In this document: positions 1-41,618 of the stretch, piece by piece
How the letters are laid out: the number at the start of each line of letters is the position of its first letter
Numbering within the stretch: position 1 is the stretch's first letter
Source: a virus
Length of the DNA: 41,618 bases
IMG/VR virus record: IMGVR_UViG_3300047320_000357
Span: 1-41,618 of that record
Strand: one strand, 5' to 3'
The notes under the pieces: generated by a model
What the model saw: only the letters and a program-made list of their open reading frames with translations
Databases searched by the model: none
Told to the model about the DNA's origin: nothing
Position numbers and translations under genes: made by a program

Positions 1-210
1 ATGCCAAACTCAGACCTGCTCCCTTCCCTGCTGTTCAAGATCAACGAAAACCAGCTCGCCCTGGAGGCCGCCATCATGGAGCTTTCGAACTGGGTCGAGC
101 AGCGCGGGGCGGCCGAGGTTGCCGACAATGTGCGCGGCGCCCTAGAAACAATCGACCGTAATGAGGAATTCATTAAGATGACACTCGCGGTCCTAATGAC
201 GCCCGAGTAA
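1..210 (+). CDS. small hypothetical protein, 69 aa
   Basis: The ATG is the first base of the window, so an upstream extension or the ribosome site cannot be judged. The product is acidic, soluble and probably mostly helical. It carries a segment LSNWVEQRGAAEVADNVRGAL and has no membrane segment or catalytic motif. I do not recognise a function. It points rightward, opposite to the tail operon, and lies outside the tail genes next to a tRNA-like motif. It could therefore be a terminal prophage gene or the first host gene outside the prophage. Confidence 0.6.
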   Translation: MPNSDLLPSLLFKINENQLALEAAIMELSNWVEQRGAAEVADNVRGALETIDRNEEFIKMTLAVLMTPE

Positions 211-241
211 CAGCAGAATTTTGCCGCTAATACTTATACAA

Positions 242-253
242 GGATTCGAACCC
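242..253 (-). other. tRNA T-arm-like motif, candidate att core
   Basis: On the minus strand the bases read GGGTTCGAATCC, the classic TΨC stem-loop of a tRNA (G-TTCGAAT-C). No complete tRNA follows and no CCA end is visible. Tyrosine integrases often use tRNA 3' ends as attachment sites, and this sits at the end of the prophage opposite the integrase. It could be the attL core, but this cannot be shown without the flanking DNA. Confidence 0.3.
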
Positions 254-853
254 TTAGTTTTCTTTTGCCAGACACGAACCGGACGCCGCCTTTGGCAATG
301 GCAAACTAGCTCTTTCGAGAACGCTGACACACTCTGCTCGGCCTTGCTCTATATCAGACTTCCCCCAGCAAGCCTGCATTGAATATCCGCCAGAATAACA
401 ATTTTTCGCTAGTTGTTTATTTTTCTCCTTTTCAGAAAGCCCTAGCTCTTGCGCCACACCCTCAGTTGCTGTTCGGCATCTGCATGCCGAGTCTAGCTTT
501 TCAATTTCGCACCTTAGTGTAGATGCGCATTTCTCCAAGAAAACTTGTTTTTCGCTAGCTGTTACCCTGTCCATGCACTCAACATAATTTTTGTGTAGGT
601 TTACAGCATTCGCCTCTGTAATCCCTGGCTTGCTCATGAATACACCCTTCAACTCATCCGCTACGCCAGCGCTGAATTCCCCGCCTCGCTCCGCAATTAT
701 TGCTTTTATATGAGCAGTGGTATCAGAATCAATACCAGCGCTGCAATAAGCGATTGCATTTATGACATCCGGCTTAATATTTTGGGTAGGTGGTACGCAC
801 CCTGAAATAGTTAGAGCCACTAGAACAACGAAAAGGAGACGGTTTTTTTTCAT
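254..853 (-). CDS. putative lipoprotein, 199 aa (moron)
   Basis: The chosen start MKKNRLLFVV gives a textbook lipoprotein signal: Lys-Lys-Asn-Arg, a hydrophobic stretch, then a lipobox ending ISGC with the modified Cys near residue 19. An upstream in-frame start at 886 would only add a non-signal tail. The mature part is rich in Cys (at least eight more), so a disulfide-bonded periplasmic domain is likely. I do not recognise a family. The gene is clearly more AT-rich than the tail genes beside it and lies downstream of the last tail gene, a common place for lysogenic-conversion genes. A role in surface change or superinfection exclusion is only inference. Confidence 0.7.
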   Translation of the reverse strand: MKKNRLLFVVLVALTISGCVPPTQNIKPDVINAIAYCSAGIDSDTTAHIKAIIAERGGEFSAGVADELKGVFMSKPGITEANAVNLHKNYVECMDRVTASEKQVFLEKCASTLRCEIEKLDSACRCRTATEGVAQELGLSEKEKNKQLAKNCYSGGYSMQACWGKSDIEQGRAECVSVLERASLPLPKAASGSCLAKEN

Positions 854-1148
854 GATTCGCCCAAAATTAGAAGCAAGGAGACACATAAAGTTTTCTTTCG
901 AACTTTAGCCTAGTCGATTTCGTCCGCCGCGCTAGAAAATTTAAAGCCCCTAATTACTACCATCATATTCTCGGCCAAACGATCAATCTGTTATTACCAG
1001 CTCCGCAAACCAGATCCGCTATTTCTGGTTCCATTACAAGCTTTTATCAGTTCTCCCACATTTTTTATCCGCCCGCTAGAACAGGCCGAAGAGCACCATT
1101 TCGGCGCGGCTGACTACCCAGTAGGCCCCTTGATTGTCCTCGACGGTC
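854..1148. other. AT-rich intergenic stretch with a hairpin
   Basis: No complete gene is visible. A 7-bp stem AACCAGA/TCTGGTT lies at 1008-1014 and 1024-1030 without a T tract. It may be a weak end of the late operon. Bases of about 1072-1147 on the minus strand keep an open frame that looks like the end of a coding sequence but has no start codon (see findings). Confidence 0.4.
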
Positions 1149-2195
1149 TCATGCCAGTGTCACGCACTCGGCCGACGACGACGCCACCCCGCCCGATCCA
1201 ATGACGTGTGAAACCGACTCGACCTGCCACAGCCGATTAGCGCTGGCGCGATGGTTGCGCACATCGAGCCGGCCCTCGGCGACCATCTCAGGCGTCAGCG
1301 GTCGGGTGATGGACATGGTGGACTTGCCGCGCTGTAGCTTTTTCAATTGCGCCGCCGCCGCGTCCTGGGCGCTCTTTTGATCCGTATGGGTTTTGCGGAT
1401 GATGTAGCGCGGGCCCGCCTGACTGTCGGCGTCTTCAGTCGCCTCACTGCCGTTGTCCGGGGCATCGCCGTACACCGACACCGCGCCGGCAACTATGCCC
1501 GCGACCACCGGCACCTTGCGCTGCTCGGCTTCGTTGAACCAATACGCGACCACCGACTGATAGTCGTTGCGCTCTTGGATCGTGACCCGCCCGCTGCTGT
1601 TCTCCGGGTCACTAATTACGATGGTCGGCAGGGCCGCGCCGGTGACGGTCTGGGCTAGACCTTTGGGCACCACCACCAGGCGACCGCCGACCGGCTTCGC
1701 CACGGCGCCCAGCTCACGAGCCAGGCGCGTCAGCAGGTTCATATCGGACTCGGCACGCTGGTCGATATGGCTGAAAACATGCTTAGCCAGGTCCGGCGCC
1801 ACGGCCGCGATGTAACCATGCTCGGTGGCCATCTTGGCAACCAGGGCGCCCAGGGTAATCCCGTCGAACGTGGCGTCACGTGGGGCCTTGATCCCGCCCA
1901 GCATCTTGGCCGCTTTGCCGTGAATCACTAACGCCTGATCGTCTAACGGCTCTTCCAGTTCGTCGACCTGATAGGCGCCTTTGAACACCAGGGCGCCCGG
2001 CTCGCCAATCCACACCTTGAGTTCCGCGCCCGTCGACGGCAGACGAATCAGGTTGTCGCGGTTATCCAGCTCAATCGCCACAGTGTCGCTGTCCTCGCCG
2101 GCGGAATCTTGCAGGGTCATCTTGATAAAGCGCTTGCGCAGCATGGCGGTAATGTCGGCATCGTTGGCCGTGATTCGGTAGTCAGCTTTTTTCAT
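1149..2195 (-). CDS. D: phage late control / baseplate hub protein GpD
   Basis: This is the P2 gpD family (the gp27-like hub beneath the tail tube), 348 aa. The recognisable parts are the N-terminal beta-rich segment with TLQDSAGEDSDTVAIELDNRD, then HIDQRAESDMNLLTRLARELGA near the middle, which is the typical gpD signature, and a C-terminal WQVESVSH segment. The start MKKADYRIT is preferred over a GTG 18 nt upstream because GAGGA lies just before it. It follows gpX by 8 nt and is the last gene of the tail operon, as in P2. It acts in the baseplate, linking tube, spike and tape measure. I am confident of the family. Confidence 0.95.
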   Translation of the reverse strand: MKKADYRITANDADITAMLRKRFIKMTLQDSAGEDSDTVAIELDNRDNLIRLPSTGAELKVWIGEPGALVFKGAYQVDELEEPLDDQALVIHGKAAKMLGGIKAPRDATFDGITLGALVAKMATEHGYIAAVAPDLAKHVFSHIDQRAESDMNLLTRLARELGAVAKPVGGRLVVVPKGLAQTVTGAALPTIVISDPENSSGRVTIQERNDYQSVVAYWFNEAEQRKVPVVAGIVAGAVSVYGDAPDNGSEATEDADSQAGPRYIIRKTHTDQKSAQDAAAAQLKKLQRGKSTMSITRPLTPEMVAEGRLDVRNHRASANRLWQVESVSHVIGSGGVASSSAECVTLA

Positions 2196-2203
2196 GGTCG
2201 TCC

Positions 2204-2410
2204 TCAATCCCACAGCGACACTTGCCCGGGCGCTTGCGCCGGGGCCAGGTCTGGCAATTCAATCAACAGCCCTTCAGGCAGTACCGCGCCCCGCCGGCAA
2301 AGCCCCGGGTTGGCCTCTAAAACCGCTTCGGTGGTCCCTGGGCGAGCGCCGTAATGCACATGACAAATGGCGTCCAGCATGTCGCCCGGCCGGGTGCGGT
2401 AAGTCCTCAT
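2204..2410 (-). CDS. X: tail protein GpX
   Basis: This 68-aa protein has a LysM-like fold signature: RPGDMLDAICHVHYG, then VLEANPGL and LLIELPDL, as in the P2 gpX family of small tail proteins. In P2-like phages it lies between U and D, exactly as here. The ATG overlaps the stop of gpU (ATGA), indicating translational coupling. It probably helps anchor or complete the tail at the hub. The family assignment is firm; the exact role in the particle is inferred. Confidence 0.93.
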   Translation of the reverse strand: MRTYRTRPGDMLDAICHVHYGARPGTTEAVLEANPGLCRRGAVLPEGLLIELPDLAPAQAPGQVSLWD

Positions 2411-2835
2411 GCTTCATCCTCCCCGTACTCGGAAATTGACAGCGATCCCTTGCGCGCCAGGGGCGTGCCGTCCTTAAGGAAAAATTCGTCCGCCACGGTC
2501 AAGCCGTCGATCACCCACAACCCCAGGTCGGCCCCCGACTGTTTTAACTGGCCCTCCACCTTGGCCGTACCACCCGACACCAGGCGCAACGGCTCGCCCG
2601 CGTCGCCCATCATGCGCAGGCGGTCGAACAGCAACACGTCCGCGCGCGACTGCGGGTAAACGGTGATGTCGAAGGTTTTGCTTGTGCTGTCGGGGCCGTG
2701 AAACTGCTTGCCGGGCTTGGCCCCGTAACGATCCTTTTTCGCCCAGCGCCAGGCCATCGAGGTCGACAGCCCTTGATATTCGGCCGTGGCCACGCTGAAG
2801 CGAAAGTCGCCCAGCGCCATCATTACTTCAGACAT
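2407..2835 (-). CDS. U: tail completion protein GpU
   Basis: P2 gpU family, 142 aa. It opens with MMALGDFRFSVATAEYQGL, a typical gpU start, and later has the conserved Y-x-x-W-R-W-like segment (AWRWAKKDR), VYPQSRADVLLFDRLR and GLWVIDGLTVADEFF. A GAGGGG ribosome site lies just before the ATG. It lies between tape measure and gpX, as in P2. gpU caps or terminates the tail tube at its head-proximal end. Confidence 0.95.
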   Translation of the reverse strand: MSEVMMALGDFRFSVATAEYQGLSTSMAWRWAKKDRYGAKPGKQFHGPDSTSKTFDITVYPQSRADVLLFDRLRMMGDAGEPLRLVSGGTAKVEGQLKQSGADLGLWVIDGLTVADEFFLKDGTPLARKGSLSISEYGEDEA

Positions 2836-2849
2836 ACCCCTCCCCGCGA

Positions 2850-2869
2850 AAACCGCCCGGGGGCGGTTT
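2850..2869 (-). terminator. intrinsic terminator between T and U
   Basis: An 8-bp GC-rich stem (AAACCGCC with GGCGGTTT, loop of four) is followed on the minus strand by a short T run. It lies in the 64-nt gap between tape measure and gpU, inside the late operon. Confidence 0.6.
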
Positions 2870-2899
2870 CGCTATTTAGCTCTTTCGCTATTTCGCTTA

Positions 2900-5563
2900 T
2901 TAGCCTTGGCCATCACCCAGGCGGCCGCGCTGCGACCGGCTGGCCTGACGGTCGCGGGCATCCAGCTCGGCGCGCACCTTCTTGGCGACCGCCTCTTCAG
3001 ACATACCGGGTTGCGTCTGCACGACAATGTCACCGTACTGGCTGACCTGCTGCGGGGCAGCGGCCATGCCCGCCGGTGACGCCACCATGCCAACGGGTGC
3101 CGCCGCCGGGACATGCGGACCACCGACAGCCGACGCGCCGGGCGGGGCCCCACCGACGGCACTACTCGGCCCGGCCGCCGCCACCGGCGAATCACTGCCA
3201 AACAACCCGCCGGCGAAATCCTTGATGGCCGTGATAGGCGCCATAGTCTTTTGTGCGATCCACTCCATGGCCGAACCACAGGAAGACTTGATGCCCGCCC
3301 ACAGCGTCGTGAAGAACCCCGTCAGCGGCTCCCACGCGGCAGTCACCATGCCCAGGGGCGACCAGGTGAACAGTGACTTGATGAACTCCCAGCCCGCGCT
3401 AAACACAACTTTGATGCCGTCCCACAGCGTCGTGAAGAGCCACGCCAACGGCTGCCATACGGCCGCCACCAGGCCCGCAGGTGACCAGTTGAACAGCGCC
3501 TTGATGAACTCCCAGCCCGCGCTAAACACAACTTTGATGCCGTCCCACAGCCCGCCAAAGAAGCCTTTCAGCGGCTCCCAATAGCGCACCACCAAGGCCA
3601 CTACAGCCACCAACGCCAGCATGCCGGCAATCACCAGGCCGATAGGGTTGGCCGACATGGCCACGTTTAACGCCCATTGCGCCGCCGTCATCACCGCCGC
3701 CCCTACGGCAAACGCTCGACTGGCGGTGCCCAGCAGGAACACCCCTGTTGCGGCCGCCATAGCCCGAACCCGCGTTACGAGTAACGCCGCTTGCGTGCGC
3801 AGATTGGCCACGGTGAAGTATTTCAGCGCAGCGACGGCCAGCATCAGCCCATCGGAGAGGAACGCGAAGCCAAAGCGGGCGGCAATCGACGCGATCTTCA
3901 GGCCCACCAGCCCGACCAGGGCGAAGCCAATCACCTTGGAGAGAAACGGGAAGCGCTCGACCAGGCTGCCGATCAGGTTGGCCAGCTGGCCCACGCCGCC
4001 GGCGGCAAACATCATCGCCGGGGCGAACACCGCCCCCAGGCTCACACTGGCGTTCTGAATGCGCTGGCTCATCAACTTGAACGACTCGTTCGGGCCGCTG
4101 TTCATGATTTGAGCCATACGCTCAGTGGTCGACATCCCCGTTTTCAGCGCTTCGCCCATGCCGCCGATGTTCTTTTTCAGCGAATCAATTTCGGGGTACA
4201 GCAGCTGGATCAAGGCGATAGCTTCGTCAGTACCAAACGCCTTTTTCATCTCCTGGGTTTCCATCGCGTCCAGGGTGTCGCCGTACTTGTCGCGCAGCAC
4301 TTCCAGAATCGCCGGCATCGACAACAGCTTGTCGTTGGCATCCATGAAAGAGACGCCCAGCTTTTCACTGGCCCCGGCGGCCGCGCCGATAAACGATCGG
4401 TATTTGGTGGCCGCTTCAGAACCGGACATCGTTAGCTGAAGCTGGCCGAGAATGGCCAACTGCTCGGCAAATGGAATGTTCGCCGACGTGGCGGTCGCGC
4501 CCAAGTTGGTCAGCGCCGCCGACATCTGCTGCCCGTCCGACTTGAACACGTTGACCGTTTCAACCAGGCCCGCCGCGAAGTACTTGCCGAACTCAATGTC
4601 GCGTTCTTCCGCGCTCATCTTGTCCCAGCCCGCGACCACCGTTTTACCGAAGTCGTCGAACTGGCGGCGATACACGCCGTATCCGGTCGACATCAGCGAG
4701 GTCATTTCGGCGGTGGTCGACTTGGTCGACTTCGCCACCAAGGCGGCAATTTTGGTGAAGTCGCCGATAGCATCGGCGCCCAGGGTATCAATCGCCGACT
4801 TGATTTCGACCGCGCCTTCGATGAACTCCTTTTGCGTGGTGCCCGACCACATGTTCGAAAACTCTTTGGCCTTGGCGGTAATCGAATCAATGCCCGCCTG
4901 ATCCAGCCCCAGGGCTAAGCCGTCATTGCGCGCGGTGACTACTTCGCCATAGGCGTCGACCAGCTGTTTCGCGCCGGCGATGGCCACCCCGACCCCGATG
5001 GCGTCACCCGCCGCCGACATTTTCATGTCGCTGTTGCGCTGCTTGATTTCTCCCAGGCGCTTTTGCTTTTCGGCGACCAGGGCCAAGGCTTTCTGCTCCT
5101 TGGCCAATTGCTCGTTGTAACGACGCGTGCGCATCTCGATCAGCCGCGTGGCTTCGGAAAGCCTGCCCGTGTTCACCCCCGTGGCCGAAAGCTGCTGGCC
5201 GGTGCGCTGCAGCTCCAGGCGCTCGGACTGCTGTTGTGCCTGCAAGCGTTTGACCTGTTCGGCCGCCCGGGTAAATTCATCCGTCATTTTGCGGGTCGGG
5301 TTGGCCGTGGCATTCAGCTGCTGCCCCAGGGCCTGCGCTTTGGATTGAGCCAGGGCCAGGGCCTGCGCTGTCTGGCCGGTGCGCGCCTCAAGCGCTTTGA
5401 AGTGCTCGATGTCCTTAGAGGTATTGCCCAGGCGCGACAGCTCGGACTGGGTCGCCTTGATTTTTTCGCCCATCCGCGACGTGGTATCGGTCACCTTCAG
5501 AATGGGCCCGGTGATTTTGTCCACCAGGCCCATGATCAGGTTTAGCCGCATAGAATTCGACAT
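2900..5563 (-). CDS. T: tail tape measure protein GpT
   Basis: A protein of 887 aa whose length sets tail length. Residues 1-170 are rich in heptad-like helices (AQSKAQALGQQL, EQVKRLQAQQQSERLELQ). The middle has the phage-tail-tape-measure core with GLALGLDQAGIDSI and the YRSFIGAAAGASEKLG segment. Several hydrophobic stretches follow (near 545-680), then three roughly 41-residue repeats with WDGIKVVFSAGWEFI, and a disordered Ala/Pro/Gly-rich tail. The start MSNSMRLNLIMGLVDKITGP matches the family and avoids an unlikely 24-aa N-terminal extension from 5635. It follows the E/E' chaperone genes, as in P2. Confidence 0.95.
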   Translation of the reverse strand: MSNSMRLNLIMGLVDKITGPILKVTDTTSRMGEKIKATQSELSRLGNTSKDIEHFKALEARTGQTAQALALAQSKAQALGQQLNATANPTRKMTDEFTRAAEQVKRLQAQQQSERLELQRTGQQLSATGVNTGRLSEATRLIEMRTRRYNEQLAKEQKALALVAEKQKRLGEIKQRNSDMKMSAAGDAIGVGVAIAGAKQLVDAYGEVVTARNDGLALGLDQAGIDSITAKAKEFSNMWSGTTQKEFIEGAVEIKSAIDTLGADAIGDFTKIAALVAKSTKSTTAEMTSLMSTGYGVYRRQFDDFGKTVVAGWDKMSAEERDIEFGKYFAAGLVETVNVFKSDGQQMSAALTNLGATATSANIPFAEQLAILGQLQLTMSGSEAATKYRSFIGAAAGASEKLGVSFMDANDKLLSMPAILEVLRDKYGDTLDAMETQEMKKAFGTDEAIALIQLLYPEIDSLKKNIGGMGEALKTGMSTTERMAQIMNSGPNESFKLMSQRIQNASVSLGAVFAPAMMFAAGGVGQLANLIGSLVERFPFLSKVIGFALVGLVGLKIASIAARFGFAFLSDGLMLAVAALKYFTVANLRTQAALLVTRVRAMAAATGVFLLGTASRAFAVGAAVMTAAQWALNVAMSANPIGLVIAGMLALVAVVALVVRYWEPLKGFFGGLWDGIKVVFSAGWEFIKALFNWSPAGLVAAVWQPLAWLFTTLWDGIKVVFSAGWEFIKSLFTWSPLGMVTAAWEPLTGFFTTLWAGIKSSCGSAMEWIAQKTMAPITAIKDFAGGLFGSDSPVAAAGPSSAVGGAPPGASAVGGPHVPAAAPVGMVASPAGMAAAPQQVSQYGDIVVQTQPGMSEEAVAKKVRAELDARDRQASRSQRGRLGDGQG
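3377..3550 (-). repeat. 51-nt perfect direct repeat inside the tape measure gene
   Basis: Bases 3377-3427 and 3500-3550 are identical over 51 nt and lie 123 nt (41 codons) apart. A third, degraded unit lies at about 3258-3305. In protein they give repeated WDGIKVVFSAGWEFIK units. Confidence 0.9.
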
Positions 5564-5573
5564 AGCCCACCCC

Positions 5574-5613
5574 AAAAAAAAGGCCGGGCGGCCCCTCTCA
5601 GGACTGCCCGGCC
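5574..5613 (-). terminator. strong intrinsic terminator upstream of T
   Basis: The 8-bp stem GGCCGGGC/GCCCGGCC (5582-5589 and 5606-5613) is followed on the minus strand by eight T residues. It overlaps the end of E' and stands immediately before the tape measure start, so readthrough is needed to make T. Confidence 0.8.
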
Positions 5614-5738
5614 CGGCCCTGCTCGTATCGAGCAAGCGCGATCTTGTGCCAACGCATCAGCTCTTCAAGCCGCATGCGCTCCGTCGTCAGCGCATCCCAG
5701 CCGGTGAAGACCAGGAAAATGTCGGCTTCCGCCTCCAT
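5598..5738 (-). CDS. GpE'-type tail chaperone extension (GpE family)
   Basis: This 46-aa frame begins MEAEADIFLVFTGWDALTTE and continues RLEELMRWHKIALARYE. This pattern (EADI-x2-VF, then L-x-EL-x2-W-x3-A) fits the P2 GpE small tail family. It is too short for most ORF calls. It lies in the -1 frame directly after gpE, so the natural product is probably a gpE-E' fusion made by ribosomal slippage and not a separate protein from this ATG. Either way it works as a chaperone for the tape measure during tail assembly. Confidence 0.8.
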   Translation of the reverse strand: MEAEADIFLVFTGWDALTTERMRLEELMRWHKIALARYEQGRAGQS

Positions 5739-6010
5739 TACTTCGTGCGGTACGGCGGTCAATCCGTGAAAAAAGCGACCACCTCCGTCTGCACATTCAA
5801 CAGGTCTTTGGGGGCCAGCATGTCGAACTCGTTGGCGGTGATATTGGCGATACGCGGCACGAGAACACGGTGCGCGTTCACGCCCATGCGGATCACGTCG
5901 AACATGTCCAGGCCTCGCAGTTCGCCGGCGCCTGGCTCGCGAAAGGTGACTTCAGTGATTTCGGTTTCGCCGCGCTTGATTGGACGGGTCAGGGGTACAG
6001 GCTTGCTCAT
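5598..6010 (-). CDS. E-E' frameshift fusion, tail assembly chaperone (about 137 aa)
   Basis: A -1 slip at the heptamer T TTT TTC (5768-5774) after residue 81 of gpE bypasses its stop two codons later. It joins 56 further residues (HGLTAVPHEVMEAEADIF and on) ending at 5598. P2 and most long-tailed phages make such a fusion just upstream of the tape measure. The two products are used in a fixed ratio to wrap the tape measure. The slip site and open -1 frame are seen; actual slippage is inferred from the family. Confidence 0.75.
5759..6010 (-). CDS. E: tail assembly chaperone GpE
   Basis: An 83-aa protein of the gpE/gp41-like tail assembly chaperone family. It begins MSKPVPLTRPIKRGETEITEV and has the conserved EPGAGELRGLDMFD segment and a C-terminal MLAPKDLLNVQTEVVAFF. 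A GAGGAA ribosome site precedes this ATG, which is preferred over the one 24 nt upstream. The gene sits between tube FII and the tape measure. It ends just after a T6C slippery run and is the short partner of the E-E' fusion. Confidence 0.9.
   Translation of the reverse strand: MSKPVPLTRPIKRGETEITEVTFREPGAGELRGLDMFDVIRMGVNAHRVLVPRIANITANEFDMLAPKDLLNVQTEVVAFFTD
5768..5774 (-). promoter_or_regulatory. -1 ribosomal frameshift site T TTT TTC
   Basis: In the gpE frame the codons read GCT TTT TTC ACG GAT TGA. This gives the X-XXY-YYZ heptamer T-TTT-TTC, two codons before the stop. P2 uses a closely similar T6 site at the same place. Confidence 0.75.
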
Positions 6011-6032
6011 GGGGATTCCTCGAAAATGGGGC

Positions 6033-6063
6033 AAAAAAAACGCCGGCCCTTACTGGGCCAGCG
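6033..6063 (-). terminator. intrinsic terminator between FII and E
   Basis: On the minus strand a stem of GGCCC/GGGCC, extended by CGC/GCG across one mismatch, runs into eight T residues. It lies between the tube and chaperone genes. Confidence 0.7.
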
Positions 6064-6562
6064 CTGCGCGAATTTCTTTGTTGCGGTCCACGCCGTTGAC
6101 GCGGAATTCGTTGTTGAGCTTGTCGATGTAAATCAGCTCCTTGCCGTCCACCTCAAAGTGGAACAGCTCGACCGCAATGGCGAATTTCATGGTCGCCTCT
6201 TTTTCCGGCGCCCATTCGTTGAACTCGGCGGACTTCCAGAAGCCTTGCATCCGCACAATCACCGTCTTGATGATGCCGCCCACGTCGACCGCACCACGCA
6301 GCGTGAACACCTCTTCACGGCTGTCACGCGCGCCCAGAAGGCCGGTAATGCGCTCGGAGTAGTCAGAGATAGTGACATCGCACTCCAGCTTTTCCAGGCG
6401 GCCCAGGTCGCGCTCGATGTCACCCGCGACGCCGGCCAGGGTCTGGTCCATCGTCTTGGTCACAACCTTGGGCAATGTGGCGGTATTACAACGGCCGGCA
6501 AATGATTCGTCCTTGAAGAACGAATTCACGTCGACCAAAACACTAGGCAGCTTGGCGCCCAT
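6050..6562 (-). CDS. FII: major tail tube protein GpFII
   Basis: P2 FII family, 170 aa, the usual size. It has the characteristic start MGAKLPSVLVDVNSFFKDES, the GFWKSAEFNEWAPEKE segment and the FEVDGKELIYIDKLNNEFRVNGVD C-terminal strand pair. It polymerises into the inner tube of the contractile tail. It lies 11 nt downstream of the sheath gene, with which it is co-expressed, and is followed by a terminator before gpE. Confidence 0.96.
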   Translation of the reverse strand: MGAKLPSVLVDVNSFFKDESFAGRCNTATLPKVVTKTMDQTLAGVAGDIERDLGRLEKLECDVTISDYSERITGLLGARDSREEVFTLRGAVDVGGIIKTVIVRMQGFWKSAEFNEWAPEKEATMKFAIAVELFHFEVDGKELIYIDKLNNEFRVNGVDRNKEIRAALAQ

Positions 6563-6573
6563 GGATCACCCCC

Positions 6574-7716
6574 TTATTCGAAAATGGCTTCGTTGTAGCC
6601 GTTGCTGATGTGCTGACGGAACGTCATGCGTTCGGCCACGTCGTAGAAGCCCAGGTCGTAATCCCAATACACCTGGCCGGTGCCGATGGCGGCTTGGTTC
6701 AACTCCTTGTCGACCCAGCATTCGCCGCCGCTGATCACGTCGCGCGACTTCAACCGGCGGATCAGCTTGTTGACGCGGTTTTTCACGCCATCGACGTAAC
6801 CCTTGGTGACGTTGCGGTCGAGCAATTCTTGGTGCGCGTACAGGATCGAATCGCCGACGATGTAGCGAATCCGCTGGTGCGGCATCATCACGGAATTGGC
6901 CAGGCGGTTGCCGTACAGATACCAGCCGCCTTGCTGATTGACGATCACCGCCACGTTCTTGCTGTTGTACAAGTTGGCCTTGCTGGTGGTGCTGCCGATG
7001 GCATGATCGATCACTTCGGACGTGCCGAGGATGCCGAAGATTTTCCGGCTCGACGCACTGCTCCAATAGCCTTCTTCATTGTCGACGCGCACGATATGCC
7101 CGGCGATGGTCGGCGAAGCCTTGCGGGTCACAACCTCGCCGGTGTCTTCGTCCAGCACCTTGACCCCGCAGTTCACGAACAGCGTTTCCTGATACAAGGC
7201 CGCCTCGGCGATCACCGGCGTGTAACCGGACTCGCTGCCGTCGATGATCGGGATAGCGTTCAGCTTCTTGGCGATGGCTTCCATTTCCGCGCCGACGCCG
7301 ACAAGGTGGCTGAACTCCGGGGCGATGATCAGCCGCGGACGCACGCCGACCAGCGATTCGGCGGCCAACAGGGCTTTAAGGCCGGTGTATTGGCCGGTTT
7401 CGTTGTTGATGCTGCCGACCACGTTGGCCAGCTGCGGCGCCTCTTCGGCGTCCACGTCGACGCGCACCACCACTACCACCGCGCCGGTCTGCCGATAGAT
7501 ATCCTTCAGGGCGTTGCGCAGGGTGCCGGTCGTGCCCGCCTTGGCGATCAGCTTGTCGCTGTTGCACAGCACCGGGACGTTAAGCGGGAACACCAGCGGG
7601 TCGGCATCGTCGCCGGTGGCCACCAGGCCGATGGTCGAAGCCGCCAGGACTTCGATAGGACGGTCGAGGTTTTCGAGGAAAAACTGCTCGACACCGTGCA
7701 AGTAATTAGCTGCCAT
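6574..7716 (-). CDS. FI: tail sheath protein GpFI
   Basis: P2 FI sheath family, 380 aa. The N-terminus (GVEQFFLENLDRPIEVLAASTIGLVATG) and the C-terminal region with GGECWVDKELNQAAIGTGQVYWDYDLGF and RMTFRQHISNGY are typical. GGAGG 8 nt upstream supports MAANYLHG as the start over an ATG six bases earlier. It forms the contractile outer sheath. The upstream gap holds two hairpins with a T8 run, so the gene is separated from the fibre genes by a terminator. Confidence 0.96.
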   Translation of the reverse strand: MAANYLHGVEQFFLENLDRPIEVLAASTIGLVATGDDADPLVFPLNVPVLCNSDKLIAKAGTTGTLRNALKDIYRQTGAVVVVVRVDVDAEEAPQLANVVGSINNETGQYTGLKALLAAESLVGVRPRLIIAPEFSHLVGVGAEMEAIAKKLNAIPIIDGSESGYTPVIAEAALYQETLFVNCGVKVLDEDTGEVVTRKASPTIAGHIVRVDNEEGYWSSASSRKIFGILGTSEVIDHAIGSTTSKANLYNSKNVAVIVNQQGGWYLYGNRLANSVMMPHQRIRYIVGDSILYAHQELLDRNVTKGYVDGVKNRVNKLIRRLKSRDVISGGECWVDKELNQAAIGTGQVYWDYDLGFYDVAERMTFRQHISNGYNEAIFE

Positions 7717-7740
7717 GGGCATGCCCTCCAGAAAGAAAGA

Positions 7741-7790
7741 GCCCCGGGCGAGCCGCACCGGGGCGAAAAAAAACCGCTTGCGCGGCTTCG
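7741..7790 (-). terminator. terminator upstream of the sheath gene
   Basis: On the minus strand a CCGC/GCGG hairpin with four-base loop runs into eight T residues (7766-7773). A second stem GCCCCGG/CCGGGGC (7741-7747 and 7758-7764) follows, just before the sheath ribosome site. Confidence 0.65.
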
Positions 7791-7793
7791 TGG

Positions 7794-8039
7794 TTACTTG
7801 AGACAGGCCGGCGTGTCCGGCCAGGCCACCGCGAACGGGTCGGCGCCCTCGGGCAGGACTTCGCGCAGGGCCTGCCGGTAGGCGACCACCTCGGTGCGCT
7901 GCGCCTCCGTCAGCGGACTATCCGCCGCCTGCGTGTGGTCGGTGGCGGCCAGCAGGCGGGCCGCCCTGGCACGCACCGCCGCGCCCTCCATCATGCGGAC
8001 AGCTTCGGGCGATGGTTGGGGAAGTTGCTGGACAGGCAT
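7794..8039 (-). CDS. tail assembly chaperone / fibre assembly protein, 81 aa
   Basis: The core RARAARLLAATDHTQAADSPLTEAQRTEVVAYRQALREV resembles the phage tail assembly chaperone family whose signature is R-x3-L-x2-TDWTQ ... W-x2-YRQ-LR-D. Here His replaces Trp in the TD-x-TQ motif. Such proteins lie next to fibre genes and help fold or attach fibres. It follows the 205-aa fibre gene by 13 nt. The family assignment is likely; the partner is inferred from position. Confidence 0.75.
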   Translation of the reverse strand: MPVQQLPQPSPEAVRMMEGAAVRARAARLLAATDHTQAADSPLTEAQRTEVVAYRQALREVLPEGADPFAVAWPDTPACLK

Positions 8040-8052
8040 TAATCACCTCGCG

Positions 8053-8670
8053 TTAGAAAGCCACAGTGTCGGCTAGGGAAATTTTCGCCGTCAGGTCGCC
8101 GACATTGAAAAGCCGGCCGTTACCGACGCGCATGGTGTCGATTCGAATCGTGGAGAAATACGCATTCGACAACAGCACGCGCAGCACAATATCGCCATTC
8201 GCGGCCTTATAAACGGCCGGGGTCAGGTTGCCGAAAGCCGCCGTGTTAATCAGCGTCAAATCGGGCTTATAGCAGTAACCAACAATGGTTTCGTCGATAA
8301 TCTTGGCCGCACCGTAGTTGTAACCCTTGATATTGAACCAGAACATTTCCGTGTGAATGTTTACATTCAGCGGAATCTTAAAGTGTAAATACACATTCAA
8401 GTTTGTTCCGAGGTCGAGGTTTTCAAACCCCGAGTTAAGGTGAACGCCTGCGGGGCCGCCCAGCGAGGCGATAAAGCCCTGAAAGATGTTGCGGCGAATA
8501 GTGCCATAGGCATTCGGGTCGCCCTCCAGGTCCTTTTGATTTCGCCATTCGAGGAACTCGGCTTCCGCCTCGCTCATGCGCTGGTCAATCTCGCCGACCT
8601 TCCCTTCGACGGCACCCGTCAGGGTATTAGCCGCCGTCACCAAACTGGCAACTTGAGACTCAAGGCTCAA
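8053..8670 (-). CDS. small tail fibre / spike-like protein, 205 aa
   Basis: Residues 1-45 are helical and could form a trimeric coiled coil (TAANTLTGAVEGKVGEIDQ). The remainder is beta-rich, with many aromatic and Asn residues (LDLGTNLNVYLHFKIPLNV, MFWFNIKGYNYGAA, NAYFSTIRIDTMRVGNGR), as in receptor-binding tips. The base composition is more AT-rich than the neighbouring tail genes, which suggests recent exchange. It lies between the GH16 fibre and the assembly chaperone, the usual slot for a host-range protein. No family is recognised with certainty, so the fibre call is partly by context. Confidence 0.65.
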   Translation of the reverse strand: MSLESQVASLVTAANTLTGAVEGKVGEIDQRMSEAEAEFLEWRNQKDLEGDPNAYGTIRRNIFQGFIASLGGPAGVHLNSGFENLDLGTNLNVYLHFKIPLNVNIHTEMFWFNIKGYNYGAAKIIDETIVGYCYKPDLTLINTAAFGNLTPAVYKAANGDIVLRVLLSNAYFSTIRIDTMRVGNGRLFNVGDLTAKISLADTVAF

Positions 8671-8757
8671 AGTTAATACTCCTATATCGCGTTTATCTTA
8701 GTGGCGCCTTTATTGAACTTTTCACTAGGCCGCCAATCCCATCGTCCGCACTCGCCA

Positions 8758-11412
8758 TTAGCTAGGACCGTCGTCGTACATGTCGCGAAAGTTGTCTATC
8801 GGGTAAGACTCGCCGACCGCGCGCATACCGGATTCTTCGGTAAACGGCTGGATCGACAGACTCTTAATCTCCATCCATTGTTCGGCGAAGTCGGCCGTCT
8901 TGCCCGCCCAATGGTTGCCCACCGCCGAGGGAAACCACAGACCGACCCAGAACCGCCCAGGAATATCCGGCACCGATGTCGTTAGCGTGTGCTGGAGGTC
9001 GCCGTCGATGTAAAACTCCACGCGCGGCGTCTCGCCCAGGTGCCAGTCGAAACGGAATTCGTGGAAGTTGCCGTCGTTGGTCTGGACACCGTGATCGATA
9101 AAGTCGTCGGTGTATTCGGTCCAATAGTCCGGGTCCGCTTCGCCGACATCCCAATTTCGATTCTCGCCACGCCAGGCGTTGAACCGGGCGTTTCGGTAGC
9201 TGACAACCTCCATGTCTGGCGCCCCCTTCAGGGCGGTCGGAATCTCGATGTCGATTTCGTGGTTCCGCACGGTGTAGTAACCGGCCTCGGGATTGCCTGC
9301 CTGGCGCAGGCCGTCCGCGACATGCCGGTCAAACAACGGATGCCCCGGGTAGCCTTCTTCGTAATGGAAGGTCCAGAACGCCGATACCACGCCGTCTTCG
9401 CTCGGTAGCTTGGCCAACACGCGATAACTGCCGGGCCCGTAATAGTCACGCGTCACGATGCAGCCACCAATCCGGGTCGTGCGTGCCAGCGGCTGGCCTT
9501 GCCTGTCGACGCCGCGTATTGGCCCCGGGTAGCTATCGCCGCACGCGCGAACCCGCAGCAGGCCGGCCGCCGCGTCATGGATCACGTTGTCGGCCACGAC
9601 CCCGCCATTTGCCCCACCCCAGGCCTTATGCGCCCGGACCAGCGCACCGCGCACCTCGGCGCGGCTGGCACTGGCAAAGTCCAGATGCAGCGTTTTAGCG
9701 CGGGACTGAAACGGGCGCACGGTGAACGCCTTGGGCGTCGACTGCTGCTCGCCGGCGCTGACATAGACCTCGTAATCCCCCGGCGGGATGTCCGGCACGG
9801 TGGCAATAATCTGGCTGTCCGTCGCCTTCAGGCTGTAGTCACCGGCCGAGTATTCGACCCGTGTGGCGCGGTTGCGCCACTTGACCTGTGAAGCCACGGG
9901 GCTGATCAAAGCGTTTTGCACGCTGTCGCTGACATACGGCGCGTTACGCAAGAACCAACTGCGCACAGCGCCGGCCAGGTATACCGTCGCGCCCGGGGTC
10001 GTCGTGGAACTGCGCGGGAACTCCTTGCGCTCCACCGGCTGGCCGTAGAGCCATTGGCTTCGACTCACTGCCACCCGCGCCCGGAAGGGCGTGTCGACTC
10101 CGCCAATGCCGCCAATGATGAACTTGACCGGCACGGTGATCGTACCCACCGGGAACGGTCGCCCCCGCGAAACATTGCCAACAAACACTTCTGTCTGCCC
10201 GTTGTCGCTGTCATAGAGCAAACCGATGGTCGAGTTCGCCGGCACGGCGGTCGACCAGTTGGTCCCGCCGCCGGTTTGATGGTTGAACTTGCGGCCGCTG
10301 ATGGTGTTGGTCGCCCAGCCCACGACCCCCGGCGCTGACGCCAGGTTGGCGCCGACTTCGGCAACGCCAAAGTGCATGTCGTAGGTCGTGTGATTGGCAA
10401 TCTCGATGTAATAGGCGCCCGTGTTCGGCGGCATCACATCCCCAGGCTGCGCGCTCCGAAAAGTGGCGGTCGCGTTATACAGCTCATCAGGCCCCACGAT
10501 GGTCAAGCCCGCGTGGGTGTTGCCCGTCTTGAAATACTCCGCGTCAACCACCGTCACGCCGTCAGCGACCCCGCGCCCGATCAGGAACGCCGCGTCCGCC
10601 TCGACCATTGAGGGGGTGAAATACGGGATACCGCCCTGCTGAATCACCTGCGCCCCGCGATCAGAGCGCATTGTGATCGTCGCCGGCGCCCCTGGCTCAT
10701 GCTTGATCCACACCCCTGACCAGCGCCCGGCCTGGCACGCGCCCGGCAGGGTCAGCTCCAGGCGGCTGGACCCTTCCCAGGTGAACGTCAGGTCACCGGC
10801 GCCGTTATACGACAGGAACAGCCGCTGCCCGGGCACGCCGGCGTAAAACAGGAAGACGCGGGACGCGCCCACCGGCAGCGCCGCCGGGCAAAACTGAAGC
10901 CCGAGCAGCCACATTTTTTGACCGGCCGCGCCGCCTAGGCCCAGCACCCCAAGCAGGTCGACGCCGCCTTCCGCGTCAGTCGGCTGGCGAAGGTATTGAT
11001 GCCGGGCCGCATCGAACAGCAGGCCACCATCCGCCTCGCCCGAGGGCGCCGGCCCCTCGCCGTTGTCGCCGTAGCCGATCAGATTGCCGGCGTTCTCCAT
11101 CAGCTCGCCCAGGCCGGTGCGCAGCGGATAGAAGTAGTAGTCGGTGGGATTGGGCAGCCCACTGTCGGACAAGCCGCGACCGTCTAGCTTTAGATCGGCC
11201 TGCCCGGGCGTGCCAGCCCTGAAGCTCAGGGCCTCCACCTCCACCGGCGCTGTCGGCGAACTTGCCTCGCCGTCGAAGACCTCGACCCAGCGACCTCCGA
11301 CGCCGACCAGCTTAGCGCGGGCACGGGACCACTTGCCGCCATGCGAGGCATGCAGCGCGACGGGACGTTTCCACTGCTCGCCGTGGCCGAAGAACAAGTT
11401 GTTTTTAGACAA
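8758..11412 (-). CDS. tail fibre with LamG-like, SPRY-like and GH16 glycosidase domains, 884 aa
   Basis: The C-terminal domain (about 575-858) is glycoside hydrolase family 16: HEIDIEIP gives the catalytic E719-x-D721-x-E723 box, and FHEFRFDWHLGE plus VEFYIDGDLQHT match the conserved distal strands. Upstream are a LamG-like sandwich (about 130-300), a SPRY/B30.2-like segment (about 315-450, YYIEIANHTTYDMHFGVAE) and a TIG-like Ig module (about 515-566). It probably binds and cleaves a beta-glucan-like or related surface polysaccharide. The start is TTG, overlapping the fibre anchor stop by 8 nt, with GGAGG 9 nt upstream. The substrate cannot be read from sequence. Confidence 0.85.
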   Translation of the reverse strand: MSKNNLFFGHGEQWKRPVALHASHGGKWSRARAKLVGVGGRWVEVFDGEASSPTAPVEVEALSFRAGTPGQADLKLDGRGLSDSGLPNPTDYYFYPLRTGLGELMENAGNLIGYGDNGEGPAPSGEADGGLLFDAARHQYLRQPTDAEGGVDLLGVLGLGGAAGQKMWLLGLQFCPAALPVGASRVFLFYAGVPGQRLFLSYNGAGDLTFTWEGSSRLELTLPGACQAGRWSGVWIKHEPGAPATITMRSDRGAQVIQQGGIPYFTPSMVEADAAFLIGRGVADGVTVVDAEYFKTGNTHAGLTIVGPDELYNATATFRSAQPGDVMPPNTGAYYIEIANHTTYDMHFGVAEVGANLASAPGVVGWATNTISGRKFNHQTGGGTNWSTAVPANSTIGLLYDSDNGQTEVFVGNVSRGRPFPVGTITVPVKFIIGGIGGVDTPFRARVAVSRSQWLYGQPVERKEFPRSSTTTPGATVYLAGAVRSWFLRNAPYVSDSVQNALISPVASQVKWRNRATRVEYSAGDYSLKATDSQIIATVPDIPPGDYEVYVSAGEQQSTPKAFTVRPFQSRAKTLHLDFASASRAEVRGALVRAHKAWGGANGGVVADNVIHDAAAGLLRVRACGDSYPGPIRGVDRQGQPLARTTRIGGCIVTRDYYGPGSYRVLAKLPSEDGVVSAFWTFHYEEGYPGHPLFDRHVADGLRQAGNPEAGYYTVRNHEIDIEIPTALKGAPDMEVVSYRNARFNAWRGENRNWDVGEADPDYWTEYTDDFIDHGVQTNDGNFHEFRFDWHLGETPRVEFYIDGDLQHTLTTSVPDIPGRFWVGLWFPSAVGNHWAGKTADFAEQWMEIKSLSIQPFTEESGMRAVGESYPIDNFRDMYDDGPS

Positions 11413-12013
11413 TTACCCATTCCTCCCCATCTTTCGGCACGCCGGTCGGGGCGGCCCTCGATACCGTCAGGCCGGGCAGTGCGCCACCGGCCCCACTACC
11501 GCCCGAACCATTCACGCGGAACAGCAAAGTGACGTGCCGCGCCATGTTGCCGACGATGGCCGCCGCGTTCGCCAGGTACTGCTCGCCCCAAGCCGCCAGC
11601 GACAGGTTCGCGCCGGTCCCGATCACCGTCACCGAGTTCGCCGGTAGGGCCGCCAGCACCAAGTCGAAGCCCAGCAGCAGCGGGACCGGCGCGGCCTTGT
11701 AGGCCATCGGCGTCGGCGACGACCACACGGCGAACAGGGTGCCGTCGGCCAGGTAGAAGGCGGCCTCCTTGACCCAATATTCGGCCTCGCCATCGGCCAG
11801 GGCGGTGACGTGAATTTGCGTGTCACTGACCCGCTGGCCGTCAGCGATGGCCACGCGTTGCCGCTCGTCTCTCAAGCCGAGCTGTTCCCTGTCCGGGTCA
11901 TAGCCTTCGGCGCCCAGGGCGATATGCGTAATCTGCGCGGCCACGCCCGTACTGTCGGCGTTCCAAACGGCCGCCAGGCCTTTGGTCGTAATAACCGGAA
12001 TCAGCGCCGTCAC
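11405..12013 (-). CDS. H: tail fibre anchor protein (GpH N-terminal, tail-collar domain)
   Basis: A 202-aa protein matching the N-terminal phage tail-collar/fibre domain. The features are ITTKGLAAVWNADSTGVAAQITHIALG, the YWVKEAAFYLADGTLFAVWS segment, and GFDLVLAALPANSVTV. In P2 this domain heads a long gpH fibre. Here it ends in a Gly-rich linker and a short beta tail, and the receptor-binding part is encoded by the next gene. The start is a GTG overlapping the gpI stop (GTGA), with GGAGG 7 nt upstream. It joins fibres to the baseplate. Confidence 0.88.
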   Translation of the reverse strand: MTALIPVITTKGLAAVWNADSTGVAAQITHIALGAEGYDPDREQLGLRDERQRVAIADGQRVSDTQIHVTALADGEAEYWVKEAAFYLADGTLFAVWSSPTPMAYKAAPVPLLLGFDLVLAALPANSVTVIGTGANLSLAAWGEQYLANAAAIVGNMARHVTLLFRVNGSGGSGAGGALPGLTVSRAAPTGVPKDGEEWVIV

Positions 12014-12660
12014 GTTCCCACCTCCATAGCTACACGAACCACAGACACCCCGCCGCACGCGCCGCCCATCAGGACCGGCACGGCACGCAAACTGGCGTCG
12101 ATTTTTAGTTTGCCGTCCCGCCGCGCCAGGGCGGCAGCGTTCACGGCCGACCCAAGCGCCACAGCATTCGGGCCGAATTTCACACCGACCCTGAAGGTGA
12201 AGTGCGAACGCGCATTCTTGGCACTCCGCACCGCCGCCATCAGCTGCCCATATAGCTCGGCGTTCAGGATCACAGCCTGACCTGGGGTCAAGTTCTCATT
12301 TGCCCAGGCGGTCAAGGTGAAGGTGCCCGGCGCGGTCGGCGGGCTGGCTTCAAACCATTCGGTCAATTCGACCTCGACCCCCAGCGCCTTGAGCGCCGCC
12401 ACCACCGCCGGGCGGGTGCCCTTGATACGGTGCAAGTCCAGGCTGCCGGCAACTACGCGGCGCTTGACCGACTCGGGCCAGTCACTGCGCCACTGATCGA
12501 CCGACACCGCCCACGCCAGATAGGGCAGTGCGTCAAGCGGGCAGGCCCATGGGTCCCACAGCTTGGCGATGGGGATGTCGACTTGCTCGATGCGCGACAG
12601 CGCGACATCCAGGTCCCGCTCCAAGTCGGCCAGGTTGGCCGGCAAAATGCTGGCGGTCAT
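12010..12660 (-). CDS. I: tail protein GpI
   Basis: P2 gpI family, 216 aa. It has the hallmark segments LPANLADLERDLDVALSRIE, KLWDPWACPLDALPYLAWAVSVD and LHRIKGTRPAVVAALKALG. The ATG overlaps the gpJ stop (ATGA). gpI is part of the baseplate wedge and connects J to the fibres. Order J-I-H is exactly as in P2. Confidence 0.96.
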   Translation of the reverse strand: MTASILPANLADLERDLDVALSRIEQVDIPIAKLWDPWACPLDALPYLAWAVSVDQWRSDWPESVKRRVVAGSLDLHRIKGTRPAVVAALKALGVEVELTEWFEASPPTAPGTFTLTAWANENLTPGQAVILNAELYGQLMAAVRSAKNARSHFTFRVGVKFGPNAVALGSAVNAAALARRDGKLKIDASLRAVPVLMGGACGGVSVVRVAMEVGT

Positions 12661-13493
12661 ACATAGCCCCCAATGGTCACCGCCAGCGCTTCGCAGTAGG
12701 GCGCTTGGCTGGCGGTACACACCACGTCGGACCAGGCCGACAGGCGCACTTCTTCGACACCCTCGACGCTTAGCGCGGCGTGCAAGGCCGACTCCACGAC
12801 CCGGGCCTTTAGCCGGTGCTGCCTGTCCAGATACGCCCGGGCCGACGCCTCGGCAGCCTGGCGGACCAGCTCGGGGTCGGGGCCTTGCTTCAGGTGCAGG
12901 GCCGCCGTGACGCTGTAGCGGACCACCGAGGCCGGTAGCACGCGCAGGCGGTCGGTTAGCGGGCGGCGATGCTCCATGTAGGCCGCCACGGTCGTCAGCA
13001 GCACCGCCGACGGCGTGCCGTCGCCCTTACCGCTCAAGACGGTTAGATCAACCTCGACCGGCGCCGGACTGAACACCGAAGCATCCTTAACGTCCGGGTG
13101 GGCACTCCGCGCGCCGAACTTGTAGGCGCCATCCGGGCCGGCCACCGACAGCCCTTCGGGCGACTCCTGCAAGCGCGCCCGGTAGACATCATCGGCCTCG
13201 CCGACCAGGCGCACGACGGGCGAGCCGTCCGGGTGCCGGTAGTAGGTGGCGCCCAGGTGATCGAGTTGCGCCCCCACCGCGAACGCCAGCACCAGGCCGC
13301 GCGCCTGTTCGTTGGCGTCCTGGCGCACCAGTAGCTCACGAAAGGCGCCGGCCAGGGCGACCCGAAACGCCGGGTCGGCCGGGCTGGCATTCTCCAGGCC
13401 AGCTGCGGCGGCCACTGCCTGCACAATTTCTTCATGCGCCAGCTGCTCGATCACCGTCAGCGGCGGCAGCAGGGCCAAGTTAATTCCTTCCAT
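12657..13493 (-). CDS. J: baseplate assembly protein GpJ
   Basis: P2 gpJ family, 278 aa. Typical parts are a start LALLPPLTVIEQLAHEEI, the central AVGAQLDHLGATYY motif, RARLQESPEGLSVAGP and the C-terminal QHRLKARVVESALHAAL. It overlaps gpW by 14 nt and gpI by four. It forms the baseplate wedge with gpW and gpI. Confidence 0.96.
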   Translation of the reverse strand: MEGINLALLPPLTVIEQLAHEEIVQAVAAAAGLENASPADPAFRVALAGAFRELLVRQDANEQARGLVLAFAVGAQLDHLGATYYRHPDGSPVVRLVGEADDVYRARLQESPEGLSVAGPDGAYKFGARSAHPDVKDASVFSPAPVEVDLTVLSGKGDGTPSAVLLTTVAAYMEHRRPLTDRLRVLPASVVRYSVTAALHLKQGPDPELVRQAAEASARAYLDRQHRLKARVVESALHAALSVEGVEEVRLSAWSDVVCTASQAPYCEALAVTIGGYV

Positions 13494-13842
13494 ACGCGAT
13501 GCCCTCTAGTTCCACGTCCAACGCCTTGTCGTTGACCAGTAGCTGGCCGCTTATGTAAATCTCGACGTGATGCGGCGCCGGCTGGTCGACGCGCATGGTC
13601 GACAGCCGGAAGTCCTCTAGGCCGTTGCCCTTGTTGTTGATGGCCTCGGCCAGGCGGACATAGGCGTCCATGTAGAATCCGCTATCGACGTTGCGGTCGA
13701 GCATTTCGAACAGCCGCGAACCGAAGTCGCGGCGACCGACCAGCGAACCGATGGGCGTGGCGATCACGTCGCTAAGCCGCTGCCACAGATAGGGCACGCC
13801 ACTGATCAGGCGCCCCGTGTTCCTGTCAGTTCCTTGTTTCAT
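13480..13842 (-). CDS. W: baseplate wedge protein GpW (gp25-like)
   Basis: A 120-aa member of the GPW/gp25 family. The signature IATPIGSLVGRRDFGSRLFEMLDRNVD and the beta-strand pair VEIYISGQLLVNDKAL are clear. gp25-like proteins start sheath assembly at the baseplate. It lies between V and J, as in P2, 8 nt downstream of gpV. Confidence 0.96.
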   Translation of the reverse strand: MKQGTDRNTGRLISGVPYLWQRLSDVIATPIGSLVGRRDFGSRLFEMLDRNVDSGFYMDAYVRLAEAINNKGNGLEDFRLSTMRVDQPAPHHVEIYISGQLLVNDKALDVELEGIAYGRN

Positions 13843-13850
13843 ATGGTTCT

Positions 13851-14423
13851 CTACTGCTGGGCGTCAGGGGTCGGACTAGAGCCGTGCTTGTGGCCGTTGT
13901 AGATGTCGCGGTCGGCGCTCATGTTGCGCACCGCGTCGCCGATTTCGGCGTCGCCTTTGATGTCGCCCGTTACGCGTAACGTGCCGTCGATCTCGGTGTC
14001 GCCGGTAATCTTGACCCCGCCCGGGGCGACCACTTCGGCGCGACCGCCGGCGGGCAAGTCGAGGCGATGCAAGTGCGCCTTGCGGTCGTAGGACACCGAC
14101 CCGCCATCGCCGTACTGGATCAAGAACAGATCGGGGTCACTCGATGGCGCGACAAAGTCTTTGTGATAGCTGCCCGGTAGGATCTCGCCCAGGGCCAGGT
14201 CGCCCTCACTGATCACCGTGACCCCTTCACCCTCTTCAGGACACCACCAGACAATCGCCTTTCCAGTTCGGACCGGCTTCCAGGGCAGCCAGCCAGTCGT
14301 CATGCCTGGCCCGTACTGGACCCGCGCGACGGCCTTGATGGGGTCGACCTCGGCGATCTTGCCGCGCACCACCATTTGGGCCACGCGGCGCTCCAGCTCT
14401 TCCAGGCGTTGCAACACATCCAT
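13851..14423 (-). CDS. V: baseplate spike protein GpV
   Basis: P2 gpV family, 190 aa. An OB-fold lies near the N-terminus (RGKIAEVDPIKAVARVQYG), then a beta-helical spike with regular strands (EVVAPGGVKITGDTEIDGTL), and the apex NGHKHGSS near residue 180. The HxH motif coordinates a metal ion at the membrane-piercing tip in P2-like spikes. The ATG overlaps the upstream stop (TGATG). A GTG three bases earlier is equally possible. Confidence 0.95.
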   Translation of the reverse strand: MDVLQRLEELERRVAQMVVRGKIAEVDPIKAVARVQYGPGMTTGWLPWKPVRTGKAIVWWCPEEGEGVTVISEGDLALGEILPGSYHKDFVAPSSDPDLFLIQYGDGGSVSYDRKAHLHRLDLPAGGRAEVVAPGGVKITGDTEIDGTLRVTGDIKGDAEIGDAVRNMSADRDIYNGHKHGSSPTPDAQQ

Positions 14424-14971
14424 CACACCACCCGCTGATAGTTACCTTCGTGGTCTTGCCCGATGTGCGGCGATTCGCCCAGGAACACCTCGACCGCCGG
14501 ACCATCGACCGGCAATTCCCAGGCCTCACCCAAATGAGCGGTTTGCTTCCAGCTCACCAGCCAGCTCTCGAAGCCTTTTTCGCCCGGGGTGAACAACCCG
14601 GGGAACGCCTCTAGTTCGGCGGCACGCTCGACGAAATCCAGCCCCCAACGGGCGCCGTCGATCAGGCGCAGTAAATGGGCCGCGAAGTTGCGCACTTCTA
14701 GCTGGACGTTTTCGGTCTGCGCGCTTAAGACACAGTGCGCGGTCCATACCAGCTCCATCGGTGTCCGGCCGCCTGTGGCGCGCCCAGCTGGGCGAATCTC
14801 GGCCAGCTCCAGCAGCACTGCCGGCGTCTTGATCGATTTGCTGTTCGGGTCCACGGGGTTGTACATGTCCACGGTCGTCAGTCGCGCACCGAACCGCTCA
14901 CGTATGGCCGCGATAATCCGGTTATGCAATTCGGTCAGGTCGACTTGCGATTCGTCAGGTTTTCCGCTCAT
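14423..14971 (-). CDS. tail completion/terminator-like protein, 182 aa
   Basis: The protein resembles the Mu gp37-like / DUF1834-type proteins that sit between head-tail genes and the baseplate genes. It has the N-terminal DLTELHNRIIAAIRERFG helix, TPAVLLELAEIRP, and a HCVLSAQTENVQLEVRNFAAHLL segment. It overlaps both neighbours by a few bases, so it is tightly coupled. A role as tail terminator or completion protein is inferred from family and position. Confidence 0.7.
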   Translation of the reverse strand: MSGKPDESQVDLTELHNRIIAAIRERFGARLTTVDMYNPVDPNSKSIKTPAVLLELAEIRPAGRATGGRTPMELVWTAHCVLSAQTENVQLEVRNFAAHLLRLIDGARWGLDFVERAAELEAFPGLFTPGEKGFESWLVSWKQTAHLGEAWELPVDGPAVEVFLGESPHIGQDHEGNYQRVV

Positions 14972-15605
14972 GGTTCACCGCGTAGTTGATTTCTTGTTCG
15001 ATCAGCTCGGCAAACCGCGCCAGAGCGCGCCGCTCGTAACGGCGAAACACTTCGCCGGCCATGTCGGCCAGCTCGATGCCGACCCGCACCACCGGGAAAC
15101 GCCCCCGGTTGCTGCTGTCATTGCTGCCGCCAAGATCAAGAAAGCGCTGGCTGCCCCCGCCATTCTTCCGACTCATGGCCGGCAGTTGCAGACCCAGCGC
15201 CTGGGCGCGGCTTTTGCGAATCCAGACCCGCGCCACCCCGTCGTAAACGCTGCGATAGAACGCCCCGTCGAAGCGCCGACCCGCTGCCGTGGTGCCCTTC
15301 TTGCCCTGCCGGGGTCGGCCAGCGTTCTCGGCCGGCAAAGGCAACGTGCCAAACCAGAGGATTGTCACTTGTTCAGCGCCAGAGCCGGCCGTGGTCGTGC
15401 TCCAGCGCGTTTTTAAGCTTTTCTGCGGCACCCGTAGGGCCTGGCTGATTTCGCGCGCCATACGCGTCGACAGCCAGCGCATGGTTTTACGTCGGGCTCG
15501 CTCGCCGGCCTTCGTCACCTGCTCCGGGGTGGCCTGAATCTGCGCGGTGACGCGGGTGATTTCCTGCGCGAAGTTCAGTTGAAAATTAACGCCACTGGCT
15601 GCCAT
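14955..15605 (-). CDS. minor tail protein GpZ-like
   Basis: A basic 216-aa protein resembling lambda gpZ (minor tail protein Z). The N-terminal helix-rich part has RRKTMRWLSTRMAREISQALRVPQKSL, followed by a beta-rich region with VTILWFGTLPLP and a C-terminal helix GEVFRRYERRALARFAELIEQEI. GGAGGG lies upstream of the chosen ATG. In lambda gpZ closes the tail for joining to the head. Here it lies between the FII-like joiner and the tail completion gene, which fits. Confidence 0.8.
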   Translation of the reverse strand: MAASGVNFQLNFAQEITRVTAQIQATPEQVTKAGERARRKTMRWLSTRMAREISQALRVPQKSLKTRWSTTTAGSGAEQVTILWFGTLPLPAENAGRPRQGKKGTTAAGRRFDGAFYRSVYDGVARVWIRKSRAQALGLQLPAMSRKNGGGSQRFLDLGGSNDSSNRGRFPVVRVGIELADMAGEVFRRYERRALARFAELIEQEINYAVNHERKT

Positions 15606-15963
15606 GGCTTCCACCCTCCCCTGCGGCGGGTTCGTCCAGGCTGTCAGCCAGCCAGAGGGTCAGCCAGCCCGCACCGTCGGCATAGGGCTCAGGGCAAAAG
15701 TAAGCCTTGCCCTTGATGGTCAGCCGCCACGCTTTGCTAATCCCGGCTAAGCGTGGGTCGCCGGTGGTGAACACGGGTTGCCGGCGCTTGAATTTCAAGC
15801 CACCAGAGCCGGCGCTCGTGCCTTCTTTGCGATGCTCAAAATCAATCTCGGCATTGTCGAAAATGCCCTCGACATCGAAGCGCTCGCCGGTGTCCGTCAG
15901 GACCTGCGCCGTGGCGTCCTTACAAATCAGCATCGTCCGTTCAACAATGTTAAATCGGCTCAC
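15586..15963 (-). CDS. head-tail joining protein, lambda FII-like
   Basis: About 125 aa. It has an alpha/beta layout similar to lambda gpFII: a strand with GERFDVEGIFDNAEIDFEH, a flexible loop rich in Gly/Lys, then LTIKGKAYFCPEPYADGAGWLTLWLADS. It lies between capsid and GpZ-like genes, the FII position. The start is taken as a GTG with GGGGGAG just upstream. An ATG 18 nt earlier lacks a ribosome site. Similarity is by pattern, so confidence is moderate. Confidence 0.65.
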   Translation of the reverse strand: MSRFNIVERTMLICKDATAQVLTDTGERFDVEGIFDNAEIDFEHRKEGTSAGSGGLKFKRRQPVFTTGDPRLAGISKAWRLTIKGKAYFCPEPYADGAGWLTLWLADSLDEPAAGEGGSHGSQWR

Positions 15964-15989
15964 GACTCCCCCTTTTCGCATGCGAAAAC

Positions 15990-16045
15990 CGACCCGCCTG
16001 GGCGGGCTTTCGGCTGCGAAAAGCCCCGCACTGGGCGGGGCTCTC
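15990..16045 (-). terminator. tandem hairpins downstream of the capsid gene
   Basis: On the minus strand GCCCCGC/GCGGGGC followed by TTTTC is succeeded by CCCGCC/GGCGGG followed by GGTTTTC. Together they would terminate or thin transcription between capsid and tail genes. Confidence 0.7.
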
Positions 16046-16063
16046 GGTACAGCCTGGCGACGC

Positions 16064-16984
16064 TTAGGTCACGTTCTGCAGCAGCAAACCGCACTCTTTG
16101 GCAATCACCAGTTCCTTGACCTGCTCACCGACGCGCAGACGGTAACCGCCCTTCAGGCCGACGCTTTCGTCGTACCAAGTGCCGGCAAAACGGTCGTCAT
16201 ACTGCGCGGTAGCACCCCAGGTCAGGGTCCCGGCCGGAATCTCGACGTTGGGCGCTTGGTAGGTGAACGCGCAATGACCGGCCCACACCCGTTTGACCTC
16301 GGCCGGCTTGCCCTTCTTGGCGATGTTCACGCGGCTTTCGCCGATGAACACGTTTTCGATTTCCAGCAGTTCCAGCAGCTGGGCAATGCTCACCACGCCT
16401 TTGTCGCCGCTGTTGCCATGGGCCGCCGCGACCATGCTGCGGTTGACCCGCAACTGGGTCCACTCGGCGCGGCCGATGGTCAGCGTGTTCGGGCGCATCA
16501 GCGGGCCGTCGAGCTGGGCCAGCAAGAACGGCAACAGGTCAGCGTCGCGGTTGCTGAACTTCTCGTCGGCCGCCAGCGGCTTGCCGTAGGCATGGTTAGC
16601 CGGGTTGAAGGTGGCCCGGGCGACACGGACTTCGCGGTCCAACAGAATCAGGTCGGTCAGCGCTTCCGAGGCGTGGTCGAGCGGGTCGTAATCGCTGTTA
16701 GCGGCCTTGTCGATGTCGCTTTGCGGGACCACATCGTCCAGGCCGTAATCGGCGGTCGAGGCGTCTTTTTCTTCGGCCGCGAATTCGACTTCCTGGGCGG
16801 CACCCTTGCGGCTGATTTCGGTGTCGATATGGGTCAGGCGCTCGGCCTTGTCGTATTCGAACCATTTGAATTGCTCGCCGCCGACAGACTTGCGCGGCAT
16901 CACCTGATCAGCGATCAGCTTGTCATTGCGGTAGGCAATGACGATCCCGGTACGGACCGGGTCAATAGGAAACGGGGCTGGCAT
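16064..16984 (-). CDS. major capsid protein
   Basis: A 306-aa protein of the large HK97-fold capsid class used with S49-type prohead proteases. It begins MPAPFPIDPVRTGIVIAYRN and has VMPRKSVGGEQFKWFEYDKAE, TLTIGRAEWTQLRVNR and SVGLKGGYRLRVGEQVKELVI. Its place after protease/scaffold and decoration genes is that of lambda gpE. It builds the icosahedral shell. Two terminator hairpins follow, so capsid is the last gene of the strongly expressed head block. Confidence 0.9.
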   Translation of the reverse strand: MPAPFPIDPVRTGIVIAYRNDKLIADQVMPRKSVGGEQFKWFEYDKAERLTHIDTEISRKGAAQEVEFAAEEKDASTADYGLDDVVPQSDIDKAANSDYDPLDHASEALTDLILLDREVRVARATFNPANHAYGKPLAADEKFSNRDADLLPFLLAQLDGPLMRPNTLTIGRAEWTQLRVNRSMVAAAHGNSGDKGVVSIAQLLELLEIENVFIGESRVNIAKKGKPAEVKRVWAGHCAFTYQAPNVEIPAGTLTWGATAQYDDRFAGTWYDESVGLKGGYRLRVGEQVKELVIAKECGLLLQNVT

Positions 16985-17007
16985 GCTTGAATTACTCCAG
17001 GGTCAAA

Positions 17008-17370
17008 TTAAACGGCCGGTACAAAGCCGCGCTCGATGAACACGCGGCCGATGGTTCCGGCGTCGCCGGTTTCGTCGGCGCGAGCGATGTAGGCTTGGCC
17101 AGCGGTCGCCTTCACCGCACGCCCGGCGATGTCGGCGGTCAGCAGCTCACCAAAGCCCACAGCGCCGCCGTATTCCAGCTCGGTCGGGCCGTTACGGATA
17201 ACGTCGCAAACGGTGCCAGCCACGGCGCCCAGGCTGCCGGTCACGCCCATCAACGGCGCTTCGCTCGGCCCCGCGGCTTGCTTGAACTCGCCTTCAACAT
17301 CGTCATAGGCGGCAATGCGGTACGGATCGGCATCCGTACCGGCGCGACGGCTTTCAATGTATTGACGCAT
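17008..17370 (-). CDS. head decoration / capsid cement protein
   Basis: A 120-aa beta-rich protein with VTGSLGAVAGTVCDVIRNGPTELEYGG and ADETGDAGTIGRVFIERG. This pattern and size fit capsid cement proteins such as lambda gpD and DUF2190-type proteins. It sits between the protease/scaffold gene and the capsid gene, the gpD position. Its ATG overlaps the stop of the protease gene (TGATG). It likely stabilises the expanded head. Confidence 0.8.
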   Translation of the reverse strand: MRQYIESRRAGTDADPYRIAAYDDVEGEFKQAAGPSEAPLMGVTGSLGAVAGTVCDVIRNGPTELEYGGAVGFGELLTADIAGRAVKATAGQAYIARADETGDAGTIGRVFIERGFVPAV

Positions 17371-17894
17371 CAGGCTTTACCTCCTTGGATCATTCGCACA
17401 GCGGCGGAAATGGTGATTTTGTTGCCCTTGGTGGCTTCGGCATCGACCAGGGTGCGGGCTTCAGCAGCCAGTGTTTTCGGGTCAACGGTGGTCTTTCCGC
17501 CCTGCGGTTCGGCGCCGCCCTTGACCTTGTTGGCTTCGGTATTGGCCGCATCGTGCAGGTAGTCGGCCCCGCCTTTTTTCTCGGCGGCGATGATCTGCGC
17601 GGCGGCTTCCGGGCCGCTGGTGGTGCCGTCCAGGGCCAGGGCCTGAATCAGCTTTTCGTGCCCGGGCAAGCTGTTGGCAAACACGGCGCTGACGCGTTGG
17701 GTTTCGGCGGTGCGGCCGGCGGCTTCACCTTCCGCCTTGCCAGCGGCGTGACCCGTCACACGGGCCGCCTCGACGGCGGTGGCCATGTCGGTCGCGCCGG
17801 TGGCGGCAATGGCGGCGAATGCGTCCGGGTGCTGGGCCTTCAGGGCGTCAGCAACGGCGGCCGCCGTCGCCCCTTCTGCGATAGTCAGAGGCAT
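17370..17894 (-). CDS. nested capsid scaffold protein (Nu3-like), 174 aa
   Basis: An in-frame internal ATG (Met296 of the protease, NHMPLTIAEG) has a strong ribosome site AGGAGC at 17902-17907, 7 nt upstream. The resulting product is an Ala/Glu-rich, helical, charged protein, as expected for a scaffold. Lambda makes Nu3 from inside gene C in the same way. The nested start is seen; independent production is inferred. Confidence 0.7.
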   Translation of the reverse strand: MPLTIAEGATAAAVADALKAQHPDAFAAIAATGATDMATAVEAARVTGHAAGKAEGEAAGRTAETQRVSAVFANSLPGHEKLIQALALDGTTSGPEAAAQIIAAEKKGGADYLHDAANTEANKVKGGAEPQGGKTTVDPKTLAAEARTLVDAEATKGNKITISAAVRMIQGGKA

Positions 17895-18779
17895 GTGGTT
17901 TGCTCCTACGTTGGTCTTGGCGGCGTTTGACGCCTTGAGTGGTTGAATCGGGCGCGACGACTGCCGGCCGCTTAGCTCGGCGATCAAGCCTTCCAAGCTG
18001 CCGAGGCGGTGCGCCATGCCCTGCTTTACTGCTTTGGCACCGATGAAGGTGCCGCCCCGGCCAAAGTCGGCCAGGACCTTGTCGCGGCCGACACCCATGT
18101 TTCGGGTCACCGCGTCGATGAACACGGTTTCGAGGTCGTCGACGATGGTCTGTACGGCGGTCTGGCCGTCCTCGCTGGTCGGGTCAAGCCGCTTATTCGG
18201 CGCATTGCTCGACACGACTTCGATGCGTTGTTCGCCCTCGACCGGCGGCAGGATGCGAAACCCCGCCACCGTGCCCACCGACCCCAGTTCGGCGGTCGCG
18301 TCGATCACCACTTCGGCACAGGCCGAAGCCATCCAATACGCCGCCGAACAGGCTTGGCCACCGACATAGGCGACGATCTTTTTTCGGCCCCGGGCCTGAT
18401 AGATCATTTCGGCCATTTCATTCAGGCCGTTGACCTGGCCACCGGGCGAGTCGAACCACAGCACCACGGCGCGAGCCTTGGGATCTTCAATCGAAGCCGA
18501 CAGCGACTTGGCCAGCGCCTCGGTCGAAGTGCCGCCGCAAATCTCGTGCATCCAACTGGCATAACGCGACACCACCCCGCGCACCTTGATCAGTGCCACC
18601 CCGTCGCGCAGCTCGACGGCCGGGGCCGATTTCATCCCCTCGCCGTCTTGCGTGGCCAGTGCATCCAGGCTGCCGGCTTTCAGCTCACGACGGGCGATGG
18701 CTTCCATGTCGGCCAGCATGGTCGGCGGCAGCGCCCAGGCTTGTGAGGCCAGAAACTGCAAGGCCATCAGCTTTTTCAT
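17370..18779 (-). CDS. prohead serine protease (S49/ClpP-like) with C-terminal scaffold
   Basis: A 469-aa protein of the lambda gpC kind. Residues 55-265 are a peptidase S49 fold: VVLWFDSPGGQVNG (oxyanion loop near 110-114), GQACSAAYWMASAC with the likely nucleophile Ser145, and SNAPNKRLDP with the likely general-base Lys near 196. Residues 296-469 form an Ala/Glu-rich scaffold. It cleaves scaffold and head proteins during prohead maturation. It overlaps portal and decoration genes by 4 and 1 nt, showing coupled translation. Confidence 0.92.
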   Translation of the reverse strand: MKKLMALQFLASQAWALPPTMLADMEAIARRELKAGSLDALATQDGEGMKSAPAVELRDGVALIKVRGVVSRYASWMHEICGGTSTEALAKSLSASIEDPKARAVVLWFDSPGGQVNGLNEMAEMIYQARGRKKIVAYVGGQACSAAYWMASACAEVVIDATAELGSVGTVAGFRILPPVEGEQRIEVVSSNAPNKRLDPTSEDGQTAVQTIVDDLETVFIDAVTRNMGVGRDKVLADFGRGGTFIGAKAVKQGMAHRLGSLEGLIAELSGRQSSRPIQPLKASNAAKTNVGANHMPLTIAEGATAAAVADALKAQHPDAFAAIAATGATDMATAVEAARVTGHAAGKAEGEAAGRTAETQRVSAVFANSLPGHEKLIQALALDGTTSGPEAAAQIIAAEKKGGADYLHDAANTEANKVKGGAEPQGGKTTVDPKTLAAEARTLVDAEATKGNKITISAAVRMIQGGKA

Positions 18780-20392
18780 GCGTCCCCCCCTGGCAGCAAA
18801 AGGCCCCGTTGGCGGTTGCCTTCGGGGCCTTGTTCGACGTTGTCGTCGTCATTGGGCGGCGCACTCGGTGCCGCCGGTTTGTACTTGCGGCGCTCCTCGA
18901 TCACGCGCCGGTTGTTGATTTGCTCCCAGCCCTGGCCCAGCAAGTGACGGCTTTCCCGTTCGTGCGTGCTGATGCCGATCTTTAGCCGCTTCTCGGCCGC
19001 GTTGACCGCCTTCAGTTCGTCCAGCTCGCCCAGGTTCGGCCCGTGCCACAGCGCTTGGCAGTAGGCGCGGCGGACCAGCGGGTCCTGAAAGAACCCCGGT
19101 AAGCGCAAACGCCCCCGCGCCACCGCTTCCGCGATCACGGTTTCGTAATACGGCTGGCACACGTCGACAACAAAGTTCGCCCGGTCGACCATGATGTAAT
19201 GGGCGAACTGCAACAGTGCCGCCCGGCTGGCCGAGTAACTGGCGGTAAAGTGTTTGATCAACACTTCAAACGGCACGCCAATGGCGCCGCCGATCATGCG
19301 CCAGAGCGCCGTTACGAACGGGTCAAAGGCCGCATTCGGTCGCCCCGGGTTGGCCGTTTCGATGCTCTCGCCTTCGTCCAGCTCGTACACCAGGCCGTCA
19401 CCCAGGCGCAGGTCGCGGGCTTCGTCGCTGTCGTCGTCGCTGTCATCGGCGGCACCGCCCAGTCCGGCACCAGGCGAATAGGCATCACCACCGCCGCCAT
19501 CGCGGTCGGACTTGATGAACACGGTAAATTTGGAGCTGATCACCGACGCCATCAATTCGGCGTCGATGTAGCGCCCCGCCTGCTTAATCACCTCGATCAC
19601 CGGCGCTAGGTCGGGAATGCCCCGCGTTTGGCTGGCCCGCATGTTGTGGTTGGAATGAATCAGCACATTGCGCCGGCTCTGCTCACCGAACAGCGGCACC
19701 CGCTGCCAGCTCGCTTTCGACCGCAAAAAGCGTTTGGCCGGGCTGGTTTGCAGCACATGTACCGCCACGGCGGCGCCGTGTTCGTCCAGTTCGAAACCGC
19801 CCGATAGATTATCGCTGTCGGGCTTGTTGTTCGGGTTGCACACCCGGTCGGACTCGACCGACTGAAAGTGTGTCGCATACGGTGACCCGTCACGCTCGAA
19901 GTGCGGCAGCAACAGGAACGCGTCGCCATTCACCCGGGCGCTATGGAACAGCTCGGCTTGCTTCTGAAAGAAGGTCTTGCGCCGCGCGGCGTCCGCCTCC
20001 AGGCAATCGGCCGCCAGGTTGAACTCACGCAACATTTGCGCCTGTAACACTTCCGCCTGTTGCGAACTCAGCCCCAGGAATTCGGCGTCGATGCTCGGCT
20101 CGGGCCGTAGCCCGGTGCCGATCACATAGACCGTCTTGGTTTTCATGGCGCCGTGGGCAATCGGGTTATTGCGCTCCAAGTCGCGCGACCGCGACCGCAG
20201 GGTCGCCAGTTCGGGGTTAACGTCGCCGTCGGCGTCCTTTTTCGACGTGAACCATGATTTCAGCGCCGGGCGACTTTTTGACGCTCCGGCGAATGAATCC
20301 AGGGCGTCGAGGCTCATCCGGTTCCGCGCGCGCTCCAATCCCGCCGAGGCGGAAAAGAAACCGACCACGCGGTCGAAGACGTTTCGACTCAT
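18776..20392 (-). CDS. portal protein (lambda gpB family)
   Basis: A 538-aa portal of the lambda family. Landmarks are the N-terminal SRSRDLERNNPIAHGAMKTKTVYVIGTGL, HFERDGSPYATHFQSVESDRVCNP, IRKQ-type helix replaced here by DLAPVIEVIKQAGRYIDAEL, and the SASRAALLQFAHYIMVDRANF segment. It forms the dodecameric DNA gate and the docking site for terminase and tail. It lies between the gpW-like joiner and the protease gene with four-base overlaps on both sides. Confidence 0.94.
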   Translation of the reverse strand: MSRNVFDRVVGFFSASAGLERARNRMSLDALDSFAGASKSRPALKSWFTSKKDADGDVNPELATLRSRSRDLERNNPIAHGAMKTKTVYVIGTGLRPEPSIDAEFLGLSSQQAEVLQAQMLREFNLAADCLEADAARRKTFFQKQAELFHSARVNGDAFLLLPHFERDGSPYATHFQSVESDRVCNPNNKPDSDNLSGGFELDEHGAAVAVHVLQTSPAKRFLRSKASWQRVPLFGEQSRRNVLIHSNHNMRASQTRGIPDLAPVIEVIKQAGRYIDAELMASVISSKFTVFIKSDRDGGGGDAYSPGAGLGGAADDSDDDSDEARDLRLGDGLVYELDEGESIETANPGRPNAAFDPFVTALWRMIGGAIGVPFEVLIKHFTASYSASRAALLQFAHYIMVDRANFVVDVCQPYYETVIAEAVARGRLRLPGFFQDPLVRRAYCQALWHGPNLGELDELKAVNAAEKRLKIGISTHERESRHLLGQGWEQINNRRVIEERRKYKPAAPSAPPNDDDNVEQGPEGNRQRGLLLPGGDA

Positions 20393-20604
20393 ATCGGAAT
20401 CCCTTGTCGAGCCACCGGCCCACCGCGCAGGCTGCGCCGCAGGCGGTCACGTTGTGCATACAGGGTTTTAAGGTCGGCCATTTGCACTTTTCGGGTCCCG
20501 GCGGCCGTCGTCACCTCGACGTTTTGACCGCCCTGCAGGACATCGAGGATGGCCTTGTCGATGGTGTCGATTTCCGCCCGAATTGCCCGTCGGTTTCGGC
20601 TCAT
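20389..20604 (-). CDS. head-tail joining protein GpW-like, 71 aa
   Basis: A small, basic helix-strand-helix protein: AIRAEIDTIDKAILDVLQGGQNVEVTT, then VQMADLKTLYAQRDRLRRSL. It fits lambda gpW and related short head-completion proteins in length, layout and position between terminase and portal. The start MSRNRRA overlaps the terminase stop (ATGA). It would plug the portal after packaging. Confidence 0.85.
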   Translation of the reverse strand: MSRNRRAIRAEIDTIDKAILDVLQGGQNVEVTTAAGTRKVQMADLKTLYAQRDRLRRSLRGGPVARQGIPI

Positions 20605-22658
20605 AGCTGGCACTCACTCACCGCCCCCCGGCGGCGTTTTTTCCGCTTTGGCGCCGGCGCTGCCGGCTCCGGTGGGGGCTTGGGTTTCTGTTTCACCGGC
20701 GCGCCCTGGGGCAACGCGGGCATGTCGGTTAGGTCAGTCTCGGTTTCGTCCGGCTGGTCTAGCATTTCGTCCCCCAGGCGCGGCAGGCGGTGCACCTGCT
20801 CAAGATGGGCCGCTGTCGCCGCCAATACCTCGGCGTCGAAATAGTGGTTATCGGTGCGCAGCTTGTGCCAGAACACACGGCCCGCCTGGGTCACCAGCCG
20901 CGCCTCGGCGACCACCTGCTGGCAGTAATCGTCGGTCGCGTCTTGCGCGATGTACCAGGCGCCTGCATGTTCGACCGGCCATTCGATACGGGCATGCACC
21001 CAGCTTTTGAAGTGGTCGGTGTGAATGTGCATCAGCTTCAGTGGTTGCCGTTCGTGGCCCTTCTGGTCCACGTCAGCGAACTTGTACGGCTTGTCTTGTT
21101 GCTGCCGGCCCTTGGTCGGTACCGCACGGCCGTAGTAGCGCCGGCAGAACTGATAGACCATGTGCACCGGCGCGGCCTTGCCGCCGGGCTTATAGCCCGA
21201 GTCGACCAACATCCGCGCAATCGGTCGGCCTTCGTAGGTCGTTTCCAGCAGCGCGGCCAAGTCCTGCCACACCTGTTCCTGTTCGGTGTCGCCCCAGATT
21301 TCGCCGTGCTCAATCAGCCAGGACGAAAAGTTGTAGCCGAAGCCACGCACCACATAGACCAGGCGATCACCTTGCACGTCGACGCCGGCGACGATCAGTT
21401 GCACCCCGCGCGGCACCTCGCCAAAGGCATAGGGCCGGCGTAGCGCGGCGACCGACTGCCAGGCCGGCGCCTCGCCCTTGACCATGTACAGCTCGCCAAA
21501 CGCGGTGTTAATCGCCGCCTGCATCCGCCCAGGTTCACCGGACAGCAAGGCCACCACGAACTTGCGCGCGCGCTGGCCAAAGGTCTGCCAGGGCGAGCAC
21601 AACCCGGACACCCAAAACGACGCCGAAGTGTCTGCCTCCAGCGGCGCCAGGTAGGTGCCGAATTCGACCGTTACCGTAACGCCGCCCTGCTCAATCTGTG
21701 CACCCGCCGCGTTGAAGCCAACCAGGCGCTGGCCCGGGGCGACAAACACACCCCGGTCATTCATCCACTCTTTCGACTCTTCGGCGATCATGCCGGCGCA
21801 GTGCGGGCAGAACAGCCGGGCGTCGTCCAAGGCCTGTTTGGGCGTTGCCCCATCGGGGATGTACAGCGTGCCGAAACGCGGGATGAAGTAGCGCCCGCAC
21901 TCCTGATGCGCGCACGGCCAGGCCCATTCATGCCGCGTGCCTTCCTGCCACAGCTTCCACACCGGCGAATGGACATCGTCCGAAGGCCGCCAGCGTTCCA
22001 GGCCGTCGTCGTCGGTTTCGGTTTCCACGCTGCCAACAGTCGGTGTCGAAACAACCGTCACATTGCCGTCGATGAAGTTGGAAATACGCGCTTCGGCCAG
22101 ACTGATCGGGTCGCCTTCGCCGCCGACGTTATTGCCCATACGGTCGCGTTCGTCGACGAACACGTCGCGCGACGGGTGCGACGCCAGCTCGGTCGCCGAG
22201 CCCGCCCAGCCGAAACCAATGCGTTGGCCGTTGATAAACTTTTCGTTGATCGTGTCTTGCTTGCCCTTGGCCAGCGCTTCGAACAACGACGGCACCGATT
22301 TCAGCAGCTTGGAAAAACGATCCTTGCTCACCGACTCGACGTTCTTGCGGGTCGGGCCGATGTACAACACCGGACCGGGGTCGTCGTCCATCCGCCAGCC
22401 AACGGCATTCAACAGCACGCCGTCTGTCTTCGACATCTGCGCGCCCATCACGCCAGTGACCATCTTGTACAGCGGGTCGCGGATAGCCTCGGTAATGCCC
22501 TTGACCCAGGGCGCGCGGTTGCTGTTCCACGGACCCGGCTCGGGACTGCCCGGCGGCAAAATGCGTTTTTGGTTCGCCCACAGCCAGGCCGCGCGCAGCG
22601 GCGCCGGGCGAAACACCTTGGCCCCCCGCTTAAGAATCCTCTTCAGACGGTGCGGCAT
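20601..22658 (-). CDS. terminase large subunit (GpA family)
   Basis: A 685-aa lambda gpA-like packaging motor. The ATPase half has a GpA-type Walker A GAQMSKTDG (72-80), YIGPTRKNVESV (99-110) and Walker B VFVDE (166-170). The C-terminal nuclease half includes GVDVQGDRLVYVVRGFG and MLVDSGYKP with acidic metal ligands. The C-terminus is Pro/Lys-rich. It overlaps the small subunit by 29 nt. The GpA type implies cos-site cutting, as in lambda. Confidence 0.95.
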   Translation of the reverse strand: MPHRLKRILKRGAKVFRPAPLRAAWLWANQKRILPPGSPEPGPWNSNRAPWVKGITEAIRDPLYKMVTGVMGAQMSKTDGVLLNAVGWRMDDDPGPVLYIGPTRKNVESVSKDRFSKLLKSVPSLFEALAKGKQDTINEKFINGQRIGFGWAGSATELASHPSRDVFVDERDRMGNNVGGEGDPISLAEARISNFIDGNVTVVSTPTVGSVETETDDDGLERWRPSDDVHSPVWKLWQEGTRHEWAWPCAHQECGRYFIPRFGTLYIPDGATPKQALDDARLFCPHCAGMIAEESKEWMNDRGVFVAPGQRLVGFNAAGAQIEQGGVTVTVEFGTYLAPLEADTSASFWVSGLCSPWQTFGQRARKFVVALLSGEPGRMQAAINTAFGELYMVKGEAPAWQSVAALRRPYAFGEVPRGVQLIVAGVDVQGDRLVYVVRGFGYNFSSWLIEHGEIWGDTEQEQVWQDLAALLETTYEGRPIARMLVDSGYKPGGKAAPVHMVYQFCRRYYGRAVPTKGRQQQDKPYKFADVDQKGHERQPLKLMHIHTDHFKSWVHARIEWPVEHAGAWYIAQDATDDYCQQVVAEARLVTQAGRVFWHKLRTDNHYFDAEVLAATAAHLEQVHRLPRLGDEMLDQPDETETDLTDMPALPQGAPVKQKPKPPPEPAAPAPKRKKRRRGAVSECQL

Positions 22659-23175
22659 GGATGTCTAACGCCTCCAGCATGTCGGCCGCGACCGACATGG
22701 CCCGGGTCAATTCGTCGTCGAATATCTGCAAACCCGCCGCCTCGTTACGCGCGGTGAAGACTTTGGGAATCACCTTGCGGCCCACCGGGCGCAGGATCAT
22801 TGCCATTTGCGTCAAGGCGCTGGCCAGGGTCTGCTCGACCAGGTCGATGTCGATCAAGGTCTTTTTCTTTTCGCCCAGCTCCAGGGCACGCAACTCGGCT
22901 TCGGATTCCCGCGTCTTGCGGTCGGCGCGCAGCTTCATCAGCTCTTCTTGTTCCTTGCTGGTGGTTTGACCGTCAAGCGTGCTGCCGTCGCCCAGTTGCC
23001 TGGCCACCTCCCGGGCAATTTCCCAGGCGGTGGCCTTGGCCATGTCGATGCGCATGGGGTCGCCCTTCTTGCCGCCGCCTTCATGCGGCAGGCCCTCGGC
23101 CAGCCAGCGCGAGACGGTGCGCGCGGACACCCCCCGGGCATCGGCGTAATCGGCTTTGTTCAGGATCAGCGGCAT
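22630..23175 (-). CDS. terminase small subunit (Nu1-like)
   Basis: A 181-aa protein with an N-terminal winged helix-turn-helix LNKADYADARGVSARTVSRWLAEGLP, as in lambda Nu1, that should bind cos. A helical region QEELMKLRADRKTRESEAELRALELGEKK follows, and a C-terminal part that contacts the large subunit. The chosen ATG begins MPLILNKADYA, next to the HTH; the longer frame to 23247 adds a basic tail without family support. The gap upstream holds a likely cos region. Confidence 0.9.
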   Translation of the reverse strand: MPLILNKADYADARGVSARTVSRWLAEGLPHEGGGKKGDPMRIDMAKATAWEIAREVARQLGDGSTLDGQTTSKEQEELMKLRADRKTRESEAELRALELGEKKKTLIDIDLVEQTLASALTQMAMILRPVGRKVIPKVFTARNEAAGLQIFDDELTRAMSVAADMLEALDIHAAPSEEDS

Positions 23176-23215
23176 AGGTCGACCAGTGCGAAGGGATGGC
23201 CAAGCAATTGGCCTA

Positions 23216-23316
23216 TTTGTCCACCTTGCCCTTCTCGTTCGGCGCACACGTCGCCAGCAAAATCAAGGGCTCCACGCGGCCAACTGTTTAAAAAACGAGC
23301 GATAAAGGTGGACAAA
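23216..23316. other. inverted repeat in the probable cos region
   Basis: A perfect 12-bp inverted repeat, TTTGTCCACCTT at 23216-23227 and AAGGTGGACAAA at 23305-23316, brackets 77 bp. It lies directly upstream of the terminase small subunit, the lambda cos location, and downstream of Rz1. The arms may be terminase binding sites. No nick site can be fixed from sequence. Confidence 0.45.
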
Positions 23317-23376
23317 GGGCGCGCTTTTCCGAAAACCGAAAAATTCGCGAGCCGCGCGGGCCTGACGACCGTAGGT

Positions 23377-23685
23377 TCAAATTTTGGAGCCAGAGGGACC
23401 CAGATCTATCGGCGCGCCATTGTGGTGGGTGGTCGGTGCCTGTTGTTGGATGCATGCCAGCACCTGGGCGGCGCAGGTCTTCAACGCGTCTTCAGTTACT
23501 AACACGGCATCCTCCCATTGCTCATTGGCCAGCACCGCCGGGCGTGCCGGCAGGCGGCAGGCTACCAGGGGACAGGGCTGCACCTGGATTGTACTGGGTT
23601 GGGTCGGTGGTTTCTGGACGTGCGAACTGCACCCCGTAAGCAGCAGGTACAGCACCGGCCAAGTAATCGGCGATAGCTTGATCAT
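23377..23685 (-). CDS. o-spanin, Rz1-like outer membrane lipoprotein
   Basis: A 102-aa lipoprotein: MIKLSPITWPVLYLLLTGC gives a clear LTGC lipobox, followed by a Pro-rich segment (VQKPPTQPSTIQVQPCP). AGGAGC lies upstream of this ATG. It begins inside the Rz frame and runs past its end, the standard Rz/Rz1 overlap. With the i-spanin it bridges the periplasm and disrupts the outer membrane in the last step of lysis. Confidence 0.88.
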   Translation of the reverse strand: MIKLSPITWPVLYLLLTGCSSHVQKPPTQPSTIQVQPCPLVACRLPARPAVLANEQWEDAVLVTEDALKTCAAQVLACIQQQAPTTHHNGAPIDLGPSGSKI

Positions 23686-23971
23686 TCTCTTTAAGCTCCT
23701 GTAGCGCGTTACGCGTAACGGCACCATCCTTAGCGATGGTCTGCGCCAATGATCGGAACAAGCGGTCAGCGGTCTGCGCTTGCTTCAGTTGGGCACGCTG
23801 GTCAGCGATCACCCCCGACTGTTCGGCGGTTCGCTGCTGTTCGGCTGTCAGCTGATTACCGACATTGCCGCTGGCCTGTTCGGCCAACGCGCGGGCAGAG
23901 TCCATGGCCTCGATGCGCCAGAGAGCCAAGGCCGCGACCAGCAACGCGATACCCCAGGGAATCAGTTTCAT
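23522..23971 (-). CDS. i-spanin, Rz-like inner membrane protein
   Basis: A 149-aa type II membrane protein: KLIPWGIALLVAALALWRI is one N-terminal membrane segment. It is followed by a periplasmic coiled coil (QLTAEQQRTAEQSGVIADQRAQLKQAQT) and a Pro/Gly-rich end. The chosen ATG is the one directly before the membrane segment and overlaps the stop of the tiny ORF upstream (ATGA). It pairs with the Rz1-like lipoprotein encoded in its own 3' part. Confidence 0.9.
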   Translation of the reverse strand: MKLIPWGIALLVAALALWRIEAMDSARALAEQASGNVGNQLTAEQQRTAEQSGVIADQRAQLKQAQTADRLFRSLAQTIAKDGAVTRNALQELKENDQAIADYLAGAVPAAYGVQFARPETTDPTQYNPGAALSPGSLPPAGTPGGAGQ

Positions 23972-24066
23972 ACCATCACCACTTGAGTCGGGCCGACCAC
24001 CACTGCGGCAGCCAGCAGGAACACGGCCACACTCACCAGCGCGCCGGTCACAAGTCCCACGCACAT
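23968..24066 (-). CDS. tiny single-span membrane protein in the lysis cassette, 32 aa
   Basis: A 32-codon frame begins MCVGLVTGALVSVAVFLLAA and is one hydrophobic helix with a short tail. GGAGG (24074-24078) lies 7 nt before the ATG. It overlaps the endolysin end by 19 nt and the Rz start by 4 (ATGA). This spacing strongly suggests real translation. It may tune holin or spanin action, but I know no named family for it. Confidence 0.65.
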   Translation of the reverse strand: MCVGLVTGALVSVAVFLLAAAVVVGPTQVVMV

Positions 24067-24557
24067 AAGGTTTCCTCCAGGGAGCGACGATGGATGATGC
24101 CGTCGCACTTGCTGCTCTTCAGCAAGCAATCCTTACCGGCCACGTATCGCCACCGCTTGAGTTGATCGCACGCTTGCACGTACTGCCCTTGGCGCAGCAG
24201 GCTGGCCGCTGTCGAGCCGCAGAACTTTGGGCCGCCGACGTTGTAGGCAAACAAGCCCCACCCCGCTTTCATCGATTCAGGCATCAGGTCGTGGGTGGTT
24301 ACACACCGCGCAACGTCCCTCAGTCCGATGTCGATGGCCTCACGGTTGCGGCGCGTGCAGCCCTCGACTGTTTCAATGTCGCCCAGCCTCACCCCCTTGG
24401 TCACTCCTCCGCAGATGGTAGGAACGCCACCAATGTCTAGATAGGCATGCAGAGGGTTGCCCTCGACGATGGGGACAGCCACGTCCATCAGCTGATAGGC
24501 CGAACCACCGGCAGTCAACACCGCCAGAAGCGCGGCCGGCAGCTTTATTTTCGCCAT
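24048..24557 (-). CDS. SAR endolysin, glycoside hydrolase family 24 lysozyme
   Basis: A 169-aa T4-type lysozyme. The catalytic triad spacing E-8-D-5-T is present as Glu32, Asp41 and Thr47 (VEGNPLHAYLDIGGVPTICGG). The N-terminus PAALLAVLTAGGSAYQLMD is weakly hydrophobic and Ala/Gly-rich with no cleavage site, typical of a signal-anchor-release domain as in phage 21. It would reach the periplasm through the Sec system and be released when the membrane is depolarised. It is encoded between holin and spanins. Confidence 0.92.
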   Translation of the reverse strand: MAKIKLPAALLAVLTAGGSAYQLMDVAVPIVEGNPLHAYLDIGGVPTICGGVTKGVRLGDIETVEGCTRRNREAIDIGLRDVARCVTTHDLMPESMKAGWGLFAYNVGGPKFCGSTAASLLRQGQYVQACDQLKRWRYVAGKDCLLKSSKCDGIIHRRSLEETLCAWDL

Positions 24558-24763
24558 GCCGTCACCGCTGACTTGACCGAGCTAATCAGCGTGGTCCGCC
24601 AGGACGGGAACGCCTTGTCGAGCAATAACAACAGGGTGTACAGCAGTGTCATCCAGCCAATCAGGTGGCTAATTTCAAAGCCGAAAAGCGTGGTGCTGCT
24701 GAAATACGCCACCGGCGGTGCGGCTTTCGCGACCGTCACCGCAAGGCCAGATTCTGTGTTCAC
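24545..24763 (-). CDS. holin
   Basis: A 72-aa membrane protein with a strong hydrophobic segment LIGWMTLLYTLLLLLDKAF, a possible weaker helix before it, and a basic C-terminus (WRTTLISSVKSAVTAWRK). Size, topology and position immediately upstream of a SAR endolysin fit phage holins of the HP1/P2-related small kind. With a SAR endolysin it would act as a pinholin that depolarises the membrane. It overlaps the endolysin start by 13 nt. Confidence 0.85.
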   Translation of the reverse strand: MNTESGLAVTVAKAAPPVAYFSSTTLFGFEISHLIGWMTLLYTLLLLLDKAFPSWRTTLISSVKSAVTAWRK

Positions 24764-24777
24764 TTTTCTGTCCCCAT

Positions 24778-24806
24778 AAAAAAACCCCTGCCATTGCGGG
24801 CCGGGG
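24778..24806 (-). terminator. terminator 1 before the lysis genes (tR'-like)
   Basis: On the minus strand CCCC-x-GCC pairs with GGC-x-GGGG (one mismatch) and runs into seven T residues. It stands just upstream of the holin start. Confidence 0.75.
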
Positions 24807-24887
24807 CTTGAAAGGTTGTTACCCCCCGCTTCGGGAGAGTGGAAAAAAGCCCGCAGTATGAGCAGACAAATGTTGCATTCCTAAACG

Positions 24888-24909
24888 AAAAAGCCCCGCA
24901 TGGCGGGGC
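24888..24909 (-). terminator. terminator 2 before the lysis genes (tR'-like)
   Basis: A perfect 7-bp stem GCCCCGC/GCGGGGC with a 3-base loop is followed on the minus strand by five T residues. With terminator 1 it would block late transcription until antitermination by Q. Confidence 0.8.
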
Positions 24910-25127
24910 GTTCAAACGGGCACAAAAAATCGGCTAAATTGGTGGGCTTTTGAAAGGAGTCGCGCTGCGTTCACAGCAACTCACGCTGCTATAAAAACAA
25001 ATCTATTCCGCGCGGAAAAGGTTTTTCGTCAAATCAAGAGCGGCTACGGCTCAATCTGTTGGCTACACGCGTTTCTGAATTATCCGGCGAACAAATGCTC
25101 TGTCTCAGAGCACCCATTCGATATTTA
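24910..25127 (-). promoter_or_regulatory. probable late promoter and leader region
   Basis: About 220 bp without a gene lies between the HNH gene and the tandem terminators, the place where a pR'-type late promoter and Q-binding site should be. A TTGACG-like box is present on the minus strand near 25027-25032, but I could not fix a convincing -10 partner. The region is AT-richer than the late genes. Confidence 0.35.
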
Positions 25128-26426
25128 TTATGCGCTTTCACTTTTATTCATTCGGATTACTTCATTAACTGTGACCTCAACGGCACTATCGACGCTTTCA
25201 AACCGCCACCCAGAAAGCTTCTGGTAATGCTTAAAACGGCTCCAGAAGCCCTCATACTCGGACACCTCTTCGAATTTAAGCTTGTCTTTTTCAGAGTACG
25301 GCACCACATAGACATAAATAAAACTGCCGATCCTAAACTCAGAAACCAGGTGCGGCAAACTATAATCATCACTCTTCCTAATATAGTTTGTTATTTCTGG
25401 CGGCATTGCAAAACCAGCATGAAACACATTCATTGCTATTTTCGGCAAATGCTGCCCCGGACTCTCTCCGTACCTTAACCACCGCAAAGTAGCATTAAAC
25501 CAAACAATATCTTGCTCGCCAATTGTGGACAAACTTATCTTACAAAGAGCCTTGTAGAGTTTCAGAGGAGTAAACTTTTTGGACGACTCAAACTCAACCA
25601 CCAAGCCTTTATCTGGCGTGAAGTTAATTTTTTCCGCCACAACAACCGGTATACCACCCTGATTAATAATCTTCCCATTCTTATAGCTTATCGTCGGAAT
25701 TCCGCCCTTACCTTTCACACCCAGAAATGCCCTATAAACATCCAAGTACTCAATTAAGTTAGGCTCTATATCATTGCCAAAAAACTCATTACACCCATCA
25801 CATTCATTCGCAAGAAGTATATTTTTGTTGCCAAGCGCTTCCGGTATCGCATGTGCAACGTTGCTGAAGGTGGCGCCGTCCTCCTGACGCTCCCCGCAGA
25901 ATCTACACTTGCGATCCTCCTTCTTCGCATTAGCTATAATCGTTCTCCTATTATTTCTAGGCTGTGAGATATTGTAATTCTTCAACAGGTCGCCAAAAAG
26001 CTCTTCAGAGCCATCCGTCTCCTCTTGGAAATTTTCACCATCAATAAATTCACGACCCTTCTCATTCAGAGCTTCAAGATAAGTCTCCAGCTTAAGTTTC
26101 AAAGCTGTATCCGATGGAATTTCGCCCAAAACAAGAAAGTATTGATTTTCAGGAAGACCCGATATCTTTTTACCCAATCTCTTCAGCATTGGAAATGCTG
26201 GGAAATTCTCACCCACAAACTCTGTAATTTTTTGTTTTAACTCTTTCGTCGCTTTCTGTTCAGCCTTAATTCTCACGCCTCCGGCTTCCACTTCTCCAAA
26301 GCACATCAGTAGACTACTGAATATAGTTTCACATTCAACAGTTACAGGACTTAAGACCAAAGCAAACCCATCATCCAAAGTCATAAAACTAATTTGCAAA
26401 CTCTGCATACATGAAATCCTTTCCAT
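25128..26426 (-). CDS. HNH endonuclease-domain protein, 432 aa (moron)
   Basis: A central HNH_5-type zinc-finger nuclease motif is clear: C174-x2-C177 (CRFCGE), His192 in AHAIPEALGN, Asn200, and C209-x2-C212-Asn213 (ECDGCNEFFG). The regions before (1-165) and after (about 230-432) are large and not recognised. The gene is markedly AT-rich and out of step with its neighbours in codon use, so it was probably acquired recently. It lies between antiterminator Q and the late terminators, a site unrelated to the phage life cycle. A role in defence against other phages is inferred from domain, composition and place. Confidence 0.8.
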   Translation of the reverse strand: MERISCMQSLQISFMTLDDGFALVLSPVTVECETIFSSLLMCFGEVEAGGVRIKAEQKATKELKQKITEFVGENFPAFPMLKRLGKKISGLPENQYFLVLGEIPSDTALKLKLETYLEALNEKGREFIDGENFQEETDGSEELFGDLLKNYNISQPRNNRRTIIANAKKEDRKCRFCGERQEDGATFSNVAHAIPEALGNKNILLANECDGCNEFFGNDIEPNLIEYLDVYRAFLGVKGKGGIPTISYKNGKIINQGGIPVVVAEKINFTPDKGLVVEFESSKKFTPLKLYKALCKISLSTIGEQDIVWFNATLRWLRYGESPGQHLPKIAMNVFHAGFAMPPEITNYIRKSDDYSLPHLVSEFRIGSFIYVYVVPYSEKDKLKFEEVSEYEGFWSRFKHYQKLSGWRFESVDSAVEVTVNEVIRMNKSESA

Positions 26427-26590
26427 TGAATTTTAGTGCATAAATGAACGCACATCTCAGATACCGCATAACATACAACACAGGCATGCCTGGACTTATT
26501 GAGGTTATGAAGCAGCTCAGGTTTCCGGCATACGTTCATACGCCCTCTCAGCTGCAACTTTTGGTACTAGATTGCATTAAATGACACAAG

Positions 26591-26980
26591 TCAAGCTGCG
26601 TTCCTCATATAAATTACAGCGCAATCTATCCAGGCCGCACCTGCCCTAGCCAGCTCCCTCGCTTTGCCTTCGCTGATACCGTAATGCTTGCCAACTCGCA
26701 CCATGGGCCATTTAGCACCATAGTACAGCCAGATAATGTCGCCCATCTGCTGATCGCGGTGCGTGAGCCTCGCCACGGCATTATCGATGGCAATCGCCCA
26801 GTCGTCCGTGATGCAGTAGTTCTTACTCGCCGACGGCTGCGGCATCGCCTGGCACATCAGCGCAAATGTCGGCGAGGCGTAAACTGGTACGCCTGCCCCA
26901 TCCATTCGCCACCAGCCCCACTGCTCCAGCAGGTACTCGGTATCTCCCAAAGGTCGGCCCGCCGGCTTACGAATCATCAT
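26591..26980 (-). CDS. Q: antitermination protein Q-like
   Basis: A 129-aa protein of the phage 82-like antiterminator Q family. It has RPLGDTEYLLEQWGWWRMD near the start, the middle SKNYCITDDWAIAIDNAVARL and a C-terminal helix-turn-helix WPMVRVGKHYGISEGKARELARAG followed by WIDCAVIYM. AGGGGA precedes the chosen ATG. Q binds DNA at the late promoter and makes polymerase ignore terminators. It is the last gene of the early operon, and terminators that it could act on stand at 24778-24909. Confidence 0.88.
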   Translation of the reverse strand: MMIRKPAGRPLGDTEYLLEQWGWWRMDGAGVPVYASPTFALMCQAMPQPSASKNYCITDDWAIAIDNAVARLTHRDQQMGDIIWLYYGAKWPMVRVGKHYGISEGKARELARAGAAWIDCAVIYMRNAA

Positions 26981-26984
26981 GCTC

Positions 26985-27305
26985 TCAATCCCCTGTGTAA
27001 TTTGTGCCGCCCGCGCCCAGGCGGTTCGGCTTTTCATATAGGTGCGATGGCCCGACTACATTGGTCGGACCTTTCAGTGCTGCAATTTCGTGCTGCGCCT
27101 GCTGGAGCTTGAAGCTCAATTGGGTGACCAGTTCGTCCAAGGAAAGCACCAACCTACTGCCCGAAGCGACCCAACCTGAGGCATTGCAATCAGTGCATAC
27201 GAGCTCATAAAACACCCCCTGCACTACCGCTTTACCCCTGCAAACCGGACAAGGCTCCAAGTCAATTCGCTGTCTCTTAAAGCCTTGGGCCCGCCCTTTC
27301 TGCAT
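26985..27305 (-). CDS. small zinc-ribbon protein, 106 aa
   Basis: A zinc ribbon is formed by C19-x2-C22 (CPVC) and C37-x2-C40 (CTDC). It is followed by a helix LDELVTQLSFKLQQAQHEIAAL that may form a coiled coil. Similar small ribbon proteins (Lar-like) occur in the early regions of many phages; the function here is not known. The chosen ATG overlaps the recombinase end by 29 nt. The stop lies 4 nt before the Q start, so it is coupled with Q. Confidence 0.7.
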   Translation of the reverse strand: MQKGRAQGFKRQRIDLEPCPVCRGKAVVQGVFYELVCTDCNASGWVASGSRLVLSLDELVTQLSFKLQQAQHEIAALKGPTNVVGPSHLYEKPNRLGAGGTNYTGD

Positions 27306-28605
27306 GTTTCGAAACCTCGCCCTTAACAAATTGCGGAATCGACTCGCAGGCCGCGCCGTTCAAGGCGTCTACGATGTTTTGCGAATCTTCATATCTAACG
27401 CCTGTCTGCTCGTGAATCGCCTTGAAGCCACGCTCATCTAACCAGTTGTGCCACTTCACCAGAGCCAGCCGCCGCTGCTCCTTGGCCTGGGTATTGATGT
27501 ACGTCGAAGCGATCTTGCCGAGGGAGTGGTTCAGTAGCATCTCGCCGATGTGGCCGTCGACGCCGAGGTCAGTCCAGGCGGTACGCGCTACCTTGCGCAG
27601 GTCGTGACTGGTCCAGGCGCCCTGCCCCAATCGGGTGAACACGGCACTGGCCTGGTTATCGCTCAGCGGCTTCCCCCGGCGAGATGGGAACAGGAATGGA
27701 CCCTCGTACCCTTGAGCGGTTTGTCGTTCACGGTAGCGGCGCAGCAACGCGCACACCTGGTCAGTCAGTGGCACCCGCAGCTCGGTCTTGCTCTTCGTGT
27801 GTTCGGCCGGCAGGAACCACTCACGCTCAGCCAACGCAATGTCGGCCCAGCGAGCCTGCCGGGTTTCGCCGATGCGGGTACCGTGGCAAAGCATCATCAG
27901 GGCCAGCATGGCGTCAGCCGGCGCGCTCTCGAAACGCTCGGTCAACTGCTCCACCAGCTCCGGCAACTGCACATCGCGCAGGCGGGCGGGCTTCGGCAAG
28001 ATGCGAGCCGTCGTGAAGTTGATGAACTTGAGCTCGGCCATCGGGTTGACCGGGATCAGGTCCAGCTTGCGGGCCTGACGAAAGGCCACCGCGAGCAGGC
28101 GATACAGCTGCTGGACGTACGACAGCGACAACTCTTCCTGAGCCGGCCACATCAGCAGCTTGTCCAGCGTTTGGGCATTGACGTCGCGAATCAGCAGATC
28201 ACCCAGGCGCGGCTTGAGCTGGCAACTGATGGCCGACTTGCCGGCTGAACGGCGTTTGACAGACAGCGCGCGGGAACGAGCCATGCGGTCGGCGAACCAA
28301 TCCAGCAGCTCACCGACGGTTACCCACCCCGAAACACTGGCGGCACCATCGGCTGCCACGCGCATGCGCACTGCGGGCAAGGCCGCAACAACTTGCTTGG
28401 CGGAGAGGTCGGGAAAGGCGCCGATGCGGTGCCATTTGCGTTTGTTCAGCAGGTACCAAGACCCGCGCGCGCGATTCTTTGCATAACGGAAGTGCAACGC
28501 CGGGTGACTGGCATCACGCAGGTCGCGCACATGCTCCAGCATGGCATTGCGCTGAATCTCGGCGTCCGACAGCTTTACGGTCAGGGTCTTGATCAGTGTG
28601 TTCAA
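27277..28605 (-). CDS. internal tyrosine recombinase, 442 aa
   Basis: A complete tyrosine recombinase. The catalytic set is visible: Arg244 (GTRIGETRQARW), Lys near 271-273 (HTKSKTELRVPL), His334-x2-Arg337 (SHDLRKVARTAW), His360 (NHSLGKIAS) and Tyr369 (STYI). A SAM-like core-binding domain covers about 95-190. It sits in the middle of the replication operon, between dnaB and Q, far from att and beside no excisionase. It is unlike the terminal integrase in sequence. A role in dimer resolution or genome circularisation is possible; a captured integrase is another. Confidence 0.9.
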   Translation of the reverse strand: MNTLIKTLTVKLSDAEIQRNAMLEHVRDLRDASHPALHFRYAKNRARGSWYLLNKRKWHRIGAFPDLSAKQVVAALPAVRMRVAADGAASVSGWVTVGELLDWFADRMARSRALSVKRRSAGKSAISCQLKPRLGDLLIRDVNAQTLDKLLMWPAQEELSLSYVQQLYRLLAVAFRQARKLDLIPVNPMAELKFINFTTARILPKPARLRDVQLPELVEQLTERFESAPADAMLALMMLCHGTRIGETRQARWADIALAEREWFLPAEHTKSKTELRVPLTDQVCALLRRYRERQTAQGYEGPFLFPSRRGKPLSDNQASAVFTRLGQGAWTSHDLRKVARTAWTDLGVDGHIGEMLLNHSLGKIASTYINTQAKEQRRLALVKWHNWLDERGFKAIHEQTGVRYEDSQNIVDALNGAACESIPQFVKGEVSKHAERAGPRL

Positions 28606-28811
28606 TCGGTTCTCTCCGGTTGGACGAAGCGGTCCACCACTTCAAACGTTGAAGGCCACATCCAAGCGCCATACCGCTTGGCCATGGCCTCATCGGCAAA
28701 GAGCGCCAAGGCATGGTCTGGCAAATAGCTCAAATCCAATTTGGAAGAGCAGCAAAACACCGCGAAGCGGTAGTTGGACGGATCGGGGACAGCGAGTCGC
28801 CTTGTGCTCAT
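28602..28811 (-). CDS. small hypothetical protein, 69 aa
   Basis: A short frame beginning MSTRRLAVPDPSNYRFAVF. Its ATG overlaps the dnaB stop (TGATG) and its stop overlaps the recombinase start (ATGA), so it is translationally coupled on both sides and is very likely real. It contains aromatic residues and YLPDHALALFADEAMAKRYG. No family or function is recognised. Confidence 0.7.
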   Translation of the reverse strand: MSTRRLAVPDPSNYRFAVFCCSSKLDLSYLPDHALALFADEAMAKRYGAWMWPSTFEVVDRFVQPERTD

Positions 28812-30190
28812 CAAAACGAATCCTTTTTGCGGTAACGGTTGGCCAGGCTGGTTACTTTTTCCGGCTGCTCAACAGGCTCTGGCTTCCACCCGGCAGCAAG
28901 GTTTTCAAAACGGTTGTATTGGCCAAGGAAGGCAGTGCGAACGGTGCCCATCTCGATGTCCCGCCCCTTGCCGATGATGATTTCGGCAATGCCTTTGGCG
29001 TCGGTGTTTTCGTGATAGACCTCGTCGCGGTACACGAACAGGATCACGTCGGCGTCTTGCTCGATGGCGCCGGATTCCCTCAAGTCCGAGGGGATTGGCC
29101 GTTTGTTCGGGCGCTCTTCGCATTTGCGAGAGAGCTGGCTCAGCAGCACAACAGGGATGCCCAGCTCCTTGGCGAGCAGTTTGCAACCCCGACTGATGCT
29201 GCTGACCTCTTCGGTTCGATTACCGCCCTCGCCTTCCAGCAATTGCAGGTAATCAATCATCAGCAGGTCCAGGCCGTAACGCATCTTGTGGCGGCGGGCC
29301 AGTGAGCGGATGCGGCCAATCGACGAGCCGGCCCGGTCAGCGATGTACAGCGGAGCACGGCGAAGCACGCCGGCCGCAGCAGAGAGTTCCGCCCCATGGC
29401 TCTGGCACGCCGTTCCGTTCTTCACCAACGTGAGCGGAATACGTCCCTCGGACGCCACAGCCCGATCCAGCAATTGGCCTTTGTTCATCTCCAGGCTGAT
29501 GACGAGCGCCGACTTGCTTTGGCGCACAGCAGCCTCGACAACAAACCCCATGGCGAGCGTGGTCTTGCCCATGGCAGGACGGCCCGCAACGATGTACAGG
29601 TGATCCGGCTGCAGGCCGCCCAGCTTTTCGTCCAAGTCTTTCAGGCCGGTCGATAGGCCGATCAGCGTTTCACCGCGGGCATGGCGATCATGACGCTCCT
29701 GCCACACCTCCAGTTGGTCGGCCAGCACGTCACCCACTTTGACGATGTCGTCATCACCGGAGCCGCAGTCAATCGCCATGGCTGCAGCCTGGACAGCGGC
29801 GATTTTCGCCTGCACATCCTGATCGCTGTGCGCGATGTCCATGGCTTGGCTGCCCAGGTCAAACAGTGATCGCTCGATTGCCCTCTCTCGCACGATTCCC
29901 GCGTAGGTCTTGGCGCTAGCAACACTAGGAGTACCGTTTACGATTTCGGCACAGTAGGCAAAAGCAGGACTGCCATCCGGCAAGTCGCCAACGTGATCAC
30001 CCACCGTGAGGAAGTCGACTGACTTGCCGGCCGAGCGGACCGCCATGATCCCCCGATACACCTCGGCGTTTGCCGGGAAGTAGAACGATTCGGCAGACAG
30101 ATCGTCGCTCAGGGAGTCGATCAGTTCAGGGCGCTGCATCATCGCGCCCAGCAGGCCGTGTTCGGCCTCGATGCTGTAGGGATCACGCAT
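28811..30190 (-). CDS. dnaB: replicative DNA helicase, DnaB-like
   Basis: A 459-aa hexameric helicase. The N-terminal domain starts MRDPYSIEAEHGLLGAMMQRPELID, as in bacterial DnaB. The RecA-like core has Walker A GRPAMGKT (203-210), LLMIDYLQLL (Walker B) and the QLSRKCEERPNKRPIPSDLRESGAIEQDADVI block. It unwinds the phage origin. Encoding its own DnaB, it can bypass host loading, as in P22. The ATG overlaps the stop of the replication protein. Confidence 0.96.
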   Translation of the reverse strand: MRDPYSIEAEHGLLGAMMQRPELIDSLSDDLSAESFYFPANAEVYRGIMAVRSAGKSVDFLTVGDHVGDLPDGSPAFAYCAEIVNGTPSVASAKTYAGIVRERAIERSLFDLGSQAMDIAHSDQDVQAKIAAVQAAAMAIDCGSGDDDIVKVGDVLADQLEVWQERHDRHARGETLIGLSTGLKDLDEKLGGLQPDHLYIVAGRPAMGKTTLAMGFVVEAAVRQSKSALVISLEMNKGQLLDRAVASEGRIPLTLVKNGTACQSHGAELSAAAGVLRRAPLYIADRAGSSIGRIRSLARRHKMRYGLDLLMIDYLQLLEGEGGNRTEEVSSISRGCKLLAKELGIPVVLLSQLSRKCEERPNKRPIPSDLRESGAIEQDADVILFVYRDEVYHENTDAKGIAEIIIGKGRDIEMGTVRTAFLGQYNRFENLAAGWKPEPVEQPEKVTSLANRYRKKDSF

Positions 30191-30890
30191 TGTAATTGCC
30201 CTCCACAACCTTGACGAAGTTGCTCGGGGCGATCAGCCAGTCGAAATTGCAGCGGAAAGGGCTGCCGCCAGCAGCGGACACCTCCCCCATCAGGAACTTG
30301 CTCGAACGTACCAGTGCGAAGTACTCAGCCCAGAATTGGAGATCCTGGTGCACGTCGCTCTCGCTCCAGCGGGCACCGATCTTGGCGATCCGATCCTTGG
30401 TCAACATCACGACTCGAGGAAACTCTGGAATCGTCTTGTTGAACAAATCGACGATTGCCTGAGTTGGGCACTTCGGTTTCGAAATCTTGGGTGGCGGCTC
30501 ATCGTCGCCAAGAGGTGACGGTTCACTTGATGGTTCTATTTTGGTTCTGGGTGCGGCTGCTGCGGGGGTTTCTGTCGTGACCTGCGGGGGTGATGGTGCA
30601 TCTGCTGCGGGGTGCAACTCTTGCGGGGGTGCATATGCCGCTGGGGTCAGGGTGTACATCGTCGAGCGGCCCATCCGTTCACGGACCGACAGCAGGCCAA
30701 CCTGACCCAGCCACTTGATGGCCGTTTGAACGGTCCGTTCAGCAAGGCAGGTTCGTTCCGCGATACGGGCAACCGATGGCCAGCAGACACCCTCGTCGTT
30801 TGCGTTGTCCGCCAACGAGATCAGCACAGCCTTTTGCGGCCCACTCATGCCCTGGAGCGGCCAGCACATGCTCATGATTATGGTGCTCAC
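30183..30890 (-). CDS. replication initiation protein, O-like
   Basis: A 235-aa protein with a winged helix-turn-helix (CWPSVARIAERTCLAERTVQTAIKWLGQVGLL, about 36-67) near the N-terminus, a Pro/Ala-rich linker (about 85-130), and a C-terminal helical domain with KDRIAKIGARWSE and FRCNFDWLIAPSNFVKV. It fits initiators that recruit DnaB, equivalent to P22 gp18 or lambda O. The start is a GTG with GGAG 7 nt upstream that overlaps the stop of the preceding peptide. The linker DNA carries iterons, so the origin probably lies inside the gene. Confidence 0.85.
   Translation of the reverse strand: MSTIIMSMCWPLQGMSGPQKAVLISLADNANDEGVCWPSVARIAERTCLAERTVQTAIKWLGQVGLLSVRERMGRSTMYTLTPAAYAPPQELHPAADAPSPPQVTTETPAAAAPRTKIEPSSEPSPLGDDEPPPKISKPKCPTQAIVDLFNKTIPEFPRVVMLTKDRIAKIGARWSESDVHQDLQFWAEYFALVRSSKFLMGEVSAAGGSPFRCNFDWLIAPSNFVKVVEGNYNA
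30561..30630. repeat. iteron-like repeats, probable replication origin
   Basis: On the plus strand TGCGGGGGT occurs at 30561-30569, 30583-30591 and 30622-30630, with a one-base-shorter copy TGCGGGGT at 30606-30613. Start-to-start distances are 22, 23 and 16 bp, near helical periods for the first three. Lambda and P22 keep their origins as iterons inside the initiator gene. Confidence 0.65.
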
Positions 30891-31003
30891 AGCTGATCTC
30901 CAGTCTCAGATTCAACCGCGACGCTGCGCCGTGACACGTTTGACGAATTCTCGAAAAGTGTCACGACACGGCGGGTATTGCCGGGAGTAGCGATCGTGTT
31001 CAT
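30887..31003 (-). CDS. small peptide coupled to the replication gene, 38 aa
   Basis: A short frame begins MNTIATPGNTRRVVTLFENS. GAGGGG lies 5 nt upstream. The stop overlaps the GTG start of the replication protein (GTGA), indicating coupling. It is basic in the first half and acidic in the second. No family is recognised; the arrangement makes real translation likely. Confidence 0.6.
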   Translation of the reverse strand: MNTIATPGNTRRVVTLFENSSNVSRRSVAVESETGDQL

Positions 31004-31033
31004 AATGGCCCCTCAAGTGTTTGCTGTTGAAGA

Positions 31034-31058
31034 AGCCGGGTTGCAGCCCGGCTTTTTT
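31034..31058. terminator. terminator after the CII-like gene
   Basis: A 7-bp stem AGCCGGG/CCCGGCT with a 6-base loop (31034-31053). The T tract is on the plus strand, the minus strand has only TTCTTC. It may act in both directions, as a tR-like attenuator of the early operon. Confidence 0.6.
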
Positions 31059-31069
31059 GTGCCTGCGAT

Positions 31070-31492
31070 TCAGGCGACCTTTACTGATGCCTTCAGCTGC
31101 GCCAGCGCCTCTTCGGCATGAGCGATTTCTTTCAAAATCCGGGCGCGCTCTACCTGGTCAACACGGCCATCAGCCATCGCCAAGTGCGTCTCGACGGTGA
31201 CCTCAGCAAACTCCAGCGTGGCGCGCCCAAGCGCCTCGTGAATGCCGAGGGCCACTGGTTGTTCTTTTTTCAGGATCGAGTAACCGAACTCGCCAGCCAG
31301 AGCGGCCAACGGGCGCATGTCTTGCGTGTGCAGGAGCAGCGCATACAGGTGCTTCACGTTGAACCAGGCGCCGTCGTAGTTAGCATTGGCACGCTGAAGC
31401 AGGCTCACCGGCGGCATGTTCATCATCGTGGCCAGTTGCTTGGTGTTGGCTTCATCAACCACGGTGTCGCAGGCCTTCAGAAAATCGTGCAT
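31070..31492 (-). CDS. phage regulatory protein CII-like (CP76 family)
   Basis: A 140-aa protein with MHDFLKACDTVVDEANTKQLATMMNMPPVSLLQRANANYD, the signature start of the CP76/CII-like regulators seen in P2-like and lambdoid phages of Gram-negatives. GAGG lies 8 nt upstream of this ATG, which is preferred over earlier in-frame starts without a ribosome site. It follows the Cro-like gene in the lambda cII position and likely activates lysogeny. Confidence 0.82.
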   Translation of the reverse strand: MHDFLKACDTVVDEANTKQLATMMNMPPVSLLQRANANYDGAWFNVKHLYALLLHTQDMRPLAALAGEFGYSILKKEQPVALGIHEALGRATLEFAEVTVETHLAMADGRVDQVERARILKEIAHAEEALAQLKASVKVA

Positions 31493-31648
31493 CCGTAAAA
31501 CCTCATGCTTGTTTATGTGGCTGCGCGCCATCACGCATCGCAAAATGTTTCTCAAGGACCAGAGCGATTAGAAATCGCTTCAGGCCACCATTTCGGCCCA
31601 TGGATTTGAGCGGGCGACCGCTTCGCTCAGTTCACAGCGGGTTGTGGG

Positions 31649-31879
31649 TTAGGCGGCGGAAAGCTCAGGCCAGATCTGGCACCAGTCACTTGGGCGCAGC
31701 TCTTTTCTTGAAAGGGTCCCGCTTAACTCGCGCTCAAGCGAAACAGCAAGCGCGGCGGAAGCCTGCTTGTTGCCGTACGCAATCTGTTTTAGGTAGCCGC
31801 GACTGGTGCCGGTACGTTCGATAGCCTCATCCGAAGCAGTCTTTAGCCATTCCAGTAGTTGGGCATGTTTGGTTCGCAT
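31649..31879 (-). CDS. Cro-like repressor (YdaS-type HTH)
   Basis: A 76-aa protein with a helix-turn-helix: TASDEAIERTGTSRGYLKQIAYGNKQASAALAVSLERE. It begins MRTKHAQLLEWLK with AGGAGA 6 nt upstream. It is divergent from the CI gene, separated by three operator-like palindromes, so it is the first gene of the right early operon. It would turn off CI and tune early transcription. Confidence 0.85.
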   Translation of the reverse strand: MRTKHAQLLEWLKTASDEAIERTGTSRGYLKQIAYGNKQASAALAVSLERELSGTLSRKELRPSDWCQIWPELSAA

Positions 31880-31908
31880 CACGATTCTCCTCAGCGACAC
31901 GCCAATTC

Positions 31909-31961
31909 TTACCCACAGGTAATCACAAAGCAATACCCGCAGGCCATTTACCTATAAGTAA
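31909..31961. promoter_or_regulatory. CI/Cro operator region with three palindromic sites
   Basis: TTACC-CACA-GGTAA (31909-31922) is a perfect palindrome. ATACC-CGCA-GGCCA (31933-31946) and TTACC-TATA-AGTAA (31948-31961) are related. The divergent promoters for the Cro-like and CI genes must lie here; on the minus strand TTGCTT and AAGAAT lie 17 bp apart, and on the plus strand TATAAG at 31953-31958 could be a -10 box. Confidence 0.75.
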
Positions 31962-31981
31962 CGGAAAAGCATATTTGCGCC

Positions 31982-32719
31982 ATGGATATAAACTTGATTC
32001 GAAAGGCCAATCTTCAGCTCCTGCTGGACCGCGAATACGGCGCGGGAACGCACGGCGCGAAAGCCGATCTTGCAAAGCGCGTCGACAAGCAACCCGACTA
32101 CATTTCCCGCTGCCTTTATTCACCTGAGAAGAAGGGGGGGAAAAATATCGGTGAGGGTTTTGCGCGGCTGATTGAGGAAAAATTCGGCTTAGCCAGGTAC
32201 GCCTTCGATTCTCCTGGGCTCGGCGGCGCGGGTGAGGTGATAGACATCGAAGGCCTGCCGGCTCCGCTCGCTCAGAAGATCAAAAGCTATAGACCGGTCA
32301 TAGAGATCGAACGCTTTGACATATCTGGGTCAATGGGCCATGGCACGGAGCCGCCTGAAATGAACATGGTCGTTGAGCACATGAGCCTTGATGCTGGGTG
32401 GGTTCGTCAAAATCTGGTCTACACCGCTGCCGAAAATCTCAAGCTGATATCAGGTCGAGGTGACTCCATGGCTCCTACCATTCGTAATGGTGACGCCTTA
32501 CTTGTTGATGCCGGGGTTACGTCAGTTCAATCCGACGCAATCTACTTCTTCATCATGCGCGGGCAGCACCACGTGAAGCGTATCCAGCGCAACCTGGACG
32601 GCTTGACGATCATTTCGGACAACGATCAGTACCGTGAGATCGACGTGCCGGAGGGTCGGGAGGGCGACATTCAAATTCTGGCCCAGATCATTTACTGGTG
32701 GACCGGCCGGAGCTTCTGA
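31982..32719 (+). CDS. CI-like repressor with peptidase S24 domain
   Basis: A 245-aa repressor. The N-terminal HTH region covers about 10-65 (GAKADLAKRVDKQPDYISRCLY). The C-terminal LexA/S24 fold has Ser162 in GRGDSMAPTIRNGD and Lys199 in HHVKRI. No Ala-Gly dyad stands at the usual place about 35-40 residues before the serine; the equivalent stretch is GSMGHG. There is no clear ribosome site before the ATG, so the message may be near-leaderless, as from lambda pRM. It maintains lysogeny and heads the operon with the HipA-like kinase. Confidence 0.92.
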   Translation: MDINLIRKANLQLLLDREYGAGTHGAKADLAKRVDKQPDYISRCLYSPEKKGGKNIGEGFARLIEEKFGLARYAFDSPGLGGAGEVIDIEGLPAPLAQKIKSYRPVIEIERFDISGSMGHGTEPPEMNMVVEHMSLDAGWVRQNLVYTAAENLKLISGRGDSMAPTIRNGDALLVDAGVTSVQSDAIYFFIMRGQHHVKRIQRNLDGLTIISDNDQYREIDVPEGREGDIQILAQIIYWWTGRSF

Positions 32720-32749
32720 TCCTGCCCTTGTTTTACTTGGAGTAAGGTT

Positions 32750-33511
32750 ATGGAAAACACACCCACGGCCAGCGTTATGTCGTTGCGCACTGGGCGGCTT
32801 CTGCCTGGCTATGTCGTACTTGATGAGGGCGTGAACGCTCCAATGAGGGGTATTGCAGCCACCCCTGACGGCGAAATATCCGTCATCGCAAAAAAAATTG
32901 GCACTAGAACATTAGCCGTAGAAGCTCTTTGCGCTGTATATGGCAGATCAGTGGGACTCCCCATACCTGAGCCTATATTCGTGTTCGATGATGATCTGGG
33001 TTGGATGTTTGCCAGTACCGACGTTGGGCACCCTAATCTGAATCAGTTCGTAACAACCGATAGCATCGCGATGAGCGAAAGGCTTCTTGCGTGGCCGCAC
33101 CTTCTTTCTGCTGCGTGCTTTGATGAGCTGATGGTGAACTCGGACAGGCATGACGGAAATATCCTCTATGACGGCCTTGATTTTACGCTTATAGACCACG
33201 ACCTATGCCTGCCGAGCGGGATGCTGGCTGACGCCGCGATGGCTGCTCACCACAGCAATGCGCTTCTGGATATTCTTATCGCTGCGCTGCCAGAAGGCGA
33301 CTTGGGTAAGCGGAAGCTGATCAAGGATTCAAATGCGTGGATTGCATCTCGGGATGATGTCTCTGCGCAGCAGGCTGAAGGCGCGATCACCGGGCTTTGT
33401 ACTCACGAGACAAAGGATCAGCTAATATCATTTGTCAGAGAGCGTCTTTCTACACTCACGAATTTGCTTGCCGCAAAGATAAATCCAGACCAAGGGAGGC
33501 TTGATTTCTAA
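32750..33511 (+). CDS. HipA-like serine/threonine kinase, 253 aa
   Basis: The kinase fold is recognised from VIAKKIG (ATP-binding Lys48/49), NSDRHDGN (catalytic Asp132 and Asn137, the HipA-type HxD loop) and LIDHD (metal-binding Asp149). The segment EALCAVYGRSVGLPIPEPIFVF fits short HipA-like (HipA_2) proteins rather than the full-length HipA of about 440 aa. All key residues are kept, so it should be active. GGAG lies 7 nt before the ATG. It is 30 nt downstream of CI and overlaps no other gene, so it is expressed in the lysogen. Its target is unknown; abortive defence or immunity is inferred from the rex-like position. Confidence 0.82.
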   Translation: MENTPTASVMSLRTGRLLPGYVVLDEGVNAPMRGIAATPDGEISVIAKKIGTRTLAVEALCAVYGRSVGLPIPEPIFVFDDDLGWMFASTDVGHPNLNQFVTTDSIAMSERLLAWPHLLSAACFDELMVNSDRHDGNILYDGLDFTLIDHDLCLPSGMLADAAMAAHHSNALLDILIAALPEGDLGKRKLIKDSNAWIASRDDVSAQQAEGAITGLCTHETKDQLISFVRERLSTLTNLLAAKINPDQGRLDF

Positions 33512-33512
33512 C

Positions 33513-34394
33513 ATGATAAATTTAGACTCGCTCCTCCCTAGCCTGCCTCCCATGCCAACGTACACCGGCGCGTGGGCATCGATATACCTAGAGCCGATGA
33601 TTGCTTCTGGAGAACGCCTTACCATCGCTGTTGCAGCTCTTGCTGACGACGGTCTTGTAAAGGTTTGTCCGGCCATAAAGGGCCATGTGCTTGAAGCAAT
33701 GTTTTCCGCTAGAGCAACTGCTTTTTCCGGACTGATCGATTTGCTAGCCCGCGATCTGGAACTGCACTTGAGGAAAAATCACCACTTCGAAGGCTGGGTC
33801 CCCCCAATTTCTGGGGTTACCATGAGCGACGCAAAACGTGCCGCCTCTAGCGATATTGATGGGATAATTCGACAAGCCGTAAGGATGACGGCAAGCCTCT
33901 CGGCCCTTGATATGAGTGGTGCGCCAATGGTGCCTGTCGAGAGAATCTTGATTCCTGCTGATGATCGGTGGCCGAAGCAATTCGAGACAGAGGCTGTTCG
34001 CCGAGACAGTCGGCTACAGCGCTTCTTCAATCAAAAGATCGCGATTTCTGAGCCATCCAAGCCGCTCAGTTTCTTCTTTTTGAGCGATAAAATAGCAATG
34101 AACACTGGGCGCCTAATTCCTGGTAGAGGCCTATCGGCTTACTTGGAGCACAACAAAGCACGGCTTCTAGATCTACGTGTAGCGAGAGAGAAGCAACAGC
34201 TATTCGTGCGAACCCATTTCGAACTAGTAGTCTTCCGCCCAGGTTTTAACGACCCAACCTATAGCACCAAGCAAATCGACGCACTCAAGCGCTCCCTCAA
34301 CACTCTTGAAGAAGCATGCGATGAACACAAGGTCAGGGTCACCCAGGTGCAAAGCGCCGAAGAGGCTGCCGACCGGCTTCTTGCTGTGGCATAG
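33513..34394 (+). CDS. unknown partner of the HipA-like kinase, 293 aa
   Basis: The gene starts one base after the kinase stop and ends at a strong terminator, so the two form a unit. The N-terminal part WASIYLEPMIASGERLTIAVAALADDGLVKV faintly resembles the DUF3037 family, which I recall lying next to HipA_2-type kinases; the match is weak. The rest is helical and ends with DALKRSLNTLEEACDEHKVRV. No catalytic motif or membrane span is seen. It could be an antitoxin, a substrate or a sensor for the kinase. Confidence 0.6.
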   Translation: MINLDSLLPSLPPMPTYTGAWASIYLEPMIASGERLTIAVAALADDGLVKVCPAIKGHVLEAMFSARATAFSGLIDLLARDLELHLRKNHHFEGWVPPISGVTMSDAKRAASSDIDGIIRQAVRMTASLSALDMSGAPMVPVERILIPADDRWPKQFETEAVRRDSRLQRFFNQKIAISEPSKPLSFFFLSDKIAMNTGRLIPGRGLSAYLEHNKARLLDLRVAREKQQLFVRTHFELVVFRPGFNDPTYSTKQIDALKRSLNTLEEACDEHKVRVTQVQSAEEAADRLLAVA

Positions 34395-34415
34395 CGGTCA
34401 GCCCCTGAACGTCCG

Positions 34416-34441
34416 AGCCCGCCACCCGTGCGGGCTTTTTT
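34416..34441 (+). terminator. terminator of the CI-kinase operon
   Basis: A 7-bp stem AGCCCGC/GCGGGCT with a 7-base loop is followed by six T residues, 21 nt after the stop of the unknown partner gene. Confidence 0.85.
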
Positions 34442-34459
34442 ACGCCTGCGCCCCAAAGG

Positions 34460-34473
34460 AGTACAAATGTACT
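34460..34473. promoter_or_regulatory. LexA2-type SOS box
   Basis: AGTAC-AAAT-GTACT is a perfect palindrome of the AGTAC-N4-GT(G/A)CT kind bound by the second LexA of P. putida. It lies 67 nt before the DUF1654 start. Confidence 0.5.
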
Positions 34474-34507
34474 CTACCCATCTTGCCTTTTACCAATGGA
34501 TAAAATA

Positions 34508-34523
34508 CTGTTTATTCATACAG
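34508..34523. promoter_or_regulatory. LexA1-type SOS box over a promoter
   Basis: CTGTTTATTCATACAG has the canonical CTGT-N8-ACAG form. It overlaps a possible promoter, TTGCCT at 34483-34488 and TACTGT at 34506-34511 with 17-bp spacing, and lies 16 nt before the DUF1654 start. Confidence 0.7.
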
Positions 34524-34539
34524 CAAATGGAGTTTCATC

Positions 34540-34797
34540 GTGTCCAAAGCAAAGAAGCCGGCAGCAGCCCCTGCCCCGCCCTCCTCCTACGAACTGATGG
34601 GTATGCGAGTGCAGAAGATCATCAATTCGACTGGCGCGCAGACTGCAAAGCGCGCTGTCATCTATAAGGCTCCGGATGAGTTGACGGAAGATTGGGACCA
34701 GTTGCTAGAAGCCATCGACGAAGCCGACAACGTGACCAGTGCCCGCCAGGACGATGGCGGCGTGCAGATCTTTTGGACGGTGCCGAAAGACGATTGA
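34540..34797 (+). CDS. DUF1654 domain protein, 85 aa
   Basis: The core SSYELMGMRVQKIINSTGAQTAKRAVIYKAPDELTEDWDQLLEAIDEADNVT matches the DUF1654 family, small proteins that I associate with Pseudomonas. The start is a GTG with GGAG 7 nt upstream. It has its own promoter with a LexA box and is closed by a terminator (34814-34839), so it is a single SOS-induced unit. A part in induction or DNA-damage response is inferred from the operator; the biochemical role is not known. Confidence 0.82.
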   Translation: MSKAKKPAAAPAPPSSYELMGMRVQKIINSTGAQTAKRAVIYKAPDELTEDWDQLLEAIDEADNVTSARQDDGGVQIFWTVPKDD

Positions 34798-34813
34798 TCA
34801 AAACGAATGACTG

Positions 34814-34839
34814 AAGCCCGCCGATGTGCGGGCTTTTTT
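34814..34839 (+). terminator. terminator of the DUF1654 unit
   Basis: The stem AAGCCCGC/GCGGGCTT, with loop CGATGT, continues into a T6 run. It insulates the left early promoter that follows. Confidence 0.85.
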
Positions 34840-34859
34840 GTGGGCGTCTAAAAACACTA

Positions 34860-34902
34860 TTACCTATAGGTATTGACTCAATACATTACCCTTAGGTATT
34901 GT
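34860..34902 (+). promoter_or_regulatory. left early promoter (pL-like) with two CI-type operators
   Basis: TTACC-TATA-GGTAT (34860-34873) and TTACC-CTTA-GGTAT (34886-34899) share the palindrome found beside CI. Between and over them TTGACT (34873-34878) and TATTGT (34897-34902) form a promoter with 18-bp spacing, so a bound repressor would block it. Confidence 0.75.
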
Positions 34903-35208
34903 TAACCCATCGCAGCGATACACATCCACTGCGAAGGGCCGAGAGGCCTGCCGCTCTTTAACAGCCAGCGCAACAAACGAACAACAGACCGCATTGCCTC
35001 TACCGGCGACCGGCGAGCAGACAGGCCCGAAAGCCTGCCAACGACAGGAACAACCTAGACGGCTGCTCGATGGTGAAACGCCAGAACCGTGTGAGTGACC
35101 CGGCATGCAATGCGCCCCGCTTCTCCAGCGGCAATAGGACGGAAAGCATCACTGAGCAGCCTTCTCGCGAGGGCTGCTTGGGATGACAACCGACAGGACA
35201 GATCCCTC
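34903..35208 (+). ncRNA. structured boxA leader of the left early operon
   Basis: No gene lies in these roughly 300 nt. CGCTCTTTAACA at 34952-34963 equals the rRNA-type boxA except at its first base. Hairpins follow: CAGGC/GCCTG at 35022-35037, and AGCAGCC/GGCTGCT at 35155-35178 with an inner CTC/GAG stem. This resembles a nut or HK022 put-type antitermination leader. No N-like protein gene was found. Confidence 0.55.
34952..34963 (+). promoter_or_regulatory. boxA antitermination element
   Basis: CGCTCTTTAACA lies 50 nt downstream of the pL-like -10 box. It fits the NusB/NusE-binding boxA consensus TGCTCTTTAACA. Confidence 0.65.
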
Positions 35209-35370
35209 ATGAAGCACTCAGCAGCTGTTTCCCTTCTCGACCAGTGCGCCACCAACTACGAGCGCAACGCGGTCATTCAGGAAAAGGAAGGACGGTACGA
35301 CGACGCGGCAAACAGCAGGACGATTGCCGCCGACTACCGGCAGGCAATCGAAACACTCCAGGCTGAATAA
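35209..35370 (+). CDS. small early protein, 53 aa
   Basis: The product starts MKHSAAVSLLDQCATNYERN and continues with QEKEGRYDDAANSRTIAADYRQAIETL, giving two predicted helices. The frame extends upstream, but only this ATG follows the leader hairpin and has AGGA nearby. It is probably real since it ends cleanly before another non-coding block. No family is recognised. Confidence 0.65.
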   Translation: MKHSAAVSLLDQCATNYERNAVIQEKEGRYDDAANSRTIAADYRQAIETLQAE

Positions 35371-35556
35371 GCATCACTTCTGCCCATTCACTGAGTGGGC
35401 AGCGGGATGCGGATGACTCTGCACCGCGCAACGCGGCCCCCTGCATATCAACCAACCCAGCACGGAGGATTAGCAGCCATGTAACCGACAGATATCGAAG
35501 CCCGCTCAATGGCGGCACCTGCGATCACGTAGGGAGGTCTTCGTGACGCAAACAAA

Positions 35557-35583
35557 AGCCCGGTTCCGATCGGGCTTTTTTTC
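35557..35583 (+). terminator. internal terminator of the left early operon
   Basis: AGCCCG/CGGGCT with an 8-base loop runs into about seven T residues. It would stop transcription before the downstream early genes unless polymerase is modified at the boxA leader. Confidence 0.8.
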
Positions 35584-35590
35584 GCCTGCC

Positions 35591-35658
35591 TTTATTCGTC
35601 AGCACTCTCCCCTGCGCCCAGCGGCAGCCAGCAGGAGGCCCGAGTGCTGACGAATAAA
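35591..35658. repeat. perfect 17-bp inverted repeat
   Basis: TTTATTCGTCAGCACTC (35591-35607) and its exact reverse complement (35642-35658) flank 34 bases. The loop holds a smaller CCTGC/GCAGG stem. Confidence 0.9.
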
Positions 35659-35683
35659 CGCAACCCCACAGCAAGGAATCGCC

Positions 35684-35956
35684 ATGCATCAATTACTTCA
35701 GCAGCGAGTCGACGGGGTTGCCGCCCTGCGTGCTCGTGCAAGCATTGCCACCGCCGCGTTCTACGCCCTGATTGGCAAGGAGCAGCCTGTGCAAGAAATT
35801 CGCTACCAGGTCGTCACCAAGGGCAATGCCTATCACATTGTCGAGCGTTCCACCGGCTTGACCAAAGGCTTTCGCTGGGCGTGGAAAGAAGCCATCAACT
35901 TTGCTCAGGTTTTGGAAGCGCGCGCCGACGGCATCAAGTTCCCGGGGCAGCCGTGA
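35684..35956 (+). CDS. hypothetical early protein, 90 aa
   Basis: AAGGAA lies 5 nt before the ATG. The N-terminal half is a hydrophobic helix-rich segment (VAALRARASIATAAFYALI) too short and polar at its edges to call a membrane anchor. The C-terminal half has VQEIRYQVVTKGNAYHIVERSTGLTKGFRWAWKEAINFAQ, a small alpha/beta unit. No family is recognised. It follows the terminator and inverted repeat, so its expression should depend on antitermination. Confidence 0.7.
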   Translation: MHQLLQQRVDGVAALRARASIATAAFYALIGKEQPVQEIRYQVVTKGNAYHIVERSTGLTKGFRWAWKEAINFAQVLEARADGIKFPGQP

Positions 35957-36037
35957 GACGAATCAGCAACCAGGTGCGCCAGCGACGACGACAGACATGG
36001 CTGGATCTACCGGCCCACGAAATTGATGAGGCAGGCC

Positions 36038-36361
36038 ATGGCCAAGAGCAACGCGGATATTCAGCGGGACAAGCGCGCCAAGGAGAAAGCCTTGCTCGAC
36101 CGGATCGGCGCCGAGAAGCGGTCGTTGATTGTGTCGAAGGCGCTGGATGATGCGCTCCATGTGCTGGGCGAGCGCCACGACTTCGAGGAGTGGCAGGAGA
36201 CGGTGTCGACCTTCCTGATCAACCTCGCCGCTGCGCCGGCCAAAGAATCAGCCCGCTTCGCCATCATGTCGCGACACAAATTCACGATCAGTGAAAATGT
36301 GTCGCGCAAACTTGAGCTCGCCTACAACCGAGAAGCCCTGAGCATCTGTCACGACGATTGA
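36038..36361 (+). CDS. hypothetical early protein, 107 aa
   Basis: Begins MAKSNADIQRDKRAKEKALLDRIGAEKR with GAGG 6 nt upstream. The start is strongly basic and helical, reminiscent of small DNA-binding or RHH-like phage proteins. The second half (LINLAAAPAKESARFAIMSRHKFTISENVSRKLELAYN) is mixed. A longer frame from 36023 only adds five residues. No family is certain. Confidence 0.65.
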   Translation: MAKSNADIQRDKRAKEKALLDRIGAEKRSLIVSKALDDALHVLGERHDFEEWQETVSTFLINLAAAPAKESARFAIMSRHKFTISENVSRKLELAYNREALSICHDD

Positions 36362-36376
36362 TCGCGGGCCTTTCAG

Positions 36377-36859
36377 CTACTCGGCCCTAATCACCTCTCT
36401 CATTCTTTCTTGCCACGCTGCCACAAGAGCTGGGTCGGATGAAATTATGGGCGTCATTTCGTCAAGATTTTTTGTAACGTGCCCGAAAGCTGGAGGCAAC
36501 TTTCCGTTACCGGTATTGCCACTATAGAAACCCGATAAGAGACTTTGGAGCAGGAAGACGTTTTCAATATTTAGCCGAGCCACCTTACGCAGCTCATCTC
36601 GAATCGCCTCCGCTTCAATCTTGGCTTCTTTGGCAGCCCGGACATCAGTCTTAATTGAAGCCTTCCAGACCGTGATTTCAGAAATGCTTTCTGGACCAAT
36701 TATCAAAAAAAACGAAACTATCAGCCACAGCGTGGCGACAGTTATGAAAATTGTCACATCTATGCCACCGGCGAACAAAGCCACCGGCAGCCCAACAAGC
36801 AGTGGCCACAATATTGCGTAGCCTGTTCGCCTTGCAATTCCCTGAGCAACTTCGCTCAT
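36377..36859 (-). CDS. two-span membrane protein, 160 aa (moron)
   Basis: On the strand opposite to the early operon. Two membrane helices lie near the N-terminus (AILWPLLVGLPVALFAGGI and VTIFITVATLWLIVSFFLII), then a long charged helix (KTDVRAAKEAKIEAEAIRDELRKV) and a soluble tail. GGGAGA lies upstream of the ATG. It is more AT-rich than its neighbours. Membrane morons like this often cause superinfection exclusion, but nothing in the sequence proves it here. Confidence 0.7.
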   Translation of the reverse strand: MSEVAQGIARRTGYAILWPLLVGLPVALFAGGIDVTIFITVATLWLIVSFFLIIGPESISEITVWKASIKTDVRAAKEAKIEAEAIRDELRKVARLNIENVFLLQSLLSGFYSGNTGNGKLPPAFGHVTKNLDEMTPIISSDPALVAAWQERMREVIRAE

Positions 36860-36972
36860 CTTGCGTCTCCCTGGTCCGACCCCATGCCGGCCACACGTAA
36901 TAACCCACCACACCCCAAATTACCACTGTCGCATCCGGTCACGGAGGGCGGCGCCTACCTGAGGTAACCGCA

Positions 36973-37980
36973 ATGCCTGTTCTCCACAGCATCATCCACA
37001 AGATCGACAAGAAGCCCGACGGCAGCCCAGCCATCCTGCACCACAGTGGCGCTGAGTTGGCGGAGAGCCAGGCTCGGGACGACCTGATGCACCAGCTCAA
37101 CGAAAGCTACAACGCCAAGCAAGGTAAGGCCTGGGGCTTCTTTCATGCTGAATCTGGCGCCTTCCCCCTCAGCGGCTGGCTCAGTAAATACATGGCCGGC
37201 ACCGAAAGCTTTGTGGATTTCAGCGGCGACGCCGTCGAGCACCTGACAAAGCTAATGGAGGAATCCAACCTGTCGATCGGTGGCAGCGCCCTCTTCTGCC
37301 ACTACTTGCAAGGTATGACCGACTATTTGGTCATTGCTCTACTGCAGGAAACTGAAGCGGTGATCATGACTGAAGGGCTGACGCTGATGCCTATTCGGCG
37401 CTTGGATCTCGATCACATCCATCTGGCCGCGCGCATCAACCTCAGTGAGTGGAAGAGCAACCCAGCATCCCTCCAGTACATCTCGCTCATCAAGGGCAAG
37501 AACGGACGAAAGGCAAACGATTACTTCCGCGACTTCATTGGCTGCCAGGAAGGTGTCGACGGCCCGGGCGAGACCCGCACCCTTCTCAAGGCGTTTAGTG
37601 ACTTCGTTGAAAGCGAAGACCTTGGCGAGGAATCTGCACGCGAAAAGACCAACACACTGGTCAGCTACGCGATGGCCCAAGCCAAGTTGGGCGAAGCGAT
37701 TACCCTCGACGAGTTGTCGGAACTGCTCGATGAAGATCAGCCGAAGAACTTCGCAGACTTCATCCAAGCCAAGGATTACGGGCTTTCCGCCTCACTGCCG
37801 CCAGACAAGAAGACCCTCAACAAATTCCGGCGCTTCACCGGCCGGGCGGATGGTCTGTCGATCAGCTTTGAACAGCACCTGCTGGGCTCGAGGATCGAAT
37901 TCGACAAGGAAGGCGGCACACTAACGCTGCGCGGCCTGCCCGTGGCGCTCACCGACCAGCTAAAGCGCGCGGCAGCCTGA
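36973..37980 (+). CDS. nucleoid-associated protein, NdpA/YejK-like
   Basis: A 335-aa protein of the YejK/NdpA family (37-kD nucleoid-associated). It has the typical start [70 protein letters not shown] and the C-terminal [22 protein letters not shown]. The length equals bacterial homologues. GAGG lies 8 nt upstream. In a phage it may coat, compact or protect phage or host DNA. It lies between two opposite-strand morons. Confidence 0.92.
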
Positions 37981-37992
37981 TTCTGTGTGGGT

Positions 37993-38030
37993 AAGCGCCG
38001 CCTTCCCGCATGCTGGGGGATGAGGCGCTT
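37993..38030. terminator. hairpin between convergent genes
   Basis: AAGCGCC (37993-37999) pairs with GGCGCTT (38024-38030) over a 24-base loop. It has no T run, so a terminator role is uncertain. Confidence 0.35.
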
Positions 38031-38036
38031 GCAAAC

Positions 38037-38252
38037 TCAGTAGCGAACATCCAGGCCTTGCTCTTTGGCGAAAGCCGCTGCGCGCTCATAAGCAGCTACT
38101 TCAGCATCACTCTCAGTAAGGAACTCGCCTTTTCTGGTCGGTGTTACCTCTCGACCATTTACCGAGACTGATCCGATATCCCACCCACCTGCAGGCGCCG
38201 CTACCAAATGGACCTGCACTGACCCGCGCGAAGATGTTGAGCTGATTTTCAT
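38037..38252 (-). CDS. small hypothetical protein, 71 aa
   Basis: On the minus strand, convergent with the nucleoid protein. It begins MKISSTSSRGSVQVHLVAAP with AGGAGAGTCAG before the ATG. It looks like a compact beta-alpha unit (GWDIGSVSVNGREVTP, then SDAEVAAYERAAAFAKEQGLD). No family is recognised. It is encoded as an island against the main direction of the operon. Confidence 0.65.
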   Translation of the reverse strand: MKISSTSSRGSVQVHLVAAPAGGWDIGSVSVNGREVTPTRKGEFLTESDAEVAAYERAAAFAKEQGLDVRY

Positions 38253-38352
38253 CTGACTCTCCTTGATCCGGCTCCATACCGGTCCGAACACAAATACCCC
38301 ACTTCAACGAATCACGCCAGCCGGCGAGGCAGGCGTCTGCCTGGAGATAGCC

Positions 38353-38661
38353 ATGGGCATCCCCGTGAACGCTTTGAAAGACGACGAGCTTTTGCACTAT
38401 GCCGCGCTGGATCCGGGCGCCGCCACCGAGCTCGCCCGGCGCATCGCCGACAACAGTATTGATCCGAGCGCTGAGCGTGAAGAGTTGCGAGAAGACATTC
38501 GCCAGCTCGAAAGCCGTATCGAGGACAGCGAGGACGAACTGGACAACCTACGAGATGGTGTTGACGAGGCCTGCATCTGGATCAAGCGAGCAATGGACCC
38601 GGAAGACCGGGAGCTTTCACTGAATGCGCTGCTGCAAAAAGCGCTCGACTGCCTGGAGTGA
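38353..38661 (+). CDS. coiled-coil early protein, 102 aa
   Basis: Starts MGIPVNALKDDELLHYAAL with GGAGA 6 nt upstream. The middle is a strongly acidic coiled coil (REELREDIRQLESRIEDSEDELDNLRDGVDEA). The C-terminus is a short helix (LNALLQKALDCLE). Such small acidic helical proteins are common in the early regions of Pseudomonas phages. Function unknown. It lies 4 nt before the next gene and is coupled to it. Confidence 0.7.
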   Translation: MGIPVNALKDDELLHYAALDPGAATELARRIADNSIDPSAEREELREDIRQLESRIEDSEDELDNLRDGVDEACIWIKRAMDPEDRELSLNALLQKALDCLE

Positions 38662-38665
38662 TGCT

Positions 38666-39028
38666 ATGAGCACATTCGCAGTGTTTGGAATGAATGAACA
38701 CTTCGCCCGCGAAGAGGCGAAGCGCAAGGTTCGCGACTTCAAGATTGAGAAAGGCCAGAGGATCGAACTGTCCATGAGCCAATGGCTCCAGGCTGTCGAA
38801 GAACGCGTCATCAAGATCATGGATGGCAAGCGTGTCGCTCAACTCAGCAGCATGTTCGATGCCCCCCAGTACGCCGCCGACTACGCCGAACGTATCCGCA
38901 AGCTTGGTCGATGCCGCGACGTCGTCATCAGAGCGAAGATCAAGCTGCCACAGAACGACTTAAGGCGGAAGTCGGCGACCAAGCTTTCGTGGATGGACTA
39001 CTCGGCTGAATCAACAGCGATCGTCTGA
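38666..39028 (+). CDS. hypothetical early protein, 120 aa
   Basis: GGAG 7 nt upstream supports MSTFAVFGMNEHFAREEAKRKVRDFK as the start. The protein is basic and helical, with EKGQRIELSMSQWLQAVEERVIKIM and a C-terminal RDVVIRAKIKLPQNDLRRKS segment. No family is recognised. It forms a pair with the coiled-coil gene just upstream. Confidence 0.65.
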   Translation: MSTFAVFGMNEHFAREEAKRKVRDFKIEKGQRIELSMSQWLQAVEERVIKIMDGKRVAQLSSMFDAPQYAADYAERIRKLGRCRDVVIRAKIKLPQNDLRRKSATKLSWMDYSAESTAIV

Positions 39029-39046
39029 TCCGACCAATCTCGAAAA

Positions 39047-39811
39047 TTAGCTCGCCCCCATTCGCTGCAGACGACTAACTGGACCTTTACGATCATTGAT
39101 CGCATCGGCAAGCATTTTGAGAGCCTGCTTGCGCTCACCATAGACTTCTTCAAGCAAATACTCAGTAATTTCAAATGCATGCAAAGCGTCATCAAATTCA
39201 ACTTCATTGCCTGGATGGCTTCCATGATTCCCAAGCCATCTGATTGCACTAAAAAGCTCTCTTACTGGGTTTTGCGCTTCCGGGAGTAACTGCATTCTGT
39301 TTCCAAAGGAAATGAATTTGTCCCCGTCTTTTTCTGGAATTCCTAGCTCCGTTAGGACCTTTTCAGCAGCAATTCTAATGTTGTTGCAGCACGACGCGGG
39401 GCTTGAAAAATAAAGAGCGCTCGCCGTACCAAGTGGCGAAGTTACGTCATTCGGAGCCTTCGATGGGTAATCAATTAGTTGAAGCGCCGGATGAAAATAT
39501 GTTGGACGGAAGAATGAGTTGTATTCTCGAGTCCAATCGCCATTTTCATCAACGTCATACTCTTCCTCAACCACTCCATTCCCGACCACAAAAACGAGCT
39601 CCGAACAAGTAGTGCACTTAAGCGTGCAACTAAACACAAGCATAATGTTTTCTGGTTCCCACCAGTCTTCATTGTGCTCGGCACTAGAAGCTTCAGTTTC
39701 CTTAGAATTGAACTCTCCATCAATGCGGAGCAGGCCTGCGTAACAATGGGGGCACTTGTACTCTGGTATTTGTTTACTAGTGAATGCGCCTTTCAGTATT
39801 TCTTTATTCAT
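39047..39811 (-). CDS. DUF4145 protein with zinc ribbon, 254 aa (moron)
   Basis: A zinc ribbon is formed by C20-x2-C23 (CPHC) and C66-x2-C69 (CTTC). The C-terminal part has the DUF4145 pattern: NNIRIAAEKVLTELGI (about 143-158) and AIRWLGNHGSHPGN (about 189-202). DUF4145 occurs alone and in restriction-type proteins and is often found near defence genes. The gene is on the opposite strand and AT-rich, so it is likely acquired. A defence role is inferred, not shown. Confidence 0.8.
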   Translation of the reverse strand: MNKEILKGAFTSKQIPEYKCPHCYAGLLRIDGEFNSKETEASSAEHNEDWWEPENIMLVFSCTLKCTTCSELVFVVGNGVVEEEYDVDENGDWTREYNSFFRPTYFHPALQLIDYPSKAPNDVTSPLGTASALYFSSPASCCNNIRIAAEKVLTELGIPEKDGDKFISFGNRMQLLPEAQNPVRELFSAIRWLGNHGSHPGNEVEFDDALHAFEITEYLLEEVYGERKQALKMLADAINDRKGPVSRLQRMGAS

Positions 39812-39866
39812 TCCCTGCTCCAGTCATTCATTCATGAGGTCGCATCATAAATCTTGAGGTATCCAC

Positions 39867-39899
39867 ATGCCCACAGAAAACCAAATCCCTCGCGCGTAA
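39867..39899 (+). other. possible 10-aa peptide upstream of an early gene
   Basis: GAGG lies 7 nt before an ATG that opens MPTENQIPRA and stops. It could be a leader peptide or the remnant of a longer gene. A CCTGCCG/CGGCAGG hairpin (39920-39938) follows, before the next ribosome site. Confidence 0.3.
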
Positions 39900-39950
39900 C
39901 CCTACCTAAACCCTACCAGCCTGCCGGTGAGCGGCAGGTGAGGAATCCTC

Positions 39951-40229
39951 ATGTCAAAAGAAAATGTGTACGACGAACAAATCAGCCCGCTGGTTCACCA
40001 GATCATCGAAATCTGCAAGGAACACAACATCGCGTTGCTGCTCTCGGCCCAGCTCCAAGACGAAGACGATGAAACGCTTTACTGCACGAGCATCCTCCCC
40101 GGCGATGAGGATGTTTCAGATGAAAGATTCGTCCAAGCGCTGAACATCATCAGGCCGCCCAGCCGATCCGTGATGCACATGACCACTACCCATGCCGACG
40201 GCAGTCAGACGCTGACAGCAATCATCTGA
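39951..40229 (+). CDS. hypothetical early protein, 92 aa
   Basis: AGGAA lies 5 nt upstream of the ATG. The protein is acidic: it has a helix (ISPLVHQIIEICKEHNIALLLSAQL), then an Asp/Glu-rich turn (QDEDDETLYCTSILPGDEDV) and a final beta segment. I have seen similar small proteins in Pseudomonas phage early regions but know no function. Confidence 0.65.
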   Translation: MSKENVYDEQISPLVHQIIEICKEHNIALLLSAQLQDEDDETLYCTSILPGDEDVSDERFVQALNIIRPPSRSVMHMTTTHADGSQTLTAII

Positions 40230-40237
40230 TCCTTTTC

Positions 40238-40260
40238 TTATGCCGCCAGGCGCGGCATAA
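40238..40260. terminator. hairpin before the excisionase gene
   Basis: A perfect 9-bp stem TTATGCCGC/GCGGCATAA with a 5-base loop. There is no T run on the plus strand. It may mark the end of the preceding unit or control xis-int expression. Confidence 0.45.
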
Positions 40261-40293
40261 ACCATCTACGCCCAACCCGGGCAGAGGTATTCA

Positions 40294-40506
40294 ATGAAGC
40301 GAGAACTGATAAAGATCAGCGAGTTTCAGCGCCGGCGCTGGGGCGAAAACGGAACACCACCCTGCCCCCAGGCAATTCGCAACCATATCCGCAACGGCAT
40401 GGTCCCTGGCGAGCAGATTGGGAAACTCTGGTACGTTGACTGGACCGCATTCAACCGCTCGGACGGCAACGACCTGGTGGCGATGGTATTGAAAGGAGCT
40501 GCATGA
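40294..40506 (+). CDS. excisionase (Xis-like)
   Basis: A 70-aa protein typical of lambdoid excisionases: LIKISEFQRRRWGENGTPPCPQAIRNHIRNGMVPGEQIGKLWYVD is a winged-helix DNA-binding unit. AGAGG precedes the ATG. Its stop overlaps the integrase start (ATGATG), as expected for a xis-int pair. It directs excision of the prophage. Confidence 0.88.
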   Translation: MKRELIKISEFQRRRWGENGTPPCPQAIRNHIRNGMVPGEQIGKLWYVDWTAFNRSDGNDLVAMVLKGAA

Positions 40507-41618
40507 TGGCACCACGGCCGCGCAACACTGCGAACAAGAGCCTTCCGCAGAACCTGTACTTCGATGCGCGGCGCTCGACCTATCGCTACCGCCGGCCAAC
40601 CGATGGCAAGTGGTTCCAGTTTGGTACCGACCGCATCAAAGCAATCGACGCTGCGAAGCAGTTGAACCTGGAGTTTATGCGCGGTGCCGACTTGGTCGGT
40701 GCTGTGCTGAACAAATCTGCCGAATCGTTTGCCGGGTTCCTCGATACCTACGAGCGCGATGTCCTGCCTCCGCGCGAGTTGGCCAAGGGCACACTCAATC
40801 TGTACGCGGTGCACTTTCGGCGATTTCGCAAGCAGTTTGAAGGCAAGGCAGTCGACCAGATCACGATCCGCATGGTCGCGGAGATGCTGGATGCCCTCAC
40901 CCCTCGGACGGCAAACCAATGCCGGGCGCTGCTCATCGACATATTCAATCACGCTGCCGCCAAGGGCCTGTGCCCGGACAACCCGGCGGCCAGCACAATC
41001 AACCGCATTGAGAAGAAACAGCGCAAACGCCATACCGTCGAAGGCTTGAAAGCCATCCGGGAGAAAGCGCCAGCTTGGCTACAAAATGCGATTGACCTCG
41101 CCCTGATCACTGCCCAGCGCCGGACGGACATTCTGGACATGCGCTTCGACGGCGTTCGGGAGGGTTTCCTGTACTTGGTACAGAAGAAGACGGCAAAGGC
41201 CAGTGACGCTGCGTGGATCCGCTTCCGGGTGACACCTGAATTGCAGGCCGTGATTAGCCGATGCCGTGACGACACTGCTTCGCCGTACCTGGTGCACCGC
41301 AAGCCTGATCGCCTGAAACAGAAGCAGGCGCAGACCAAGGACCACTGGACGAAGGTTGAAGAGCGGTATTTGACGCGAGCATTCAAGGATGCCAGAGAGG
41401 CGGCAAACTGCTACGCGGGATGGAAGGAAGAAGAGATGCCGGGCTTCCACGAAGTGCGAGCGCTGTCACTGCACTTGTATAAGAAAGCCGGAAAGGATGG
41501 ACAGAAAATCGCGGGGCATGCCAGCGAAGGTATGACCAAAAACTACCAACGTGACCACGAGGAAATCATCTGGTCAGAGGCGATTCCGGACCTGAATATC
41601 AGCGAAATCACTGGGTAG
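40503..41618 (+). CDS. int: phage integrase (tyrosine recombinase), 371 aa
   Basis: A lambda-type integrase. The arm-binding N-terminus RSTYRYRRPTDGKWFQFG is followed by a core-binding domain (SFAGFLDTYERDVLPPRELAKGTLNLY) and the catalytic domain with Arg206 (TAQRRTDIL), Lys229 (QKKT), His316-x2-Arg319 (FHEVRAL), His339 (AGHAS) and Tyr348 (KNYQRD). AAGGAG precedes the start. The gene ends at the last base of the window, so att lies beyond. It performs integration and, with Xis, excision. Confidence 0.95.
   Translation: MMAPRPRNTANKSLPQNLYFDARRSTYRYRRPTDGKWFQFGTDRIKAIDAAKQLNLEFMRGADLVGAVLNKSAESFAGFLDTYERDVLPPRELAKGTLNLYAVHFRRFRKQFEGKAVDQITIRMVAEMLDALTPRTANQCRALLIDIFNHAAAKGLCPDNPAASTINRIEKKQRKRHTVEGLKAIREKAPAWLQNAIDLALITAQRRTDILDMRFDGVREGFLYLVQKKTAKASDAAWIRFRVTPELQAVISRCRDDTASPYLVHRKPDRLKQKQAQTKDHWTKVEERYLTRAFKDAREAANCYAGWKEEEMPGFHEVRALSLHLYKKAGKDGQKIAGHASEGMTKNYQRDHEEIIWSEAIPDLNISEITG

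Follow-up and report, generated by a model that had tools for sequence, protein, structure and literature searches.

The immunity region of this virus, whose whole 41,618-base record formed the window analysed here, carries two genes behind a cI-type repressor gene, one for a HipA-like kinase (K) and one for a partner protein (B), raising the question of what this pair does for the phage that encodes it. The original prediction described a lysogenic operon in the position of rexAB and a kinase-based immunity or toxin module with an unrecognised second protein. The features of the region are as follows.

31070 to 31555, minus strand: CII-like phage regulator, given as context (Pfam Phage_CP76, 4.3e-20)
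31649 to 31933, minus strand: small HTH protein in the Cro position, given as context, divergent to cI (weak, sub-cut-off match to the YdaS_toxin HTH, 0.0017)
31982 to 32719, plus strand: cI-type immunity repressor, first gene of the operon (HTH and S24 autoprotease domain)
32739 to 32742, plus strand: GGAG ribosome binding site for K (from sequence)
32750 to 33511, plus strand: K, HipA-like kinase of 253 aa, predicted toxin (fold, motifs and profile matches)
33494 to 33499, plus strand: GGGAGG ribosome binding site for B, within the 3' end of K (from sequence)
33513 to 34394, plus strand: B, diverged DUF3037-type protein of 293 aa, predicted antitoxin or sensor (phrog_21150 and profile alignment)
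34417 to 34441, plus strand: intrinsic terminator at the end of the operon (GCCCGC-loop-GCGGGC-TTTTTT)

The sequence coordinates of cI, K and B predict a single transcription unit, with gaps of 30 nt between cI and K and 1 nt between K and B; the ATG of B is at position 33513 and its stop codon ends at 34394. Three co-directed genes with this spacing and a shared terminator had been noted from the sequence; the coordinates and gaps proved exact, and a hairpin was found behind B. The terminator region (34408-34445) folds at -15.7 kcal/mol (z -3.0) and the hairpin is followed by six T residues. It was not picked up by a consensus scan, probably because the stem reaches into the T run. A promoter scan found none upstream of K, and an internal promoter for K-B is thus not indicated. 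The product of the first gene contains Peptidase_S24 (5.8e-18), matches phrog_4 (2.8e-27) and has a repressor-type HTH (phrog_5736, 1.1e-8). Since it combines HTH and S24 domains and is divergent to the Cro-position and CII/CP76 genes, it can be identified as the immunity repressor of the phage.

K itself matches the Pfam family HipA_2 below the cut-off (0.0015), and all 32 relatives scanned match this family. Against PADLOC, K gave a weak score with PDC-M66A (2.4e-5). Its AlphaFold2 (AF2) model has a confident kinase fold (pLDDT 92.9), for which the best match in the PDB is CtkA, a member of the HipA family (5.2e-6), followed by RIO kinases, PI kinases and HipA itself (7.6e-5). CtkA from Helicobacter pylori is the closest solved kinase fold, sharing 10-14% identity with K and having another partner and role. 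A search of solved structures by sequence returned nothing significant for K or B. Across 41 diverse relatives of K, residues Lys48, Glu58, Asp132, Arg133, Asn137, Asp149 and His150 are invariant. From the kinase motifs originally listed, Lys48 and the catalytic residues of SDRHDGN and LIDHD were confirmed, while Lys49 is not conserved. Profile and structure searches, meant to expose the absence of a kinase fold, found one, in line with the HipA-like identity first proposed. By its Pfam and PHROG matches, its modelled fold and its motifs, K is a HipA-like kinase with predicted catalytic activity.

With 60 loci from phages, prophages, plasmids and chromosomes, which group into 44 clusters at 90% identity, the kinase places the set far beyond chance. 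B lies directly downstream of K in all 58 loci with enough DNA, the remaining two being cut at a contig end. When B alone served as query against 369 gammaproteobacterial genomes, it turned up in four, the centre genome included, and K was its neighbour every time. The conservation of the pair, suggested earlier as a check, therefore holds from either gene, and B was not found without the kinase in most relatives. The pairwise distances of K and B are correlated (r 0.92, with none of 2000 Mantel permutations as high), and dN/dS values of both genes are 0.02-0.14 wherever dS could be estimated. As judged from these sequence comparisons, K and B are under strong purifying selection and co-evolve. 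Single-sequence scans of viral contigs with B returned L006 and its near copies, besides a match in L071 that was discarded as a chance hit in a phage structural region. On a plasmid of Pseudomonas aeruginosa PA83, an orphan gene (L005:3788-4348) encodes the N-terminal domain of B only, with no kinase nearby, and similar matches to this domain are present on two further Pseudomonas plasmids; the PA83 orphan could be a stand-alone antitoxin or an anti-defence decoy.

The pair is also mobile. In loci L024 and L028, the kinases are 79% and the B proteins 88% identical, but the repressors are only 16% identical. In near-identical pairs behind different repressors, DNA homology extends from 10 nt before K through 7 nt after B. 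More generally, repressors are unrelated (15-17% identity) where K is 64-79% identical, so that, on sequence evidence, K-B is a cassette that transfers among unrelated repressors. The phage PseuP_224, which has a related backbone, has no K-B pair behind its cI, and in the two Pseudomonas phages whose CI C-terminus is most similar, this position is taken by other genes. In Acinetobacter prophages, a 100-aa protein of unknown function (L024:4622-4924 and L025:4622-4924) travels with K-B between different repressors, and the block shared by L024 and L025 begins at the first base of its gene.

B matches phrog_21150 (8.1e-71). Neither Pfam nor PADLOC assigned a family to B of the window, and no credible family was found for its relatives (32 compared with Pfam, three with PADLOC); at the DUF3037 locus L067, used as a positive control, PADLOC detected both M66A and M66B (M66B, 2.2e-23). 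The AF2 model of B (pLDDT 89.4) comprises two domains at about residues 1-130 and 150-293. In model comparison, the C-terminal half weakly resembles the XPF/ERCC1 nuclease-like fold. The alignment of relatives shows that a conserved acidic/lysine catalytic set is absent from this half, and the reading of B as an active nuclease was rejected on this ground. Taken as a whole, the model is similar to a viral DUF1828 protein (4.4e-4), at a low TM of 0.27-0.30, and weakly to PD-(D/E)XK folds; Pfam DUF1829 has no match in B, and a genome search with DUF1829 returned four loci.

A link between B and DUF3037 had been proposed tentatively. For comparison, DUF3037 proteins were gathered from proteobacterial genomes, where their genes immediately follow genes for HipA-type kinases detected by the K profile. 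A search of these proteins with the B HMM was not significant (hmmsearch, best 0.01), and single-sequence HMM searches also missed them; profile-profile comparison with shuffle controls was therefore used. The B profile aligned with the long DUF3037 profile collinearly and over nearly the full length (250 columns, score 29.5, P 0.0026). In 300 trials each, column shuffling peaked at 24.4 and block shuffling at 27.8, short of this score; the probability given by hhalign itself is low (11.7%). By eye, a conserved turn is common to both: it reads ...YLEPMIASGERLTIAV in B, and the L090 DUF3037 protein has ...LLEPDMLRGERINIGV. With identity at about 12%, the two lineages are widely separated. In the kinase tree, the kinases of B-type and DUF3037-type pairs form sister groups with a clean split (support 100/99). 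The shuffle-backed profile match and the lack of a Pfam or PADLOC match together characterise B as a diverged sister of DUF3037 and not as a detectable member. These comparisons support B as a remote DUF3037 homologue and strengthen the tentative link, with an end-to-end alignment that none of 600 shuffles equalled and DUF3037 genes standing behind the sister kinases. B is more likely to be an antitoxin or sensor of K than an independent unknown protein, which corrects the original prediction.

Among known systems, K-B is closest in organisation to HipAD/DS-6 (PADLOC PDC-M66A+B, a HipA-like kinase with DUF3037/DUF1829). Both have two genes with a HipA_2-type kinase first and a partner of ~270-300 aa directly behind it, the order met in all 58 K-B loci; the kinases are homologous and the partners related over their full length. 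In contrast to HipAD, B is recognised by neither Pfam DUF3037 nor PADLOC M66B, the K-type kinases form a separate clade (100/99), and K-B often stands behind a phage repressor. HipAD has reportedly been found in E. coli prophages, whereas the DNA of an L014 pair had no match when searched against E. coli genomes. The HipA-like/DUF3037 operon of Retron-Sda1 likewise combines a kinase with a DUF3037-type partner, from which B is much diverged. HipBA and HipBST share the kinase superfamily and the catalytic Lys/Asp/Asn/Asp layout with K, but K has 253 aa, and its partner is encoded downstream and has no match among known antitoxin families. Unlike the HipBA kinase, no protein of the window record matches HipA_C (PF07804), and the upstream HTH protein is an S24 phage repressor that varies independently of K and not a co-evolving HipB.

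The DS-6/HipAD pair blocks phage and requires a predicted catalytic kinase residue (PMC13092281). In the Retron-Sda1 operon, deletion of the HipA gene ends defence and deletion of the DUF3037 gene is toxic, the defence being independent of the retron RT and ncRNA (PMC12548924). It is this homology to HipAD/PDC-M66 that lends partial support to a putative anti-phage or toxin function of K-B, and we consider it probable that the pair is a prophage-borne anti-phage toxin-antitoxin module of the HipAD type. Prophage addiction, in which a K-B toxin-antitoxin pair penalises loss of the prophage and blocking of phages is incidental, appears improbable. It draws on the toxin-antitoxin layout and homology, including the toxicity of DUF3037 loss (PMC12548924), and on chromosomal and plasmid copies that stand alone with no cI (L003, L047 and others), like stabilisation modules. 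However, when examined by plaque assay, both HipA-like/DUF3037 pairs studied so far blocked phage (PMC13092281, PMC12548924), and the two roles are not exclusive, as a defence module can double as an addiction module.

By our own count, about 27 of the 34 phage-borne clusters have a same-strand repressor-like gene upstream of K-B, either directly or with one small gene between. From 20 upstream genes scanned individually, 16 match HTH or S24 families and the other four are short, resembling the N-terminal part of a phage repressor, either that of the window or another one. Ten of the 20 are HTH repressors, encoded directly before K, with no detectable S24 (L004, L014, L019, L021, L022, L034, L035, L037, L040 and L041). 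In L008, a CsrA-family gene (4698-4937) lies between the repressor and K-B. Eight loci from bacterial genomes have no directly adjacent repressor (L047-L049, L051, L056 and L058-L060), and in Acinetobacter phage qsb1 (L001) the pair is located among tail genes, so that the position behind cI is common and recurrent but not required. Accordingly, the proposed rexAB-like arrangement recurs behind repressors in many phages, but K-B is not inherently a lysogenic operon, since chromosomal and some phage copies have no adjacent cI. Like K-B, lambda RexAB, BstA and further immunity genes linked to cI are accessory genes that a temperate phage carries on its repressor transcript or close to it; their proteins are not known to be related to K or B.

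The position next to cI fits addiction or lysogeny control as well as defence. We give little credence to lysogeny control, whereby K would phosphorylate the neighbouring repressor or another switch protein and B would modulate it, the pair tuning induction. The recurrence of the pair behind repressors agrees with such a role, and an alternative induction route could help where the repressor has no S24 (10 of 20). However, near-identical K-B pairs stand behind unrelated repressors, which counts against CI as a substrate of K because a dedicated substrate should co-vary, and K-B also occurs without any repressor and in the tail-gene region of L001. Least probable is a tripartite HTH-kinase-partner toxin-antitoxin system like hipBST or hipBA, which we rejected, since the HTH gene found immediately upstream of K in many phage loci (the place of HipB relative to HipA, and in several cases encoding a short HTH-only protein) has an S24 domain and a cI/cro/cII setting in the window, is swapped independently of K-B with breakpoints at the cassette borders, and is absent from chromosomal loci.

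For a HipAD-type defence module, we infer toxicity, an antitoxin role, a trigger and a target along the following lines. During lysogeny, K and B would be made from the cI transcript and B would bind and silence K. Upon infection by another phage, a phage product or nucleic acid would disturb B, whose C-terminal domain appears suited to sensing and not to cutting, as its fold is weakly nuclease-like without conserved catalytic residues. The freed kinase would then phosphorylate a factor essential to the host, which the analogy to HipA suggests to be an aminoacyl-tRNA synthetase or another translation component, and the resulting growth arrest of the host would stop the invading phage. When the resident prophage is induced, cI transcription would end and K-B would be switched off.

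Several other genes of the window were noted. A NA37/YejK (NdpA-like) nucleoid-associated protein is encoded at 36973-37980 on the plus strand (Pfam, 1.9e-85) and is also present in PseuP_224; this gene near cI may also be defensive, as a YejK-domain system has been validated as anti-phage (PMC13092281). A 432-aa HNH_5 endonuclease-like protein (25128-26426, minus strand), encoded downstream of the antiterminator Q gene, is possibly a further accessory or defence gene. Two phage integrase genes are located at 27277-28605 (minus strand) and 40503-41618 (plus strand), the latter running up to the final base of the record, as would fit a prophage border. Near this end, a DUF4145 protein (39047-39811, minus strand) is encoded on the strand opposite to its neighbours.

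The pair represents a sister lineage of HipAD that had not been labelled before; its partner protein is missed by present libraries, and it is strongly associated with the repressor operons of phages. Because curated tools score K weakly and miss B, current annotations list the proteins of this phage-borne branch, which belongs to a newly recognised type of defence, as hypothetical. Tentative, and doubtful in its full extent, is the wider proposal that temperate gammaproteobacterial phages, whichever repressor they have, repeatedly took up this unnamed lineage into the repressor transcript as a lysogeny-gated kinase defence, which in the cases lacking S24 could link infection sensing to induction. 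The lineage is defined by its phrog_21150 partner and 44 clusters, which makes it suitable for testing prophage HipA-type kinases against rival phages, and it could reveal the way in which infection is sensed by a DUF3037-type partner. In its dormant state, the virus may employ K-B to shield its host from other viruses.
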